A stretch of DNA of 64,000 nt from assembly GCF_030372065.1 (NCBI RefSeq), contig NZ_JAUDEA010000012.1, positions 1 to 64,000 on the forward strand. The letters are read 5' to 3'. The notes below the pieces were generated by a model. That model ran no database searches, was not told where the DNA came from, and was given only the letters and a program-made list of their open reading frames with translations. Positions 1 through 64,000 of this stretch are shown in pieces. This DNA is from Thermophilibacter provencensis (lineage in GTDB: Bacteria; Actinomycetota; Coriobacteriia; Coriobacteriales; Atopobiaceae). The position numbers and the translations under genes were made by a program. The number at the start of each line of letters is the position of its first letter. Position 1 is the stretch's first letter.

Positions 1-106
1 CCGCACGTGCCACAGCCCCATTTTTCAGGACGCCGGCGAGAAAAGCCGCAGGTCGCGAAAACCCGCCCGTGCCGTACCCCCGATTTTCAGAACACCTGGC
101 GAGAAG
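1..106. repeat. Two imperfect direct repeats, period about 62 bp
   Basis: Two copies of a unit of about 43 bp start near 1 and near 63. Both contain GTGCC, then CCCC, then TTTTCAG, and both end in GGCGAGAA. I see no ORF here. The left copy touches the window edge, so the array may continue outside. Confidence 0.6.
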
Positions 107-124
107 GGTACCAAAATGAGATTC

Positions 125-250
125 CCTAAGAACGACTTGCAAACCTAATTCGTTCTTAGGGAATCCGTGGTCTCTCTAAGAACACGAACGTGCTCTTACT
201 GACACGGTTACTATTCTAAGAACGTATTATTTCATTAATTCGCTCTTAGG
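125..250. promoter_or_regulatory. Three phased inverted-repeat pairs upstream of fic, likely operators
   Basis: The half-site CTAAGAACG and its complement occur as three facing pairs: 125-134 with 151-160 (exact, extending to ATTCCCTAAGAACG), 176-184 with 190-198 (weaker), and 216-224 with 241-250. Pair centres are about 45 bp apart. The last half-site overlaps the AGGAGG ribosome binding site of fic at 248-253, so a bound protein could block both transcription and translation. The Fic protein ends in a winged-helix domain and is an obvious candidate for binding these sites; that link is inference. Confidence 0.6.
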
Positions 251-258
251 AGGATTCC

Positions 259-1430
259 GTGCTTGAAGCCATCCACCCCGGAAGACAAGGGAGCCTGCGG
301 CGCAACCTCTCCGGAGAGCTTGCCTGCCTATCCTTTCTTCCCTCGAGCCTGCAGAGTTGCCGTCCCTATCTCTGAGCAACAGGACGCAGCGCGCAATCTC
401 CGACTGCCGCGCACTTCTCGGCGAGATGCAAGGCATGGCGCGCTTTATCCCAAACGTGGGCATGTATCTCACCATGTACGTGCGAAAAGAGGCGCTCCTC
501 TCTTCTCAGATTGAAGGAACCCAATGCACCTTTGACGACGTTCTTGACCCGGAGAACGAGAAGAACGCGAGCCGAGACCTCGAAGACGTAATCAACTATG
601 TCTCGGCGACGGAGCGCGCCGTTGAGCTCATGGGTTCCATGCCACTCTGCACCCGACTTCTGCGGACAGTGCACAAGACCCTGCTTGAGAGTGTTCGCGA
701 ATCTGAAAAGCACCCCGGTGAGCTCCGTACCTCGCAGAACTGGATTGGCCCAAACGGATGCACCCTCAAAGAGGCCGCCTACGTGCCCCCCAACGTTGAT
801 GACATGAGGGATGCCCTTTCCGACCTCGAGGTTTTTCTCAACGAGGAGCACGCCCTCGATCCCATCGTCAAGGCGGGGCTCGCCCATTATCAATTTGAGA
901 CCATCCACCCGTTCCTTGACGGCAACGGCAGAATCGGAAGGCTCCTCATCACGCTTTCCCTCATGAACGACGGCATTCTCGAGCTACCCGTGCTCTATCC
1001 CTCCTACGAGCTCAAGCTGCGCCGCGCGGAATACTACGATCGCCTGACCAGCGTGCGCGAGACGGGCGATTACGAGGGATGGATTGCGTTCTTCTGCGAT
1101 TGCCTACTCGAGAGCGCCCTTGACGCGCGTGACTCCATGCGAGCGCTGGCAGAGCTTCGCTCCTCAACGGAGCGCCTCGTGCTCTCATCGATGGGTCGCG
1201 GTTCGGCAAACGCGCTGCGCCTCCTGGAGCTTCTGGAAGGCAGCCCCATCCTGGACGCGTCGTATATCGCAGAGCGTCTAGGGCTCAGCACCTCGGGGGC
1301 CAACTCCCTCATTCGGGCGATGACTAAGCTGGGAATACTCGTGCAGCGCGACAGCTCAAAGAAACGGTATCGAATCTTTACCTACGAGCCATATCTCAGA
1401 ATCCTCAGATCGGGCAGCGACCCCCTTTAG
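259..1430 (+). pseudogene. Fic family protein (AMPylation-type), frameshifted near its N-terminus
   Basis: The long frame from 357 encodes a Fic domain with the motif HPFLDGNGRIGR (residues 184-195 of that frame) and the inhibitory-helix motif SSQIEG (residues 49-54) expected of Fic proteins that carry the inhibitory helix before the core. A winged-helix domain follows at about residues 280-345. The usual N-terminus of this family, starting VLEAIHPGRQGSLRRNLSGE, lies in another frame from GTG 259, which has AGGAGG five bases upstream. The two frames join at about 355-357, where one base appears to be missing (expected agtttgccg, found agttgccg). Restoring it gives a protein of about 390 residues. 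The catalytic part could still be made from TTG 357, but that codon has no good ribosome binding site. Family knowledge: Fic enzymes transfer AMP or other phosphate-containing groups to target proteins. Confidence 0.82.
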
Positions 1431-1460
1431 GAGCGCGCCGCAGCGCCGGCGAGAAGTGCG

Positions 1461-1931
1461 TCACGCGCGGCGCCTCCGCGCCCGGAAGAAGCTCCGCAGC
1501 TGCTCGGCGGCCTCGTCCGCGAGCACGCCGGGCGTCACCTCAAACGCGTGGTTGAGCCGCGGGTCGTGGCTCACGTCAAAGAGCGTGCCGAGCGCGCCGC
1601 CCTTGGGGTCGGCCGCCCCGTACACGCAGCGGTCGATGCGCCCGTTCACCATGAGGCCCGCGCACATGAGGCACGGCTCCAGCGTCACGTACACCGTGCA
1701 CCCTGTGAGCCGCCAGCGGCCCAGCGCCCTCGACGCGGCGACCATGGCCGTGAACTCGGCGTGCGCCGACGGGTCGAGGTCGTTCTCGCGGCGGTTGTGC
1801 GCGCTGGCCACCACCTCGCCGTCGCACACCACCACGGCGCCGATGGGAACCTCGCCCTCGGCGGCGGCCAGCTCGGCCTCCTCGAGCGCCAGGCGCATGT
1901 ACTTCTCGTCGTTCTTCTCGCTGGCGTCCAT
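1461..1931 (-). CDS. tadA: tRNA-specific adenosine deaminase TadA
   Basis: This 156-residue cytidine-deaminase-fold enzyme should convert adenosine to inosine at the wobble position of tRNA-Arg(ACG) in the cytoplasm. The zinc site is complete: HAE at 57-59, with Glu59 as proton shuttle, and PCLMC at 86-90. Length and motif order match bacterial TadA. It is convergent with fic and lies next to tRNA-Ser. The arginine-rich C-terminus (FFRARRRR) is common in TadA from high-GC bacteria. Confidence 0.93.
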   Translation of the reverse strand: MDASEKNDEKYMRLALEEAELAAAEGEVPIGAVVVCDGEVVASAHNRRENDLDPSAHAEFTAMVAASRALGRWRLTGCTVYVTLEPCLMCAGLMVNGRIDRCVYGAADPKGGALGTLFDVSHDPRLNHAFEVTPGVLADEAAEQLRSFFRARRRRA

Positions 1932-1986
1932 TGCGCCTCCTCGCGCTCGCGTCCCACATGGGGTAGGATACTAGTGCTGCGCACTC

Positions 1987-2079
1987 GGAGGAGTGGCAGA
2001 GTGGTTGATTGCAGCGGTCTTGAAAACCGTCGAGCGGGTAACCCCCGTTCCGAGGGTTCGAATCCCTCCTCCTCCGCCA
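1987..2079 (+). tRNA. tRNA-Ser (anticodon UGA)
   Basis: The acceptor stem GGAGGAG (1987-1993) pairs with CTCCTCC (2069-2075), followed by discriminator G2076 and an encoded CCA at 2077-2079. The anticodon loop is CTTGAAA with anticodon TGA. A long variable arm and a standard TTCGAAT T-loop fit a type II serine tRNA. Confidence 0.97.
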
Positions 2080-2106
2080 TGCGCGCCCTGCCGCCGCGCC
2101 CCGGCG

Positions 2107-5097
2107 CTACTGCCGCCGCACGCGCCTTCGCCCGAGCGCCACGCGCGCCCAGCAAACAATCCCCAGCACAGCGGCCGTATCCGCCAAGGCCAGCGCCGCA
2201 ACCAGATACTTTGACGCCTCCAGCTTCATGGGCCGCTCCGGGCACGCCACCCGCGCGTTAAGCCACGTGTAGAGCACGTTTTTCGAGGCCCGGCGCAGAT
2301 TGGAGAGGTAGCTCGTGGCGCGCGCCGCCTCGTCCGTCCCCCGTGCGCGAGAGAGCTCGTCCTGCGTATAGCCAAACGAGAAGGACCCGTTGCGGAAGAC
2401 GCCGTCCATGAAGAGGTCCCCGCCGGAACGCAAGGCCTGGTCGGCGCTCATGTACTGCTGGTGGTCGGCGTAGTCCGTGATGACGGAGCCCTCGAAGCCC
2501 CACTCGCCGCGCAGCACGTCCGTGAGCAGCGCGTAGCTCCCGCCCGCCCACACCGCGCCAATGCGGTTGTACGAGGTCATGAGGCCCGTGGCCCCGCCCT
2601 CCACGGCGAGCTGGAACGGCCGGAGGTAGAGCTCGCGCAGGGTCTGCTCGGTGAGCCAGGTGTAGAGCGAGTCCCGGTAGGAGTCCTGGTTGTTCACGGC
2701 AAAGTGCTTGAGGTAGCAGTACGTGCCCGTCTCGTGCGCGCCAGACACCACCTCGGCCGCCATGGTCCCGCACACCAGCGGGTCCTCGGAGAAGTACTCG
2801 TAGTTGCGCCCGCCCAGCGGCGTACGGTGGACGTTGGCGCACGGCGCGTAGAGCCCGTCCACGCCCAGAACGGCCGCCTCGCGCCCGAGCTGCGCCCCGT
2901 ACTCGCGCGCGAGCCCGGCGTTCCACGTCTGGGCCAGCGCGGAGGGCGCCGGATAGCCCACGCCGTACGTGAGCTGGTTGAACGACCCAACCTGCGCCGG
3001 GCCGTCCACCTCCTTGGTGAGCGGCTTTCCCACGCCGTCGATGCGCGCCGTTGCCAGGTAGCCGTGAAGGACCAGGCGCTCCATGTCCTCGAGGGAGAGG
3101 TAGTCGAGCACGATCTCCCAACGCGGGTCGTCGTAGTCCTCGCCCAGCTCCGCGCCCAGCTTCGTGAGCGAGCCGCCCGATGAGAGCCGCCAGTGGCGTC
3201 CCGCGCCGGCGCTCCCGGGCTGCTCAAAGGAGTCGAGAAGATCGTCCTCGTAGCGGCGGGCATCGGCCTCGACCTGCTGCTCGTCATAGAGGTTGAGTGC
3301 GGAGACATTGGCCGTCATCTCGCGGTCCGCGCTGCACGTTCGCGGGAAGGTGCCCGCAAAGTCCGCGCGCGTGAGGTAGCGGATGTCCGCCCCGGAGTCC
3401 GAGCCGTCCACGGAGACGCCGTCGACGGCCGTCTCGCCGGTAAAGCGGTTCTCCACGGTGGCGCCCGTCTGGAGGTCCTTCTCGCAGCGCACGTCCGCGG
3501 GCAGGCGCACCTCCGCGCGAGCCCCGTCGCAGGCTGCCAACGTGTGCGCGTCACGCTTGAGCTCCACCACGTAGCCGCCGCGCTCCAGCTCGTAGCCGGT
3601 GAAACCGTTTTTGTTGGCGTCGTAGCAGTCATAGGACGCAACGTCGTCCAGCGTGAAGGAGAGCGTCACGTCCTGGCTCTCCCCGGGCTCGAGCAGCCCG
3701 GTCTTGGCAAACGCCACAAGCACCGTGGAGGCCTTCTCGATGCCACCAGGCGTGTACGGCGGCGAGCAATAGAGCTGCACCACGTCACGCCCCGCCACCT
3801 CGCCGGTATTGGTCACGCGCACGGTGAGCGAGACCTCGGAGTCGCGCGCCGCCGCGGCGCCGTCCGCATGACTGCGGTCCACGACCTCCCACGAGAAGTC
3901 CGTGTAGCTGAGGCCGTAGCCAAACGGGTACTGCACCACGGCCTCGTAGCCGCTGCCGTGCTCGTTCTTCTCGCCGTCCCAAAAGCCCTCGGCATCCGCG
4001 GTCTCGTACCAGCGATACCCCACGTAGATGCCCTCGGCGTAGTCCACAAAGCGCACCGCGTCGTAGGTCTCGGAAACGCCCACGTTGACGTTGATCGTGC
4101 CGTCCGCCGGGTAGAGGCCCGCGCCGTTGGTGTAGATGCCCTCGCCCATGGCGCCCGAGTTTGCCCAGCTTGCAGCCGTTGTGAAGTCGTAGGCAAAGGT
4201 GTCCGCCGTGCGGCCGGAGGGGTTCACGTCTCCCCAGAGCACGTCCGCCACGGCGCGCGCCCCCACCTCACCGGTGGTGCCCACGAGCAGCGCGGCGTCA
4301 ATGCCGGGGATTGTCTCCAGCTCGCCGAGCTCCATCGTGTTGGTGGAGTTGACCACCACGACCACGCGGTCGTACGTGGCGCCCACGTAGCGCAGCAGCG
4401 CCTCCTCCTCGCGGCTGAGCTCCAGGTAGCCGCGGGTCACGTCCACGTCCACCTTGCCGCCGCGCTCGCACACCTTGTACTGGGCCGCCGGCGCGTCTAT
4501 TGACTCGCCCATCACGCGCCCAATGACCACGATCGCCGCGCCCGAGAACTTCTCCGCGTTGGCGAGAAGTTCATCGGAATAGCAGCTCTTGTCGGTGATC
4601 TTTGGCTCGTAGAGGCGGCAGTACTCCGACGCCTTGCTGTTGAGCGCGCCCGCGCCCTTGTACGCGCGCTCGCCGTAGAAGCTGCGGTACATGTCCGTGA
4701 GCTCGTGGTTGTACGTCACGCCCCGCTCGGCGAGCGCGTCGAGAAGTCCCATCACGGAGCCCGTGACCTGGCCGGACCCGGAGCCCGAGCCCACCCACTG
4801 CGTGGACGCCCAGCCAAAGACGTTGACCTTCGTGAGCGCGGAGGGCATCGGCAGGGCGTCGTCCTCGTTGCGCAGCAGGACAATGCCCTCGGCCTCCACG
4901 CGCTCCGCCAGGGCGCGGCCGGCGGCCATGGTGGCCTCGCGCTCCTCGTCCGTCACGTTGACCCTGTCGAGGCCGAGGTAGGAGTTCACCGTGTCGCCAA
5001 AGAACGCCATCGCAACCGTGGCGGCGGCAAGCGCGCCCACCACGCCAACGGCGGCAACGCCCGCCGCAACGCGCGCGATCTTTCTGGCAACGGACAC
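2107..5097 (-). CDS. Circularly permuted glycoside hydrolase family 3 enzyme, membrane anchored at both ends
   Basis: This is a probable beta-glucosidase-type enzyme of 996 residues. The start GTG at 5097 is preceded by GAGGAGA and gives a clean N-terminal membrane segment (about residues 5-30). Upstream codons in the same frame run into the palindrome at 5147-5263 and are unlikely to be translated. Domain order is reversed from ordinary GH3. The C-type alpha/beta sandwich comes first (IVLLRNEDDALPM and the glycine-rich SGSGSGQ), then a fibronectin III-like segment, then the TIM barrel with KHFAVNNQ, SYNRIGAVW and the nucleophile motif SVITDYADH, whose Asp is near residue 875. A second hydrophobic segment with a basic tail closes the protein. 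Permuted GH3 enzymes are known from gut Firmicutes; anchors at both ends are less usual. The substrate cannot be read from the sequence. Confidence 0.85.
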   Translation of the reverse strand: MSVARKIARVAAGVAAVGVVGALAAATVAMAFFGDTVNSYLGLDRVNVTDEEREATMAAGRALAERVEAEGIVLLRNEDDALPMPSALTKVNVFGWASTQWVGSGSGSGQVTGSVMGLLDALAERGVTYNHELTDMYRSFYGERAYKGAGALNSKASEYCRLYEPKITDKSCYSDELLANAEKFSGAAIVVIGRVMGESIDAPAAQYKVCERGGKVDVDVTRGYLELSREEEALLRYVGATYDRVVVVVNSTNTMELGELETIPGIDAALLVGTTGEVGARAVADVLWGDVNPSGRTADTFAYDFTTAASWANSGAMGEGIYTNGAGLYPADGTINVNVGVSETYDAVRFVDYAEGIYVGYRWYETADAEGFWDGEKNEHGSGYEAVVQYPFGYGLSYTDFSWEVVDRSHADGAAAARDSEVSLTVRVTNTGEVAGRDVVQLYCSPPYTPGGIEKASTVLVAFAKTGLLEPGESQDVTLSFTLDDVASYDCYDANKNGFTGYELERGGYVVELKRDAHTLAACDGARAEVRLPADVRCEKDLQTGATVENRFTGETAVDGVSVDGSDSGADIRYLTRADFAGTFPRTCSADREMTANVSALNLYDEQQVEADARRYEDDLLDSFEQPGSAGAGRHWRLSSGGSLTKLGAELGEDYDDPRWEIVLDYLSLEDMERLVLHGYLATARIDGVGKPLTKEVDGPAQVGSFNQLTYGVGYPAPSALAQTWNAGLAREYGAQLGREAAVLGVDGLYAPCANVHRTPLGGRNYEYFSEDPLVCGTMAAEVVSGAHETGTYCYLKHFAVNNQDSYRDSLYTWLTEQTLRELYLRPFQLAVEGGATGLMTSYNRIGAVWAGGSYALLTDVLRGEWGFEGSVITDYADHQQYMSADQALRSGGDLFMDGVFRNGSFSFGYTQDELSRARGTDEAARATSYLSNLRRASKNVLYTWLNARVACPERPMKLEASKYLVAALALADTAAVLGIVCWARVALGRRRVRRQ

Positions 5098-5146
5098 CCG
5101 GTCTCCTCTCGACCACTCAATGATAGCGACCCCACCGGACACAGTC

Positions 5147-5263
5147 CGGTCTGTCAAAGGGGGACGTGTTTTTTCTCTCAGAGCTTTCGGGACGGCCCCT
5201 TGCCCCCCGCGGGCCCGTCCCGAAAGCTCTGAGAGAAAAAACACGTCCCCCTTTGACAGACCG
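5147..5263. repeat. Perfect 48-bp inverted repeat with 21-nt loop between divergent genes
   Basis: The left arm 5147-5194 and the right arm 5216-5263 are exact reverse complements. Each arm carries a TTGACA facing outward, towards the GH3 gene and towards the magnesium-transport operon. TACAAT at 5285-5290, and the reverse complement of TATCAT at 5121-5126, each lie 26 bp beyond TTGACA, which is too far for a standard promoter. A smaller palindrome, ACCGGAC-ACA-GTCCGGT, overlaps the left end at 5134-5150. Confidence 0.9.
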
Positions 5264-5325
5264 CCTCACCAGTCCCGCATCGGCTACAATGGCAACCGGA
5301 AAATCCGTCCAAGAGAAAGGTCCGC

Positions 5326-5352
5326 ATGAAACCTCGACCTCACCGTCGATGA
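5326..5352 (+). CDS. Putative leader peptide upstream of the magnesium-transport operon
   Basis: This eight-codon ORF encodes MKPRPHRR. It starts at ATG 5326, five bases after AGAAAGG, and ends at TGA 5350. It lies 55 bases before the next start codon in a GC-rich leader that can form a hairpin (around 5356-5382). Proline-rich leader peptides such as MgtL control Mg2+ transporter genes in enterobacteria by ribosome stalling; the analogy is inferred from position and composition only. Confidence 0.4.
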   Translation: MKPRPHRR

Positions 5353-5407
5353 CCCTGCGGCGCGCTCCCGTGCGCGTCGCCGACGCAAACGCACGTAAGG
5401 AGCGCAC

Positions 5408-7246
5408 ATGATCTACCTGTCCCAGCTCTTGGGCAACCCCGTTCTTGACGCCGACGGCGAGAAGGTCGGCACGGTCTCCGACCTCGGCATCGCCACCGGC
5501 GAGGTCTTTCCCCGCATCACGAGTCTGGCCTTCATGGGGCCCGGCCGCACGCCGATCATGATCTCTTGGCGCAAGTTCGTGGACACCTACGACGAGAATG
5601 AGGTCCACCTCAAGGTCATAGCCACCGACCTGCGCTTCTCGTACCTGCAGCCGGACGAGGTCCTTCTCGCCCGCGACATCTTGAACAAGCAGATCGTGGA
5701 CACCCACGGCATGCGCGTCGTGCGCGTGAACGACCTCAAGCTCTCGGACACCAGCTCAACCCAGCTGCGCCTGCTGGGCGCCGAGGTGGGCGCGCGCGGA
5801 CTTCTCCGCAGCCTCCACCCCGCCCTCGAGCGCGTGGCGCTGCGCGTGTGCCGCACCTTTGGCCACCCGCTGCCCGAGAAGATTATCGCGTGGAGCTACA
5901 TGGACCTCGTGGAGCGCGACCTCTCAAACGTCAAGCTCTCCGTGTCCCACAAGACGCTCGACGACATGCACCCTGCCGACATCGCGGACATCATCGAGCG
6001 GCTGGACCCGCGCCTGCGCGGCCAGGTCTTTGCGCAGCTGGACGACGAGCAGCGCGCCGGCGCGATGGCCGAGTTTGACGACGACGCCATGGCCGCCGAG
6101 CTCATGGGCAACCTCACCGAGACGGACGCCTCGCGCATGCTCTCCGAGATGGACCCGGACGACGCCGCCGAGCTGGTGAGCGAGCTCGACTACGACAAGG
6201 CCGAGAAGCTCCTGCGCCTGATGGGCGTCCAGGAGCAGCGCGCCATCCGCCAGCTCCTGGGCTACCGAGAGAACACCGCGGGCCGCATCATGACCTCGGA
6301 GGTGGCGAGCATCACCGAGACCGCCACCGTGGCCGACGCCGTCGAGCTGCTGCGCGGCCTGGACGAGGACTTTGAGTCCGTGCGCTACGTCTACCTCACG
6401 GACGAGGACGGCAAGCTCTCCGGCGTGGTGACGCTCAACGCCCTCATCGTGGCGCCCGCCGAGACGCGCCTCTCCGAGCTTGCCACCGAGGACCTGGTCA
6501 CGGCCAGCCCCGAGGACGACCAGGAGGACGTGGCCGAGGACATTGCGAAGTACAACCTGCTGGCCATGCCCGTCGTCAACGACGAGGGGCGCCTGCTGGG
6601 CATCGTCACCGTTGACGACGCGCTCGACGTCCTGGAGGAGGAGCACGCCGAGGACCTGCGCGTGGCCGGCGGCACCGAGGGCGACGACTCCGGACACGCG
6701 AGCGCGCTCATCTGGCTCGTGCGTCGCAACGCGTGGGTGGCGCTCTGGGCCCTGGGCGTGATTGCGGTCGCGCTGGCCGTGGGCGGCAGGCTGGGCCTGC
6801 AGGAGACGCTCGCCGTGTCCATCCCGCTCGCCGCGGCACTCGTTCTGGCGGATGACTCCGTAAGCTACGTCACCAACTTCTTCCTGGAGAACGACCCGGA
6901 CGACGAGGACTCGCCCTCGATGATCGGCTTCACGTTCCGCGGCATCGGCATCGGCGCGGTGCTCGGGGCGCTCGTCGCGCTCATCGTGCTCGCGCTCGAG
7001 AGCATCATGGCGTCCCCGGCCGTGCCCACCGTGGACCCCTCGCTTGAGGGGCTGGGCGCGGCGCTCACCACGGGTGGCGTCGCGGCGGCGGTCTCCACGT
7101 TCCTCTCGTTTGCTTTTACGCCCATCTACCTGGCCGTCCTTCGCCACCGAGACGCACATAACAAGGAGACCTCGGGCTTCACCCTCTCCGCCGTGGCCAT
7201 GCTCGTAGCCGTGGTAGTGTTCACCCTCGTCGTTCTGGTGGCGTGA
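5408..7246 (+). CDS. PRC-barrel / MgtE-N / tandem CBS protein with a C-terminal membrane domain
   Basis: A 612-residue protein. Residues 1-60 form a PRC-barrel, about 170-270 an MgtE-type superhelical domain rich in acidic repeats (ADIADIIERLDP, DDAAELVSELD), and about 290-420 two CBS domains. The last 160 residues contain about five membrane segments. The sensor half matches the Mg2+-gating cytosolic part of MgtE, but the membrane part does not show the conserved pore sequence of MgtE, so transport by this protein itself is doubtful. It overlaps the following Nramp-related gene by one base (TGATG), so the two are translationally coupled. A regulatory or accessory role for that transporter is the simplest reading. 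AAGGAG precedes the ATG. Confidence 0.8.
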   Translation: MIYLSQLLGNPVLDADGEKVGTVSDLGIATGEVFPRITSLAFMGPGRTPIMISWRKFVDTYDENEVHLKVIATDLRFSYLQPDEVLLARDILNKQIVDTHGMRVVRVNDLKLSDTSSTQLRLLGAEVGARGLLRSLHPALERVALRVCRTFGHPLPEKIIAWSYMDLVERDLSNVKLSVSHKTLDDMHPADIADIIERLDPRLRGQVFAQLDDEQRAGAMAEFDDDAMAAELMGNLTETDASRMLSEMDPDDAAELVSELDYDKAEKLLRLMGVQEQRAIRQLLGYRENTAGRIMTSEVASITETATVADAVELLRGLDEDFESVRYVYLTDEDGKLSGVVTLNALIVAPAETRLSELATEDLVTASPEDDQEDVAEDIAKYNLLAMPVVNDEGRLLGIVTVDDALDVLEEEHAEDLRVAGGTEGDDSGHASALIWLVRRNAWVALWALGVIAVALAVGGRLGLQETLAVSIPLAAALVLADDSVSYVTNFFLENDPDDEDSPSMIGFTFRGIGIGAVLGALVALIVLALESIMASPAVPTVDPSLEGLGAALTTGGVAAAVSTFLSFAFTPIYLAVLRHRDAHNKETSGFTLSAVAMLVAVVVFTLVVLVA

Positions 7247-8493
7247 TGATGAAAAGTGACGGTCACTTTTCATCGCTCAAGCTGAGGCTCATCCTCGCGG
7301 CCATGGGCCCGGGCATGGTGGCGGCGCTCGCCGGCGCGGACGCGGGCGGCGTGGCAACCTACTCCAACGCCGGCGCGCTCTTTGGGTTCATGCAGCTCTG
7401 GACCGTGCCGGTGATGTGCTTCCTGCTCATCGTTGCGCAGGAGACCGCGGCACGCATGGGCTGCGTCACGGGCAAGGGCCTGGCGTCGCTCATCCGCGAG
7501 AAGTTTGGCGTGCGCCTCTCCGCCGTGGCCATGCTCGCGCTCCTCGTCTCAAACACCACGGTCACGCTGTCCGAGTTCGCGGGCATCGCCTCGGCGCTCG
7601 CGCTCTTTGACGTGCCCGTCTATGTGAGCGTGCCGGTGGCGGCGCTCGCCATTTGGCTGCTCACGATGAGCGGCTCGTATCGCCGCATAGAGAAGGTGCT
7701 CCTGGCCATTGCGTGCGTGTTTGTGACCTATATTGTGGCCGGCGTTATGGTGGGCCCCAACTGGAGAGACGCGCTCCTGCACACCGTGATCCCGCACGTC
7801 GAGGCCACGCCACAGTACCTCTCGCTGCTCGTGGCAAGCGTGGGCACGGCCATCGCACCCTGGATGCTCTTCCTGGCGCAGTCCAACGTGGTCGAGAAGA
7901 ACGCGCATGCAGAGGACCTCCCCTACCAGCGCATCGACACCGTGACCGGTGCCGTTGCTGCAAGCGTCATCTCGTGGTTCATCATCCTCACCACCGGCGC
8001 CGTGCTGCACCCCGCCGGCATTTCCGTGAGCGGAGCCGAGGATGCCGCGGCCGCGCTCGCGCCGCTCGTGGGAGATTACGCCGAGGTGCTCTTTGGCGCG
8101 GGCCTCACGGGCGCGTCCTTCTTGGCGGCGTGCGTGCTGCCCGGCATCACCTCGAGCGCCATCTGCGAGGCGTTTGGCTGGGAGCGCGGCGCGGACCGCA
8201 GCTGGGGCGAGGCGCCCGCCTACCGCGGCATCATCACGGGCGTTATCGCGATCTCCGCCGTGGTGGTCATGATGCCCAACGTCAACCTCTTTGGCATCAT
8301 GATGATCGCGCAGGTCATCAACGGCGTGTTGCTGCCCGTGCTTCTCGTCTTCATGGTGCTCATCGCGAGCGACAAGCACGTGATGGGGCGCTTTGCCAAC
8401 GGTCGCGTGTGGAACGCGCTCACGTGGTTCACCATCGTGGCCGTGACCGTGCTCACGGTGATCATGTTTGTGATGCAGGCGATGGGACTGTAG
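7246..8493 (+). CDS. Nramp-related divalent metal transporter, probably Mg2+ type (NRMT-like)
   Basis: A polytopic membrane protein of about 415 residues with 10-11 predicted helices. Helix 1 carries GADAGGVATY in place of the DPGN motif of classical Nramp. Helix 6 reads AIAPWM where Nramp has a Met-Pro-His triplet, so the methionine that favours transition metals is absent. These changes match the Nramp-related magnesium transporters described from Eggerthella lenta and relatives. The gene is coupled to the upstream MgtE-N/CBS sensor-like gene, which also points to Mg2+. Alternative starts are GTG 7243 and ATG 7249. The first 9 codons lie in a palindrome (7248-7274). Confidence 0.82.
   Translation: MMKSDGHFSSLKLRLILAAMGPGMVAALAGADAGGVATYSNAGALFGFMQLWTVPVMCFLLIVAQETAARMGCVTGKGLASLIREKFGVRLSAVAMLALLVSNTTVTLSEFAGIASALALFDVPVYVSVPVAALAIWLLTMSGSYRRIEKVLLAIACVFVTYIVAGVMVGPNWRDALLHTVIPHVEATPQYLSLLVASVGTAIAPWMLFLAQSNVVEKNAHAEDLPYQRIDTVTGAVAASVISWFIILTTGAVLHPAGISVSGAEDAAAALAPLVGDYAEVLFGAGLTGASFLAACVLPGITSSAICEAFGWERGADRSWGEAPAYRGIITGVIAISAVVVMMPNVNLFGIMMIAQVINGVLLPVLLVFMVLIASDKHVMGRFANGRVWNALTWFTIVAVTVLTVIMFVMQAMGL
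7248..7274. promoter_or_regulatory. 13-bp inverted repeat across the start of the metal transporter gene
   Basis: GATGAAAAGTGAC and its exact reverse complement are separated by one base. The palindrome covers codons 2-9 of the transporter and follows the stop codon of the upstream gene. It could be an RNA hairpin that gates translation of the second gene or a repressor site. No known operator is recognised. Confidence 0.5.
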
Positions 8494-8529
8494 GCACCTG
8501 GCCGGCTTTTGGTGCGCCGCCGTTGTATT

Positions 8530-8725
8530 TTCACCTCTCGTGTAGCGCCCGATCTCTCCGGCGAGGAATCTGCCGCTTCGTGTAGCGTGATTTCAGGGGG
8601 TGGCAAAGTAGCGAACTGGGCTTTCTCTATTTGATACTCGGGCGAACGGCCAAATCACCCCATTTTGACGCTACACGAAGCGGCAGATTCCTCGCTGGCG
8701 GCGCCGGGCGCTACACGAAGGGCCT
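8530..8725. repeat. Family 1 giant palindrome, 40-bp units (CTTCGTGTAGCG)
   Basis: The region between the transporter and the next gene holds two forward units (CGTGTAGCG cores at 8540-8547 and 8580-8587) and two reverse units (CGCTACAC at 8669-8676 and 8709-8716). Each pair is exactly 40 bp apart and both pairs share the centre 8628. The arms are mostly complementary over about 65 bp. The same element recurs at 59561-59768. I see no ORF in 8494-8808. Confidence 0.9.
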
Positions 8726-8808
8726 TTTTCAACTTCAATCACCGGCGCCGCGCCCATTTGCCCTGTCCAACCTTCGCTATCATCAAATGAGGCGGCGAGG
8801 GGCGTGCG

Positions 8809-10836
8809 ATGGACAGAGAGCAGATCACAGCGTGGGCTGACGACAAGCGGACAAAGCTCGTCCGCACCCTGCCCACGATTCTGTTCTTCATCGCCCTCTT
8901 CTGGGTGGTCAGCCTCGCCTTTGGCGACACCTACCTCCTGGTGGTCTCCCCCTACACCACCCTCTTTGAGGTGCGCTTTGGCAAGTACAACCCACCCGGC
9001 CAGTACGCGCGCTTCTTCCTCGTGAGCGCCCTTGCGCTGGTGGCGGCGCGGCTCGCCGTGGCAAACCCCGTGCTCTGCGCGCTCGTCAACCTGTGCATGC
9101 CCTTCATCCTGGTGTACATGCGCTCCTCGCAGCTCAACCCGCGCCGATACTTCCCCTACACCATGCTCTTTGCCTTCCTCGAGCTGCGACCGGAGAATCT
9201 TATCGAGACGTTTGCCACCCAGGCGGCGGTCCTCGCCGTGAGCTGCGCCCTGCTCTCGGCCGTGCTGCTTGTTGCGGGCCTGGTCGCGCACCCCGCGCGA
9301 GCGGCTCGAGAGTCCCTCCACGCCAACGTCCGCCGCCTCGCGGACGACCTCGATCGCATTGCCAGCGGCGGCGTGGGCCCCATCCTCAGCCAGGAGTTGC
9401 TCGACGTTCGTCGTGAGCTGGCCGAGCTTGCCTACACCGCCCGCGAGGACTCCTCCGCACCCGCGCGCACCACGAACCTGCTCGACATGCTTGCCACGCT
9501 CGCGCAGCGCACGGCCTACCTCACGGGAAACCTGGACTGGTCTGCCCACGGCTCGGAGTTGCACGCCACCTGTCTGCGCGAGCTCGCCTCCCTCACGCGC
9601 GAGCTCGACGTCGCCCTCAAGGACGGGGGCGATCAAAATGCCTGCCAGCGCCTTCTCCCCCGCGCCCGCGCGCTTCTCTCCAATGCCCACATCCCGGAGG
9701 ACCGCTTCCGCATCTTCTACCAGAGCTACCTCAACATGGTCGTTCTCATCCTGCGCACCGCGGCCGATCCGTACCAGCGCGTCTGGCATCTCACGCCCTC
9801 GGGCCGCGCCCGCGTGGCGCTCTTTCGCAAGCGGCCGAGCCTGGACTCCTTTGAGATGCGCTTCTCGCTGCGCTGCGGCGCCGTGCTGGCCGTGAGCTGC
9901 CTCTCCAACCTGCTCCTGCCCCTGGACCACCTCTACTGGTACGTGCTCCACGCGTTCCTGCTGCTGCAACCCTTCCCGGACGAGAGCTCGCGCCGCATGC
10001 GCACCCGCATGATCGGCACCGCCATCGGCTGCGTCTTTGTGCACGCGCTCGCGCTGCTCAACCTAGGGCCCGCCGCCGTCACCGTGCTGGGCATGGTGCT
10101 CATCGCGCCTCTCTACGCCTCCACCCCGGGCAGCGTGACCTCGGCGTTCTTTGCCACCGCCTACGCCGTGAGCATGGCCTCCGTCTCCATTGACGACGCC
10201 TATGCCACCTCAATGCGCCTCGGCAGCCTGGTCCTGGCCATCCTCACCGTGGCGCTGGTCAACCGACTGGTGTGCCCCACCTCGGACCGCCGGCTCTTTG
10301 TGGCCAACATGCGTCAGATGGTCGACATGGTCGCGCGCTCGTGGGAGCTCGTGCGCACCACGCTGGACGAGCGCGTAGACACAGTGGTCTCATCCGAGGC
10401 GCTGCTTCACTTTCAGATGGTGCACTCGCGAGCCGCGGGATTTGTGGAGGAGCTCGGCGCAGACAGCGAGAAGAACCCGGAGATCGCGGAGCTCGCCCAG
10501 TATCGGGAGGCAGCCGAGCGCATGCTCTTCTGCCTGTGGGCGCTCATGTGCGAGCTGGAGCAGCTGGAGCTGCTGGTGCGCCTGCGCGAGGTGAGGGACG
10601 ACGAGCGTCGCACTTTTGAGCGAATCGTCGACCTCGCCGAGGCGAGCTGCAAGCCGGAGCGCTTTGGGACCAACGTGGACGCCGCCGAGGAGCTGCTCTT
10701 CAAGCTGGCCGAGCCCGACCTGCGCTACGTGCTGCAGCAGTACGTGGACCGCGCGGGCGAGCTGCGCCTGGCCATCGACGACGCTCAGGGCGCCCTCGTT
10801 GAGCGGCCGTCCTACGTGGACGAGGTGCGGGGCTAG
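8809..10836 (+). CDS. FUSC-like integral membrane protein
   Basis: A 675-residue protein with two membrane blocks (about residues 20-150 and 345-470), each followed by a long helical cytosolic region. This is the layout of the FUSC/aromatic acid exporter family, in which a duplicated membrane bundle is joined to soluble domains. The central region contains a typical loop around RKRPSLDSFEMRFSLR before the second bundle. The substrate is unknown; relatives are linked to efflux of aromatic acids or toxic anions. The ATG at 8809 follows a GA-rich stretch. The gene is monocistronic and convergent with the next minus-strand pair. Confidence 0.7.
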   Translation: MDREQITAWADDKRTKLVRTLPTILFFIALFWVVSLAFGDTYLLVVSPYTTLFEVRFGKYNPPGQYARFFLVSALALVAARLAVANPVLCALVNLCMPFILVYMRSSQLNPRRYFPYTMLFAFLELRPENLIETFATQAAVLAVSCALLSAVLLVAGLVAHPARAARESLHANVRRLADDLDRIASGGVGPILSQELLDVRRELAELAYTAREDSSAPARTTNLLDMLATLAQRTAYLTGNLDWSAHGSELHATCLRELASLTRELDVALKDGGDQNACQRLLPRARALLSNAHIPEDRFRIFYQSYLNMVVLILRTAADPYQRVWHLTPSGRARVALFRKRPSLDSFEMRFSLRCGAVLAVSCLSNLLLPLDHLYWYVLHAFLLLQPFPDESSRRMRTRMIGTAIGCVFVHALALLNLGPAAVTVLGMVLIAPLYASTPGSVTSAFFATAYAVSMASVSIDDAYATSMRLGSLVLAILTVALVNRLVCPTSDRRLFVANMRQMVDMVARSWELVRTTLDERVDTVVSSEALLHFQMVHSRAAGFVEELGADSEKNPEIAELAQYREAAERMLFCLWALMCELEQLELLVRLREVRDDERRTFERIVDLAEASCKPERFGTNVDAAEELLFKLAEPDLRYVLQQYVDRAGELRLAIDDAQGALVERPSYVDEVRG

Positions 10837-10869
10837 GGGCGGCACCCTCGGGGCATCGGCCGCCCGCGC

Positions 10870-11751
10870 TCAGACGTTGCCGAGAAACACGTGGCAAAGA
10901 TGCCTCCGCGAGACGTCTGCCAGGGCGCGCAGCGTCTCGACCGGCGTGGGAGCGGAGTCCGCCATTCGCCAGCGCGGGAAGAAGCGGGTCACGTGATGCA
11001 CGATCTCCCCGGCTCCGCGCCCGCCGTTGAGCCCGGCCAGCCACGCGGCGATGGCGCCCACATCGTCCTCAGAGTCGTTCATGCCCGGCACCACCAGCGT
11101 GGTCACCTCAAGGTGGCAGCCGGGCTCCTCCGCCAGCCGCTCGATCGCCGCGCGCACCGCGCCCAGCGCCGCGGTCCCATCAGGCATGCCGCACGCCTGG
11201 TAAAACGCCGGCGAGAAGCCCTTGAGGTCAATGTTGGCGGCATCGATCAGCGGCGCCAGCTCGTCAATGACGCCCAGCTCAGCGCACCCGTTTGAAACCA
11301 AGACGCTCACGAGGCCCCGCTCGCGGGCCGCGCGCGCCGCATCCCGCACGTACTCCCAGCCCACGAGTGGCTCGTTGTACGTAAACGCCACGCCCGCCAC
11401 GCGCGGGTCGCGCGCCGCCGCGTCCGCCGTGAGCGCGGCAAGCTCCTCGGGCGAGACCTCGCGCCAGCCCACGCCGCACTCCCCCACCTGCGAGATCTCA
11501 TAGTTCTGGCAGAACGGGCACGAGAGGTTGCAGCCGTAGCTGCCCACAGACACCACCAGCGACCCCGGCATAAAGCGCGCGAGGGGCTTCTTCTCCACGG
11601 GGTCCAGCGCAAGCGAGGTCACGCGACCGTAATTCTCGGCCACCACCGCGCTCCCCACGTTGCGCCGCGCGCGGCACGCGCCAAGCGCCCCCAACGCCAG
11701 CCTGCAGCGGCGCGGGCAGACCTCGCACGTAGCCGCGCACCCAGCGCTCAT
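10870..11751 (-). CDS. AmmeMemoRadiSam system radical SAM protein
   Basis: A 293-residue radical SAM enzyme. The cluster motif is C74-N-L-S-C78-P-F-C81. An N-terminal cysteine set (residues 5, 9, 12, 16 and 26) probably binds a further metal site, as is typical of this subfamily and its pyruvate-formate-lyase-activase-like relatives. The start codon overlaps the stop of the upstream Memo/AMMECR1 gene by four bases (ATGA), so the two are co-translated. The chemical role of the AmmeMemoRadiSam set is not established. Confidence 0.88.
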   Translation of the reverse strand: MSAGCAATCEVCPRRCRLALGALGACRARRNVGSAVVAENYGRVTSLALDPVEKKPLARFMPGSLVVSVGSYGCNLSCPFCQNYEISQVGECGVGWREVSPEELAALTADAAARDPRVAGVAFTYNEPLVGWEYVRDAARAARERGLVSVLVSNGCAELGVIDELAPLIDAANIDLKGFSPAFYQACGMPDGTAALGAVRAAIERLAEEPGCHLEVTTLVVPGMNDSEDDVGAIAAWLAGLNGGRGAGEIVHHVTRFFPRWRMADSAPTPVETLRALADVSRRHLCHVFLGNV

Positions 11752-13148
11752 AGGTGGCGCACCACCTCAAAGCGCTCCAGGCGCACGTTCTTCTCGCCCA
11801 GCGAGATGCCGCCTTTGCGCGCCGCAATCTCCAGCTGCTCGTCAACGGTGTCCACGCCGTCAAGCGACGGCAGCAGCAGGCCGCGACGGCCGTCCGGCGT
11901 GCTCACGATAACGCCATAACGCGCCGGGTCGAGCTCCGAGCGGCTTACCACCGGCTCCGACTCCCCCAGAACGTCCACGTCGTAGACCAGCTCGGAAAGC
12001 TCCTCCTCGCGCACGGGAGAGAAGCGCGGGTCATGGCAGCCGGCAGAGACCGCGTTCTCCACGATCTCCTCCGCGAGGCTCGCGCGCACGGGCGCGATGG
12101 TGCCAATGCAGCCGCGCAGGCGGCCGTCCTTCTTGATGGAGACGAACGCCCCCGCACGACGCCCGGCAAGCTCCGCCGGCAAATCGTCCGGAACGGGCAG
12201 ATGGGTGCGCGTTCTCACGTAATGCTCAAGCGAGGCCCGAGCCAGCCGCACGTACGAATCTTCCGCGGCGCGCACCTGCGCGAGCGAGCTCTCGTGCCAC
12301 TCAAGGTAGGCCTCCTCAAAGCGGCGCGACGGTTCCGACCCCGCCACTCCCGTGGGCGTGAAGGCCGCCACGCCGTATCCCACGCCAAACGGGCCCTCGT
12401 GCGAGAGCAGCTCCGCGCGCACTGGCGTTCCGTCGAGCGCGCCCGCCATGATCTGGAACGAGCGCAGCCCGCACTCCGCCGCGCGCTCGCAGAGGCCGGG
12501 GCCCATCGTGAGCAGCGAGAGAAAGTCCCCGCTTGCCAGCGCCTCGCACACGGCCTCGTCAAAGACGGGCCCGTCGGGCGAGAAGCCATACGGGCCGTCC
12601 GCCGCCAGCTTGTGCGAGAGGTCGCCGGACGCAACGTAGACCACGCGCCGACCCAGCCGTTCCGCCGTCTGCTGAACCAGGCGCCCCAACCGATAGTGCT
12701 CAATCGGCGAGAAGCCCGCGAGCCCCATGCGGACCACCTGGTACCCGCTGGCGCGCGCCTGGATGAAGTGGAGCGGAACGAGCACGCCCCAGTCGAGCGC
12801 GCGGTCCCTCTCGCCGCGCGTTCCTGCCGGGATGCCCGCAGTCTCCGCAGCGCGCGTCAGCTCGCGAACAAACTCCTGGTCATAGGCCACATCAGAGCCG
12901 TCCGCAGCGTCACCGAAGTCCCCAAAGTCCCCATGCGCGCCCGCCCCCGGCGAGATGTGCAGGTAGTCCAGGTAGGACGTGATATGCGGGCTCGAGATGA
13001 CGATGGTCTGCGGCGCGAGCTCGGCCACGCGACGCGCGACCTCCTCATACGCCGCCAGCGTGGCGGCTATGCCCGCCTCCCGGCCATGGCCCACCCCCGG
13101 CACGGCAAGCGGCGGGTGCGGAACGGCAAACGCGGCAAGAACGGGCAT
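11748..13148 (-). CDS. Memo/LigB-type dioxygenase domain fused to AMMECR1 domain
   Basis: A 466-residue two-domain protein. Residues 1-270 match the class III extradiol dioxygenase/Memo fold (AAFAVPHPPL at the N-terminus, VYVASGDLSHKL in the middle). Residues about 290-466 are an AMMECR1 domain with the hallmark LRGCIGTI. The two domains are often separate genes; here they are fused and coupled to the radical SAM partner, which makes the system bicistronic. The metal-binding His residues of the first domain seem present. The function is unknown, although Memo proteins have been linked to metal-dependent redox chemistry. A short gap separates it from the secreted-protein gene at 13168. Confidence 0.88.
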   Translation of the reverse strand: MPVLAAFAVPHPPLAVPGVGHGREAGIAATLAAYEEVARRVAELAPQTIVISSPHITSYLDYLHISPGAGAHGDFGDFGDAADGSDVAYDQEFVRELTRAAETAGIPAGTRGERDRALDWGVLVPLHFIQARASGYQVVRMGLAGFSPIEHYRLGRLVQQTAERLGRRVVYVASGDLSHKLAADGPYGFSPDGPVFDEAVCEALASGDFLSLLTMGPGLCERAAECGLRSFQIMAGALDGTPVRAELLSHEGPFGVGYGVAAFTPTGVAGSEPSRRFEEAYLEWHESSLAQVRAAEDSYVRLARASLEHYVRTRTHLPVPDDLPAELAGRRAGAFVSIKKDGRLRGCIGTIAPVRASLAEEIVENAVSAGCHDPRFSPVREEELSELVYDVDVLGESEPVVSRSELDPARYGVIVSTPDGRRGLLLPSLDGVDTVDEQLEIAARKGGISLGEKNVRLERFEVVRHL

Positions 13149-13167
13149 GGCAGCCTCCTAACCGCAG

Positions 13168-14436
13168 CTACGAGCTGCTGTAACCGTACCAGGCCACGCC
13201 CTCGTCACGCCAGCCGAGCTTCACAAGCGCGTCGCGCTCCTCAGAGCTTGCCGTGTAGTTGTGGGTGCCCGTGGTGGCATAGGGGTTGAACTGCCGATAG
13301 ATGGGCATCTCGCCACCGGAGTACCAACCAACGCCCTCCCGATGCCAGCCGAGGCTCCCCAGCGTGTTGTACTCATCGAGGCTCATCGTGTAGTGGTGGT
13401 CCCCGCCCGCAACGTAGGGGTTATAGAGGCGGTACACCGGCTCGCCGTACTCGGAGTCGGGGCCGACCCAGCCCACGCCCTCGTCGGTCCAGCCAATCTT
13501 GGCCAGACTTAGGCGCTCGGAGGGGTCGGACGTGTAGAAGTGCTCGCCGCTCCACTGGTTGTAGAGGCGATACATCGTCACCGTATCTGCGGAGGTGCGC
13601 ATCGTGATGCGGTAGTCCTCAAACTGCACAAACTCCGTCGGCACAACCTTGACGTAATACGTTCCCTTGGTGAGGTGCTTGGTCTCCAGCAGGGTGGTGC
13701 CGTCCGCGCTGTCGTGATCAAAGGTCGCCACAACGTCACCCGCCTGCGCCGACGGCGAGTCATAGAGCGTTACGCGCCACTTTCCCGTGCCGGGATCCCA
13801 GGCGCCCGGTTCTCCCCCCACAATGATGGTTGAGGTGTTCATGAGCATCTGGACGTTCTCGTCGGCCTCGAGGGTGATCTTGTACCAGTCCACGTCCGAG
13901 GCGGAGAGGGTGCTCCCCGAGAGGTCGTTGCCCAGCAGCATCACGTCCGCCGTTGCGGCGGTGTTGTTCCGCTCGGTCTCCCCATAGGGATTCTCGCTGT
14001 AGTGCGCCTGGAAGGTGTAGGCAAAGCTCTCGGCCTGCTCGCCGTAGGTCACCCTGATGCGCAGGTAGTACGTGCCCGCCTCATAGCCCAGATACGGAAC
14101 GTCGTAGTACGCGGACACGTCCTGCGCGCCGGGACTGTAGATGAGCTCTCCGGAGGCGTCGTAGAGGCCGATCTCCCAGCTCGCGCCCTCCCTCGGGGCA
14201 CTTGAGAACGAGAAGAGCACGCTTCCGGTCTTGGGCACGGAGAAGGTGTACCAGACGTCCCCGCTGGCATCCGGAGCGTAAGCGCTGTGGGACGCGCTGA
14301 TGGTTATGTCGATCTTCTCGGCCGTTGCCATGGTGGAGTGGTCCTCCGGCGCGGCAAGCGCGGGCGCGGGTGCAACGCAGAGAAGGCAGGTCAGGACGAC
14401 ACAAACAAGCGAGAGGAACAGGGCTCTTCTTCTCAT
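13168..14436 (-). CDS. Secreted protein with PPC-like domains and DUF5648-type repeats
   Basis: The protein starts MRRRALF with GGAGG nine bases upstream and has a signal peptide ending around ALA-APEDH. Two beta-sandwich segments resembling bacterial pre-peptidase C-terminal (PPC) domains follow (DVWYTFSVPKTG...GTYYLRI; DVDWYKITLEAD...GTYYVKV). The last 135 residues hold three DUF5648-type repeats, each with a YRLYN or YRQFN core, an H-[FHN]-Y-T motif and GWxxEGVGW or GWxxEGVAW. It is probably exported and cell-associated; the ligand is unknown. It is one of five such proteins in the window. Confidence 0.8.
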   Translation of the reverse strand: MRRRALFLSLVCVVLTCLLCVAPAPALAAPEDHSTMATAEKIDITISASHSAYAPDASGDVWYTFSVPKTGSVLFSFSSAPREGASWEIGLYDASGELIYSPGAQDVSAYYDVPYLGYEAGTYYLRIRVTYGEQAESFAYTFQAHYSENPYGETERNNTAATADVMLLGNDLSGSTLSASDVDWYKITLEADENVQMLMNTSTIIVGGEPGAWDPGTGKWRVTLYDSPSAQAGDVVATFDHDSADGTTLLETKHLTKGTYYVKVVPTEFVQFEDYRITMRTSADTVTMYRLYNQWSGEHFYTSDPSERLSLAKIGWTDEGVGWVGPDSEYGEPVYRLYNPYVAGGDHHYTMSLDEYNTLGSLGWHREGVGWYSGGEMPIYRQFNPYATTGTHNYTASSEERDALVKLGWRDEGVAWYGYSSS

Positions 14437-14581
14437 CACGCACCTCCGGGGACACATGGGCTACCCACCCGGGCCTGTCGTGCCTTTCAGTTTGGCACGT
14501 TGCGTGATGACCGCGCGGCTGATTGCGCGGCAACGCATTGTACGGAGGTTTTTTCTGGGTAAATGGCGGCTCTAGGGCAAC

Positions 14582-14646
14582 CGACCTCGCGCGTCGCCCA
14601 TTTTTGACGCCAAATCACACGCCAAAATGGCCGTCGCGCGAGGTCG
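14582..14646. repeat. Inverted repeat downstream of gpsA
   Basis: CGACCTCGCGCG (14582-14593) is matched by its complement at 14635-14646, with further imperfect pairing inside around CCATTTT and AAAATGG. It lies 17 bases after the gpsA stop, so it may act as a terminator or 3' stabiliser, although no clear U-run follows. Confidence 0.65.
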
Positions 14647-14663
14647 AAAAAGCGAGAGGACCC

Positions 14664-15719
14664 TTACAGGTACGCGTCGGGGGTCTCGGTCTTGAGCTCG
14701 CGGCCCATGAGCAGCGCCGTGGCGTCCTGGGGCTTGATCTTGCCGGAGACGACGAGGCCCACCATCTCGCAGATGGGCATCTCAACGCCGAGCTTCTCGG
14801 AGAGCTCGAGCACCGCGGGCAGGGCGTTTAGGCCCTCGACCACGGCGCCGACCCTGGCCACCGCCTCGTCAACGGGCACGCCCTCGCCGAGCATCTTGCC
14901 GCAGCGCAGGTTGCGGCTGTGCAGGCTGCCGGCCGTGACCACCAGGTCGCCGGTGCAGGCAAGGCCGAAGAAGGTCTCCGGGTCGCAGCCGAGGGCGGTG
15001 CCCAGGCGGCGCATCTCGGCCAGGCCGCGCGTGACGAGCGCCGCGGAGGAGTTGTCGCCAAAGCCTAGGCCGCGCGCGATGCCGCACGCGAGGGCGATCA
15101 CGTTCTTAAGGGCGCCGCAGAGCTCAACGCCGCGCACGTCGGAGCTGGTGTAGACGCGCAGGACCTCGTTGGAGAAGAGGCGCTGGACAAGCAGGGCCGC
15201 CTCCTCGTTCTCGCTCGCCGCCACGATGGCGGTGGGCATGTCAAAGGCGACCTCCTCGGCATGGCTGGGGCCGGAGAGCGCCACCACGGCGGGGCGGACG
15301 TCCGGGCGCGCCTTGGCGAGCTCGTCGGCAATGACCTCGGTCATCGTGTCCATCGAGTTCTCCTCGAGGCCCTTCGTGGCGCAGACGAGAACCGCGTCCG
15401 GCCGCACGTAGGGCGCAACCTGGGCGGCCATCGGGCGCACAAAGCGCGACGAGGTCACAAACACGATGACGTCCTTCTCGGCCGCCGCGTCCTTGACCTC
15501 GGTGGTGAGAGCAATCTCCGTGGGCAGGTCCGGGTCTCCGGGCAGGGGGATGGTGCGCGTGGAGCTCAGGCGCTCGACGGTCTGCGCGGACTCCGACCAC
15601 ACCGTCACGTGATGACCCTGGAGCGAGAAGAGCCGCGCGAGCGCAAGGCCCCATGCACCGCTGCCAAAGACGCCCACCTCGGCACGCCGGTCCGCGCCGT
15701 TGCTGCAAGAGTTGATCAC
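14664..15719 (-). CDS. gpsA: Glycerol-3-phosphate dehydrogenase [NAD(P)+]
   Basis: GpsA reduces dihydroxyacetone phosphate to sn-glycerol-3-phosphate for phospholipid synthesis in the cytosol. The Rossmann motif GVFGSGAWGLALA is near the N-terminus, and conserved segments KGLEENS, SGPSHAEEV and KNVIALACGI follow in the normal order. I place the start at GTG 15719, which has GGGAGG nearby. A longer frame to 15806 would read through the terminator hairpin at 15779-15812. That gives 351 residues against a usual 330-340. The gene sits between two secreted-protein genes with no functional link visible. Confidence 0.92.
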   Translation of the reverse strand: MINSCSNGADRRAEVGVFGSGAWGLALARLFSLQGHHVTVWSESAQTVERLSSTRTIPLPGDPDLPTEIALTTEVKDAAAEKDVIVFVTSSRFVRPMAAQVAPYVRPDAVLVCATKGLEENSMDTMTEVIADELAKARPDVRPAVVALSGPSHAEEVAFDMPTAIVAASENEEAALLVQRLFSNEVLRVYTSSDVRGVELCGALKNVIALACGIARGLGFGDNSSAALVTRGLAEMRRLGTALGCDPETFFGLACTGDLVVTAGSLHSRNLRCGKMLGEGVPVDEAVARVGAVVEGLNALPAVLELSEKLGVEMPICEMVGLVVSGKIKPQDATALLMGRELKTETPDAYL

Positions 15720-15773
15720 GCCGTCCTCCCCGTTCTTCTCGTAAGCTGCCTGTAAGTTTATGCCATCCTCCGC

Positions 15774-15812
15774 AAAAAGGGGACGTGCCGAAGCCGTCTT
15801 CGACACGTCCCC
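15774..15812 (-). terminator. Intrinsic terminator for the 15846-17189 gene
   Basis: A 15-bp stem with one mismatch (15779-15793 with 15798-15812) and a 4-nt loop is followed on the minus strand by TTTTT. It is 34 bases downstream of the stop codon at 15846. The GGGGACGTG stem base recurs in other hairpins of this window. Confidence 0.85.
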
Positions 15813-15845
15813 ATCACTTGACGACCGCGCGGGCGGCCGGAGGCG

Positions 15846-17189
15846 CTACTCGTTGGCGTACCAGCCGACCCCCTCGGCGACCCAGCCAAGGGCAACGAGC
15901 GAGTCGTTCTCGGCCTTGCTCGTGGTGTAGTGGTGCGTGCAGGCCCGCACAAATGGGTTGTACAGGCGATACACGGGCGTGGAGCCGCCGGAGCGCCAGC
16001 CCTCGCCCTCCTGCTTCCACCCAATGCGCCCGAGCTCAACGTACTCCTCGTAGTTCGTCGTGTAGTGGTGGTCGCTCGTATAGGGGTTGAACAGGCGGTA
16101 GACCGGCTTGCCGTCGGCGGGCGCCACCCAACCGGTTCCCTCGTCGGTCCAGCCGATGCTCACGAGCGCCTTCTGCTCAACGTTGCTCGAGGTGTAGAAG
16201 TGCTCGCCGGTCCACTGGTTGTAGAGGCGATACATCCGCTCGCCGTTGACGGGCTCGGGACTCTGACCCTGGTTCTGCCCCTGGTTCTGGCCCGAGGAGG
16301 CGCCGGTGCGCAGCTCGAGCGAGTACGACGCGCCGCTCGTCCCCACGTTGGGGTCAACCTTCACGTAGTAGGTGCCGGCGCCCAGGGTCAGCTGCTTGCT
16401 CTCAAAGCCGGTCTCGCTGGCGTGGTGGCGCTCGGCAAGAAGGGCGCGGGAGCTGCGGAAGTCACGCTCGCTGAAGAGTTGGACGTTCCAGCCGCCACGG
16501 CTGCGCTGGGAGTTGGAGAAGGCCAGGCGGACGTCGGTGGAGCCGGAGAGCGTGAACTTGAACCAGTCCTCGTCGTCATCGTCGTCGTCCCAGTCATCAT
16601 CATCGTCAAAGTCGTCGCGATCGTCGTCATCGTCGTCCACGTGGGTGGTCGTGGCCTTGATCGCGGAGTTCAGGCGCAGCTCGTCGGCAAGGCGCGGCCC
16701 GTCGTTTGTCTCGGTCTCCCATGAGCCGCTTGCGGTATGCGAGACCAGCAGGCCGTACGTGGCGCCGCGGCGGTCGTCGTCATCGTCGCCCTCGATCTCG
16801 AGGTAGTACGTTCCCGCGGCAAGGCCGATCTCCGCCGTCTCGAAGCTGCCGTTTCTCGCGCGCGCCTCGTACTCGAGGATGTCATCGTCGTCGCGGCGCG
16901 AGGCGTCGTAGAGGCTGACCTCCCACTCGCCCCACGAGGCAACTGAGCTCGTGAGCTTGATCTTCACCGGGCCGGCCTGCGTCAGGTCAAAGCGATACCA
17001 CGCGTCATCGCTCGCCTCATGCGCGCTCGCCGTGTAGGTTTGGTTGACCGCGATGGTCCTCGCTCTGCGGTAATCGTCATCGTCGGCCGCGGCGGTCGCG
17101 GGCGCCAGGCAGAGCGCCCCCATCACAAACGCAGCGAGAAGCGCTGCGATGCGCGGGAGGCGCCTGTGGTCGGACTCGTGCCGTCTCAT
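15846..17189 (-). CDS. Secreted aspartate-rich PPC / DUF5648 repeat protein
   Basis: A 447-residue exported protein with a signal peptide ending near ATAAADDD. Two PPC-like beta-sandwich segments follow. Between them, around residues 180-210, runs an extraordinary stretch of aspartates (DDDDDDRDDFDDDDDW and beyond), encoded by tandem GAC/GAT codons. A short glutamine/asparagine-rich linker (GQNQGQNQGQ) leads to three DUF5648-type repeats. The Asp tract may bind Ca2+ or be a variable-length spacer. The start ATG 17189 follows AGAAAGG. A terminator lies at 15774-15812. Confidence 0.78.
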   Translation of the reverse strand: MRRHESDHRRLPRIAALLAAFVMGALCLAPATAAADDDDYRRARTIAVNQTYTASAHEASDDAWYRFDLTQAGPVKIKLTSSVASWGEWEVSLYDASRRDDDDILEYEARARNGSFETAEIGLAAGTYYLEIEGDDDDDRRGATYGLLVSHTASGSWETETNDGPRLADELRLNSAIKATTTHVDDDDDDRDDFDDDDDWDDDDDDEDWFKFTLSGSTDVRLAFSNSQRSRGGWNVQLFSERDFRSSRALLAERHHASETGFESKQLTLGAGTYYVKVDPNVGTSGASYSLELRTGASSGQNQGQNQGQSPEPVNGERMYRLYNQWTGEHFYTSSNVEQKALVSIGWTDEGTGWVAPADGKPVYRLFNPYTSDHHYTTNYEEYVELGRIGWKQEGEGWRSGGSTPVYRLYNPFVRACTHHYTTSKAENDSLVALGWVAEGVGWYANE

Positions 17190-17290
17190 GGTCCTGCCTT
17201 TCTCTCGTTGGCTGAAACTAACCTTGAGAGAAAGGTTACCCAGAGGGTGTCAGTTCTATCAATGAGGAAACCAGAACCTACTGTCATGGT

Positions 17291-17366
17291 TCTGTAAGCT
17301 TTACAGGTATACCCCCGCCCCTCTTTTTTTGTGCGAGCGCCCCGGCAAGCACGCCTGCCGGGGCGC
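17291..17366. other. Two hairpins between secreted-protein genes
   Basis: CTGTAA-GCT-TTACAG lies at 17291-17305 in the upstream region of the 15846-17189 gene. GCGCCCCGGCA with its complement (17337-17366, 11-bp stem, 8-nt loop) lies just after the stop of the next gene. No U-run follows the second hairpin in either direction, so calling it a terminator is uncertain. Confidence 0.45.
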
Positions 17367-17377
17367 ACGTGCCGTGC

Positions 17378-18919
17378 TTATGCGCGGTCGAACACCGGGC
17401 TGCTCAGGTTGCCAAAGTCTATGGGCCTTACGCTTGCGAGGTCAACTTGGCCCGTGTCCGCCGTCGGGCATGCCTGGAAGCTGTATTCCACGCCCTGATA
17501 GACGCACTTGCAGAGGTAGTGCGTGTACTGCCACTCAAGCGAGCCGCGCGGGTAGTCGCCGTAGCAATTGTGGATGCTCGAGAAGCCTCCCACGCACTCC
17601 GCAATCTGACACAAGACTGCCGGCGAGGTTGCAGAATCCCAGCGCTTGGTCACAAAGAACGGGTTGTTGGGCTCAGACGCCAGAAAGACAAGATTCTCGC
17701 CGTCAACGTGCAGGTAGGAAAACTCCTGGAGCAGGCCGGCGCAGATCTTGCGCATCTTCTCGGGCGGGGTCATGTCCGCGGTGGTATAGCGCGCGATCTG
17801 CTCGTCAATCCACGCGTCCACGGTGGCGTCATAGCTCTTGAAGTCTGCCGTGAAGGTTGCCGCCACCGCCCCCTGGTAGTACGGGTCGTTCGGGTCGGTC
17901 TCCCTTATCTCGATCGTGTGCGCCCCCGTGGCCTCCGTGTCAAAGCGATACTGCACCACGTAGCCCCCGGGAACCTTGAGGAAGTTGGCGTTCTGTGCGA
18001 GACCGCTGTCCTTTACGTCGAGAAACTCGCCCGGCTGCAGGACCATGACCCAGGTCTCGGTTGCCTGGGCGTCAGCGAGCCGGAAGCTACCGGTCGGATT
18101 GTCCGTCTTGATGTAGAGCGTGCGACTCGAGCCGTCATACCACGTTGAGCCGAGGCCATCTATGTAGTACGCCTCGTAACGGTACGCAACGTTCTTCTCC
18201 CACAGGGCATAGAGGTTCATGGCCTCCGTCACGGGCGCGGAGAAGTCATACGGGACCTTCTTTTCAAAGTCGCTGTACCAGCCCTTGAAGGTGTAGCCCG
18301 CACGCGTTGGGCCTGCCGGCCTGGTCACGCGCTCGCCCATGAGGATGCTCTGGGAGGGGACCTCACTGCCGCCCTCGCTGTTAAAGGAAACCGTCTTATA
18401 GCTGTGCACGAGCGTTGCGTTGGGGTCCCCAAGCCCCTCGGCGTACCATGCCACGCCTTCGCCGCGCCACCCAAGACGAACCAGCGCGTCGTTCTCCTCC
18501 TTGCTCGTGGTGTAGTTGTGCGTGCCCGTGGTGACGTACGGGTTAAACTGCCGATAGAGCGGCACCCCGCCGCCCGAGTACCAGCCCACGCCCTCGTAGC
18601 GCCAGCCGATCTTCTTGAGCGCGTCGCGCTCGCTCGCGTCCATCGTGTAGTGGTGGTCGTCGGTGTAGGGGTTGAAGAGGCGGTAGACCGGCTTGCCCTC
18701 GGAGGGAGCCTCCCATCCGGTGCCCTCAAAGGACCAGCCGATCCACCACAGGTTGCTGCACTCCTCGGAGTTGGAGGTATAGAGGTGCTCGCCGGTGTAG
18801 GGGTTGTACAGGCGGTACATGGGCAGCGTTGCCGCGCGCGCCGACATCGGCACCAACAAAACCGCAAACGCCACGGCGAGAAGCGCGACTGCTGCCAACC
18901 TGCCAGGTCTCTGACGCAT
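17378..18919 (-). CDS. Secreted protein: DUF5648 repeats, InlB-type repeat and transglutaminase-like domain
   Basis: The order is unlike its neighbours. The signal peptide is followed at once by three DUF5648-type repeats (about residues 32-170), then an InlB/Flg_new-type beta-grasp repeat (KTVSFNSEGGSEV ... GYTFKGWY ... NLYALWEKN), then about 260 residues with a possible transglutaminase/cysteine-peptidase core. The core consists of AVLCQIAECVGG, then WQYTHYLCKCVYQGVEY, then FQACPTAD, which could supply Cys, His and Asp. Preceding helices (TPPEKMRKICAGLL) also fit that fold. ATG 18919 is preferred; GTG 18931 abuts GGGAGG too closely. Function as a surface enzyme is inference; loss of catalytic residues cannot be excluded. 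Confidence 0.72.
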   Translation of the reverse strand: MRQRPGRLAAVALLAVAFAVLLVPMSARAATLPMYRLYNPYTGEHLYTSNSEECSNLWWIGWSFEGTGWEAPSEGKPVYRLFNPYTDDHHYTMDASERDALKKIGWRYEGVGWYSGGGVPLYRQFNPYVTTGTHNYTTSKEENDALVRLGWRGEGVAWYAEGLGDPNATLVHSYKTVSFNSEGGSEVPSQSILMGERVTRPAGPTRAGYTFKGWYSDFEKKVPYDFSAPVTEAMNLYALWEKNVAYRYEAYYIDGLGSTWYDGSSRTLYIKTDNPTGSFRLADAQATETWVMVLQPGEFLDVKDSGLAQNANFLKVPGGYVVQYRFDTEATGAHTIEIRETDPNDPYYQGAVAATFTADFKSYDATVDAWIDEQIARYTTADMTPPEKMRKICAGLLQEFSYLHVDGENLVFLASEPNNPFFVTKRWDSATSPAVLCQIAECVGGFSSIHNCYGDYPRGSLEWQYTHYLCKCVYQGVEYSFQACPTADTGQVDLASVRPIDFGNLSSPVFDRA

Positions 18920-18944
18920 GGCTGACCACACCCTCCCTTTCTAC

Positions 18945-18981
18945 GAAAAGGGGACGCGCCGGCAGGTCCCAGCGCGTCCCC
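18945..18981 (-). terminator. Intrinsic terminator for the 19003-20574 gene
   Basis: GGGGACGCGC (18950-18959) pairs with GCGCGTCCCC (18972-18981) and is followed on the minus strand by CTTTTCG. It starts 22 bases after the stop codon at 19003. Confidence 0.8.
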
Positions 18982-19002
18982 GCAATGACTATGCGCGTGA
19001 CG

Positions 19003-20574
19003 CTACTTCGCGCTCACGGCGTACCAGCCGGTGCCCTCGGCCTTCCAGCCGATGGAGACGAGCTTGTCGTTCTCCTCCCTGCTGACGGTGTAGTTGTGGG
19101 TGGCCGTCTGGACGTAGGGGTTGAACTGGCGGAGCACCGGGACCGACCCGCCCGAGTACCAGCCCACGCCCTCGTAGCGCCAGCCGATCTTCTTGAGCGT
19201 GTCGCGCTCGCTCGCGCTCGTCGTGTAGTGGTGGTCGTCGGTGTAGGGGTTGAAGAGGCGGTAGACCGGGTCGCCCGAGGTCGGCGCCACCCAGCCAACG
19301 CCCTCGTAGGTCCAGCCGATGGATTTCAGCGTGTCGCGCTCGCCCGCGTTGGCGGTGTAGAAGTGCTCGCCGGTGTAGGGGTTGTACAGGCGATACATCG
19401 TCTGGGTCTGGGGCGGCTCGGAAACGGTGAGGGCGTACTCATGGCCCGACATACTCGTATTCGGAGACACTTCAATGGTGTAGGTGCCTGCGTTGAGGCG
19501 AATCGAGGAGCTCGAATGGCTGGTCTGGTCGGCATCCCAGCTAAAGTCCGCAATCTTGTTGTTGTTAATGTCCCGCAGGTAAACATGCCAGCGACCGCTT
19601 GAGTACTGAGCGTTGGTAAGACTCAGAACAACGGTCGAACTCTTGGAAAGGACAAGACGGTAGAAGTCATCGTCATCATAATCGATGGACGAGCCATTGA
19701 TGGTCTTGCCCAGCGTGATGGTGTCGGTCGTTGAGAGACTGTCGTTGAGCTCAGTCTCCCAGTTGGAGGCAGCGGTAAAGCCAGTCGTAAAGGTATATTC
19801 CTGGCCCTGGGTACTTGAGCGCGGAGACACCTCAACGGTATAGGTGCCCTTGGGCAGGCCGATGCGCATACCCGAGTGGCTCGTGGCGTCAGACTCCCAC
19901 GTAAAGTTGGCTATTGTCTCGTTGGACTGATTCCTCAGGTAGACGTTCCAGCCGCCCCTCGAGTTCTGCGCGTTGGTAAGCTTGAGCTGAACTACTCCGT
20001 CGGACGGCGTGGTAAAGCGATAGAAGTCATCGTCGTCATAGTCGATGGTTGAGCCCTTGACCGCCTTGTTCACTGAAATTGCGTCGGCAGTCTCTAGTCC
20101 GTCGTTGAACTCAGTCTCCCAGTCCGAAGCAGCTGAAAACCCAATCGTAAGGTTGTAGCGCTGACCGCTTGTGCTTGAGCGCGGGGATACTTCAATCGCG
20201 TACGTGCCCTTAGGAAGACCGATGCGCGTCCCGGTATGACTCGTGGCATTGGACTCCCAGCTAAAGTTGGCGATGGTATTGTTGTCCAGATCGCGCAGGT
20301 AGACGTTCCAGCCACCTCTTGAGTTCTGAGCATTGCTGAGGCTGAGCTGAACAACTCCGTTTGATGGAGTGGTAAAGCGATAGAAGTCGTCGTCATCGTA
20401 CTCGAGCGTTGTGCTGGAGACCGTCTGGTTGACGTTCACGTACGTTGCCGTCTCAAGGCTTTCGTTACCCGGATCGGCCCATGCGGGCGTTGCGCATACC
20501 AGGCTGAGCGCCGCCGCGGCGGCCAGCGAGAAGAACAGGGCAACTCCCCTCTTGGCCATTCTCCGTCTTATCAT
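19003..20574 (-). CDS. Secreted protein with three tandem PPC-like domains and DUF5648 repeats
   Basis: A 523-residue protein with a signal peptide ending at PAWA-DPG. Three near-identical beta-sandwich repeats of about 118 residues follow, each with YDDDDFYR, NAQNSRGGWN or a variant, and a KGTYxIEVSP or AGTYTIEVSP motif. Three DUF5648-type repeats (YRLYNPYTGEHFYT, YRLFNPYTDDHHYT, LRQFNPYVQTATHNYT) close the protein. The start ATG 20574 follows GAAAGGA. The internal repeats and the near identity of part of its DUF5648 DNA with the gene at 17378 show recent duplication or conversion. Confidence 0.8.
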   Translation of the reverse strand: MIRRRMAKRGVALFFSLAAAAALSLVCATPAWADPGNESLETATYVNVNQTVSSTTLEYDDDDFYRFTTPSNGVVQLSLSNAQNSRGGWNVYLRDLDNNTIANFSWESNATSHTGTRIGLPKGTYAIEVSPRSSTSGQRYNLTIGFSAASDWETEFNDGLETADAISVNKAVKGSTIDYDDDDFYRFTTPSDGVVQLKLTNAQNSRGGWNVYLRNQSNETIANFTWESDATSHSGMRIGLPKGTYTVEVSPRSSTQGQEYTFTTGFTAASNWETELNDSLSTTDTITLGKTINGSSIDYDDDDFYRLVLSKSSTVVLSLTNAQYSSGRWHVYLRDINNNKIADFSWDADQTSHSSSSIRLNAGTYTIEVSPNTSMSGHEYALTVSEPPQTQTMYRLYNPYTGEHFYTANAGERDTLKSIGWTYEGVGWVAPTSGDPVYRLFNPYTDDHHYTTSASERDTLKKIGWRYEGVGWYSGGSVPVLRQFNPYVQTATHNYTVSREENDKLVSIGWKAEGTGWYAVSAK

Positions 20575-20720
20575 TTGTTAATCCTTTCATCGCGGCCAAC
20601 ATAACTCGTTAGCAGTGATGATATTGGCTGATAGCAACCTTAAATGTAAAAACTTCCGAACGGCGGAATGTTTCGGTGGGCGCGGGGCGGCTTTCCCTGC
20701 GCGGTGCGGCCCCCAATGAG

Positions 20721-20821
20721 GGTATGTACACTGTTGCGGGTTTGATGTTCTTCTCGCCGCGCGCTGAACTGGGGTTTTATCGACGTTGAGAGTGCATCAA
20801 ACCTGAAACAGTGTACATACC
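20721..20821. repeat. Long inverted repeat, 27-bp arms
   Basis: Arms 20721-20747 and 20795-20821 match at 25 of 27 positions (GGTATGTACACTGTT at the outer end) around a 47-nt loop. It lies between the 3' end of the acyltransferase gene and the 5' region of the secreted-protein gene. I see no ORF in 20575-20859. Confidence 0.85.
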
Positions 20822-20859
20822 TTCCAGCCGTCGCCCGCCCAACCCGGGCGCCGCCGCAG

Positions 20860-21927
20860 TCACACGATGCGGCCGAGCACCGGCACGCGCCTGAGCAGCC
20901 AGGTGAGGGCGGAGCCAACGGCAAGGCTCACCGGACACCACAGCGCAGAAACCACCAGCATGGGCAGCACGGGGTCGAGAAGATCGCGCAATGGGGGCCA
21001 GAGGCAGCACTTGAGGATGGGGTCAAAGAGGTACACGCCAAACGTGAGCGGACCCAGCGTCGTGACCACGCGGCAGAGCCCCGGCAGGCGCTCGCTCAGC
21101 GCGGGCCGCCCGTCGAGGGTCCTTCTCGCCAGCAGAAACACCGCGACTGCGCTCACCCAGTCAAAGAGTGAGACGAAGTCCTCCGTATAACCCGTGGTCA
21201 CACCCTGGTGGTACGTAAGCGCGCTCGACGCCGCGATGCCAAGGAGCGCTGCCAGCCCCAACTTTGCCAGAAGACTGCCCGTTATCTGCCGCACGTCAAC
21301 CACCCGTCCCAGGTAGTAGCCTACGAGCGGGTAGAACAGCTGCCGCTCGACGGCGATCGGCAACGTAAGGTTGATCGTGATGCCGCTGCCCGTGAGCGCG
21401 CTGACGGCGTAGCTCACCATGGGCACAACGGCTGTCATGATGGCGTGCAGCACCAGTAGGTAGACAAACTCGGCCCGGCCCATCCGGGCGGCCACGGCGC
21501 GCAGGAACGGAAGAAGCAAAATCATGCCCGCGTAGGCGTAGAGGAACCAATACGAGCCCTCGGTGTCTCCGGAGAGGATGCCGCGCACGATTCCGGCCGT
21601 TCCGCCAAACCTGATGACGTAGCAGATGCCGCCAAAGACCACGATGGCGCCGAGAATTCTGGGGAGACGATGGCCGACCGTGTGACTGATGGGTTCTTCT
21701 CGCCCCAGGAGCAGCGCGCCGGAGACCATGAGAAACAGCGGCACGTTGACGCGCGTGAGCATGGTCACGAAGAGATATGCCCAGGCTGTGGGGCCGGAGC
21801 TGGTCTGGTACAGCGCATAGCCGGGCGTGTGGTTGAAGACAACGAGAAGCACCGCGAGCACGCGCAGCGCGTCAATCCAGGCGCTTCTGGGTCTGCGCCT
21901 AAAGTGCTTTCCGCCCGCTCGTCCCAC
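20860..21927 (-). CDS. Acyltransferase family 3 membrane protein
   Basis: About 355 residues with roughly ten membrane helices. It begins WIDALRVLAVLLVVFNHTP, the typical start of family 3 acyltransferases, in which the His acts in catalysis, and continues with NVPLFLMVSGALLLG. Such enzymes O-acetylate or succinylate cell-surface glycans. The GTG at 21927 is chosen because GGGAG lies six bases upstream and a longer frame would cross the hairpin pair at 21989-22083. It lies next to the rml operon on the same strand, which fits a role in decorating a rhamnose-containing polymer, but the substrate is unknown. Confidence 0.82.
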   Translation of the reverse strand: MGRAGGKHFRRRPRSAWIDALRVLAVLLVVFNHTPGYALYQTSSGPTAWAYLFVTMLTRVNVPLFLMVSGALLLGREEPISHTVGHRLPRILGAIVVFGGICYVIRFGGTAGIVRGILSGDTEGSYWFLYAYAGMILLLPFLRAVAARMGRAEFVYLLVLHAIMTAVVPMVSYAVSALTGSGITINLTLPIAVERQLFYPLVGYYLGRVVDVRQITGSLLAKLGLAALLGIAASSALTYHQGVTTGYTEDFVSLFDWVSAVAVFLLARRTLDGRPALSERLPGLCRVVTTLGPLTFGVYLFDPILKCCLWPPLRDLLDPVLPMLVVSALWCPVSLAVGSALTWLLRRVPVLGRIV

Positions 21928-21988
21928 TGCTGCTCCCGGTGCTTCCTGCGCGTGCCTTGCTGAAACGAGTATAGCGTGGAGGAGGTGG

Positions 21989-22083
21989 CCCCCGTTGTCC
22001 GCGATTATTTGCGGACAACGGGGGCGGCGGGGGTGCTCAAGGCACGAGGGAGGCCGTTGTCCGCACTTTTTTGCGGACAACGG
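21989..22083. repeat. Tandem pair of CGTTGTCCGC hairpins
   Basis: Hairpin 1: CCCCCGTTGTCCGC (21989-22002) with its exact complement (22011-22024). Hairpin 2: CCGTTGTCCGC (22054-22064) with its exact complement (22073-22083). Both have 8-nt loops and centres 62 bp apart. They lie between rmlB and the acyltransferase gene. They may terminate rmlB transcription, but two near-identical copies look like a repeat family. Confidence 0.85.
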
Positions 22084-22180
22084 GACCAAACGCGCAGCTT
22101 GTAACAGGCACAAAATGGGCGCCCGCCCCTCAGCAAAGACGGGACGGGCGCCGGGAAGGGCGCGGAGGGCCGCGGCGTCC

Positions 22181-23236
<1,056 letters not shown>

Positions 23237-23506
23237 TCAAACAACAGAGGGGCCATAGACGAGCGCGAGCACGTCAACCACCCGACCATCGTAGCGATAT
23301 ACGATAAGAAACGTTGAAATGGGAATCTGACGAAGTTCTTCTCCATATTGATCGGTCAGACAGCGCCTCACCCGGGCCGAGCCCATCTCGGGAAACGACT
23401 GGAGATTGTTCAGAGCGTCCCAGATTCTCCCAAGAACCCTCTCGGAGTAGATGTCGGCCAGGCCCGCAGAGAATTCCTCAGAGATGCGCAGCTCGACGTT
23501 AGGCAC
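23237..23506 (-). CDS. RelE/ParE-family toxin
   Basis: An 89-residue protein with the RelE/ParE pattern: an N-terminal helix pair (FSAGLADIYSERVLGRIWDAL), FPEMGS, and a C-terminal strand pair (TFLIVYRYDGRVVDVLALVYG). It starts at GTG 23506 inside the end of the antitoxin gene (8-nt overlap) with GAGGAGG upstream. Members are mRNA interferases or gyrase poisons; which one applies cannot be told here. Confidence 0.8.
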   Translation of the reverse strand: MPNVELRISEEFSAGLADIYSERVLGRIWDALNNLQSFPEMGSARVRRCLTDQYGEELRQIPISTFLIVYRYDGRVVDVLALVYGPSVV

Positions 23507-23810
23507 GCTTCCTCCTCAGCTCCTCCGCGCGCGCAAACGCCCCCTCAACCGAGGTCGTATAACGCCCCGCCCCAATATCCGCCATGCCGCGACCAACCGC
23601 CTCCATGAGACGAGCCTCAAACGCGGCGTCCTCGCGCTCTGCGGCGATTCGCCTCTCAAAGGCCTCTTCGCTGCAGAACACATAGGCGCCAGCCCCCTGC
23701 TCGGTAATCCGAACAACCGAGTCGCGCGCAGCCTCCTTTACCTGCGAGGGATTACGCTGAAGCGTTGTCATCGAGTAAATTGGCTCCATCTCCACCACAT
23801 CCCTGTTCAT
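23499..23810 (-). CDS. Phd/YefM-like antitoxin
   Basis: A 103-residue partner of the RelE/ParE-like toxin. Residues 8-50 (PIYSMTTLQRNPSQVKEAA, then an extended VRITEQGAGAYVFCSEEAF) fit the Phd/YefM DNA-binding fold, which pairs a prevent-host-death sequence with an autorepressor role. The C-terminal helical tail would wrap the toxin. The start could be ATG 23810 or ATG 23789; neither has a strong ribosome binding site. Confidence 0.75.
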   Translation of the reverse strand: MNRDVVEMEPIYSMTTLQRNPSQVKEAARDSVVRITEQGAGAYVFCSEEAFERRIAAEREDAAFEARLMEAVGRGMADIGAGRYTTSVEGAFARAEELRRKRA

Positions 23811-23815
23811 CGTAC

Positions 23816-23860
23816 AGCAGATAATACTCTGCTATTTTATCAGATAGTCATCTGCTATTC
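23816..23860. promoter_or_regulatory. Candidate operator of the toxin-antitoxin pair
   Basis: An AT-rich stretch holds TCTGCTATT at 23828-23836 and 23851-23859 and an inverted AGCAGATAATA just before the antitoxin start. Phd/YefM proteins bind such repeats to repress their own promoter. Confidence 0.45.
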
Positions 23861-23867
23861 GATTGAG

Positions 23868-25319
23868 TTAATCCTGCAGGCCCGCCACGTACTCGCGCAG
23901 CTCGTCCTCCCAGTCGCGGGGCGAGAAGCCCGTCGCGCGGACCTTGGAGAGGTCGAGGTCGGAGTGTGCCGGCCGCGGCGCCACGGGGCCCTCGGCGCCG
24001 GCGTAGTACTCGGCGGTGGTCACCGGGCGAACCGCGTCGCCGTTGCCGGCGGTCAGGTCGAAGACCTCGCGGGCGACCTCGGCCCAGGAGGCCACGCGGC
24101 CGGAGCCGGTGAGGTTGTAGGTGCCGTACGGCGCGCGGGCGTCGAGAAGCGCGAAGATCCCCTCGGCCATCTGGTCGGTGAAGGTGAGCCGTCCCAGCTG
24201 GTCGTCCACAACCGTCACGCGCTCGAGCGCGTCCGCGGGGTCGGCGCAGCGGCGCGCAAGGCCGGCCATCGTGCGCACGAAGTTCCTCCCGTCGCCGATG
24301 ACCCAGCTCGAGCGGACCACGTAGTGCGCGGGACAACCGGCCGCGGCCAGGTCGCCGGCGGCCTTGGACTGGCCGTAGACGGAGAGCGGGGAGAGCGCCT
24401 CGCCCTCGCCGTGGTTCTCGGCGCTACCGTCAAAGACGTAGTCCGAGCTCACGTGCACGAGCGTGATGCCGCGCTCCGCGCAGGTGCGGGCGAGAAGCGC
24501 GGGACCCGTGGCATTGGCGCGCCAGCAGGCGGCGCGGCCCTCGGGGGTCTCCGCGCGGTCGACGGCGGTGTACGCACCGCAGTTGATCACGGTGCCGTAG
24601 AGGGACCAGTCGTAGCGGTCGTACTGGGCGGGGTCCGAGAAGTCGAACTCGTCGATGTCGCAGAAGTCGAAGCTGCCGAGGAGCCCGCGCTCCCCCGCCA
24701 GGGCGCGCACGGCGCGGCCGAGCTGGCCGTCGCAGCCCGTGACGAGCGTGCGGCGCGGCGCCATGGGGACGGCGTCGGCGAGCAGGGGGTGGTTCTTGTC
24801 GGCCTCAGAGAGCGTGCACTCGGAGAGCGGGATGGGCCACTCGATGGCGAGCTCGGGGTCGGCCAGGTTCACGAAGGTGTAGGTCTTCTTGAGCTCCGCG
24901 GACCAGTGCGCGTCCACGAGGTAGGTGTAGGCGGTGCCGTCCTCGAGCGCCTGGAAGGAGTTGCCCACGCCGCGGGGCACGTAGATCGCTCGGGAGGGGT
25001 CTAGCGCGCAGGTGAAGACACGGCCAAAAGTTTCGCCGGGACGCAGGTCCACCCACGCGCCGAAGACCGAGCCGGCGGCCACCGAGATGAACTTGTTCCA
25101 GGGCTCTGCGTGGATGCCGCGCGTGACGCCGCGCTCGGCGTTGAAGGAGACGTTGTTCTGCACCGGGCGGAACTCCGCCGGCAGCCCCGCGGCCACCATC
25201 TTGGCACGCTGCCAGTTCTCCTTGAACCAGCCACGCGCGTCTCCGTGCACGGGGAGGTCAAAGACGAGAAGTCCGGGAATCCCGGTCTCCTCCGCGCGCA
25301 GGTCCTTCTCGAACTCCAT
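23868..25319 (-). CDS. rmlCD: RmlC-RmlD fusion: dTDP-4-dehydrorhamnose epimerase and reductase
   Basis: A 483-residue bifunctional protein. Residues 1-185 are a cupin-type 3,5-epimerase (DARGWFKENWQ, NNVSFNAERGVTRGIHAEP with the catalytic His, YVPRGVGNSFQAL). From about residue 190 an RmlD-type reductase begins with VTGCDGQLGRAV and continues through AYTAVDRAE, SSDYVFDG and YGQSKAAGD (YxxxK). The fusion carries the last two steps of dTDP-L-rhamnose synthesis in one chain. It lies three bases downstream of rmlA. Confidence 0.93.
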   Translation of the reverse strand: MEFEKDLRAEETGIPGLLVFDLPVHGDARGWFKENWQRAKMVAAGLPAEFRPVQNNVSFNAERGVTRGIHAEPWNKFISVAAGSVFGAWVDLRPGETFGRVFTCALDPSRAIYVPRGVGNSFQALEDGTAYTYLVDAHWSAELKKTYTFVNLADPELAIEWPIPLSECTLSEADKNHPLLADAVPMAPRRTLVTGCDGQLGRAVRALAGERGLLGSFDFCDIDEFDFSDPAQYDRYDWSLYGTVINCGAYTAVDRAETPEGRAACWRANATGPALLARTCAERGITLVHVSSDYVFDGSAENHGEGEALSPLSVYGQSKAAGDLAAAGCPAHYVVRSSWVIGDGRNFVRTMAGLARRCADPADALERVTVVDDQLGRLTFTDQMAEGIFALLDARAPYGTYNLTGSGRVASWAEVAREVFDLTAGNGDAVRPVTTAEYYAGAEGPVAPRPAHSDLDLSKVRATGFSPRDWEDELREYVAGLQD

Positions 25320-25322
25320 TGG

Positions 25323-26228
25323 CTACTCCTCTGGGTACTTGCGGTCAGGTGCTATCTTGCCCTCCGCCACGGTGCGCAGGTGGGCGCCGTAGTTGGACTT
25401 GCCGTAGCGCTCCGCGCACTCCAGCAGGCGCTCGCGGGAGACCCAGCCGTTCTCGAAGGCGATCTCCTCGGGGACGGAGACGGGCAGGTCCTGGGCCGTC
25501 TCGACGGTGCGGACAAACTGGGACGCCTCGAAGAGGCTCTCCATGGTGCCGGTGTCCAGCCACGCGTAGCCGCGGCCGAGCGTGACCACGTCAAGCGCCG
25601 CGTCCTCGAGATACATGCGGTTGAGGTCCGTGATCTCGTACTCGCCGCGGGCCGAGGGGCGCACGGCGGCGGCGCGCTCGCAGACGTCGCCGGGATAGAA
25701 GTACAGGCCGGTCACGGCGTAGTTGCTCTTGGGGTGCTCGGGCTTCTCCTCGATGGAGACGGCGTTGTAGCTCTCGTCAAACTCAACGACGCCGAAGCGC
25801 TCCGGGTCGTCCACGCGGTAGCCAAAGACGGTGGCGCGGCCCGCCTCGGCGTTGCGCACCGAGCGGCGCAGGTGGCGAGAAAGACCGTTGCCATAGAAGA
25901 TGTTGTCCCCCAGCACGAGCGCGCAGGGCTCGCCGGCGCAGAACTCCCGGCCGATGACGAAGGCCTGGGCCAGCCCGTCGGGGCTGGGCTGCTCCGCGTA
26001 GGAGAGGCTGATGCCGAAGTCCGAGCCGTCGCCGAGCAGGCGCTCGAAGTTGGGCAGGTCCGTGGGCGTGGAGATGATCAGGATGTCGCGAATGCCCGCC
26101 AGCATGAGGGTGGAGAGCGGGTAGTAGACCATCGGCTTGTCGTAGACGGGCAGCAGCTGCTTGCTCGTCACGGTGGTGAGCGGGTAAAGACGGGTGCCGG
26201 AGCCCCCGGCGAGGATGATGCCCTTCAT
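25323..26228 (-). CDS. rmlA: Glucose-1-phosphate thymidylyltransferase
   Basis: About 301 residues, the first enzyme of dTDP-L-rhamnose synthesis. The nucleotide-binding signature is [11 protein letters not shown] at the N-terminus, followed by [23 protein letters not shown] and [11 protein letters not shown] in the usual order. The start is ATG 26228 with AAAGGACC upstream; the longer frame to 26345 runs through the palindromes at 26327-26363. It is the first gene of the operon rmlA-rmlCD-(antitoxin-toxin)-rmlB. Confidence 0.95.
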
Positions 26229-26326
26229 GTGGGGTCCTTTCGCGCGACAGAACTGGATAGATTGTAGCCGAGCAGCTGCGCGCAGCCCCCAGCCACCGCG
26301 GCGACGAGCGGCGGTAGCGAGAAAAT

Positions 26327-26363
26327 CCCGAACGTTCGGGGTCATTCGCGAACGTTCGCGAAT
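26327..26363. promoter_or_regulatory. Two GAACGTTC-centred palindromes upstream of rmlA
   Basis: CCCGAACGTTCGGG (26327-26340) and ATTCGCGAACGTTCGCGAAT (26344-26363) are perfect palindromes with centres exactly 20 bp apart, about two helical turns. They lie about 100 bp upstream of rmlA, so a dimeric repressor or activator binding side by side is likely. Confidence 0.6.
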
Positions 26364-26375
26364 ATTCGTGGTTCG

Positions 26376-26640
26376 TTACGCAAGGTAGTAACGGAGCTTC
26401 CTGCCTTCCCTCACTCCACGAACAATCTCCTCCAGGCTGTAATCGCCATCGCGAAAGGACATGGGCACCTCCGGCACCAAACTGCCATTACTGAACCTAA
26501 ACTCTACCAGTCATGGAAAAAAGCGGAGTTGTCAAAGAAGGCATGTTCTACGATGTCGCCCAGCATTAGCAATCCCATTCGAATGGCGAGGGCGTTCGGA
26601 CAATATACGGAGTAATCCAGCGCTGAATTCAGTATGCTTT
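26376..26640 (-). pseudogene. Decayed gene fragment of unknown family
   Basis: Two overlapping minus-strand frames read as one protein if a base is restored near 26504-26510: ALDYSVYCPNALAIRMGLLM ... AFFDNSAFFHDW joined to VEFRFSNGSLVPEVPMSFRD ... GRKLRYYLA and a TAA at 26376. Composition looks coding, but I do not recognise the family. The 5' end is missing at the divergent gene at 26670. Confidence 0.4.
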
Positions 26641-26669
26641 TATTCACCCGCCCAACGATAGGAGCCCGC

Positions 26670-27707
26670 ATGGCACAGCGGCGCAACGGCGAGTTTCCCG
26701 CCACGCCCGAGGAAGCCCGCGCCCAGCTGGTCCAAATGCTCACGCTGGCGCTCATCCGGCTCACGAGCCGTCGGGAGGGCAAGGGCAAGACGGAGCGCTG
26801 GCACTCTCAACGTGGCTACGACCCATCCGCGCTCGACAGCCTTTCCAAAATGGGACTCATCGAGCTGACCGGCAAAAATGACTCGATCACGCTTACCGAG
26901 CGCGGACTTGTTGTCGCCGAGGGCGCCGCGCTCATCATCGCCGAGGCGTTTGACCACATGTACGAGGACACCAGGCCCCGCGCGGCGTCGCCCGCCTCCC
27001 TTGACGACGCTCCGCTCTTTGACCCGCTCCCCTACCGGACCGAAGACGACCGTCGCGCCTTTCTCCTGCGCATCGAGCTGGACCTTGACGGGCTCTTCCC
27101 CTGCTGGCGAGAAGTGCTCGTGCCTGCAACCTGCAGCTTCCTTGACCTGCACCTTGTCATCCAGCGCATCTTCAACTGGTACGACGCGCACCTGTTCAAC
27201 TTTGAGATGGTCGCACACAGCACGCACCTCCACATGGAGGAGCACGCCTTCCAGGCGCCGGAGGACGTCTTCATCCCGAGGGGCTACGCGCTCGCCGAGG
27301 CTCGCGAGGTGCTTCTGGGCGACGTCTTTCCCCGCTCGCGCACGGCGCGTTACAGCTACGACTACGGCGACGGCTGGGAGCACAAGATCAAGCTCGTGAA
27401 GACCATGCGCAACGCGGACGTCACGGCGCCGCAGCTCATGGACGGCGAGGGCGACGCCCCACCCGAGGACGTGGGCGGCCCGGACGGCTTTGAGCATTTT
27501 CTCGTTACCATCTCAGACCCCTTCAACGAGGAGTGCCTTGATGCGCTCAAGTGGGGAGAAGCCCAAGGCTACGCACCGTTTGACCTCGCGAAGAAGCAGC
27601 AGGAGCTGGCAGACAGCTTTGAAGACGACCGCCGCGAGTGGCTTGAGATGCTGGCACAGGCGGGCGTGGCGGCCAGCCAGCCCGGCGGCTCGCTCCGGTT
27701 TGTGTGA
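26670..27707 (+). CDS. DUF6429 / plasmid pRiA4b ORF-3-like protein
   Basis: About 345 residues. An N-terminal DUF6429-like helical region (IRLTSRREGKGKTERWHSQR, then GLIELTGKNDSITLTERG) is followed by a pRiA4b ORF-3-like domain (LVIQRIFNWYDAHLFNFEM, then YSYDYGDGWEHKIKLVK). The start ATG 26670 follows ATAGGAGCC; the frame opens earlier at 26634. pRiA4b ORF-3 domains are common on mobile DNA, and their biochemical role is not known. It marks the left edge of the accessory island. Confidence 0.78.
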   Translation: MAQRRNGEFPATPEEARAQLVQMLTLALIRLTSRREGKGKTERWHSQRGYDPSALDSLSKMGLIELTGKNDSITLTERGLVVAEGAALIIAEAFDHMYEDTRPRAASPASLDDAPLFDPLPYRTEDDRRAFLLRIELDLDGLFPCWREVLVPATCSFLDLHLVIQRIFNWYDAHLFNFEMVAHSTHLHMEEHAFQAPEDVFIPRGYALAEAREVLLGDVFPRSRTARYSYDYGDGWEHKIKLVKTMRNADVTAPQLMDGEGDAPPEDVGGPDGFEHFLVTISDPFNEECLDALKWGEAQGYAPFDLAKKQQELADSFEDDRREWLEMLAQAGVAASQPGGSLRFV

Positions 27708-27732
27708 AAGGACAATCGAGCCTGCCTAACCT

Positions 27733-28314
27733 TTACGCCAGCAGATCGGCAAGCATAAGCTCATCGTTTTCACGCCGGGCCTTTGACGCATACCTTTTGA
27801 TGCACTCCGCAAGTTCGGCGCCATTGGACCAGTATTCCTTAAGAAACTTGGTCTCCTTGATTTTGGAGAGACCGAGCTCCTGCTTGCAGAACTCACTTGG
27901 CTTCAGAGAGCGGTTCCTCCGGCTCTGCCTCTGCCATAAATCGAATGCCCCCTGCTTATGAACAGCGAGCATCTCGATTTCCGGGCGGGTAAAGAAGCTC
28001 TGCACCACGGCATCAGCCCCCGCTCTTTTTGGCAGCTCAAACCGCGCAGAGCGACTGTCCACAATTCTCGCGACCAGAAGCCCCTCTGCACCATTAACTG
28101 AATAGTCCATCCCAAGATACTGGCTGGCTATATCCGCAGCCTTTCTTGTGCGCGTATACGGACGATCGGAATACACGGCGTCAAACACCACCCTGTCTTT
28201 ATCGACCACAAGCAGTCCGTCTTCGTAGAGGCGCTGGATGATGACTCCCTCAGCAGCCCCCTCGCAACTAAATAGAACATACCTATGTGTGAGGTTGTAT
28301 CTGGCATCACTCAC
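27733..28314 (-). CDS. RloB-like TOPRIM protein of a two-gene defence-type module
   Basis: About 193 residues. The N-terminal YVLFSCEGAAEGVII resembles the glutamate motif of TOPRIM nucleases, IVDSRSARFELP may be the acidic second motif, and RPEIEMLAVHKQG resembles the FE-W-H region of RloB proteins. It follows an AAA ATPase gene and overlaps it by 8 nt when started at GTG 28314 (GGAGG 10 bases upstream); ATG 28323 would leave no spacer. RloA/RloB-like and PARIS-like ATPase-TOPRIM pairs are anti-phage systems. Assignment to one named system is not possible here. Confidence 0.6.
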   Translation of the reverse strand: MSDARYNLTHRYVLFSCEGAAEGVIIQRLYEDGLLVVDKDRVVFDAVYSDRPYTRTRKAADIASQYLGMDYSVNGAEGLLVARIVDSRSARFELPKRAGADAVVQSFFTRPEIEMLAVHKQGAFDLWQRQSRRNRSLKPSEFCKQELGLSKIKETKFLKEYWSNGAELAECIKRYASKARRENDELMLADLLA

Positions 28315-29530
28315 CTTGCACATACCTCCTCACATAGTCTCTCATCGCCTGAACGTCAGGGTAGCTTGGCATTGAGCCCGGAATGACATTGTGGAGAATG
28401 ACCTCGCTCTTTTTGTTTTCAACGCGGTCGACCACGCTCGAATACTTGATGACTCTCGTCCTGTATTCGCTGGTCCTCGTTAGCACGTACACGTTGTCTT
28501 TGCGCCTCAGCAAATCCAAAAGCTCCGGATAATGTGTCGAGAAAATCATCTGCGCCCCATGAGGGTTAGTCACGGGAGACGCAAAAAGGTTCAGAATGAC
28601 GCCTACGAGCGATCTGTTGAGGCTATTCTCAATCTCGTCAACAATGAAGTATCCGCCCTCGCGCAGAACGTCGATGGCATGCCCCACCATTTCGGCGCCA
28701 GCGATTGTTCCGCTCGATAGTATCCGAGTAGCAACACCCATGCTGACGAGCCGCTCTTCTTCACCCTTAAACTTGAGGCGGAAGATCTGAGCGCCCGCAT
28801 CCCATGTCAGGCTTTCAACGCTTGCGTCAAAAGCCTGAATAACGGGAGTCGGCATAGAGATCTCCGGGAGACGCCTCGTGGAACGCTCCACTCTTGCCGC
28901 GGTCTTTCCGGTTATTTTTGAAACAATGCTGGTCTGATCATCGAGAAAAGCCTTAGACTCTCCAGATATTACCGTAGGGTCGCCCTCGTCTCCGTTTCTC
29001 TTGAGGACAATCGAGGCCTTGGACTCAAACTCGGAGGATGACGTGAGCATCCTCTTGCTCGGCCTTTTTACTTCTAGGCGCCACAGCGTCTCATCCGTAA
29101 ACGAAAAGGCATCACGCGTTATTCTTCCGCCAGGAATAGACTCACCTACGGGCTCGTAAGAATGCGCCAGCTCAGAACGGAGCTGATAGAAGGCCCCCCG
29201 CTCCCAAAACACAACCGTTATCACAAGCGAAGGACCAAGCTTGCCAATCCATCCCGAATCAAAATAAAGCTGACGCATGACAAAGGAACCTGTCATATAT
29301 CCCAGGACAAACCGCAATAGGTTGAGCGTCGTCGTTTTGCCCGACGCGTTAACGCCGGTGATGCCCACAACGTTCTCCGTGTAAATTGAGCCAGAAGTCC
29401 CAACCTTTGTCACATCGGCGGTCGCCTCTCCATCACCTCGAATAACACGGTCGGTAGCAACAAAATCAATGTTGATGCCAGCGTCTTCATATAGGGGAAC
29501 GTTCTTAATCTGAACTCTGAGCAGACGCAT
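28307..29530 (-). CDS. AAA/ABC-type ATPase of a two-gene defence-type module (RloA/AriA-like)
   Basis: A 407-residue ATPase. Walker A is GVNASGKTTTLNLL near residue 60, and Walker B is YFIVDEIENSLN with the H-switch FSTHYPELLD about 35 residues later. This is the AAA_15/AAA_21 arrangement of the OLD, RloA and AriA families, with a reduced lid. The gene is expressed towards the TOPRIM gene and overlaps it. GC content is visibly below that of the rhamnose operon. Likely role: ATP-dependent sensor or scaffold that controls the TOPRIM effector. Confidence 0.75.
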   Translation of the reverse strand: MRLLRVQIKNVPLYEDAGINIDFVATDRVIRGDGEATADVTKVGTSGSIYTENVVGITGVNASGKTTTLNLLRFVLGYMTGSFVMRQLYFDSGWIGKLGPSLVITVVFWERGAFYQLRSELAHSYEPVGESIPGGRITRDAFSFTDETLWRLEVKRPSKRMLTSSSEFESKASIVLKRNGDEGDPTVISGESKAFLDDQTSIVSKITGKTAARVERSTRRLPEISMPTPVIQAFDASVESLTWDAGAQIFRLKFKGEEERLVSMGVATRILSSGTIAGAEMVGHAIDVLREGGYFIVDEIENSLNRSLVGVILNLFASPVTNPHGAQMIFSTHYPELLDLLRRKDNVYVLTRTSEYRTRVIKYSSVVDRVENKKSEVILHNVIPGSMPSYPDVQAMRDYVRRYVQGE

Positions 29531-29647
29531 TGCATTCCTCTCCCGAGCACACTGTTAAACAGAAATCATGTTTAAGTCTTCCAGCTAAGGGAATCATAGA
29601 CGATAGGCGGCAATCCCGACGATCCAACTTCTGCGAAAGGACAAGAA

Positions 29648-30466
29648 ATGAACGGGAGCGACGGCAACAGCAATGACGAGATGGTAGAGGTACCGTCGTG
29701 GAGCTTTGCCTCAGCAGCAAAATGGACCATCAAGGTCCTTAGTGCCGCTGGCTTCGGAGCATGGTTGACCGATAAGCTCCCCGCCGAAACACTTCTCAAG
29801 CTCATTGCTGGGATTCTGGTTTTGTTGGGCAGCGGAATATACTGCCTTCACGTTTCTGGCGCAAGAACAAAGGGCAGGATGAGACGGAGGCTTGCCCCAC
29901 CAGAACCCCTTTCACGGATTAAAGGCCTGGTGAATACACTCATACCGATTTTCGCGTTCCCCGCCATCTCGACTGGCCTGCTCTCACTCTTGTATCCAGT
30001 TATAAACATTATTTCCAGAGCCGCCAAGGCACTTTATAGCATGTCGCTTAACGTACCCGAGTTCGCCGAAACGAACCAGGAGATGTTTGCAGTCATTTCA
30101 TCGGCGGTTATTCTCGTCACTCTCGTTCTGGGAATCGCCGTATTCACAGTAGGGTTTAGACTTCTAAACAGGACGGATGTTAATTATCTAAGTCCTGTAC
30201 TCAAAGATATCTTTAGAAAGCGCGAGCTTACTAAGCTCCCCGCATATATGCTTGTTTTCGCGGGGCTCATGGTAATAACGCTTGCGATCTCTCCGTCTCT
30301 TTTGCATGCCTTGCTGGGCATTATTCGCACGAGCGACGCCGCCGCCCTTGTTCCTGAGGGTATTATTGCGTCGATGATATTCTTTGGTGGAGGATGGCTG
30401 CTGCTTCATTTTGCCGGCTTCGCCGGCCTCAATTCCGCGCGGCATGCCGCGCACTTCAAATCTTAG
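29648..30466 (+). CDS. Polytopic membrane protein of unknown function
   Basis: 272 residues with about five hydrophobic segments (near 55-72, 100-125, 145-172, 200-225 and 240-262). The start ATG 29648 follows AAAGGACAAGAA. It is divergent from the ATPase gene with 117 bases between them, inside the low-GC island. I recognise no family. A membrane effector or accessory to the neighbouring module is possible but only by position. Confidence 0.65.
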   Translation: MNGSDGNSNDEMVEVPSWSFASAAKWTIKVLSAAGFGAWLTDKLPAETLLKLIAGILVLLGSGIYCLHVSGARTKGRMRRRLAPPEPLSRIKGLVNTLIPIFAFPAISTGLLSLLYPVINIISRAAKALYSMSLNVPEFAETNQEMFAVISSAVILVTLVLGIAVFTVGFRLLNRTDVNYLSPVLKDIFRKRELTKLPAYMLVFAGLMVITLAISPSLLHALLGIIRTSDAAALVPEGIIASMIFFGGGWLLLHFAGFAGLNSARHAAHFKS

Positions 30467-30553
30467 GACCGCTCCACCTCTCAACATTCTCTGGAATCAA
30501 TAACAGATTCCGAGTGAGGAGGTAATGTACAGATTCTCCCTGGAGCTAGGGGC

Positions 30554-30576
30554 AGTGTCGCGAAAAGTTGTGCAGG
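30554..30576. other. Orphan insertion-sequence end
   Basis: AGTGTCGCGAAAAGT followed by TGTGCAGG matches 21 of 23 bases of the complement at 38295-38317, just outside the IS256-type element. It probably marks the terminus of a lost related element. Otherwise I see nothing in 30467-30732. Confidence 0.5.
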
Positions 30577-30732
30577 CCCCTCGGAATCCCACTGAGCAGA
30601 ACTTAATGCTAAATACTACTTTGCAAGGTTTGTGGTTTAATTAGAGTAGATATATTCATATGGTATTATTGAATGGCACATCCGGCCAGCGTTTCCTTTG
30701 AGGCGAGCCCTTACCTCGGCCTCAAGAACTGC

Positions 30733-31398
30733 TCACGTCTTCTGGCTTCCCGCCTGAATTACGTCAATCCAATTCAACAAACTTTCCTTGCGCACGAGAA
30801 TCCTCGCAGTAACAGCGCCTTCGTCAGCCTTGTCCTCCAACAGGATGGCTCCATTTGGGAAGATGTAGGTCTGCCCATGGGCAATCCCATTTCGAATATT
30901 CTTGAGCAGGCATTGCATCCTGTTATCATTGCTGGCGCGAGTAATGGACCCGTCCTCGTTAAGCTTTATCTTTGTTGGGCGGTGCAGGAGAGCTCGTGGA
31001 TGATCAGCACAGATTTCCTCATCGAGCTTCATAATCTTTAGAGTCTCTTTGATTGAATTACTCCCCAGTATTATGAACTGCTGAATGCCCGACTGCTGGA
31101 GAAGCAGACGCTCCAGTTTGGTTGACTGAGGGTTTCCCTTCCAGCCATAACCTTCAAGCGTCTTGGCCCTGTCTTCCACTTTCTGATCAAAAGGTCTATC
31201 GAGAACGTAAAACTGTACGAGTCTGGCAAATTCTTCAGGACTGTAGCGCTCTGTGAGGGAACAACGGTAATCCACCAGCTTGAAAGTCTTTGCGTTGCAT
31301 GCGTGTCTATAGTTTTCATTGTATTTGGCGATAGCGTGCCAAACGTTGGTGTCAGAGCACCCCCGAAAAGGGGTGTGGCCACCGCCTAGAATCTTCAG
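30733..31398 (-). pseudogene. HEPN-like protein, 5'-truncated at an IS110 remnant
   Basis: The coding frame stays open upstream of GTG 31275 to a TAA at 31399-31401 and reads like protein there too (GGGHTPFRGCSDTNVWHAIA, then YNENYRHACNAKTFKLVDYR). No plausible start exists upstream, so the gene has probably lost its beginning where IS110-derived sequence begins. The C-terminal part contains NIRNGIAHG, an RxxxxH motif as in HEPN ribonuclease-type domains. The overall family is not recognised. The product would be 180 residues from GTG 31275 if still made. Confidence 0.5.
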
Positions 31399-31432
31399 TT
31401 ACCACGCTGACAGAGACTTGGGAGATGACCAC

Positions 31433-32038
31433 ATGGACACTTTACAGCAGGGCGCGGCGCCGATGGCGCTGGCCGACATGCCGATGACCGCCTACGGCAC
31501 GATCGACTTCAGGCGGCTGGTGATGGGGGAGTGCCTGCAGCAGGTCGTCGCCTGCGAGGAGCGCCGCGACCGGCTCGACGCCGCCGTCGCCGGGCTCGCC
31601 GCCGAGCCCGAGTGGGCGCCCCTCGTCTCCCGCATCTCCGCCGTCCGGGGGATCGGCACGGTGACCGCCTTCTCGATCGCCGCGGAGGTCGGCGACTTCT
31701 CGCGGTTCCCTTCGACGCCCGCCTTCATGTCCTACCTGAGGCTCGTGCCCTCGGAGGACTCGTCGGGCGGGAGGGTCTCGCGCGGCCCGATCACCCGCAC
31801 GGGCAACGGGCACGCCCGCACGCTGATGGTGGAGGCCGCCTGGCACCACGCGAGGAGGCGCAGCCCGCTGTCCCCGACCGAGATAGCGAAGAGGTCGGGC
31901 ATCGGGCCGGAGGCGGCGCGCGTCGCCGCGGAGGCCGAGAGGCTCAGGAGGCGCGGCATCCAGGCGAGCAAGGCCAACGTCGCCGTCGCTCGCGAGCTCG
32001 CGGGCTTCGTCTGGGCCCTCGCGGTCTGCGAGGGCTGA
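31433..32038 (+). pseudogene. IS110-family transposase, C-terminal part only
   Basis: The frame encodes the Transposase_20-type half of an IS110 recombinase (SRISAVRGIGTVTAFSIAAE, MSYLRLVPSEDSSGG, ITRTGNGHARTLMVEAAWHH). The N-terminal DEDD catalytic domain, normally about 150 residues, is absent. It is inactive by itself. Its GC-rich composition differs sharply from the sequence to its left. Confidence 0.8.
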
Positions 32039-32598
32039 CCCATACCGATGGCCCGGGCGCCCAAGAGGGCGGCGATGGGGAGAACCGCGGAGCGCCTATG
32101 CGCAGCCTGCGGGCCACGCGCGATACTAGAAGGCGGGTTCCCCGTGCCGGAGAGATCGGAATGCGCTAGCCAACGCGCGGATGTCAGACTGGAGATCGCC
32201 GAAGCCGTGCCGGCTCAACGCCCCGACGGGCGCCCTGGATCGGACATAGAGAAACTCCCCCACCCGCAAAGAAGCGGGCAGGGCATCTCTGCCTCTTGAC
32301 AGGTTAGATTATATATCAGGCGCTACAATCGGGCAGGTTTGGGGGGGTGGCCCGACACCAACATTCGGCACACAACCCCGAGAGAGAGTGGCCGAAGACC
32401 ATTATGGCACCTATCTCGGAATTGATGCCAACATCTTCCGCCGCAAAACCGTTCCCTCGGCCACGCGAGCGAAGACTCAGTACCCTATACGTCTTCGTAA
32501 ACTGAGCAATGTCGCTATCTTCAAGATGGTCCGCCGAGTCAATCCCTTGAATTCTCACAGCAAGCGCAACGCCTCCCCGTGGTAGACCTCCCCCTAGC
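32039..32598. other. Non-coding tail of the IS110 remnant, then unassigned sequence
   Basis: 32039-32300 is GC-rich and continues the IS110 element; in IS1111-type members this position can encode the bridge (seek) RNA that selects the target. From about 32300 the base composition drops. Two short open frames (32316-32600 minus, 32388-32585 plus) show no family or good start, so I do not call them. Confidence 0.4.
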
Positions 32599-32765
32599 AT
32601 GGTGATTGTTCAGGTCGCCAGCCCCGAGGGGAAGGTGATTGCCGTGGCCAAGAGGACCAACAGCCTCGCTCACGCGAAGTGGCTCTGCGAGTACCACATC
32701 GTGTTCTCGGCAAAAGTACAGGCGAAAGGCCATCTACAACGAGTACCGCAGGGACCTGGCGCAGA
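32599..32765 (+). pseudogene. IS200/IS605 TnpA transposase remnant with frameshift
   Basis: NSLAHAKWLCEYHIVFS in one frame continues as KYRRKAIYNEYRRDLAQI in the next; together they match the N-terminus of IS200-type Y1 transposases. One extra base near 32710-32714 causes the shift. The catalytic HUH and Tyr parts are missing. Confidence 0.8.
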
Positions 32766-32834
32766 TCGGCGCTGGTATAGCGTCAATTAATCATTGGCGT
32801 GCTTTATCTATCCTACTTGTAGGGGGAGCTTGAC

Positions 32835-33903
32835 ATGCGACACCTCTCTGAAGCTGCGATGACAATCATTGAGCAGAGGCAGTCTGATTGGCAGCTATGC
32901 CTGTTCGCGCAGATTCTCTCCGAACAGGTAGACCTATGCAGGCTATGGTCGAGCCCCGTCGAGGCAAACCCCACAATCAGGTCAATTGGGGCTGGTCTCC
33001 AACATCAGTCACTCCGCGAGGTCATCTTTGCGAGGGCGAGGATAGTGCCCTCAATTATGCTGAGATGGGAGAAAGAAAACCAACAAGGCCATTCACCTAC
33101 TAAGAAAGATGGACAAGCGCCCGTGGGACTCGCTTGTCATCAAGCATGCTGACAGGGCCGCATATTTGATGACAAAGGCTTACCGAGAACTTGCTCCCGA
33201 GTATCTGAAGCTGCTCATCATCGATGTCCCGTTGTCATGTATGCCGGCGCTTCGCGAAGCCAGGCATCTGGCAAGGGAGATTCTCTCGGGACTGGATGAC
33301 TGTTGCTCGACGTTCATTGCCGATATCAGGACGGCCGCGTCTCGACAATCTTCGGGAGAGGATCAGAGATTATTCCCAGTGCTAGATCTTGATTTAGATG
33401 CCAGCAGGCTTGCGAAGCTTATGGAAAAGAACAACAAGCTCTACTCACGTACAAAAGTCCGAGTAAAGAACGTTGAGGAGCCCGCCCATGAGTACGAGTG
33501 CCCGGATGAGTTGATTGGCTCTATTGACGCCATGGAGGGGTATGAGTTCGAGCGGCTCTGCGCGAGGCTCCTCGAGGCCAACAGATACAAGAAGGTTGAA
33601 GTGACGAGTGGCAGCGGAGACCAAGGGGTTGACATTCTGTGCGAGAAAGATCGTGTCACTTATGCAATCCAGTGCAAGAGGTACGACTCTCTGGTCGGTA
33701 ACAAGGCGGTGCAGGAAGTGACGGCTGGGAGGCAGTTCTACCACTGCAATGTCGGGGTGGTGATGACCAACAGTGACTTTACCGCCAGCGCCAAGGAACT
33801 CGCTGAGGCAACGGGTGTAGCCCTTTGGGGTAGGGATGTTGTTCTGAGAATGCTGAGCGCTATGAACAAAGGCTCGAGCTCATTTATTCAGGCGGGGGAA
33901 TGA
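32835..33903 (+). pseudogene. Mrr-like restriction endonuclease, probably frameshifted
   Basis: The second frame (33109-33903, 264 residues) ends in a PD-(D/E)XK domain of the Mrr type: MEGYEFERLC, GSGDQGVDIL and YAIQCKRY supply the E, D and QxK residues. A preceding frame from ATG 32835, with GGGGAG six bases upstream, gives about 85 residues of plausible N-terminus. It connects to the second frame if one extra base is removed near 33067-33081 (gagaaagaaaacc). Mrr-like enzymes cleave modified foreign DNA. If the ATG at 33109 is used alone the nuclease domain is still complete, but that start lacks a ribosome binding site. Confidence 0.6.
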
Positions 33904-33979
33904 CGCTGATTGGTATTAGCGTCGAAGCCTCATCATATCGGGCGTGTTCTCGGTACGTTCGATTCCATGGGAAGCATGT

Positions 33980-34090
33980 CGAACATCTGCCGCGGGGGAA
34001 GGCCCCAATTACGCGTGTGCACCTGCGCATATCGCACTTAAGTCTCTCGATGGCGCTATTGGTCGGAATCAGTCGGCGCTCGTAGTCGCC
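33980..34090 (-). pseudogene. IS256-family transposase fragment
   Basis: RRLIPTNSAIERLKCDMRRC followed by TRVIGAFPRG matches the C-terminal region of IS256 transposases, including the catalytic Glu context NAIERL, as in the intact copy at 36995. The sequence beyond is decayed. This is the only gene-like content of 33904-34220. Confidence 0.75.
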
Positions 34091-34100
34091 TCTCAATCGC

Positions 34101-34175
34101 AACAAACAAAAAAGAAACGCCCCTGGTCTTTGGGGAGGAAGTTCCTAATGGACTTCCCGAGAAGAGCCAGGGGCG
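34101..34175 (-). terminator. Intrinsic terminator for the 34221-35474 gene
   Basis: CGCCCCTGG near 34118 pairs with CCAGGGGCG ending at 34175, with a second inner stem. On the minus strand it is followed by TTTCTTTTTTG. It is 46 bases after the stop codon. Confidence 0.85.
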
Positions 34176-34220
34176 CCACTCAACTAATCTTCCATGCTGA
34201 AGAAAGGCGAGTGAGGCCGT

Positions 34221-35474
34221 TTATGCATAGCAATACCAGCCAATACCCTCTGGCGTCCATCCGATTTCACTCAGTGCGATACTCTCAACTTCGTCCATAG
34301 TGTAGTGATGGTATCCGTTGTATCGGTTGTAGAGCCGATATATGGGCAGTCCGTCTTCACGTGAGGCAGAATACCAACCGATGCCCTCTTGCTTCCACCC
34401 TAGTCCGGCAAGCTCGTCATATTCGGATTTGCTCGTGGTGTAGTGGTGGTCATCAGTATATGGGTTATAAAGGCGCCAAACAGGGTCACCGCTTATGACG
34501 GGCGCTGCCCATGCCTTGCCTTCGAGCTTCCATCCAATTGTGCCGAGCCTTTCATATTCTGAGTAATCTGATGTATAGAGATGCTCCCCCGTATAGGGGT
34601 TGTAAAGGCGCCACATAGTAATAGAGCTATCAGGTGTGCATGACACCCTCAACTTGTAACTTCCTGATGCCTGAGTATGCTCATCCGGAACGATTGCCAC
34701 GTAATACATCCCTGTGTCGCTAGCCCTGACCTGGAACTTCTGTGTCTGGCCATCAGTCCCCAGCCGCCATTTACCGAGGGGCTGAGCGTCGGAGACTGAG
34801 GCGGCGGACTCGTCAAACACCTCCAGCTGCCAACTCATATTCGAATCAGCATCTCCTGTAAACTCAACGGTAAGCATGCCGGCAACGTTGGTTGTGTAGC
34901 GGAAGTAGTCTGGTCCCGAGCTAGTGCCAGTTGGATGAACCGTTCCGGACATCGTAAACAAAGTATATTCAATCAAATCTGCCGCGATAGGTGAGTCGTT
35001 CGACTCGGATTCGTTTTCGCTCATTAGGCCGTAGTCGTAAAGAACAACGACAGTAGCCGTAGCGTCATCGGGCAACGGATGAGCGGCATCGAGATTGCTG
35101 AGATTGAGGGCGTATGTTCCCGCGTTCAACCCGTCATTAAGTTCTACGCCCTGCGCGTCGCTCAACCGGGCGGTCCCAGAAGCATAATAGGGAGGCATGT
35201 CAGGGGGATAGCCCAAGGCTACTTCAGTACGTTCAACATCAACCTTCCACCCCGCATTTGCATCTTCGGAGCTAGACCCCGGAATAACCTTGATGGTTAC
35301 GCGTCCATCAGAGCCAAGCAGGAAAGAATAGGACCCCGCCTTCAATTCATAGGCCTGATTAACCTCAAGAACCTCGTTCTGCGCCCATGCAGGAGACGCA
35401 ATCACGAAAGACAATATAAATGCAGAAAGCGAGAGCATCAGAAGGGATAGTCCTTGTCTTAGCCGTTTCGTCAT
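34221..35474 (-). CDS. Secreted DUF5648-repeat protein inside the island
   Basis: About 417 residues. ATG 35474 follows GAAAGGAC and starts a signal peptide ending PAWA-QNE. Two or three PPC-like beta-sandwich regions follow, then three DUF5648-type repeats (WRLYNPYTGEHLYTS, WRLYNPYTDDHHYTT, YRLYNRYNGYHHYTM). Codon usage is less GC-biased than in the four relatives at 13-20.6 kb, so this copy has a different history although the architecture is the same. An intrinsic terminator follows. Confidence 0.78.
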   Translation of the reverse strand: MTKRLRQGLSLLMLSLSAFILSFVIASPAWAQNEVLEVNQAYELKAGSYSFLLGSDGRVTIKVIPGSSSEDANAGWKVDVERTEVALGYPPDMPPYYASGTARLSDAQGVELNDGLNAGTYALNLSNLDAAHPLPDDATATVVVLYDYGLMSENESESNDSPIAADLIEYTLFTMSGTVHPTGTSSGPDYFRYTTNVAGMLTVEFTGDADSNMSWQLEVFDESAASVSDAQPLGKWRLGTDGQTQKFQVRASDTGMYYVAIVPDEHTQASGSYKLRVSCTPDSSITMWRLYNPYTGEHLYTSDYSEYERLGTIGWKLEGKAWAAPVISGDPVWRLYNPYTDDHHYTTSKSEYDELAGLGWKQEGIGWYSASREDGLPIYRLYNRYNGYHHYTMDEVESIALSEIGWTPEGIGWYCYA

Positions 35475-35866
35475 CGTCAGTCCTTTCTCGTGATAGTTGA
35501 CGAACAATACTGGAGCAACAATCTAGTTATGCGGTTCCCTAGGGGGATAGAGCGTTCCTTCCACTTATACTTAGGCCCCAAATATCAGGGATTGAAAATA
35601 GGCAATCGATAGAATCGGTTCGGTGAGCGCTCGGAGACAACGTCAGGGCGAATCAGCATTCGCCGACATCGGTCTTGCGGTTCTGTTCACTCAATAGATG
35701 AGAAATAGTTGCGTTGGCGCTCATGAGTACTGCACCTAGTTAGTACCTCCGTTCTACATAAACGATACTGGTCCCAGAATCCGATAGCCTTTCAGCTGGG
35801 AGGGCGCCATCCGGGCGCCCTCGCCCGTTGGAAGGAGACCAGCTATATGAAGTCAAGACCTGAAGG
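35475..35866. other. Intergenic region and end of an IS110 remnant
   Basis: No ORF is supported. GGGCGCC-ATCC-GGGCGCCC (about 35801-35821) forms a hairpin close to the 3' end of the IS110 transposase gene, where element ends or the guide RNA are expected. The part near 35475 should hold the promoter of the secreted-protein gene; no clear -35/-10 pair is visible. Confidence 0.4.
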
Positions 35867-36947
35867 CTAGCTTTTCTCGTTTCCAGATTCATCGGAACCA
35901 GCGCCTTGAGAACCGGATACCGAATGCTTTGACGGGTCCCTTCCCGGCCTCGCCGGGTCATAGGGGGCCTGGTCGCGCATCACCGCGAAGACGATGTGGC
36001 AGAGCTTCCTGGCGACCGCCGTCACCGCCACGCGGTGGCACTTGCCCTCGGCCCGCTTTCTCTCGTAGAAGGCCCTGAGCGTCGGGTCGTACTGACGCGC
36101 CCTGTTGGCGGCGAGCCAGAGCGCCCGCCTGAGGTACGGCGAGCCGTGCTTCGTGATGGGCCCTCCGCCGCTGTCGAACTTGCCCGACTGGCTGACCGAC
36201 GAGTTGAGCCCGGCGTAGCTCACGAGCGCCGCCGCGTTGCGGAAGCGCCCTATGTCGCCTATCTCGGCGACGATCTTGGCCCCTGTCGTGTACGAGACGC
36301 CGGGGATGGTGAGGACGAGCGGCTCAACCCTCTCGAGCAGCTCGCGGACCTTTCGCTCCACCTCGGCGCACTCGCCGTCGAGGAAGTCCATCTGGCGCAC
36401 GAGCGACCTCACCTGGAACGACGCCGCCGCCTCGCCGAGCCTGATGCCGACCGAGGCCTTGGCGAGCGCCTTGAGCTCGGCGGCCTTGCCGCCCATCCGC
36501 CTGCTGCCGCGCGCGGCCTCGGAGATGTCGCGCTGCAGCAAGTCGACCCTCCTGCGGGCCAGCTCCGACGGCAGGGGGCTCTTGGAGAGCACCGCGCGGC
36601 TGCCCGCACCGAACACGTCCGACCATGCCGACGCGTACTCCGGGAAGTAGGAGTCAAGCAGGCACGTGCACTGGGTCTTCACCTCGGCGAGCTCGGCCTT
36701 GAACGTCTGGTGGTAGCGGGTGAGCGTCCTGAGCGACTGCACCTCGTCGGTGGCGAGCCTCATCGGGTCGTACTGGCCGATGCGCAGCGCCTCGGCGATG
36801 AGCCCCGCGTCGACGCGGTCGTTCTTCACGCCCGAGAGGCCCTTGATCCTGCGAACGGCCTTGACCTGCGCGGGGTCGATGACTGCTGATACCGCTAATG
36901 AAAAACCAACCATCCGCGCAAACGTTTCGCGCCGGGCACCGTCAAGA
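35867..36947 (-). pseudogene. IS110-family transposase lacking its N-terminus
   Basis: About 350 residues match IS110: LSGVKNDRVDAGLIAEALR from the end of the DEDD domain, and the Transposase_20 half LTIPGVSYTTGAKIVAEIGD ... KHGSPYLRRALW. The first catalytic Asp region is missing. The open frame runs into the end of the adjacent IS256-type element at 36948, so its apparent start GTG 36958 lies in that element. The transposase should be inactive. Confidence 0.8.
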
Positions 36948-38263
36948 TTCTTGCGCACTTTCCGACAGCCCCATAGGCCCGCCCTCCGGTACGGCTACCC
37001 CTCCAGCAGAGTCACGTCCAGGTAGCGACGAGAGCCCCACTCGCTCTCCGCGACGTACTTGAGCCTGGCGGTCACGAGCATGAGGGCGCTCTTCCCGTCG
37101 GGGAAGGTGCCGACCACACGGGTGCGCCTGCGTATCTCCCTGTTCAGGCGCTCGATCGCGTTATTGGTGCGTATGCGCCGCCAGTGCTCGCGCGGGAACC
37201 TCGTGTAGGTCAGGGTCTCCGCATAGCCGTTCCTCACGACCTTGGCGGCCTCCCCGAGCCTCATGCCGTCGAGGCCGGCGGCCACCTCCAGCGCCTTGGC
37301 CTCGGCGGCCTCGCGCGACTCCATGGCGTGGATCGCCTTGAGCATGGCCGCGACCTTGGCTCGCCTGGACTTGGGCACCCTGGCGAGAACGTTACGGTAG
37401 AAGTGCACGGTGCAGCGCTGGTAGGCGGCGCCGGGAAAGACCTCGGCGATGGACCCCACCATGCCGGCGGCCTTGTCCCCCGTGAACATGCGCGCGCCGC
37501 GCAGCCCCCGCGACCTCAGCCAAGAGGGGAACTCGCGCCAGCACTCGGCCGACTCCGTGAACCCCTCCGCGGCGCCGATGACCTCGCGGCAGCCGTCGTC
37601 GTCGGCGCCTATGGCGACCATCACGGCGACGTTCTCGTAGCTGCCGCCCCAGCCGCGCTTCAGGTAGATGCCGTCGACGCAGGCGTAGGGGTGGGCGCGT
37701 TCGAGCGGCCTGTTGCGCCACTCCTCGACGGCCTCGAAGGCCTTCTCGTTCAGGTTCGAGACGGTGGCGGCCGAGACGCTCGAGCCCCAGAGGATCTCGG
37801 AGACGTCCTCTATCCTGCGGGTCGAGACCCCGGCGAGGCACGTCTCGATCATCGCCTCCTCGACCGAGGTCTCCCGGCGCCGGCAGCGCTCGATGATGAC
37901 CGTTGTGAACCGCATGCCCTTGAGCTTGGGCATCCTGATCGTCACCTCGCCGGGCGTCGTCGCGAGCTTCCGCTCGTAGTGCCCGGCGCGGTAGGCCTCG
38001 CGGTCAGCGGTGCGCTCGTAGCGCTCGGCGCCCACAAGGTCGCCGGCCTCCTCCTCGAGGAGCCCGTTCAGCGTGTCCTCGACGGTCCTCCTGACGAGCT
38101 CGCGAAGGTCGGCCCTCAACGACTCCTCGTTCAAAGATGCAATGGGTTCGGGCATGGCTCCTCCTCCAGCATGTTTCTTGTCTAGGCAACTCGAATCATA
38201 CCGGGGCGGGCCGCGCCCTCCTTCCTTACCTGGACGCTATTCCGCTGTCAAAGTGCGCAAGAA
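36948..38263 (-). mobile_element. IS256-type insertion sequence
   Basis: TTCTTGCGCACTTT at 36948-36961 is repeated inverted at 38250-38263 around a single transposase gene, giving about 1.3 kb, a normal size for the family. I find no flanking target duplication. A further IS-end-like motif at 38295-38317 leaves the true outer right end uncertain. Confidence 0.7.
36995..38155 (-). CDS. IS256-family (mutator-type) transposase, intact
   Basis: A 386-residue DDE transposase. The catalytic residues are in ACVDGIYLKRGW (D), MFTGDKAAG (D) and TNNAIERLNREIRRRTRVVG (E), with the family CxxH motif in QRCTVHFYRN. The start ATG 38155 has GGAGGAGG just upstream. Length and all motifs are complete, so this copy may still be active. 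It borders the truncated IS110 gene. Confidence 0.92.
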   Translation of the reverse strand: MPEPIASLNEESLRADLRELVRRTVEDTLNGLLEEEAGDLVGAERYERTADREAYRAGHYERKLATTPGEVTIRMPKLKGMRFTTVIIERCRRRETSVEEAMIETCLAGVSTRRIEDVSEILWGSSVSAATVSNLNEKAFEAVEEWRNRPLERAHPYACVDGIYLKRGWGGSYENVAVMVAIGADDDGCREVIGAAEGFTESAECWREFPSWLRSRGLRGARMFTGDKAAGMVGSIAEVFPGAAYQRCTVHFYRNVLARVPKSRRAKVAAMLKAIHAMESREAAEAKALEVAAGLDGMRLGEAAKVVRNGYAETLTYTRFPREHWRRIRTNNAIERLNREIRRRTRVVGTFPDGKSALMLVTARLKYVAESEWGSRRYLDVTLLEG

Positions 38264-38387
38264 ATTGTACGTTACCGATTCCGGCCGGAGACCCCCTACA
38301 CCACTTTTCGCGACACTACCGACCCCTGGGGTGTAAAGGCGCTCTTGCATCCTGCCACATCCGTCGTGGCCCCTCCGTTACCGCACA

Positions 38388-38427
38388 AACAAAAGGCGGC
38401 GGCCGCGCACGCCACGCGACCGCCGCC
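38388..38427 (-). terminator. Terminator of the capsule operon
   Basis: GGCGGCGGCCGCG (38395-38407) pairs, with one mismatch, with 38415-38427; on the minus strand TTTTGTTTG follows. It is 24 bases after the stop of the last operon gene. The remainder of 38264-38450 holds only the IS-end motif at 38295-38317. Confidence 0.85.
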
Positions 38428-38450
38428 CATCCGTAACCAATTGAGATTCC

Positions 38451-40040
38451 CTACGAGAGGAGCCCTCGCACCTCCCGCACGAGCTTGGCAAGAAGCCCCT
38501 CAGCCTCCTCCGACGTCTCGCCCTTAGCGAACACGTAGGCCTTCACCTTGGGCTCGGTTCCACTCGGACGCACCAGCACGCGCGACCCGCCAGCAAGACG
38601 CCACTCGAGCACGTTGGAGGGCGGAAGGACCTGGGCGGGAGAGCCCGGAAGAGGATTCACCACGGGCATGGGCGCGCCAGGGGCGTAGTCGATGACGCGC
38701 TCCACCGCGAGCCCGCCCAGCTCCGCGAGCGGCTCGGAGCGCAGCGCGTCCATAACGGCCGCCATGCGCTCCGCGCCATCCTCCCCTTCGTAGGCAACGG
38801 ACACCTGCTCGTTGCCCCAGTGCCCGTACCGATCGTAGAGCGCCCGCATCGCCTCCCAGAGGTCGAGCCCGCGTGCCTTCCAGTACGCCGCCAGCTCACA
38901 TGCGAGCACGCAGGACACCACGGCGTCCTTGTCTCGCACGTAGGTGCCCGCCAGGTAGCCGTAGCTCTCCTCAAGGCCAAAAAGAAAGTCGCTCTCGCGA
39001 CCCTGGCGTTCCAGTATGCCGATCTGCTCGCCGCAGAACTTGAATCCCGTGAGCGTGCGCCTGAGCTCGAGCCCGTGCACCCGCGCCAGGTCGTCCGCCA
39101 TCGGCGCCGAGACGATCGTGGTCACCACCACCTTGTGCGACATGTCCTCGCCCGCGGCCCCAGCGCGCGTGGCCAAGAAGTCGAGCAGGAGCAGCCCGAG
39201 CTCGTTGCCCGTGAGCAGCTTCCATTCGCCGTCGTGCGGGACCGCGACGCCCACGCGGTCTGCGTCCGGGTCCGTGGCGAGAAGTACATCCGCCCCAACG
39301 CGCTGGCCGAGCGCAACCCCCAACTCGAGCGCCGCCGGCTCCTCAGGGTTGGGCTTGGGGCACGTGGGGAAGTCGCCGTTGGGTTCGGCCTGCTCGGGAA
39401 CCACGTGAAGGTCCGTCACGCCGATTCCCGCGAGCGTGCGCGACACGAGCTCGAGCCCCGTGCCGTTGAGCGGGGTGTAGGCAACGCGCAGGCCCGAGCA
39501 GTCGGCGCCCGTGGACTGCGCCAGGACAGCGTCGCAGTAGCGGTCGAGCACGTCGTCCGGAATCAGGCCGATAAGCCCCGACTCCACACCCTCCTCGTAA
39601 GCAACCGCTTGCACGCTGTCGGGGCCGACAGCGTTAATCTCGTCCTGGATCTCAGCGGCAGCAGCAACGGTAATCTGACAGCCGTCAGCGCCGTAGACCT
39701 TGTAGCCGTTGTACTCCTTGGGGTTGTGCGATGCGGTGATGACAACTCCCGCTGAGCATCCCAGCTCACGCACCGCAAACGAGAGCGCCGGCGTTGGCTC
39801 GACACGCGGGAAGAGCAGCGCTCGAATGCCGTTTCCGGCAAGCACCTCCGCCGCGCGCCGCGCGAACTCATCGCTGCAATGGCGGGAGTCGCGGCAAATC
39901 GCGACGGAGGGGACGGCGAAGCGCTCGCGAAGGTGGTTCGCGAACCCCTGAGTCACGCGGGCGACAGCCCCCTCATTTATGCGCCCAGCTTCCTCGCCCA
40001 GCTTCCCTCTGACTCCGCCGGTACCGAACTTTATACTCAT
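38451..40040 (-). CDS. Phosphoglucomutase/phosphomannomutase
   Basis: A 529-residue alpha-D-phosphohexomutase. The phosphoserine loop is TASHNPKEYNG, the metal loop DPDADRVG, the sugar-specificity loop region is FGLEESYGYLAG and the phosphate-binding loop RPSGTEPK. Within this operon, next to a mannose-1-phosphate guanylyltransferase, it probably makes mannose-1-phosphate, although glucose-1-phosphate for the rml pathway is also possible. It is the last gene of the operon, 41 bases after the flippase gene. Confidence 0.9.
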   Translation of the reverse strand: MSIKFGTGGVRGKLGEEAGRINEGAVARVTQGFANHLRERFAVPSVAICRDSRHCSDEFARRAAEVLAGNGIRALLFPRVEPTPALSFAVRELGCSAGVVITASHNPKEYNGYKVYGADGCQITVAAAAEIQDEINAVGPDSVQAVAYEEGVESGLIGLIPDDVLDRYCDAVLAQSTGADCSGLRVAYTPLNGTGLELVSRTLAGIGVTDLHVVPEQAEPNGDFPTCPKPNPEEPAALELGVALGQRVGADVLLATDPDADRVGVAVPHDGEWKLLTGNELGLLLLDFLATRAGAAGEDMSHKVVVTTIVSAPMADDLARVHGLELRRTLTGFKFCGEQIGILERQGRESDFLFGLEESYGYLAGTYVRDKDAVVSCVLACELAAYWKARGLDLWEAMRALYDRYGHWGNEQVSVAYEGEDGAERMAAVMDALRSEPLAELGGLAVERVIDYAPGAPMPVVNPLPGSPAQVLPPSNVLEWRLAGGSRVLVRPSGTEPKVKAYVFAKGETSEEAEGLLAKLVREVRGLLS

Positions 40041-40081
40041 TTGTTTCGCATCTCCAATAACAGGACCAGATTGGTCCTTGG

Positions 40082-41488
40082 CTAAATCCGTCGCCTCAGC
40101 AGGTCAAGCATTTCGGCAGCACGTTCCCGACATACCAGAAGGTGCATACAGCAAAATGCCAACGTCACAAGGGCCGCACACACTGAAGAGAGAAGCAATC
40201 CGCTCAAAATAAATGCAGCCGTTACTAGAAACTCGGAAAGCCCAACTAAACTCTTCGGAGCACCGGTTCGCTTCGAAACAAACCAATCGAGGTAATAGCT
40301 TCTAATTACAATGGCACTCACCATCGAGATGAAGACACCGTAGACTGAGTCGAACACCGATATTGCAATTGCAGTACCAATGGCGCTGAAAGTGGTTGTC
40401 AGCAGGTTGACTGTCAACATCCGAGCCTCTAGGCGTTTGACTTTGAGATAGGTAAAGCACGATATGTTTACCTTGCTATCGTATACGCAAATTGGAATTA
40501 GATACATAAAGAATTGAAGACTATCTTGATAGTCGGGAAGCCATAGAGACAGCATCGCGACTATCGGAAAGTACAGCAGGTACATACACGGAAAGAAGAT
40601 TCCCATAAAGTCTCTTGAAAAGATGAAGAATCCATCAATCTCTCTCTCCCCGGATTGGCGCAGCGCCGGGAACAGCACCATACTTGCCTGATTGACGAAA
40701 GCAAGAAAAAATGTGGTGAGAGACAGCGAAAGCGAGACCTTGCCAAACACCTCGATTCCCCATGCAGCGTCTATGGCAAAGCGCGACAAACCAACAATAA
40801 GCGTGCTGGCGAGATTGGCTATTGTCAACTTGATTCCAACTCGGATGCTAGAAATCGCCGCGCGAGCAGTTTCTCTAACGTTCGCCAATCCCGAACGCAA
40901 GACACCCTTGAACTCGCACAGACAGTACGCTAAACCAATTGCATTTGACAGAAGGTTAAGCAGCACATATGGCACAAAGTTCCGAACTCCCCCAAGGAAC
41001 AACGCGCCGAGAAACGCAAGGTAGGCAATCCTCTCTACGATGGTAAACATTGAGGATTTCTTCGTTTCGTTTACTGCCTGCAGAACTCCCGTGATATATA
41101 GACAGGCGTTCTGGATTATCAAGAATATTGCCACGCAGAATATGACTAGCCTTCGGCCAAATTCCAGATTTGCCATAAATGCGAAGAGACCGAGGCCAAA
41201 CGCAATAATCGACTCGTATAGCAGTCCAAACGCAAACTGGGACGAGATAAGACTTCTGTTGATTGTCGCCCAGGTTTTACCGCCGTTTATTAGGTAGACA
41301 CCATCATTAAGTCCTAAGCTGAACAGCTTTACGTATGACGCGTAAAAAACGAATAGCTGCCAATATCCGAACTGTGTCACCCCGAGAAACTTGGGCACTA
41401 TCAGCGTTTGAACAACGCTCAGCAGCATCGCAACGCTTTGAGCCATAAAAGCAACTGCTGCGTTGCCTACTACTTCTTTCCAATTCAT
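40082..41488 (-). CDS. Wzx-like polysaccharide flippase
   Basis: A 468-residue membrane protein with 12-14 predicted helices and the N-terminal pattern AQSVAMLLSVVQTLIVPKFLG typical of MOP-family polysaccharide exporters. It would flip lipid-linked repeat units across the membrane. Its start overlaps the stop of the upstream polymerase-like gene by four bases. GC content is clearly lower than in the housekeeping genes of the window, as for most of the middle of this operon. Confidence 0.8.
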   Translation of the reverse strand: MNWKEVVGNAAVAFMAQSVAMLLSVVQTLIVPKFLGVTQFGYWQLFVFYASYVKLFSLGLNDGVYLINGGKTWATINRSLISSQFAFGLLYESIIAFGLGLFAFMANLEFGRRLVIFCVAIFLIIQNACLYITGVLQAVNETKKSSMFTIVERIAYLAFLGALFLGGVRNFVPYVLLNLLSNAIGLAYCLCEFKGVLRSGLANVRETARAAISSIRVGIKLTIANLASTLIVGLSRFAIDAAWGIEVFGKVSLSLSLTTFFLAFVNQASMVLFPALRQSGEREIDGFFIFSRDFMGIFFPCMYLLYFPIVAMLSLWLPDYQDSLQFFMYLIPICVYDSKVNISCFTYLKVKRLEARMLTVNLLTTTFSAIGTAIAISVFDSVYGVFISMVSAIVIRSYYLDWFVSKRTGAPKSLVGLSEFLVTAAFILSGLLLSSVCAALVTLAFCCMHLLVCRERAAEMLDLLRRRI

Positions 41489-42843
41489 AGAGCTTGACCG
41501 CTTGAATTATCCGCGCGTTCCCCGCCCAATAAATGTGGGTCGGCCCTCCGTGATGCCATGCCCCCCTTTTGTAGGGCCGCAAAGAGAATCGAGATTCCAA
41601 CCCAGAAGTACGGTCGAAGCATATTTTGATTTGCCTGCAGAAGCAGAAACTGTATTGCAACACCAGCAGCCAGCCCTTTTGTGAGCAGCGAGCACGCATC
41701 GCGCTTGCTTACGAATGGCCGGAAAAGGCAAGTTGTAAGCACAAAAAACAACCATGCAAGCGCCCCAAACACCCCCGTCGCCACCGCCACTTCGAGCGTC
41801 GTATTTATCCCCAACCCATTGGTCGAGTAGGGAATATCCAGGTATGTCGCAAGTGCCGGGTCAACTCCACCCAGACTCACGCCCAGCAGCGGGGATTGAA
41901 CAAATAGGGCAAGCAGGCTGCCCATTCGGCTTAGCCTGTCGCCGCTAGAGTGCGCACTAGTTCCAAACAGTCCCGAACCAGCAAAAAATGTATTAATTAA
42001 ATCATATTTTTGTCCAATGAGACCAACGATGCAGACTATGACTATCACAATAGCCACGAGGGGAACCGCGCGCCTAACACTTATGTTAGACCCAAATGAG
42101 CGGCCGCATAACGCAGACTTTAAGGCCATGATCACGCGGAGTACCACCCAAAGCGCCATGGCGCCCCACCCTAGCTTTGATGTTGAAAGAAGAATCGACA
42201 AAGTAAGCACCAGGAGACATCCATACCCCATCCGTCTGGAAAGAACGATAAAACTGCCCTTTTCCGCCAGGTATGCAAGCGTGACCCACGCTGCAATCAG
42301 ATATGTCGAGTAGTAGGAGGGCTCGAAGGAAAAGCCGTTGATTCTCCCGAACCCTGTCTGACCAAACTGCGTAACAAACAAGTACACGCCAACATGTGAG
42401 AGCGCGAACTGAAGTAAGCCAAATAGAGCCACAATCGAGGAGCCAACAAGATACCACCGCGCCAGAAAGGAAACAGATACATCCCCGCGCTCGGTCAGGC
42501 CATAAGCGGCAACTAGAAAGATAACGTTGATGAGCAGCCAGCCTTCATATCCAATTGCATTTGTGAGACTCTCCGATCTGAAAACGAACACTGTGTTGAG
42601 GCAGACAAACACCAAGAGAGCAATGAAGCTCTTGTCTCTTAATATCCCTCTGTAGTGTCCCTTACCGCCTAATGCTATGCACGCCAGACACATCTCTGCA
42701 ATTTGGCAATAGCGGATAGTTGCCCCCGCCACCTCGAGAGTAAGAAAGATATCAAAACTGCAAGTTAATATAGCAGATGCCACCAGAAAACGCGTCACCG
42801 ATGCACGTATGTTTCTCGACTTATTTAGTGCTTGGCTGTGCAT
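41485..42843 (-). CDS. Wzy/O-antigen-ligase-like membrane protein
   Basis: About 452 residues with ten or more helices and a large external loop. The segment GRINGFSFEPSYYSTYLIAA and the downstream region with GLGINTTLEVAVATGVFGAL resemble O-antigen polymerases and ligases. It likely polymerises the capsule repeat unit. ATG 42843 (AGGACAAGTA upstream) is preferred over ATG 42858, which sits directly on its AAGGA. It is placed between the glycosyltransferase and flippase genes. Confidence 0.75.
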   Translation of the reverse strand: MHSQALNKSRNIRASVTRFLVASAILTCSFDIFLTLEVAGATIRYCQIAEMCLACIALGGKGHYRGILRDKSFIALLVFVCLNTVFVFRSESLTNAIGYEGWLLINVIFLVAAYGLTERGDVSVSFLARWYLVGSSIVALFGLLQFALSHVGVYLFVTQFGQTGFGRINGFSFEPSYYSTYLIAAWVTLAYLAEKGSFIVLSRRMGYGCLLVLTLSILLSTSKLGWGAMALWVVLRVIMALKSALCGRSFGSNISVRRAVPLVAIVIVIVCIVGLIGQKYDLINTFFAGSGLFGTSAHSSGDRLSRMGSLLALFVQSPLLGVSLGGVDPALATYLDIPYSTNGLGINTTLEVAVATGVFGALAWLFFVLTTCLFRPFVSKRDACSLLTKGLAAGVAIQFLLLQANQNMLRPYFWVGISILFAALQKGGMASRRADPHLLGGERADNSSGQAL

Positions 42844-42851
42844 TACTTGTC

Positions 42852-43904
42852 CTAACATTCCTTAGTAATATAGGCATACAGTTCAGTGGCCGTCCTGTCC
42901 CAACTAAAGTTGTCCAGCACCGTCTTGGCCGGCGCAACTTTTTCGGCTAGCACGTTTGACAGACAAACCTGTGGGTTATCGGGGTCAATGTAATGAACGG
43001 AGCTGCCATACACCTCGTGCATCGTGTCCGTATCCGACACTATAGCTTGGGCCCCACACGCGAGCGCCTCCATAGGAGGAATGCCGAATCCCTCATAGTA
43101 TGTCGGAAACAGAAATGCCTTGCAGTTCATTAGAAGCGTCTTAGCGTCTTGATCGGACACGTATCCTAAAAAGAAGAGATTGTCCGGTTGCTTCACGCCC
43201 ATATCATCAAAGTAGCGCTCAAGGTTACGCCCGCCCGCAATCGCAAACTTCTCCTCGGGGTTATATTGGGCTACCTGAGCAATCCATTTGAAATTCTTAT
43301 TATATGTCACTGATGACATTGAGAAGAAGTAGCTGCCGGGAGCAATCTGGGAATAGCGCTCGAATGTATCCTTTGCCGGAAGTATCCTCTGGATATGCTG
43401 CCAACCGCAACCAGACACCCGTATTTTTTGGGGGCTAACGTGATACGTGCTGATAATCTCTCGTTTGGAGAACTCAGTATCAGTCAATATTTTCTCGGTT
43501 CGGTTAAATTGCACCCAGAAGTTCGCAATATGCCAAAACCTCGACAGCTTATCCCTAAGCGTTACAAAGAACTGAGGGTTTACCTTATAGTTAACGCCAT
43601 GCGCAACGATTAGCCCGTGGGGGTACAGAATAGGCACCACGCTGAGCATGTTGACGCAGGGAAGCTTATGGCGGCGTAACCAAAGCGGCAACGTCAGCTG
43701 CTCCCAGGGAATGCCTCCCCTGCCTCTCAGCTGAACCACTTCGATGTTATTGAGCTGAGGGATATCCTTGGCATCTTGCGGTACGACAAGAATCAGCTCA
43801 CCCGGGCTGCATAGGGTATCGAGCTGACAGAGCACCTCTCGCGCGTATCGCTGCATACCCGTTATGCTCTCGGACAGAAACTTGCCATTGATTGCATATC
43901 TCAT
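42852..43904 (-). CDS. GT4-type glycosyltransferase
   Basis: A 350-residue protein. The N-terminus FLSESITGMQRYAREVL and the C-terminal donor-site motif FLFPTYYEGFGIPPMEALACG identify a GT-B, family 4 transferase. The YEGFG glutamates would bind the nucleotide-sugar. It is probably retaining and adds one sugar of the repeat unit; the sugar is unknown. Two bases separate it from the upstream iron-sulfur gene. Confidence 0.88.
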   Translation of the reverse strand: MRYAINGKFLSESITGMQRYAREVLCQLDTLCSPGELILVVPQDAKDIPQLNNIEVVQLRGRGGIPWEQLTLPLWLRRHKLPCVNMLSVVPILYPHGLIVAHGVNYKVNPQFFVTLRDKLSRFWHIANFWVQFNRTEKILTDTEFSKREIISTYHVSPQKIRVSGCGWQHIQRILPAKDTFERYSQIAPGSYFFSMSSVTYNKNFKWIAQVAQYNPEEKFAIAGGRNLERYFDDMGVKQPDNLFFLGYVSDQDAKTLLMNCKAFLFPTYYEGFGIPPMEALACGAQAIVSDTDTMHEVYGSSVHYIDPDNPQVCLSNVLAEKVAPAKTVLDNFSWDRTATELYAYITKEC

Positions 43905-43906
43905 GA

Positions 43907-45112
43907 TTAGCCCGCCTCTCTGAGCTTATGCAAAACCCTTTTGATAGCGGCCTTGAAGCCCTCGGGGAGCAGTTGCTTTATCCTATCGGCTAGGGTTATT
44001 TGCAAGCGTAGATTAATATCGCGTTCAGGATGCTCAGAATCGTACCGCATCGCCCTCATGGCATCGCGACCTGATGGGCGCAGCGTTGGCTGTTCGAGGT
44101 TGATTTGGCTATACGAAGCCGGAAGTCGTTCAAACATGAACCGCTGTTTGGTCTCTTCCCACAGCTGCCGGCCTTTAACCGAGTTGATCGAGCAAAAGCT
44201 CAGCCCATCAGAGTTTGGGAGCCCCGAATCAAGGACACCATAGTCACCTATTGTGAAGTCTCCCACGCGCCGCTCACACGAGAACGGACAGGTGTAGCAC
44301 GACTCACGTAGTATCCGATTATGGTAAAACGAGCTGCCAAAGGGATCGTCAAGGGCCCTGCCACCGACCTCAAAGGCTTCACTGCTCTTTTCGCCCAATC
44401 TATTAATGACAAAGAGCAGAGTGTGATTTCGTGGGTGTGCGTCCAACTTCTTCGATCGGAAGCTGACGCCTACAACTTTTCCCCGGTGCTTCTCCTCAAT
44501 CTCGGTTACGTAATGACGCCAAACGCCGCGACTGGCAACACCGTGACAGACCAAATCGACCGTCCAAAGATTCGGCCGGTCTGCCCCCAGGTATCGCGTC
44601 AAAGCGGCAACCTGACAGGGAGTGCCGGTGAATAACACCAGCTTTCCGGAATCCAGAGCACCCTTTATGTTCCTGTATAGCTCTGGGTCAACGTAGCTTT
44701 GCACGTACTTCGACCCCTGCATGGGCATGACTTCCTCGCGCGAGCATGCCATCACGTGGGTTGGAAGCATATCGTTGTCCATAGCACAGCCGACCACAAT
44801 GCCACTGCGACCTATAACTTCGTTTGCTAGCCCCCAGAACACCCCGCCCGACGAGCTTCTTGCAAGCGCGTCTCTATCGTTGAGCTGAACCGTGTAGTAC
44901 TCGCCCTTTGTATTGAAGGGGGCGGCCGGGGAAAGCGCCGGGCAAACTCCCTCACATCGCCCGCAGGCTACACAACGTGATTCATCGACCTGTGGATACA
45001 GGAAGCCATCCTGCCCATAAGTCATCTCTATGCAGTCGGTCGGGCACGCCGCTGCGCAAGCGGCGCAGCCGAAGCACTGCTCCTTCGGCAGAGTTTCGAT
45101 AGGTGACGTCAT
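43907..45112 (-). CDS. Coenzyme F420 hydrogenase/dehydrogenase beta-type ferredoxin protein of a glycan cluster
   Basis: 401 residues. Two [4Fe-4S] motifs at the N-terminus (CFGCAACAAACP and CVACGRCEGVCP) precede an FrhB-type domain (RSSSGGVFWGLANEV, LFTGTPCQVAALTRYL, DLVCHGVAS, GDYGVLD). Such proteins often accompany polysaccharide pyruvyltransferase-like genes, as here, where the start overlaps the stop of that gene by four bases. The reaction is not known; a redox modification of the glycan or of an intermediate is the usual suggestion. Confidence 0.83.
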   Translation of the reverse strand: MTSPIETLPKEQCFGCAACAAACPTDCIEMTYGQDGFLYPQVDESRCVACGRCEGVCPALSPAAPFNTKGEYYTVQLNDRDALARSSSGGVFWGLANEVIGRSGIVVGCAMDNDMLPTHVMACSREEVMPMQGSKYVQSYVDPELYRNIKGALDSGKLVLFTGTPCQVAALTRYLGADRPNLWTVDLVCHGVASRGVWRHYVTEIEEKHRGKVVGVSFRSKKLDAHPRNHTLLFVINRLGEKSSEAFEVGGRALDDPFGSSFYHNRILRESCYTCPFSCERRVGDFTIGDYGVLDSGLPNSDGLSFCSINSVKGRQLWEETKQRFMFERLPASYSQINLEQPTLRPSGRDAMRAMRYDSEHPERDINLRLQITLADRIKQLLPEGFKAAIKRVLHKLREAG

Positions 45113-46230
45113 GCGTTCCCTTCAGCTAGGGCTTCTCGCAGAAATGCACGTGACCTGCTTCTGGCTTCCATCAGGGAGGCGTTTGCTCCCTTAGGGGCAT
45201 GCATCTGCTGTGCTACCTCGAAACGCTCTCCGGCGATCACCTTTCGATTGCCCTCGCCGATCAGGTTTAAGAGTGTGTCCTTCCGAGGCTCCCTTCCCGT
45301 CTTGTTGAAGACGGCAACGAATGGCCTCTCCAACAGGAAGGAGAAGATGCATCCATGGTATGAGCTGGTCACCACGAGGCTCGCGTGCTCTATCAGGTTA
45401 ATGAACTCGGCTGGACCGGCCTCATAGCGGTTCGTGAACCCCGCGGCATCCATCGCTGGCGTCATCACGGGATTGATGACCGGAAGGCCCGTCGCTTTTG
45501 AAGCATAGAGGGCGGAACTTATAAGATCAGAGTAACTTTGATTCGCGTTTGAAAAACCATAAGCGAGGATATACTCGCCGTCGACCAGCGGCCTACGACC
45601 GAGAAACGGTTCCCACACCTCGCCGGAAGCAAGCAATGTTGGATCTAATACCACCTCGGCCTGGATGCTATGTTCGCCCAAGAACGACTGGCCTTCAAGT
45701 TCTCGGACAGATACGCTATCAAATCGCTTGACAGCGCTGAGCATCTGGACTGTCTGCTCTTTTGCCTTGCCTATGCCGTCTCCAAAGGACACGCCGTAGG
45801 CAACGGTCCGAGTAGACCTATCAAAGTCTAGATAATATGCACCGTTTGCATTATCGGGCTGGTTGAGGTTCCACAGCTGGTCACTTCCCACACACACTAC
45901 ATCATAGTTCTCTACCGCACCAGGAAGCCCATTAAGTTCAATCGGAGTGCTTGGCCAGCACGGAATATAGGATTTGCGGAACGCTGAGATGAGCCCCTCC
46001 TTCTTCTTTAGCTCTCCGTAATGCCGAAGCCCGAAGATTGATTTGCGAATGAACCCCGAGCGCTTGGTTACGAACTGTATGGGATGGCGTTTGATATCAT
46101 GCATATTTGGAACATAGTTGATGAAAGTCGCCTTATGTCCAAAGTCCTCGATGGTATGGTGCAGTGCATATGCCTGCAGCAATCCACCGTAATTCATGGT
46201 TCCATGGGTTGTAAGCATCCCGACATTCAT
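45109..46230 (-). CDS. Polysaccharide pyruvyltransferase family protein
   Basis: 373 residues of the CsaB/WcaK type: MLTTHGTMNYGGLLQAYAL at the N-terminus, VVCVGSDQLWN in the middle, and a GT-B-like second half with SLVVTSSYHGCIFSFLL. These add pyruvate ketals or related groups to sugars. It forms a coupled pair with the following iron-sulfur protein gene and lies 34 bases after the reductase gene. Confidence 0.82.
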   Translation of the reverse strand: MNVGMLTTHGTMNYGGLLQAYALHHTIEDFGHKATFINYVPNMHDIKRHPIQFVTKRSGFIRKSIFGLRHYGELKKKEGLISAFRKSYIPCWPSTPIELNGLPGAVENYDVVCVGSDQLWNLNQPDNANGAYYLDFDRSTRTVAYGVSFGDGIGKAKEQTVQMLSAVKRFDSVSVRELEGQSFLGEHSIQAEVVLDPTLLASGEVWEPFLGRRPLVDGEYILAYGFSNANQSYSDLISSALYASKATGLPVINPVMTPAMDAAGFTNRYEAGPAEFINLIEHASLVVTSSYHGCIFSFLLERPFVAVFNKTGREPRKDTLLNLIGEGNRKVIAGERFEVAQQMHAPKGANASLMEARSRSRAFLREALAEGNA

Positions 46231-46264
46231 AGCATCTACCTAGGCAGTCGCTTTAATCAGAATT

Positions 46265-47188
46265 TCAGCCGACAAACTGGCTAAAGACCTCTTGCAGGGT
46301 CTGGACAATCGGAATCTGAGGGCTCCATCCAAGCCTGTCAGTTACAAAAGCGCAGTCTGCACAGATATACGGCGCGTCGCCCGAGCGGAACAGGCTCTCG
46401 TCCTGCTCGACCCTTATCTCTTGATGAGAAAGACGGGTAATCGTGCTCAGAACCTCCCGCAGGGGCAGCGCCTTCCCGCTACCCACGTTGAAGACCTCGC
46501 CCGCGCAATCACTCCCCAAAATCATTCGGTAAGCGCGCACAACGTCCCGGACATCCGAAAAGTCGCGAGCCACATCTATGTTGCCAACATGGATGACCCC
46601 GGGCCTACCCGATCGTTCGATGTCCGCTACCTGCTTGCACCAGCTGGGGATGACGAACTTGGTGGACTGACCGGGACCTGTGTGGTTGAACGAGCGCGTG
46701 CGATAGATGCGCAGGCCATAACGCTCTCCATAGAGCTCGGCGAAGCGCTCCTGCGTCACCTTGGAGATACCGTAGGGATTGGTCGCATCGAGCGGATCGG
46801 TTTCCTTGAGCGGCTTGTCCGAGGGCGCATACTCCTCACTGGAGCCAACAAGGAGGATCTTGGGGGACTCCCTCGTCGCGCGAGCAGCTTCGAGGATGTT
46901 AATGGCCCCCACTACGTTCACCTGCATGGTGAGCGCGGGCACCTTCCACGACTGGCCAACGCTGCTGATCGCGGCGAGGTTGACAATTGCGTCAGGACAC
47001 GTCGCGCAGACTATCTCGGAGACGCGGTCGGCGTCGAGTAGGTTGCCGGGATAGTATCCGGACATCCCCTCATGGGCGGCCGCCTCCCCCATGTCCGACC
47101 CGATGACCTCGTAGCCGTGACACGCGAGCTCGCGCGTCAGATACCCGCCGACGAATCCGTTAACACCAAATATGAGAGCCCTAGGCAT
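46265..47188 (-). CDS. rmd: GDP-4-keto-6-deoxy-D-mannose reductase-like NAD-dependent epimerase
   Basis: About 307 residues. It has the Rossmann motif [21 protein letters not shown] in the Ser region, and [11 protein letters not shown] with the YxxxK pair; [10 protein letters not shown] and [10 protein letters not shown] are typical of Rmd-type reductases that make GDP-D-rhamnose. It immediately follows gmd and overlaps it by 8 nt (ATGCCTAG), so the two act in series. An alternative product such as GDP-6-deoxytalose cannot be excluded. The ATG at 47188 is the first plausible start. Confidence 0.8.
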
Positions 47189-48227
47189 CTCGGAGGGCCC
47201 TCTCCCTCTTCGCAATCTCGAGGTCGTGCTCGACCATGATGCGGCAGAGCTCCTCGCAGCTTGTACGCTGCGGGTCCCAGCCGAGCTTCGTGCGGGCCTT
47301 GGCAGGGTTGCCCCAGAGGTTCACGACGTCGGTCGGGCGGTAGAAGGCCGGGTTCACGCACACGAGCATTCTGCCCGTGGCCTTGTCGTAGCCCTTCTCG
47401 TCAATACCCTGTCCCTCCCAGCGAAGCTCGATTCCCACGTGCTTGAAGGACCACTCCACGAACTCGCGCACCGAGTGCTGGACGCCCGTCGCGATGACGA
47501 AGTCGTCCGGCTCGTCCTGCTGAAGGATGAGCCACATGCACTCCACGTAGTCCCTGGCATAGCCCCAGTCGCGGAGGCTGTCGAGGTTGCCGAGCTCGAG
47601 GCGGTCCTGCAGTCCCTCGGCAATGCGCGCGGCCGCGAGCGTGATCTTGCGGGTCACGAACGTCTCGCCACGACGGGGGGACTCGTGGTTGAAGAGGATA
47701 CCGTTGCAGGCGTACATCCCATATGCCTCGCGGTACTCCCTCACCATCCAGAAGCCGTACTGCTTGGCGACGGCGTAGGGGCTGTAGGGGTGGAACGGGG
47801 TCTCCTCGTTCTGGGGGACCTCCTCCACCTTGCCGTAGAGCTCGGAGGTCGACGCCTGGTAGATGCGGCAGGTCTTGTCCATGCCCAGTATGTGCGCCGC
47901 CTCGAGCACGCGCAGGACGCCGATGGCGTCCACGTCCCCGGTGTACTCCGCGGCGTCAAAGGAGACTCCCACGTGGGACTGGGCAGCGAGGTTGTAGACC
48001 TCGTCCGGGCGCACCTCGGACATCACGCGGATGATGGAGGAGGAGTCGGAGAGGTCGCCGTCGTGCAGGGCCACCGACCCGGCGGCGATGAGGTGGTCGA
48101 TGCGACCCGTGGTGTGCTCGGCGGAGCGCCGGACGATGCCGTGGACCTCGTAGCCCTTCTCAAGAAGAAACTCCGCGAGGTAGCTGCCGTCCTGGCCGGT
48201 GATGCCGGTGATGAGCGCCTTCTTCAT
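47181..48227 (-). CDS. gmd: GDP-mannose 4,6-dehydratase
   Basis: A 348-residue enzyme that turns GDP-mannose into GDP-4-keto-6-deoxymannose. Signatures are [15 protein letters not shown] at the N-terminus, [23 protein letters not shown] (YxxxK) and [20 protein letters not shown]. It sits between a GT4 glycosyltransferase and its reductase partner, three bases after the former. Confidence 0.95.
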
Positions 48228-48230
48228 GGG

Positions 48231-49355
48231 TTACTGCACCTTTCTTGTTTCCAAGGTTTTATCGACAAACAAGCGGAACTCTTTTGTAAAGTTGTCCTCA
48301 GAGAACCGCTTGCTGTACTCGTGAATCTCCTGACGGGAGAGCGCAACGCCTTCGCGCTCGAAACGCTCGATGCACTCACAGAGACCGTCCGCGTCTTGCT
48401 GGTAAAAGAAGAGTCCGGTCCGACCGTCAGAAACCGTCTCAAGGGCGCCGCCTTTGCCGTAGGCAAGCACAGGAACCCCGGCTGCCATTGCCTCGACCGG
48501 CGTCAGACCGTAATCCTCCATACCGGGGAACAGAAACGCTTTTGCACCTGCATACCAGTTACGCATCTCCTCATCGGAAACGCGCCCAAGAAACTCAACT
48601 GTTGGGCCCGCTGCAGCGCGAAGACGCTCCTCATCCTCACCGCCAGACCCAATAATAATGAGCCGCTTGCCCAACTTGTTGCACGCATCAACAGCGATGT
48701 CCACGCGCTTGTAGCCGACGAAACGAGAAACCACGAGGTAATAGTCCTCGGGAGCGTCACGCACCTCTTGCTCATTGACCCTTACGCCGGGATAAATCGT
48801 GGTGGCCTGACGACGATAGAACTTCTCAACTCGCTTGCCCACGAAGTTGGAGTCAACCACGAACTCGTCAACGCGCTGCGCAGCGAGATAGTCCCACATG
48901 CGCACCTTGTGAATCATGCGCGGCATGAACAGGCGCTTGATTGCTCCTGCACCGGCAAGATACTCGTAGTAAAGGTCCCACACATAGCGAGTCGGGGAAT
49001 AGCAGCAACAGATGTGCACCGCATCAGGACGAGTGAGGACACCCTTACAGCAGCTCGCACAAGAGCTGATTACGAGGTCATACTCAGTGAGATCAAAGGC
49101 CTCCCATGCCTTGGGCATGAACGAAAGAAGGAGTTTGTGGTGGCTCTTCGCACCCGGCCACTTCTGGATGTACGTAGTGCGCACGTCACACTCGCGTGTC
49201 CACGCCGGTGCCTTGGTCTCATCGTAGACGAGCGTATAGATGGGTGCTTCCGGCCACATCTCGTGAAAGCACTTGAGAACGCGCTCGCCTCCGCCCTGGC
49301 CGACAAGCCAGTCGTGAACAAGCGCGACTTTTAACTGCCTGCTAACGGGCATCAT
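48231..49355 (-). CDS. GT4-type glycosyltransferase (mannosyltransferase-like)
   Basis: About 374 residues. VALVHDWLVGQGGGERVL at the N-terminus is the acceptor-domain signature of WbaZ-like mannosyltransferases. FLFPGMEDYGLTPVEAMAAG is the donor-site E-x7-E variant. It likely adds mannose from the GDP-mannose made by the neighbouring guanylyltransferase. Two adjacent ATG codons at 49355 and 49352 follow AAGGA and overlap the end of the upstream gene. Confidence 0.88.
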   Translation of the reverse strand: MMPVSRQLKVALVHDWLVGQGGGERVLKCFHEMWPEAPIYTLVYDETKAPAWTRECDVRTTYIQKWPGAKSHHKLLLSFMPKAWEAFDLTEYDLVISSCASCCKGVLTRPDAVHICCCYSPTRYVWDLYYEYLAGAGAIKRLFMPRMIHKVRMWDYLAAQRVDEFVVDSNFVGKRVEKFYRRQATTIYPGVRVNEQEVRDAPEDYYLVVSRFVGYKRVDIAVDACNKLGKRLIIIGSGGEDEERLRAAAGPTVEFLGRVSDEEMRNWYAGAKAFLFPGMEDYGLTPVEAMAAGVPVLAYGKGGALETVSDGRTGLFFYQQDADGLCECIERFEREGVALSRQEIHEYSKRFSEDNFTKEFRLFVDKTLETRKVQ

Positions 49356-50352
49356 CAATCCTTGCAACGTAATTCTTGAGCTTTGCGCTGAGATCCTTTG
49401 AGCAGACGAGAACCCCGTCCTCGGTGGCTACCACCACAGCATCGGTTATTCCGGCCACGATAACCGGCACATCGAGCTCATTCACCACATAGGTGCCGGG
49501 ACACGTGGCCTCATCAAGCACCGTGTTGCCGGAGGCAAGGTCGGTCATCTCCTCGGTGAGGGTATTCCAAGTACCGAGATCCTTCCAAGACCCCGCGTAG
49601 GGCACCACCGCAACGGAGGAAGCACTCTCCACGACCTCATAGTCGAAGCTGTTTTTAGGAAGCTCACCGTAGCGAGATCGGAGATCCGCGTAGGAAGAGA
49701 ACTCTCCATAACCTGCAAGGATGTCGAGGACATGCGATAGACGGAAGGCAAAGACGCCGCAGTTCCAAAGGGCGCCGTGCGCGATGAGCTCCTTGGCCGT
49801 CGCGGCGTCAGGTTTCTCAGTGAAGCGCTCAACGGGACGGGGCGAGCCCGTTGGCTCCGCCGGAACGATATAGCCGTACTTCTCGCTCGGATAAGTGGGC
49901 TCTACGCCGAGCAGAACGAGCTCGGCGGCTCCCGCCTCGACAGCCTCGGCTGCCCTTGCGAGGCCGAGGTAGTAGGCGTTCTCGACGTAGGAATCGATTG
50001 GAAGCACGATCACGGGGTCCGACAGGTCAGCACCCTGCTCCCAAGCAAGATGAGCGCATGCGAGCATGATGGCCGGGGCGGTGTTGCGGCGCTCGGGCTC
50101 CACCGCAAGGGCGTAGTCGCCCTGAATCTGATCTGCAAGCATGGAGGCCTGCTCGGCGCAGGTGGCCACCGTCACGTCCGCATTGGGAACGAGGGTGGTC
50201 ACCTTAGCGTAGGTGCGCTGCACCATGGAGACATGGTTTCCCTCAGCATCGCGCAGCACCTTAAGGAACTGCTTAGAGCGCACACCGCTCGAGAGGGGCC
50301 AAAGACGGCTCCCTGAGCCACCTGAGAGAAGGACGATGTGAGTCTTGGGCAT
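49342..50352 (-). CDS. manC: Mannose-1-phosphate guanylyltransferase
   Basis: A 336-residue nucleotidyltransferase that makes GDP-mannose. It carries LSGGSGSRLWPLS at the N-terminus, then RNTAPAIMLA, and VERFTEKPDAATA with the FTEKPD motif. The C-terminal isomerase cupin of bifunctional enzymes is absent, so it is monofunctional. It feeds gmd and the mannosyltransferase in the same operon. ATG 50352 lies three bases after the priming transferase gene. Confidence 0.93.
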   Translation of the reverse strand: MPKTHIVLLSGGSGSRLWPLSSGVRSKQFLKVLRDAEGNHVSMVQRTYAKVTTLVPNADVTVATCAEQASMLADQIQGDYALAVEPERRNTAPAIMLACAHLAWEQGADLSDPVIVLPIDSYVENAYYLGLARAAEAVEAGAAELVLLGVEPTYPSEKYGYIVPAEPTGSPRPVERFTEKPDAATAKELIAHGALWNCGVFAFRLSHVLDILAGYGEFSSYADLRSRYGELPKNSFDYEVVESASSVAVVPYAGSWKDLGTWNTLTEEMTDLASGNTVLDEATCPGTYVVNELDVPVIVAGITDAVVVATEDGVLVCSKDLSAKLKNYVARIDDAR

Positions 50353-50355
50353 GCG

Positions 50356-51051
50356 TTACTTCCCTGTCTTCTTGAGGACCGCACCGAACGTCGCAAGGAC
50401 AATGCGCAGGTCCATCCCAATAGAGCGGTTGCGGACGTACTCGAGCTCAAGCCTCTGGCGCTCGCCTGATTCCCAAGTGGCATCATTTCGTGCGGTTACC
50501 TGCCAGAGGCCGGTAATTCCGGGCCGAACCGAGAGGGCAAGGTCGCGATCGGCACCAAACTCGTAGGTCTCCTCCTCCGTCACGGGACGTGGTCCCACGA
50601 CGGACATGTCTCCGATGAGTACGTTCAGGAACTGGGGAAGCTCATCAAGAGAGGTCTTACGTAGCAGACGTCCAATACGCGTAACGCGCGGGTCGTTATC
50701 CACCTTCTGTTCACGACGCCACTGCGCAAGCTGTTCCTCAGAGAGGTAGCGCTCCGGGTGCTCATGAGCATCCGCATACATAGAGCGAAGCTTGAATATG
50801 CGAATCTGCTTGCCGTTCTTACCCACGCGGGCCTGACGGAACATCGGGCCGCCGGGGGACTCGAGCGAGATGGCAATCCCGAGCGCCGCAACGGGAACGA
50901 CAAGGACAGCCGTAACCACCCCGGAGAAAACGATGTCAAAGGAGCGCTTGACAAAGCGGTAAGCCAGGCCATCGACGGCTGCCACTTCCTTCTCGGCAGC
51001 TACGTTCTTTTCGTCAGGCGCTTGCGCGCTTTCGGACAATTTCGAGTCCAA
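50356..51051 (-). CDS. Initiating sugar transferase (undecaprenyl-phosphate phosphotransferase)
   Basis: 231 residues. One membrane segment (about residues 37-60) is followed by the cytoplasmic catalytic domain of the bacterial sugar transferase family: PMFRQARVGKNGKQIRIFKL, RKTSLDELPQFLNVL, GDMSVVGPRPVTEEE and RPGITGLWQV. It transfers a sugar-1-phosphate to undecaprenyl phosphate, the first step of repeat-unit synthesis. It overlaps the NusG-like gene by 38 nt. The sugar is not certain. Confidence 0.9.
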   Translation of the reverse strand: MDSKLSESAQAPDEKNVAAEKEVAAVDGLAYRFVKRSFDIVFSGVVTAVLVVPVAALGIAISLESPGGPMFRQARVGKNGKQIRIFKLRSMYADAHEHPERYLSEEQLAQWRREQKVDNDPRVTRIGRLLRKTSLDELPQFLNVLIGDMSVVGPRPVTEEETYEFGADRDLALSVRPGITGLWQVTARNDATWESGERQRLELEYVRNRSIGMDLRIVLATFGAVLKKTGK

Positions 51052-51544
51052 CCTTCACCCTCTTGGTTCTACCGAACATGTGCACTTCCAGCTCGGCTGT
51101 TCGCTTATGGCGGTCAACGCGCGCAATCTGGGCCTCGTGACCGCGCAGCGGCCCCTTGGTCACCAGCACGCGGTCGCCCTCGATGACGCCCTCGGACATC
51201 TCGACCACGTGGGTTTCGACGTTTGTGAAGGCGTTGAGCCACGCCACCTCGTCGTCTGTCAGGGGAATGAACGAGTCGTCGCTGTTACCGAGTAAGCGGG
51301 TAAACGCGGGCACGCTCGCGAGCCTGTGCGCCAGCGCCGCGGGGTCAGACGTTTGAACAAAGATGTATCCGGGGAAGAGAACGCCCCGGCAGAGCTTCCA
51401 CTCGCCGTGGATCTTCTTCATGGCCTCGTACGCAGGGGTGTAGCAATCCTCGGCCACGCCCGGCAGCACGCGAAGCACGAGCTGGCGCGCGTGCTCCTCC
51501 CTGCCGCCCGTGACCTGAATCACGTAAAGAGAGGACTTAGCCAT
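51014..51544 (-). CDS. NusG-paralogue antiterminator (LoaP-like) heading the capsule operon
   Basis: About 176 residues. An N-terminal NGN domain (LYVIQVTGGREEHARQLVL ... LFPGYIFVQTSD) and a C-terminal KOW domain (GDRVLVTKGPLRGHEAQI) identify a specialised NusG. LoaP, UpxY and RfaH proteins in this position allow RNA polymerase to transcribe long polysaccharide operons without premature stops; here the operon downstream is about 13 kb. ATG 51544 is preferred, after GAAAGAGGG. The leader should contain an RNA element for recruitment; none is recognised. Confidence 0.85.
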   Translation of the reverse strand: MAKSSLYVIQVTGGREEHARQLVLRVLPGVAEDCYTPAYEAMKKIHGEWKLCRGVLFPGYIFVQTSDPAALAHRLASVPAFTRLLGNSDDSFIPLTDDEVAWLNAFTNVETHVVEMSEGVIEGDRVLVTKGPLRGHEAQIARVDRHKRTAELEVHMFGRTKRVKVGLEIVRKRASA

Positions 51545-51860
51545 GGCATCACCCTCTTTCGACAAGGCTTCGCCATAGCCGCTCCCGGCAACAACTGCGA
51601 CTATTCATTCTCCTGGCAGCTGCGACAACGCGCGTGTAGCGACGATTGCCCGCCGGAAGGATATGTATGCCCCCGCCCACTGACAGAGACATTGCTACGT
51701 TACCGCATATGGCGTTCGATTTGTTGCATCAACGACGTCTAATGTGGCAAACGTACCGATTCATCATGCCATAGTTGCCGCGGGCGCGCGGGGGTTGGCT
51801 TTGCGGGCGTTTTGCGGGCGTAGCTGCGTTAACGAATGATAAGCGGCGTGCGGTGGCGCG
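51545..51860 (-). promoter_or_regulatory. Leader/promoter region of the capsule operon
   Basis: About 300 bases without a supported ORF. On the minus strand TTGATG (about 51726-51731) and TATGCG 17 bases later give at best a weak promoter. A single GTGTAGCG at 51635-51642 resembles the core of the family 1 repeats. The far end merges with decayed outer units of the family 2 array. Confidence 0.3.
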
Positions 51861-51885
51861 GGGCGGGGCGGCTTCGGGGGCGCCG

Positions 51886-52370
51886 AGAAGAGCTGTCGAG
51901 TGCGCGCGGACGGGGCTGATCGCGCTTTGGTTTTGCGCCGAGTGCGCGCGGACGGGCGCGAGGGTGCTTTGGAATTGGCTCTAGTGCGCGAAGGAGCATC
52001 TGAGATGCTGGGGTTTCTCGCCGAGTGCACGTAAGCGGCGCCGACGGCGCTTAGGTTTTGCGCCGAGTGCGAGCGGGCGGGGCCGCCAAGCCGGGCCGCA
52101 TCGCGCACTCGAGGGATTTCCGAAGCGGCGTTGGCCCCAAACGCGCGCACTCGGCGGGATTCTGCAGCGGGGACGGGGAGGCACGACGCACTCGGCGGGA
52201 TTCTGCAGCGGGAACGGGATGCCGCCGGACACTCGACGGGATTCTGCAGCGGAACCCGAGCGCAACAACCCACTCGGCGCGTTTCCGCAGCGGCGCCACC
52301 GCCGCACACTCGGCGCGTTTCCGCAGCGGCGCCACCGCCGCCCGCGCGCACTCGGCGCAATTCCACGGCA
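51886..52370. repeat. Family 2 giant palindrome (left copy), 41-42 bp units
   Basis: Five forward units (AGTGCG-type cores at 51899, 51941, 51983, 52024, 52066) face seven reverse units (CGCACT-type cores at 52104, 52146, 52187, 52228, 52269, 52305, 52347). Spacing is 41 or 42 bp apart from one step of 36. The five inner pairs share one centre, 52087. Reverse units read roughly GCGCACTCGGCG, then an ATTC-like block, then GCAGCGG. Long open frames crossing the array are by-products of the periodicity. 52371-52551 holds no other feature. Confidence 0.92.
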
Positions 52371-52551
52371 CCTTCACTCGCTTCCGCTCGCGCCAGCATT
52401 ATCACGCGCATTATCAATCGCCAAAGCACCGCAGCTCGTCCGACCAAAAGCGCCCCGGCGTGAAAGCTAGCGGTAAGCTATATGGAAGGTTCGTGTCGAA
52501 GTATTTTAGATTCTCGCAGGTAGACCACATGAAGTCGCGTACCGCAACCCT

Positions 52552-53673
52552 ATGGACGTGCTGCTCTCACATACCACGGCACTTGCCGTCATCCGCGCGC
52601 AGGAGACCCGCCGGACCCTCGAGGGGCAACGGCGCTGCGACGCCTGTGTGCCCGGCGCCGCCCCCAGCGCATCTGACCTTGAGGCCCTTCTTGCCAGTGC
52701 GCCGTTTCTCTCCAGACTTGACGCGCCGATCGAGGTCCTCGTTGCCGCCACAAAGGGGCGGAGCCGCATACCGGGCATAGCGTCGCACGTCATGAGCCAC
52801 CCGCTGCTACACAACGCCGCCTTTGAGGTGGCTCCGGGAATACGCAGCGTTGGTCCCGAACTTCTCGCCGTCCTCATGGCCCCCAAGCTCACGGAGCTTG
52901 AGCTCATCGTCCTTCTGTCCGAGCTGCTTGGGACCTACGCCATCGCGCCGCAGCTAGAGGACGGCATGATTACGCGCCGCTCCCCTATCACAACGCCGGA
53001 GCGGATCGCGGAGTTTCTCGACGCGCTGGGAACGTATCGCGGGGTGGCGCAGGTCAGGCGCGCGCTCGGGAAGGCATGCGTGCGGTCGGCCTCTCCGCGC
53101 GAGACCAAGCTCTCGCTGCGACTGGGGCTCAAGCCGCAGCAAGGCGGTCAGAACTTTGATGTACTCTCGATGAACGAGCCGCTCGAGGTGGTCCGCATTG
53201 GCAACAAGATGCGAAAGGGAGTCCGCAAGCCGGACATCCTGCTTCGCGCGCCAGGCGGCGCAACGAGAGGCAGGAGGCCCCTGCTTGGCGCGGCGGTTGA
53301 GTATGACGGCAGGGACCACGGCACCGAGGAGGGTCACGCGCGCGACGTCGGGCGCCACAACGAGGTGACGGCCATCGGGCTTGTTGAGTACGTCGTGACC
53401 AAGAAGCAGTACGGGGACCTGGAGTACATGGACGGGCTTGCCGACCTGATTCGTCGCGATCTTGGCCTGCCGCGCCAGAGGCTCACCCGAGCGGAGGCGG
53501 CGCGGCGAAAGCGGCTGCGCCAAGAACTGTATGAGGAGCTTGAGCACATTGACGGCGAGCATTGGGACGGCTTGGAGCGCCAGCGCGCACGCTTGGCCGG
53601 CGAGAAGAACGAGGGCCCTGGGTTCAACGACGACTGGGATGTTGTGCCTGTTGAGGCGTATGGGCTTGACTAG
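52552..53673 (+). CDS. PD-(D/E)XK nuclease-like protein (DUF559/Vsr-type core), array-flanked paralogue
   Basis: 373 residues. A helical N-terminal region (DVLLSHTTALAVIRAQE) of unknown role precedes a C-terminal nuclease-like core: KPDILLR, then AAVEYDGRDH, then a helix with RHNEVTAIGLVEYVVTKKQY. This is the D...E-x-D...H pattern of DUF559/Vsr-type endonucleases. It shares the first motif, the middle block SPRETK-LSLRLGL and the nuclease core with the protein at 59777-60802, so the two are paralogues. Family 2 palindromes flank both ends. No good ribosome binding site precedes ATG 52552; ATG 52529 has AGGT but is out of frame, so a small frameshift at the start is possible. The target is unknown. 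Confidence 0.65.
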   Translation: MDVLLSHTTALAVIRAQETRRTLEGQRRCDACVPGAAPSASDLEALLASAPFLSRLDAPIEVLVAATKGRSRIPGIASHVMSHPLLHNAAFEVAPGIRSVGPELLAVLMAPKLTELELIVLLSELLGTYAIAPQLEDGMITRRSPITTPERIAEFLDALGTYRGVAQVRRALGKACVRSASPRETKLSLRLGLKPQQGGQNFDVLSMNEPLEVVRIGNKMRKGVRKPDILLRAPGGATRGRRPLLGAAVEYDGRDHGTEEGHARDVGRHNEVTAIGLVEYVVTKKQYGDLEYMDGLADLIRRDLGLPRQRLTRAEAARRKRLRQELYEELEHIDGEHWDGLERQRARLAGEKNEGPGFNDDWDVVPVEAYGLD

Positions 53674-53702
53674 GCGGTTGTCGTGGTTGGAGCGGGGCTG
53701 GG

Positions 53703-54120
53703 GCGCTGCGGAATTGCGCCGAGTGCGCGCGGTTGGGCAGTTGGGCGCTTTGAAATTGGCTCGAATGCGCGGAAGGGGGTGACGGGGTGCTGAGAAAAGC
53801 CGTCGAGCGCGCGGGCGAGGCTGGCAGCGCTTTGGTTTTGCGCCGAGTGCGCATAGTTGGACGGAGAAGCGCTTTGGTTTTGCGCCGAGTGCGAGCGGGC
53901 GGGGGACGCTGATTCGGGCCGCATCGCGCACTCGAGGGATTTCCGAAGCGGCGTTGGCCCCAAACGCGCGCACTCGGCGGGATTCTGCAGCGGGGACGGG
54001 GAGGCGCGACGCACTCGGCGGGATTCTGCAGCGCCGCCGGGGTTCCGCCGCGCACTCGGCGCGTTTCCGCAGCGGCACCACCGCCGCCCGCGCGCACTCG
54101 GCAGGATTCTGAAGCAGCGA
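53703..54120. repeat. Family 2 giant palindrome (right copy), 42-bp units
   Basis: Five forward cores (53722, 53764, 53806, 53846, 53888) face five reverse cores (53927, 53969, 54010, 54051, 54093). All five pairs share the centre 53910. The inner part 53918-54032 is nearly identical to 52094-52212 of the left copy, showing a recent duplication around the nuclease gene. I see no other feature in 53674-54195. Confidence 0.92.
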
Positions 54121-54195
54121 GGGAGAAGACCCCGCCCCACGGCCGAACCCGGGCGCGCTCCGCTACGATAGTGGCAACCGCGACGGAGGACTCAC

Positions 54196-55644
54196 ATGCC
54201 ACAGAACCACAGCCAAAACGACGAGACGCGCGCGATGCCCGGCGGCTACGCCAACGATGCCCCCACGCCCGCGCCGACCCCGGCCCCAACCAGGCGCTCC
54301 CCCTCCATGGCGGACATCCCCTCCCCCGAGGAGGACACCGAGGCCCGCTGGGAGCCCATGTCGGACGAGGAATGGGCCATGACCTCCGCCTTCCCGGCCG
54401 ATGAGTCGGACACGGGAGCCGTTGCCGCCGCGGACCAGTGGCTGGAGTCGCAGGCGACCATCGTGCAGCCCCGGCCCGTCGCCACGGCTTCGGCCCCGGG
54501 AGACACCGCGCCGGGTCCGCGCGTTGCCGTGCCGTTTATCGACAGCGTCGCGGGGAGTGCGGCGCCGCCCGACGCCCCCGCGCAGGGCGGCGAGCCCGCG
54601 AGCGGAGGCTCTTCTCCCCGCGCGCCGCACCGCTGGAAGCCGGCCAAGCACGGCTGCCTCTCTGTGCTGCTGTGGCTGGTCATGCTGGGCGTCCTGGGAA
54701 TGATGGCGCTGCGCAAGCTTCCCGCGGAGCTCGCTAACGGTCGGCTCGTGCCGGAAGTGGTCTCGTTTATTCCGTGGCTGGTCGTGCCCATTGTCCTGTG
54801 CCTGGTGCTGGCGGCACTCTGGCGGCGACGCCTCCTGCTCGTGGTGTGCCTTGCGGCGCTGGCGGCGATGGGCTGGTGGCACCGCGGCTACTTCCTGCCC
54901 GGCGAGAGAGTCTCCGAGGGCGCGGCGGCGCTGGTTGAGGCCACGCCCAGCACGCAGGACTCCGTGGCGCGCGTGATGACGCTCAACGCCAAGAACGGCG
55001 GCGCCTCGGCCGAGGAGGTCGTGGCGCTGGTACGCGAGAAGAACGTTGAGGTGCTCTGCATGCAGGAGCTCACGGACGAGTTTCTGAGCGAGCTTGCGGC
55101 CGCCGGCATCTACGACGTGCTGCCGTACTACGTGATCTCCGACGAGGCATCGGCCGTGAGCAACGGCGGGCGCAACGGCATCTGGACCATGGCGCCCATG
55201 AGCAACGTCTCCGGAAACCTGCTGCCCATAGACACGAGCTCCATGCCCGCCGGCACCATCATGGTGGGCGACCTTGCCGTGCGCGTGGTGAGCGTGCACC
55301 CCAACTCGCCCGTGCGCGGGGCGCAGGACCTCTGGGACGAGGGGCTTTCCGTGATTGGCTCGCTCTCCGAGTACAACCACACCTACCTGGTGATGGGCGA
55401 CTTCAACTCCACGTGGGAGCACCCACGCTTCCGCGACCTTCTGGGCTCGAGCTTTGTGGACGCGAGCCAAGCCTCCGGACAGGGGCTGCACATGACGTAC
55501 CCCTCGGACGGGCTGCCGTCGCTCATCGAGATTGACCACATCGTGTACGCGCGCGACTCCGGGATTGTGGTGAGCGAGCTCGAAACGGTCGAGATCAGCG
55601 GGACGGACCACAAGGCCCTGCTCGGTGTGCTTGAGGCGGTGTAG
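54196..55644 (+). CDS. Membrane-anchored endonuclease/exonuclease/phosphatase family protein
   Basis: 482 residues. The first 150 are disordered and Pro/Ala/acid rich, three membrane helices follow (about 160-235), and the C-terminal 230 residues, predicted to be outside the cell, are an EEP domain. It has VMTLNAKNGG, VLCMQELTDEF (catalytic Glu), VMGDFNSTW, IEIDHIVYA and GTDHKALLG. Such proteins hydrolyse phosphodiesters of lipids, nucleotides or DNA; the substrate is unknown. ATG 54196 follows CGGAGGA. Confidence 0.85.
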   Translation: MPQNHSQNDETRAMPGGYANDAPTPAPTPAPTRRSPSMADIPSPEEDTEARWEPMSDEEWAMTSAFPADESDTGAVAAADQWLESQATIVQPRPVATASAPGDTAPGPRVAVPFIDSVAGSAAPPDAPAQGGEPASGGSSPRAPHRWKPAKHGCLSVLLWLVMLGVLGMMALRKLPAELANGRLVPEVVSFIPWLVVPIVLCLVLAALWRRRLLLVVCLAALAAMGWWHRGYFLPGERVSEGAAALVEATPSTQDSVARVMTLNAKNGGASAEEVVALVREKNVEVLCMQELTDEFLSELAAAGIYDVLPYYVISDEASAVSNGGRNGIWTMAPMSNVSGNLLPIDTSSMPAGTIMVGDLAVRVVSVHPNSPVRGAQDLWDEGLSVIGSLSEYNHTYLVMGDFNSTWEHPRFRDLLGSSFVDASQASGQGLHMTYPSDGLPSLIEIDHIVYARDSGIVVSELETVEISGTDHKALLGVLEAV

Positions 55645-55665
55645 GCGGCGGGGGCGTTGACGGAC

Positions 55666-55764
55666 GCTGACAGAGGTGATGACAGAAGTGACAGGGTAAG
55701 TTGTCACCATCAAAAAATGATGGTGACAACTTACCCTGTCACTTCTGTCATCACCTCTGTCAGC
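55666..55764. repeat. Perfect 47-bp inverted repeat with 5-nt loop
   Basis: 55666-55712 and 55718-55764 are exact reverse complements around AAAAA. The arm contains three TGACAG steps. It lies between two convergent genes, 22 bases after one stop and 18 before the other, so it could end transcription in both directions, but the stem is far longer than needed. Confidence 0.93.
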
Positions 55765-55781
55765 TTACCCCGCCGCCCAGG

Positions 55782-56759
55782 CTACTTGCTGGCCTTGTTG
55801 AACTCGTCCTTGAAGGAGCCGAACATCTTGCCCAGGGAGCCGAGCTGCTTGCCGGCGGCGCGGGCCACCCTGTCGCCCGTCGACGGTGCCGGCTTCTTCT
55901 TTACCACGGGCGCGTACGTCTTGGGCGCAGCCTTCTTTGACGTGGCCGCAGCCGGCGCGCTCTTCTCGGCAATGCGCTCGACGGGCTTCTCAACGCGAAC
56001 GTCCGCTGCGGCAACGGCGGGAACCTCGGGCTCCGCCTGCTCCGGCGCCGACGCGTCCGCGATGGCGCGCTTTGCCTTGCCGATCGCACGGCCAAGCGCA
56101 AAGGAGCCCTTGTCCACGGCCTCCCCCGCTACGGCGCCGACCTTCTTGCCCATCTCGGCACCCTTGGCCTTAGCGCGCGCGTAGCCCTCGCCCGCAGCGC
56201 CGGCAAGCCCGCCATCGAGCTCGACGGCCTTGTCGCCGGGGTCAACGACCATGAAGCCGTTTGCGTAGCCGCACACCATCTCGGGCGTGATCACAAACGA
56301 GCCGATGAGTGCCCGCGCCATGCCGCCGTCCGCGGTGAGAAAGCGCGTCACGCGGCCGGTCTTCTCGTCATACTCCGCGTCCGAGACGTAGCCCAGCGGC
56401 TTTCCGGACACGGTCTTGGCGTCCATGCCCGTCCACATGATGCAGCTGTCCCAGTCGAGCGCCAGGCGCTTGCGGGCGACAACGTCCAGACCGTCCTCGG
56501 CACGCGTCACCAGGAGGGTCTTCTCGTCCTGAATCTTGAATGAGTCCCAGGCCAGAAACGCGTCCTCGCGCTTGATCATGCCGGCGATGTCCGGGCGCTT
56601 GACCATGAGGCCAACCACCTTCTTGCCGTCGGGCGAGAAGACCGCGTTGTGCACCTTGCCGAGCCTCCGGTAGACGTCGGTGACGGTGCCGTCCTTGGCG
56701 GCCTTGGTCTTCTTGAGGAACAGGACGCGCAGGCCCGTGAGAGCACCTACCCTAAGCAC
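55782..56759 (-). CDS. PRC-barrel domain protein
   Basis: About 325 residues. Two PRC-barrel-like halves (YRRLGKVHNAVFSPDGKKVV and GKPLGYVSDAEYDEKTGRVT) are followed by an Ala/Lys/Pro-rich tail that is probably disordered. PRC-barrels mediate protein interactions in RNA processing and cell-envelope organisation. GTG 56759, with GGAGG nine bases upstream, is preferred because the longer frame overlaps the YtxH gene. Only four bases separate the two genes, so they form an operon. Confidence 0.72.
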   Translation of the reverse strand: MLRVGALTGLRVLFLKKTKAAKDGTVTDVYRRLGKVHNAVFSPDGKKVVGLMVKRPDIAGMIKREDAFLAWDSFKIQDEKTLLVTRAEDGLDVVARKRLALDWDSCIMWTGMDAKTVSGKPLGYVSDAEYDEKTGRVTRFLTADGGMARALIGSFVITPEMVCGYANGFMVVDPGDKAVELDGGLAGAAGEGYARAKAKGAEMGKKVGAVAGEAVDKGSFALGRAIGKAKRAIADASAPEQAEPEVPAVAAADVRVEKPVERIAEKSAPAAATSKKAAPKTYAPVVKKKPAPSTGDRVARAAGKQLGSLGKMFGSFKDEFNKASK

Positions 56760-56763
56760 GCCC

Positions 56764-57210
56764 TTAGGCCTCCGTGGCCTCGTCCTCGGCGTCCACGACC
56801 TCAACGTGCACGGCCTCGGCCGCGGTCTCGCCGGCAGGGGCGTCAGTCATCGCGGAGACGCGGTCGGCAACGTTGGTCACGGCGTCCTGGACCTGCGAGG
56901 ACGCGGACGCGACGGCCTCGGAGAGGGAGTCGCGGAGCTGGTCCATTCGCTCGCGAGCGAGGTCGACCTTGGCGCGCAGCTCGTCGGTCTTGGCGTCGAC
57001 GACCGGGCGAACGTTGCTGAACTTGTCGTTGACGACGCTGGCGCCGCGCTCGTAGGTGTCAACGGCGGAATCCCACGCGTCGTTCATGGCATCGGCCGCC
57101 ATGGCGCGGCTCTCGGCGCCGGAGCGCGGAGCGAGCATGATGCCCGCGACCACGCCGGCGGCGGCGCCGACGATGCTGCCAAAGATGAAGCCAACCGTCT
57201 TCTTGTTCAT
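56764..57210 (-). CDS. YtxH domain membrane protein
   Basis: 148 residues. The N-terminus (KKTVGFIFGSIVGAAAGVVA, then GIMLAPRSG) is the glycine-zipper membrane segment of YtxH/gas-vesicle-like proteins, and a long amphipathic helix follows. AGGAGGT precedes ATG 57210. YtxH proteins are stress-linked but have no defined activity. Confidence 0.8.
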   Translation of the reverse strand: MNKKTVGFIFGSIVGAAAGVVAGIMLAPRSGAESRAMAADAMNDAWDSAVDTYERGASVVNDKFSNVRPVVDAKTDELRAKVDLARERMDQLRDSLSEAVASASSQVQDAVTNVADRVSAMTDAPAGETAAEAVHVEVVDAEDEATEA

Positions 57211-57259
57211 GAGTACCTCCTGTCAGTGCGGACAAGTGCGTGGCGCGAGGTGGTGCGCC

Positions 57260-57946
57260 TTAACGAACGAGGTGCGGACGGGGAACGACGTCCGTCGGCC
57301 AGGGGCTCTGCGCGGGGGCGTCGTCGGCGGGCTCGACATCGGACTCGGGCTCCGGCTGCTCCTCGGCAACGTCCTCCGCCTCGGGTGCCGTCTCCGGCTC
57401 CTCCTCGATGACCTCCAGCTCGGCCGGGTCGGCAACGCCATCAACGCTGCCGGGCTCGGCAGCCTCGTCCTTCTCGTCACCAAGGCTCGCGACAAGATCG
57501 ACGAGACCGCCAACGATGGCGTCGATGTCGGGGCGCGGGTCCCCTCCGCCGGAGTATGCCCACTGGAGGATCCAGGCGGCGCTCGAGAGTGCGCCCGCCA
57601 CAAGAACGTCATCCGGGCACGCGAGGGTGATCTGATAGGTGCGCTCGCCGAGCTCGGTGGTCTGGCCGCTCGCGATGTCCCCGGCGGCGTCCGTGCGGGC
57701 GAGAAGCTCGACGGTCACGTGCTCGAGCAGGTGCGCGAGCTCCGTGTTCTCGGCGACCTCGCCAAAGCGCGGGGCGGCGTCACCCAGGCAGACGTGCTCG
57801 GCGAGCTCGGGCATGAGGTCGAGCACGAGCTTGGTGCCCTCGGCGTCGTCGCTGGTCATGAGCGGCGCGCTCGGGGCAACCTCCACCACGGCCTCAAGGT
57901 TGCGCGGGCCGATCGTGACCTTCTTGATGTCAATCATCTGAGCCAT
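57260..57946 (-). CDS. Unknown protein resembling the N-terminal domain of cyanophycin synthetase
   Basis: About 228 residues. The first 130 contain TELAHLLEHVTVELLARTD and YQITLACPDDVLVAGALSSA, which recall the N-terminal domain of cyanophycin synthetase-type ligases (LxHVxEHVxxEL). No ATP-grasp or Mur-ligase domain follows; instead there is a long acidic tail (EEEPETAPEAEDVAEEQPEP). ATG 57946 follows GAGGGAG. Possible roles are binding or regulatory rather than ligase activity. It lies 49 bases upstream of the YtxH gene on the same strand. Confidence 0.5.
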   Translation of the reverse strand: MAQMIDIKKVTIGPRNLEAVVEVAPSAPLMTSDDAEGTKLVLDLMPELAEHVCLGDAAPRFGEVAENTELAHLLEHVTVELLARTDAAGDIASGQTTELGERTYQITLACPDDVLVAGALSSAAWILQWAYSGGGDPRPDIDAIVGGLVDLVASLGDEKDEAAEPGSVDGVADPAELEVIEEEPETAPEAEDVAEEQPEPESDVEPADDAPAQSPWPTDVVPRPHLVR

Positions 57947-58027
57947 CGCGGGGCTCCCTCTCACTTCTGGCCCGTGGGGCGGGCGGGGGCTTTCCACCAC
58001 ATTGTAGTTAATGTTGGCCGGACGGGC

Positions 58028-59374
58028 CTACTCCTTCGACGAGTCCGCGTCCTTCTCGCCGCCAGCGTTGTCGTTCTCGTCCTCGGCGGGGGGCTCGGGG
58101 GCAATCACGCGCAGCATGGAGAGCCGGCGGCCGCGCATGGACTGGACGCGGAACTGGTAGCCATCCTTCTCGATGACGTCGCCGGGGTGCGGGAGCTTGT
58201 CCGCGAGCTCAAGGACGAAGCCGGCAACGGTCTCGTACTCCTCGCTATCCTCGATGGGCCAGCCGAGCTCGATGGCATCATCGATGGAGAAGCGGCCGTC
58301 CACGAGCCACTCGCGGTCGGAGAGCTTGGTGAGGTACTTGTTGTCGGGGTCAAACTCGTCCTCAATCTCGCCGACGACCTCCTCGACGATGTCCTCGATC
58401 GTGATGACGCCGGCGGTGCCGCCGTACTCGTCCACGACAATGACCATCTGGTCGTGGCTGGACTGCATCTCGGAGAGCAGCGGGATGATGTCCTTGGTGT
58501 CTGGCACAAAGTCGGCGGAGCGCACGTGCGCGGAGACGGGATCGTCGGCGCGGCCCTCGTCGAGGATGGGGCTGATGAGGTCCTTGATGTGCGCGATGCC
58601 CACGATGCGGTCCACGGAGTCGTGGTAGATGGGGATGCGCGAGTAGCCGGTGCGGCGCATGACCGAGAGGACCTCGGTGAGCGTGGAGGTGTCCTCGAGG
58701 GCCGTCATGTCAACGCGGGGGACCATGACCTCGCGGGCGATGGTGTCACCCATGTCGATGACCTCGTGGATCATGGACTTCTCCTGGTCGGAGAGCTCGT
58801 CCGCGTCGGTCACCATGTACTTGATCTCCTCTTCGGAGACGCTGTCGCGCTCGTCGGCGGATGCGATGCCCAGAAGGGCCGAGAGGCCGTTGGCAGACTT
58901 GGCCGTGAGCCACACGAGCGGGCGCGCCACCTGCATGAAGCCGCGGATGGGGCCGGCGACGGACTTGGCAACCGCCTCGGCGTTGGAGAGGGCCATGCGC
59001 TTGGGCACGAGCTCGCCGGCAACGATGGAGAGGTAGGAGACGGCCAGCGTGATGAGCACGGGGGCAAGCGGTCCGGCAATGCCCGCGGGCATGCCAAGGC
59101 TCACAAACCAGGACTCGAGCGGGTCGGAGAGACTGGTGCTCGCAAACGCCGAGGACGCAAAGCCCACGAGCGTGATGGCAACCTGGATGGTCGCGAGGAA
59201 CTGCTCCGAATTGGAGGCCAGGTTAAGTGCGGCACGGGCTTTGCGGTCACCATCCTCTGCCTCGGGTTCCAGAACCGCCCTCTTGGCGCTCACCACCGCC
59301 AGCTCGGACATCGAGAAATAGCCGTTTGCCAGGGTGAGCAGGAAGGTGACCACAATACTTATCGCTACGTCCAT
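58028..59374 (-). CDS. CNNM/CorC (hemolysin-type) membrane protein
   Basis: 448 residues. The N-terminal DUF21/CNNM membrane domain (FLLTLANGYFSMSELAVVSA, then ELVPKRMAL) is followed by two CBS domains (REVMVPRVDMTAL; VDEYGGTAGVITIEDIVEEV) and a CorC_HlyC transporter-associated domain (WLVDGRFSIDDAIELG). Members export or regulate Mg2+ and Co2+ and share CBS gating with the MgtE-like protein at 5408. A GAGGAGG lies about 15 bases upstream of ATG 59374. Confidence 0.9.
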   Translation of the reverse strand: MDVAISIVVTFLLTLANGYFSMSELAVVSAKRAVLEPEAEDGDRKARAALNLASNSEQFLATIQVAITLVGFASSAFASTSLSDPLESWFVSLGMPAGIAGPLAPVLITLAVSYLSIVAGELVPKRMALSNAEAVAKSVAGPIRGFMQVARPLVWLTAKSANGLSALLGIASADERDSVSEEEIKYMVTDADELSDQEKSMIHEVIDMGDTIAREVMVPRVDMTALEDTSTLTEVLSVMRRTGYSRIPIYHDSVDRIVGIAHIKDLISPILDEGRADDPVSAHVRSADFVPDTKDIIPLLSEMQSSHDQMVIVVDEYGGTAGVITIEDIVEEVVGEIEDEFDPDNKYLTKLSDREWLVDGRFSIDDAIELGWPIEDSEEYETVAGFVLELADKLPHPGDVIEKDGYQFRVQSMRGRRLSMLRVIAPEPPAEDENDNAGGEKDADSSKE

Positions 59375-59560
59375 GCGCTCGTGCGCAACCTCCTCGGTCG
59401 GGGTTCAGATACCTGCCGGCAGCTGGGACGCTAGCGCCGCCGGCATAATGGATTGATTTTAGCAGGTCGCGCACGAGGACGCATTCGACGTTGATGCGAG
59501 GCAGCCTTTTGTAAAAGCCTTGTCCGCATGCTTAGAACGTCACCCACATCCAAAAATGGT

Positions 59561-59768
59561 CCTTCGTGTAGCGTGTTGGCGGCGCGCGCAGGAATTTGCC
59601 CCTTCGTGTAGCGTCATTCTTGGGTTAGGCTCAACTTTGTCGTTCTTGTCAACTGGTCTTTTCCCTCCGAAGCCATCGGGCTTGCCCTTCAGACCAAGTT
59701 ATTTGCCAGTTTTCGCGCTACACGAAGGGGCAAATTCTCAATCGGGACGGGCGAGCGCTACACGAAGG
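59561..59768. repeat. Family 1 giant palindrome, 40-bp units, next to the nuclease paralogue
   Basis: CCTTCGTGTAGCG occurs at 59561-59573 and 59601-59613, and its complement at 59716-59728 and 59756-59768. Both spacings are exactly 40 bp and both mirror pairs share the centre 59664.5. Units extend into ATTTGCC on the side away from GTAGCG. The last unit ends within about ten bases of the stop codon of the gene at 59777. Apart from this array, 59375-59776 shows no gene. Confidence 0.93.
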
Positions 59769-59776
59769 GGCAAATC

Positions 59777-60802
59777 TCAAAGAATCACTCCCTCGTAGGG
59801 ATGGGCCAAGGCATCCAGGGCCGCCTCTTTGTCCTGCGGACCAAACAGTCGCTCACGAAGGTCCCGACGCTTGTCCAACATAATCTTCGTGGCGGGAGTC
59901 CTATGCGGATCGACCCTCCTTGCCAGTTCGCTCATGAATATATTGAACTGCTCATCACTTTTAAGTATGTCGTTTGTCAGTCTTCGCTGCATATAACCGG
60001 CAGCCTCGAACGCCCTACGGCGACGCTCGTCACGCTTCATGGCCTCAGGAGTGGCATGAAACTCGTCGCTCTCGTACTCGACGATGAGCTTTGCGCCTGG
60101 CCAGTAGAAATCCGGCCTGAGCACCCCTTGGCCAACAATCTTCTGAAGCTCTTCCGGAAGCTCAATGGTCGCATTCATTTCGAACCCAGAAAGCGAAAGT
60201 CCTCCGCGAGCGCGGGTGAGCTTCATAAATATTGCCGCATCCGTCTCGCGAGGCGAATTGGAGTTTGACGAAGCAAGGCTCAGGGCGTCCATCGCCCGAC
60301 GCGCTCCGCGCGTCTTTGTTGCCAAGGCGGCCCTGATGTAGCTAGCAAACTCGTCGTACGCCACCAATGGCTTGACGTCTTTATCGAACCCCTCCGCTGG
60401 ATCCGGGTCAAACCCATAGGAACCCATCATCTCGCACGCAAGCTGCGCAAGCTCGATCTCGTCAAGTTGGGTCGCAAGCTGGACCAATACGGCTGGCATA
60501 CGACAGACAAAGACATCGCTGTCAACGCCATAGAGGTACTTATCTCCGAGTGGCCCACCAAACACCCCGCTTTTTACCTGGCCGCAGTGGTAGCGCTTGG
60601 CCGCCGAGGGCACCACGACCCGAATGGGAGTGTCAAGCCCGCAGAGCGCCGCCGCGCGCCGAGCCGTCTGCCCAACCGTCTCGGGGCGACGCCCGATCAC
60701 CGCCCCCGCAAAATCGTCGTCCGCCGCAGCGAGCGATCCCTGCCGCGCGCTCCGCCAAAACTCAAGCGCCGACTCAAACCCAACCACCAGCCTTCGTCCC
60801 AT
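59777..60802 (-). CDS. PD-(D/E)XK nuclease-like protein (DUF559/Vsr-type core), second paralogue
   Basis: 341 residues. The N-terminus VVGFESALEFWRSARQG corresponds to the start of the paralogue at 52552. The middle block NSPRETDAAIFMKLTRARGG aligns with SPRETK-LSLRLGL there. The nuclease-like core is LRPDFYWPG, LIVEYESDEFH and RRRRAFEAAGYMQRRLT, matching the D...E-x-D/S...H and following basic helix of DUF559/Vsr-type endonucleases. GGGAGGA precedes ATG 60802. The gene is monocistronic and its 3' end abuts a family 1 palindrome. No toxin, methylase or reverse transcriptase lies nearby. Confidence 0.68.
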   Translation of the reverse strand: MGRRLVVGFESALEFWRSARQGSLAAADDDFAGAVIGRRPETVGQTARRAAALCGLDTPIRVVVPSAAKRYHCGQVKSGVFGGPLGDKYLYGVDSDVFVCRMPAVLVQLATQLDEIELAQLACEMMGSYGFDPDPAEGFDKDVKPLVAYDEFASYIRAALATKTRGARRAMDALSLASSNSNSPRETDAAIFMKLTRARGGLSLSGFEMNATIELPEELQKIVGQGVLRPDFYWPGAKLIVEYESDEFHATPEAMKRDERRRRAFEAAGYMQRRLTNDILKSDEQFNIFMSELARRVDPHRTPATKIMLDKRRDLRERLFGPQDKEAALDALAHPYEGVIL

Positions 60803-60920
60803 TGCATCCTCCCGTCTCCTGTTTGAAAGGATACAGAACCTTAAGCCTACTTCAACTGTCTAGTTAAAAGCTACAATATTAACTTATGCAGTTTCGTGAT
60901 AGATAACGGAAAGGAAGCGC

Positions 60921-60950
60921 AAAAAAGCCGCCCGGGTTGTTCCGGGCGGC
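60921..60950 (-). terminator. Intrinsic terminator of the flavodiiron protein gene
   Basis: GCCGCCCGG (60927-60935) pairs with CCGGGCGGC (60942-60950), followed on the minus strand by TTTTTT. It is 30 bases after the stop codon. Confidence 0.92.
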
Positions 60951-60979
60951 TCCTGGGGTGACTGACGCGTGCGGAATCC

Positions 60980-62167
60980 TTACGCGATGAGCTCCCTCAC
61001 GACGTCCTTGGCAGCCGCAAGCTGCTCCTCGCTGGGAATCCAGTTGACGGCGAGAGTCTTGACCGGCATCGCAAAGCCGGCAGCCTCCAGCTCCTTGGCC
61101 ACGTTGTTGGGGCCCATCGGCGCCCAGCCATAGCTACCAAACGCCAGGCCAACGCGGTTCTCGTTCTTGGGCGAGAGGCCCTTCATGTACGTGAGGAAGG
61201 CGGCAACGGTGGGCAGCATCTGGCTGTTGAGCGTCGGCGAGCCCACGCACACGTACTTGCAGTCCAGGAACACGTCCATGACGTTGGAGATGTGGTTCTC
61301 CTTGAGGTCCATGAGCTGCGCGGGGATGCCGGCGGCAAGGAAGCCATCCACCAGCGAGCGGGCGATCTTCTCGGTAGAGTGCCACATGGAGTCGTAGACC
61401 ACCACGGCGCGCTCGCGGACGGCGCCGGAGACGAAGTCCTCCTCGTAGGCGCGCAGGATGTCCTCCACGTGAGAGCGCCAGATGACGCCGTGCGCCGGGC
61501 AGATCATGTCGAGCGCGTCCGGGCCAAGCCCGCGCACCGCCTTCACGGCCGCCGCGGCCTGCGCGCGGTACGGCTGCACGATGTTGGCGTAGTACTTGCG
61601 CGCCTGGTGCATGACCTCGCACATGTCGTTCTCGTCGTCAAAGCGGGCGGAGCTGGCAAAGTGCTGGCCAAAGGCGTCGTTGGAGAAGAGGATCTTGTCG
61701 TAGGCGTCGTAGGTGACCATGTTGTCCGGCCAGTGGACCATCGGGGTTTGCACAAAGGCCAGCGTGCGCTTGCCGATGCAGAGGGTGTCGCCGGTCTTGA
61801 CGCCGTTGTAGCCCAGGTCGCCAAAGTGCGCAGTCATGTTCTTCACGCCCTGCGGCGCGGAGCAGTAGATCTGGCAGCCCGGCGCCAGGCGCTTGATCGT
61901 GGGCGTGTTGCCGGAGTGGTCCATCTCCACGTGATTGGCAATGAGCACGTCGATCTTGGACGGGTCAATGACCGAGGAGATGCGCTCGAGGAGCTCGTCG
62001 GTAAAGGTGACCTTGGCGGTGTCGATGAGCGTGACCTTCTCGTCCAGGATGAGGTAGGCGTTGTAGGTGATGCCCGCCTCGGTGGTGTAGCCGTGGAACT
62101 CGCGCGCGTTCCAGTCGAGCGCGCCGACCCAGTAGACGTCCGGCTTGATCTGAACTGCGGAAAGCAT
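60980..62167 (-). CDS. Flavodiiron protein (A-type flavoprotein, O2/NO reductase)
   Basis: About 395 residues. The N-terminal metallo-beta-lactamase domain has the diiron ligands NHVEMDHSGN (HxExDH), VHWPDNM, SNDAFGQH and CPAHGVIW. The C-terminal flavodoxin domain starts VVYDSMWHSTEKIA and binds FMN. These enzymes reduce O2 to water or NO to N2O, protecting anaerobes. No rubredoxin or NAD(P)H domain is fused, so a separate electron donor is needed. ATG 62167 follows AAGGAGG; the frame open to 62209 has no support. An intrinsic terminator follows. Confidence 0.93.
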   Translation of the reverse strand: MLSAVQIKPDVYWVGALDWNAREFHGYTTEAGITYNAYLILDEKVTLIDTAKVTFTDELLERISSVIDPSKIDVLIANHVEMDHSGNTPTIKRLAPGCQIYCSAPQGVKNMTAHFGDLGYNGVKTGDTLCIGKRTLAFVQTPMVHWPDNMVTYDAYDKILFSNDAFGQHFASSARFDDENDMCEVMHQARKYYANIVQPYRAQAAAAVKAVRGLGPDALDMICPAHGVIWRSHVEDILRAYEEDFVSGAVRERAVVVYDSMWHSTEKIARSLVDGFLAAGIPAQLMDLKENHISNVMDVFLDCKYVCVGSPTLNSQMLPTVAAFLTYMKGLSPKNENRVGLAFGSYGWAPMGPNNVAKELEAAGFAMPVKTLAVNWIPSEEQLAAAKDVVRELIA

Positions 62168-62234
62168 GGTGTCCTCCTTGGGATGGAAGTGATAGCCACT
62201 CAGGGGCATTTTACCCCGTTCTCGGCGAGAAGAA

Positions 62235-62265
62235 CGGGCGGCCGGCCACTTGGACCGACCGCCCG
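62235..62265 (-). terminator. Hairpin downstream of the EF-G-like gene
   Basis: CGGGCGG-CGG pairs with CCG-CCGCCCG (11-bp stem with one mismatch, 9-nt loop). On the minus strand TTCTTCT follows, so it may act as a weak terminator, 44 bases after the stop. Confidence 0.5.
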
Positions 62266-62308
62266 CGTGGGGGGGCTCACGACGATACGAGGAGACTGTC
62301 CCTTCGTA

Positions 62309-64000
62309 TCACTTCTCGCCGGCGGCGCGGCGGGCGGCGTAGTCCGCGGCGAGCCTCTGCTGGATGTCGTGCGGGACCTGCTCGTAGCCGGAGATCTCGA
62401 GCTCAAACTCGCCGGTGCCGCGCGAGAGCGAGCGCAGGCGGGTAGCGTAGTCGGTGACCTCGGCGTACGGGATCGTGGCCACGACGGTGGTCTCGCCGGC
62501 GGCGGCACCGGTGCCGGCCTCCATGCCCTCAACACGGCCGCGGCTCGCGGAGACGTCGCCCATCACGGAACCGGCGTAGCTCTCCGGCACGGTGATGCGC
62601 AGGTGCGCCATGGGCTCGAGCAGCACGGGCTCGGCCTGGTCGACGGCCTTCTGGAAGCCGATGCGCGCGGCGGTCTTGAACGCCATCTCGTTGGAGTCAA
62701 CGGGGTGGTAGGAGCCCTCGTAGACGGCAACCTTGACGTCGATCATCGGGTAGCCGGCGAGCACGCCCTCGCGCATGGTCTCCTGGACGCCCTTGTCGAT
62801 GGCCGGGATGAAGCCGCGCGGGATGTGGCCGCCCACGACCTCGTCAACAAACTCGTAACCGGCGCCCGGGTTGGGCTCGATGCGCAGCCAGCAGTCGCCG
62901 TACTGGCCGGCGCCGCCGGTCTGCTTCTTGTGGCGGCCCTGGGCGGAGGCCACGCGGCGGATGGTCTCGCGATACGGGATCTTGAGGGCAACGGTGTGGG
63001 CGGTGATGCCGGCGCGGTCCTCAAGACGGTCGAGAAGAACGCTGACCTGCGCCTCGCCAATGGCGGAGATGACGGTCTGGCCGGTATCCTCGTCGCGCTC
63101 CACCTTGAGGGTGGGATCGGCGTCCGCGCTCTTCTCGAGGAAGGCATAGAGCTTGCCCTCGGTGCCGCGGGCGTCGGGCTCGATGGCGATGCGGTAGAGC
63201 GAGTTGGGGAAGCGGAACTCGGCGGCCTCGACCTTGCCGGTCACGGAGAGCGTGTCGCCGGTCATGGCGTCGAGCTTGGGCACCACCACGATGTCGCCCG
63301 CGGCGGCCTGCGCCACGTCTGTGGTCTCCTTGCCGCACATCTGGTAGAGGTGGCCGAGGCGCTCGGACTTGCGCGTGCGCGCGTTGGTGAGCTCGATGCC
63401 CGGCGTGATGGTGCCCGCGAGCACCTTGAGGAAGGAGAGGCGGCCGTTCTGCGGGTCGTTCAGGGACTTGAAGGCAAAGACCACGGGACGCTCGTCGTCC
63501 TCGGAGATGTCGAGCTGCTCGCCGTTGACCAGCGGAATGCGGCCAAAGTCGGCCATCGTGGGGAACCAGGCCACGGCGGCATCCATGAAGGAGATGACGC
63601 CCTCCTCGCGCACGCAGCTGCCGGAGAAGACGGGCACAAACACGCGCTCGCGGATGGCCTTGGCGAGAAGCCCCTCGAGCTCGTCCTGAGTGACCTCCTC
63701 GCCCTCGAGGTACTTCATCATGATCTCGTCGTCAGCCTCAACGACAAGCTCGGTGAGCTGGGCGCGGGCGGCCTCGGCGGCGTCGACGAACTCGGCGGGG
63801 ACGTCCTCCACGACCGGCTTGCCATCCTCGAGGTGGCGGGCCTTCATGTGAACGACGTCGATGATGCCCTTGAATGCCTCGCCGGAGCCCATCGGGATGG
63901 TCACGGCGCCCAGGTTGGTGCCAAAGCGCTCCTGGAGTGCGGCAAACGCGACGTCAAAGTCCGCGTCCGGGCGGTCCAGGCGGTTGATGAAGAGCGCGCG
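62309..64000 (-). CDS. Elongation factor G-like translation GTPase, 3' part (continues past the window)
   Basis: The frame is open to the right edge; the first visible residues RALFINRLDRPDADFDVAF belong to the GTPase domain and contain the NRLD form of the NKxD motif. Domain II (VVFAFKSLNDPQNGRLSFLK), domain III, domain IV (GGAGQYGDCWLRIEPN; HIPRGFIPAIDKGVQETM) and domain V (AHLRITVPESYAGSVMGDVS) follow in order. The motifs differ somewhat from canonical FusA, for example NRLD for NKMD, so this may be the FusA2-type paralogue common in actinobacteria. The N-terminal P-loop lies outside. Confidence 0.88.
   Translation of the reverse strand, partial: RALFINRLDRPDADFDVAFAALQERFGTNLGAVTIPMGSGEAFKGIIDVVHMKARHLEDGKPVVEDVPAEFVDAAEAARAQLTELVVEADDEIMMKYLEGEEVTQDELEGLLAKAIRERVFVPVFSGSCVREEGVISFMDAAVAWFPTMADFGRIPLVNGEQLDISEDDERPVVFAFKSLNDPQNGRLSFLKVLAGTITPGIELTNARTRKSERLGHLYQMCGKETTDVAQAAAGDIVVVPKLDAMTGDTLSVTGKVEAAEFRFPNSLYRIAIEPDARGTEGKLYAFLEKSADADPTLKVERDEDTGQTVISAIGEAQVSVLLDRLEDRAGITAHTVALKIPYRETIRRVASAQGRHKKQTGGAGQYGDCWLRIEPNPGAGYEFVDEVVGGHIPRGFIPAIDKGVQETMREGVLAGYPMIDVKVAVYEGSYHPVDSNEMAFKTAARIGFQKAVDQAEPVLLEPMAHLRITVPESYAGSVMGDVSASRGRVEGMEAGTGAAAGETTVVATIPYAEVTDYATRLRSLSRGTGEFELEISGYEQVPHDIQQRLAADYAARRAAGEK

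Follow-up and report, generated by a model that had tools for sequence, protein, structure and literature searches.

Putative Vsr-like nuclease genes between palindromic repeat arrays: a candidate REP/RAYT-like family

Why should a gene lie between two long palindromic arrays of evenly spaced repeats, and do the gene and the arrays belong together? The question is raised by a locus in the window, a 64,000-nucleotide stretch of Thermophilibacter provencensis DNA. The original prediction, made from the letters of this DNA, saw in the arrays either binding sites or long structured RNA partners of an enclosed nuclease, or else a mobile unit carrying it. This interpretation is partly supported by the analysis that we describe here: the arrays are tied to the nuclease family and read as DNA sites, in a build that recalls the REP/RAYT systems of other bacteria.

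Two convergent arrays around one gene

The locus is made up of the following elements.

Array A, left arm: 51880..52073, + strand, 5 forward units starting at 51880, 51922, 51964, 52005 and 52047 (PWM scan and unit model in its own genome)
Array A, centre: 52074..52101, no strand, 28-bp gap with its axis at 52087.5
Array A, right arm: 52102..52371, - strand, 7 reverse units at 52102, 52144, 52185, 52226, 52267, 52303 and 52345 (PWM scan and unit model)
Putative nuclease gene: 52552..53673, + strand, 373 aa, enclosed by arrays A and B
Array B, left arm: 53703..53895, + strand, 5 forward units at 53703, 53745, 53787, 53827 and 53869 (PWM scan and unit model)
Array B, centre: 53896..53924, no strand, 29-bp gap with its axis at 53910
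Array B, right arm: 53925..54117, - strand, 5 reverse units at 53925, 53967, 54008, 54049 and 54091 (PWM scan and unit model)

Both arrays are built from a 27-nt unit, consensus about GCGCTKNGGAATYSCGCCGAGTGCGCG, repeated in a forward run and then in a reverse run, with 5 forward and 7 reverse units in array A (51880-52371 in total) and 5 of each in array B (53703-54117). The distance from the gene (52552-53673) to the end of array A upstream is 181 bp, and that to the start of array B downstream is 30 bp. Two forward-then-reverse arrays with a period of 41-42 bp and shared centres at 52087 and 53910 had been predicted around the gene, and this description stands: the spacing is mostly 40-42 bp and the computed axes fall at 52087.5 and 53910.0. 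In fact, across the six arrays of the window genome (G000), 35/37 unit intervals lie at 40-42 bp (42 bp in 22, 41 in 8, 40 in 5, and 36 and 32 in one each, leaving out one interpolated unit of array C30b). The central gap of these six arrays measures 18 bp in three and 27-29 bp in three, a difference of about one helical turn.

Arrays A and B are real and not a product of chance. All 22 PWM matches of at least 15 bits in the window fall inside them and 0 elsewhere, and order-1 Markov surrogates of the arrays gave a mean of 0.018 matches and a maximum of 1 per run (500 runs); the PWM was trained on the window units, and the independent evidence comes from unit copies on other contigs. The near-identity of about 115 bp that had been noted between the two clusters is exceeded, with 178 nt common at 89%, including a 91-nt identical run. 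This segment, at 53902-54079, where it covers some of the centre of array B and the greater part of its right arm, matches 52079-52256 of array A in direct orientation. It appears to be a direct copy of the corresponding stretch of array A, and A-B recombination could accordingly excise or amplify the window gene together with its arrays.

The enclosed protein

The open reading frame at 52552-53673 scores strongly as coding. Its product has no match in Pfam, NCBIfam or PADLOC, and the closest homologues found are 62-63% identical. Among its relatives, REase_MTES_1575 was matched in 3/13 (best E 0.016, weak) and DUF559 in 1/13 (E 0.0021, also weak and below the DUF559 cut-off). The family keeps a pattern of E / PD / E-or-D / H / D..R, and a 13-sequence alignment has 17 invariant columns, including E184, P227, D228, H256, D265 and R268. 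From this conserved pattern and the weak family matches, on which the nuclease label rests, we infer that the window protein and its family are Vsr/DUF559-like nucleases. The PD-(D/E)XK label given earlier is thus weakly supported, through the conserved pattern and the relatives' weak DUF559/MTES_1575 matches, and the window protein itself is without a library match.

The sole PDB profile match, at a non-significant E of 1.5, is 3r3p, an entry named 'Mobile intron protein' that we take to be I-Bth0305I, a Vsr-like homing endonuclease. Structure prediction of the window protein reached a pLDDT of 36.1 alone and 39.6 with 4 sequences, too poor for a fold search. The 13 family members gave no match to Y1 or to any regulator domain, AbiEi-type or otherwise, and none of 3 pattern matches in viral contigs is a relative. 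Each of the 13 array-bearing genomes holds 6-17 family matches, fragments included.

Repeats on both sides of the nuclease genes

Is enclosure a peculiarity of the window? The arrays were at first judged to be unlinked to the nuclease, based on the best homologue of each genome (0/29 loci with a CGAGTGCG cluster) and on 8 array-free orthologues of the downstream gene. A census of nuclease paralogues overturned this view. Across 13 genomes, 8/115 paralogues are enclosed by CGAGTGCG-type clusters, meaning that a cluster of 3 or more CGAGTGCG-type sites lies on each side of the gene, versus 0/335 control genes, which were other genes of at least 300 nt in array-centred loci, chosen because most of these loci hold arrays. 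The census was reduced from 120 to 115 rows by removing L413, L331, L003 and L006, which repeat other rows, and L403, a contig-edge artefact, and it omits 16 family matches from among those with the lowest scores, which are mostly fragmentary. The enclosed nucleases occur one per genome in 8/13 genomes (G000, that of the window, and G002, G008, G010, G016, G018, G020 and G176) and span two genera, G176 belonging to another genus than the window's. Array enclosure is not confined to nucleases, since at locus L214 a short gene pair (279 and 270 nt, a DUF4160 gene and its neighbour) lies between two CGAGTGCG-type arrays.

A second test was blind to the motif: 600 bp upstream of each gene were aligned with 600 bp downstream, direct or inverted, and a score of at least 30 counted as a pass. 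Requiring at least 250 bp of flank on each side left 109 of the 115 nucleases, 53 of which have matching flanks, versus 2/178 size-matched genes (Fisher 1.6e-24) and 4/862 swapped pairs, in which the upstream flank of one nuclease was aligned with the downstream flank of another from the same genome (1.3e-51); these p-values overstate independence because the nucleases are related to one another. Clustered at 50% identity they form 36 groups, and the median flank score is at least 30 in 18. The 53 consist of 7/8 CGAGTGCG-enclosed nucleases and 46/101 others, the better match being direct in 23 and inverted in 30; the other 56/109 fail the test, and some clades never pass. Among genomes that played no part in forming the idea, the best homologue passes in 16/18, a count from which L237 and L252 (repeats of L319 and L313) and L241 and L251 (too little flank) were dropped. 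For the downstream gene, nine copies (that of the window among them) give flank scores of 10.8-16.8.

Reading these flanks, we found that unit GGTGCCGGATTTCCGCCATATGCGT forms palindromic arrays around some nucleases and that twelve further nuclease loci are enclosed by other palindromic arrays, some of whose units are small palindromes. About half of the members tested therefore carry matching repeats on both sides, usually convergent arrays of short units in the cases read. Nuclease family and arrays are genuinely linked, and the link extends to about half of the family members, as expected from the proposal that arrays are tied to the nuclease (8/115 vs 0/335 by enclosure; 53/109 vs 2/178 and 4/862 by flanks). 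That proposal had also named an observation that would count against it, homologues that usually lack arrays: this is what we see for CGAGTGCG taken by itself (0/29 loci; 107/115 paralogues not enclosed), but no longer once other units are allowed.

Beyond the family, DUF559 matches are present in 55/198 genomes of Actinomycetota; 5 of 23 usable loci (out of 30) score at least 30, and 0/9 do so with outer flanks, which is suggestive of matching flanks at DUF559 genes there as well.

Units that change with the enzyme

In a tree of the 109 nucleases, close relatives have a common unit, clades differ from one another and some clades are repeat-free. A repeat 8-mer is common to 26/27 nuclease pairs of at least 70% identity, all 27 of them syntenic. 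Between 50 and 70% identity the figure is 14/27 for syntenic pairs and 8/21 for non-syntenic ones, and the background below 35% identity is 159/1051 and 11/119. As only 14/27 syntenic pairs share an 8-mer at 50-70%, the unit at a given locus can change with nuclease divergence. Much of the sharing could nevertheless come from common descent of the locus, because the closest pairs are all syntenic and non-syntenic pairs share in only 8/21 cases. L325, L333 and L334 are one such locus, with neighbouring sequence in common.

Two units are dispersed as orphan copies, the CGAGTGCG arrays and GTGTACATACCCTC. The latter is the flanking unit of the L347, L350 and L361 nucleases, and copies of it bracket the nuclease at G006:C16:20477. 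In four genomes that contain its nuclease it is present in 45 (G006), 61 (G010), 90 (G016) and 55 (G018) copies, and there are 13 copies in G000, 2 in G013, 1 in G002 and 0 in six other genomes; a reversed GTGTACATACCCTC control gave 0 copies in all 13 genomes. Among the matches listed, the copies are largely inverted pairs about 84-128 bp apart. For the other units a copy elsewhere was seen for 23/53, several being only the generic GAGAAGAAC motif (about 1-14% of each genome searched).

Orphan arrays and the nature of the site

The unit model has 52 matches at E<=1 in the 2.23-Mb window genome, 48 of which fall within six arrays at five places. Besides arrays A and B these are four orphans.

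Orphan array: C1:100395-100671 (unit model)
Orphan array: C12:109859-110270 (unit model)
Orphan array: C30:39767-40002 (unit model)
Orphan array: C30:149318-149544 (unit model)

Arrays at different places in this genome have units and spacing in common but not spacer sequence (31% spacer identity, A-B pairs left out). Between species, arrays at orthologous places are kept, and sites are usually more conserved than spacers, for example 35/35 versus 50/65, a comparison that favours sites because they were chosen by motif; pair g8 is an exception, its spacers being as conserved as its sites. Other species of the window genus carry CGAGTGCG arrays with other spacing rules, and such arrays are found in two further genera of the family, in the MAG Olsenella sp. 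RGIG8828 (G136, going by identical matches) and in G176/G180, where the rule is symmetric (+ 19 + 32 + 27 - 32 - 19 -). The CGAGTGCG core is thus conserved in three genera although the spacing rules differ; the spacing is clearly helical in G000 and G008 and partially so in the other array type. A genus-wide scan of named genomes gave at least 3 unit matches only in the loci of one Olsenella MAG, among the matches listed (80 of 102 stretches), and single unit matches in other named genomes are taken as chance.

The arrays are mostly intergenic, at a median of 50 bp from gene 3' ends (n=51) versus 159 bp from 5' ends (n=37). They are not enriched between convergent genes (14/44 vs 21/88, p=0.40, leaving out 11 clusters that were sparse, at contig ends or had a gene called over them), and two filled/empty comparisons of orphan arrays revealed no target duplication. 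Recurrent neighbour gene families at array loci were considered and set aside: the most widespread groups proved to be loci orthologous to one another or families of paralogues (ABC transporters, for instance, a name that rests on a Pfam match for one of these groups). The unit also resembles what we take to be the HrcA/CIRCE half-site (GAGTGC), an identity that was dropped because the spacing differs.

Do the arrays act as DNA or as RNA? RNAalifold, applied to 21 copies of a related element, returned a covariation term of +0.43, with both sides changed in 1/24 pairs. Mirror spacers of G000 are 29% identical versus 31% for other spacers, and its mirror units 64% versus 65% for other unit pairs. 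The corresponding identities in G176/G180 are 0.65 for mirror units within an array, 0.73 for units at the same position of different arrays and 0.51 for non-mirror units within an array; this order is expected if position sets the unit type. Neither covariation nor mirror complementarity was thus seen in the 21-copy alignment, in G000 or in G176/G180, and Rfam has no match to the window arrays or to arrays in 9 further loci. The lack of any sign of base-pair covariation favours DNA sites over RNA, and at the level of sequence the conserved part of the CGAGTGCG arrays behaves as a directional DNA site, with roughly helical spacing in several genomes.

A build that recalls REP/RAYT

Two papers describe REP/RAYT systems as a DNA-cleaving enzyme gene within repeats, with repeats dispersed as inverted pairs or clusters and repeat and enzyme diversifying together (PMC2817692, PMC3686654). 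Like REP/RAYT (REPIN, BIME), the systems described here have repeats on both sides of the enzyme gene, in the window, around 7 other CGAGTGCG-enclosed nucleases and in 53/109 by flank match (56/109 fail), and they have dispersed repeats, although only for the intergenic CGAGTGCG arrays and GTGTACATACCCTC. Unlike TnpA-REP, a Y1 (HUH) transposase, the enzyme is Vsr/DUF559-like, with Y1 in 0/13 members. The window unit differs too, as a directional site in convergent arrays that on inspection has no GTAG-type head or hairpin and whose spacers are without mirror complementarity, and several enzyme-repeat pairs occur per genome. The system is therefore not a REP/RAYT member, given its different enzyme and the absence of a tagged hairpin; it is built like one and, by analogy, may work like one.

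RAYT-like Y1 genes do exist as separate loci in the genomes examined. A RAYT acting on the arrays in trans was considered and rejected: 12 Y1 loci and L059 are without a CGAGTGCG cluster, and G007 carries Y1 genes but had no CGAGTGCG match. The flank score of the RAYT-like Y1 genes (L275-L285, L059) is at least 30 in 4/12, as might be expected of RAYT.

To explain these results, we lean towards the view that the window locus is one of a family of systems that pair a nuclease with its cognate array, REP/RAYT-like in build. The nuclease would bind its own unit in DNA form, probably assembling cooperatively into a nucleoprotein along the two arms, and would nick or cut at its bound array. Repair or recombination at the break would then give rise to array copies elsewhere in intergenic DNA and maintain an array on each flank of the nuclease's own gene, and the gene itself would stay at its locus and be inherited vertically. 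A fuller proposal, to which we give a little under an even chance, is that this is a second, independently built REP-like system with several pairs of Vsr-like nuclease and own repeat per genome, in which each nuclease would recognise a lineage-specific unit, seed intergenic arrays and sit locked between two of them, enzyme and repeat changing together even at a fixed locus. The pairs would then amount to a set of nucleases with matched specificities provided by nature.

If the nuclease does recognise its flanking array, the genomes of these bacteria carry several enzyme-recognition pairs side by side, and the sequence specificity of a poorly understood nuclease family would become readable from genomes and directly testable. 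The REP/RAYT lifestyle, in which an enzyme is passed on vertically and its repeats are dispersed, would then have evolved more than once from unrelated enzymes, and such a repeated origin would bear on whether these repeats are selfish or useful. We also envision that scattered palindromes, at present dismissed as noise, could then be traced to the gene that owns them.

A further known group is that of the DUF559/MTES_1575 Vsr-fold REases, with which the family shares its C-terminal conserved pattern and weak family matches. MTES_1575 is described as a REase of the Vsr fold that is joined to HEPN and wHTH domains (PMC3710099). In the open PMC literature, at the level of titles and abstract openings and with subscription papers mostly outside it, we found no link of these REases to repeat arrays and no report on DUF559/Vsr-like genes with such arrays. 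A CRISPR array consists of near-identical direct repeats and unique spacers of about 26-72 bp. The arrays described here are unlike it in their diverged units, 15-nt spacers and flip of orientation at the centre.

Alternative readings

The arrays could, in a BIME-like manner, be sites for a host DNA-binding protein involved in chromosome organisation or transcription boundaries, with the nuclease as a passenger. Orphan arrays are more numerous than enclosed nucleases, the arrays are mostly intergenic and nearer gene 3' ends (50 bp) than 5' ends (159 bp), the CGAGTGCG core is kept in three genera despite changing spacing rules, and the enclosed gene pair of L214 is not a nuclease, all of which would suit such a role. 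Enclosure of 8/115 nucleases vs 0/335 controls and matching flanks in 53/109 vs 4/862 are, however, not expected of a passenger, and placement between convergent genes is not enriched (14/44 vs 21/88, p=0.40), so we regard this reading as unlikely.

We similarly doubt that the nuclease gene is the mobile cargo of a homing-type element, with the arrays as target and homology arms and the orphan arrays as empty or vacated sites. The family possibly has the same fold as Vsr/EDxHD homing endonucleases (I-Bth0305I), and its free-standing gene with repeats around it is also reminiscent of them; direct array copies flank the window gene, direct matches are better in 23/53, and the window nuclease sits within arrays typical of another clade. 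The match to 3r3p, presumably I-Bth0305I, points the same way, but at E 1.5 it is not significant. Unlike the surroundings of homing endonucleases such as I-Bth0305I, a complete array lies on each side of the window gene, not two halves of a split one. Moreover, the closest relatives are at the same locus (all 27 pairs of at least 70% identity are syntenic), and target duplication was absent from the two filled/empty comparisons of orphan arrays.

Autoregulation, in which the arrays would be operators bound by the N-terminal region of the nuclease and the orphan arrays a regulon or decoys, strikes us as quite improbable: array A does lie 181 bp upstream of the gene, and unit and nuclease do change together, but arrays are found downstream as well, mostly close to the 3' ends of genes, and 0/13 members matched a regulator domain, AbiEi-type or other. 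That the arrays are long structured RNAs partnering the nuclease, as originally suggested, is very hard to credit, for although the convergent units could fold as one long hairpin, RNAalifold and the mirror comparisons in G000 and G176/G180 reveal no covariation and Rfam has no match to the window arrays or to the 9 further loci.

The window nuclease among its relatives

The nuclease-plus-cognate-array reading meets a mismatch in the window itself. CGAGTGCG arrays go mostly with another nuclease clade than the window's, other members of the window clade have other units, of the TTTCAGGAC/GGGGTACGGCA type, and the 63% paralogue of the window nuclease carries TTTCAGGACAT/GGGGTACGGCA repeats. Either CGAGTGCG arrays captured the window gene, or the specificity of its product changed. 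In G013, orphan arrays occupy sites orthologous to those of the window genome, yet none of the nucleases examined there is enclosed by them. The window genome, with its 13 GTGTACATACCCTC copies, is without a nuclease of the 50%-identity cluster associated with that unit, and its own relative in the mostly-CGAGTGCG clade, at C5:23851, has yet another repeat.

Nuclease relatives with and without repeats

The window holds a second member of the putative Vsr/DUF559-like nuclease family:

59777-60787, minus strand: second nuclease paralogue, 6 kb downstream of the array-enclosed nuclease

We found no repeats on the flanks of this paralogue (score 11.3 when upstream is aligned with downstream sequence, matching repeats starting at 30), and its orthologue in the related genome G013 (14.3) and several of its relatives likewise lack them. 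Thus, arrays are missing in some of the family's clades. In other Actinomycetota, 5 of the 23 usable loci (L417, L426, L436, L437 and L443) have a DUF559 gene between matching repeats, hinting that the repeat-enclosed arrangement extends past the family studied here.

Dispersed motifs and orphan repeats

Two further elements occur in the window:

53601 and 20747, among 14 places: motif CGAGAAGAAC / GTTCTTCTCG
20718-20731: GTGTACATACCCTC repeat, orphan copy

The CGAGAAGAAC / GTTCTTCTCG motif is a generic element; it adjoins arrays of unrelated unit types at many of the loci examined and is also found throughout the genome. Of the 53 nucleases flanked by repeats, more than one in four have the 8-mer CTTCTCGC in their repeat set. 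The GTGTACATACCCTC unit encloses a different nuclease lineage in related species; the genome under study has 13 exact copies and no nuclease in the 50%-identity cluster of that lineage.

Other genes associated with repeats

L275-L285 and L059: twelve Y1 transposase genes of RAYT-like type, most of them some 235-275 aa long
L214:6885-8056 (G018:C26): short gene pair, one with DUF4160, between two CGAGTGCG-type arrays
L233:6601-9700 (G000:C12): orphan array lying between a pair of paralogues that carry DUF5648 and Beta-lactamase2-type domains

RAYT-like Y1 genes occur at 2-5 per genome in nine of the ten genomes searched. Because matching repeats flank 4 of the 12 genes listed above, true RAYT/REP systems may coexist in these genomes. 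The short gene pair may represent a further cargo, or else resemble a toxin-antitoxin pair.
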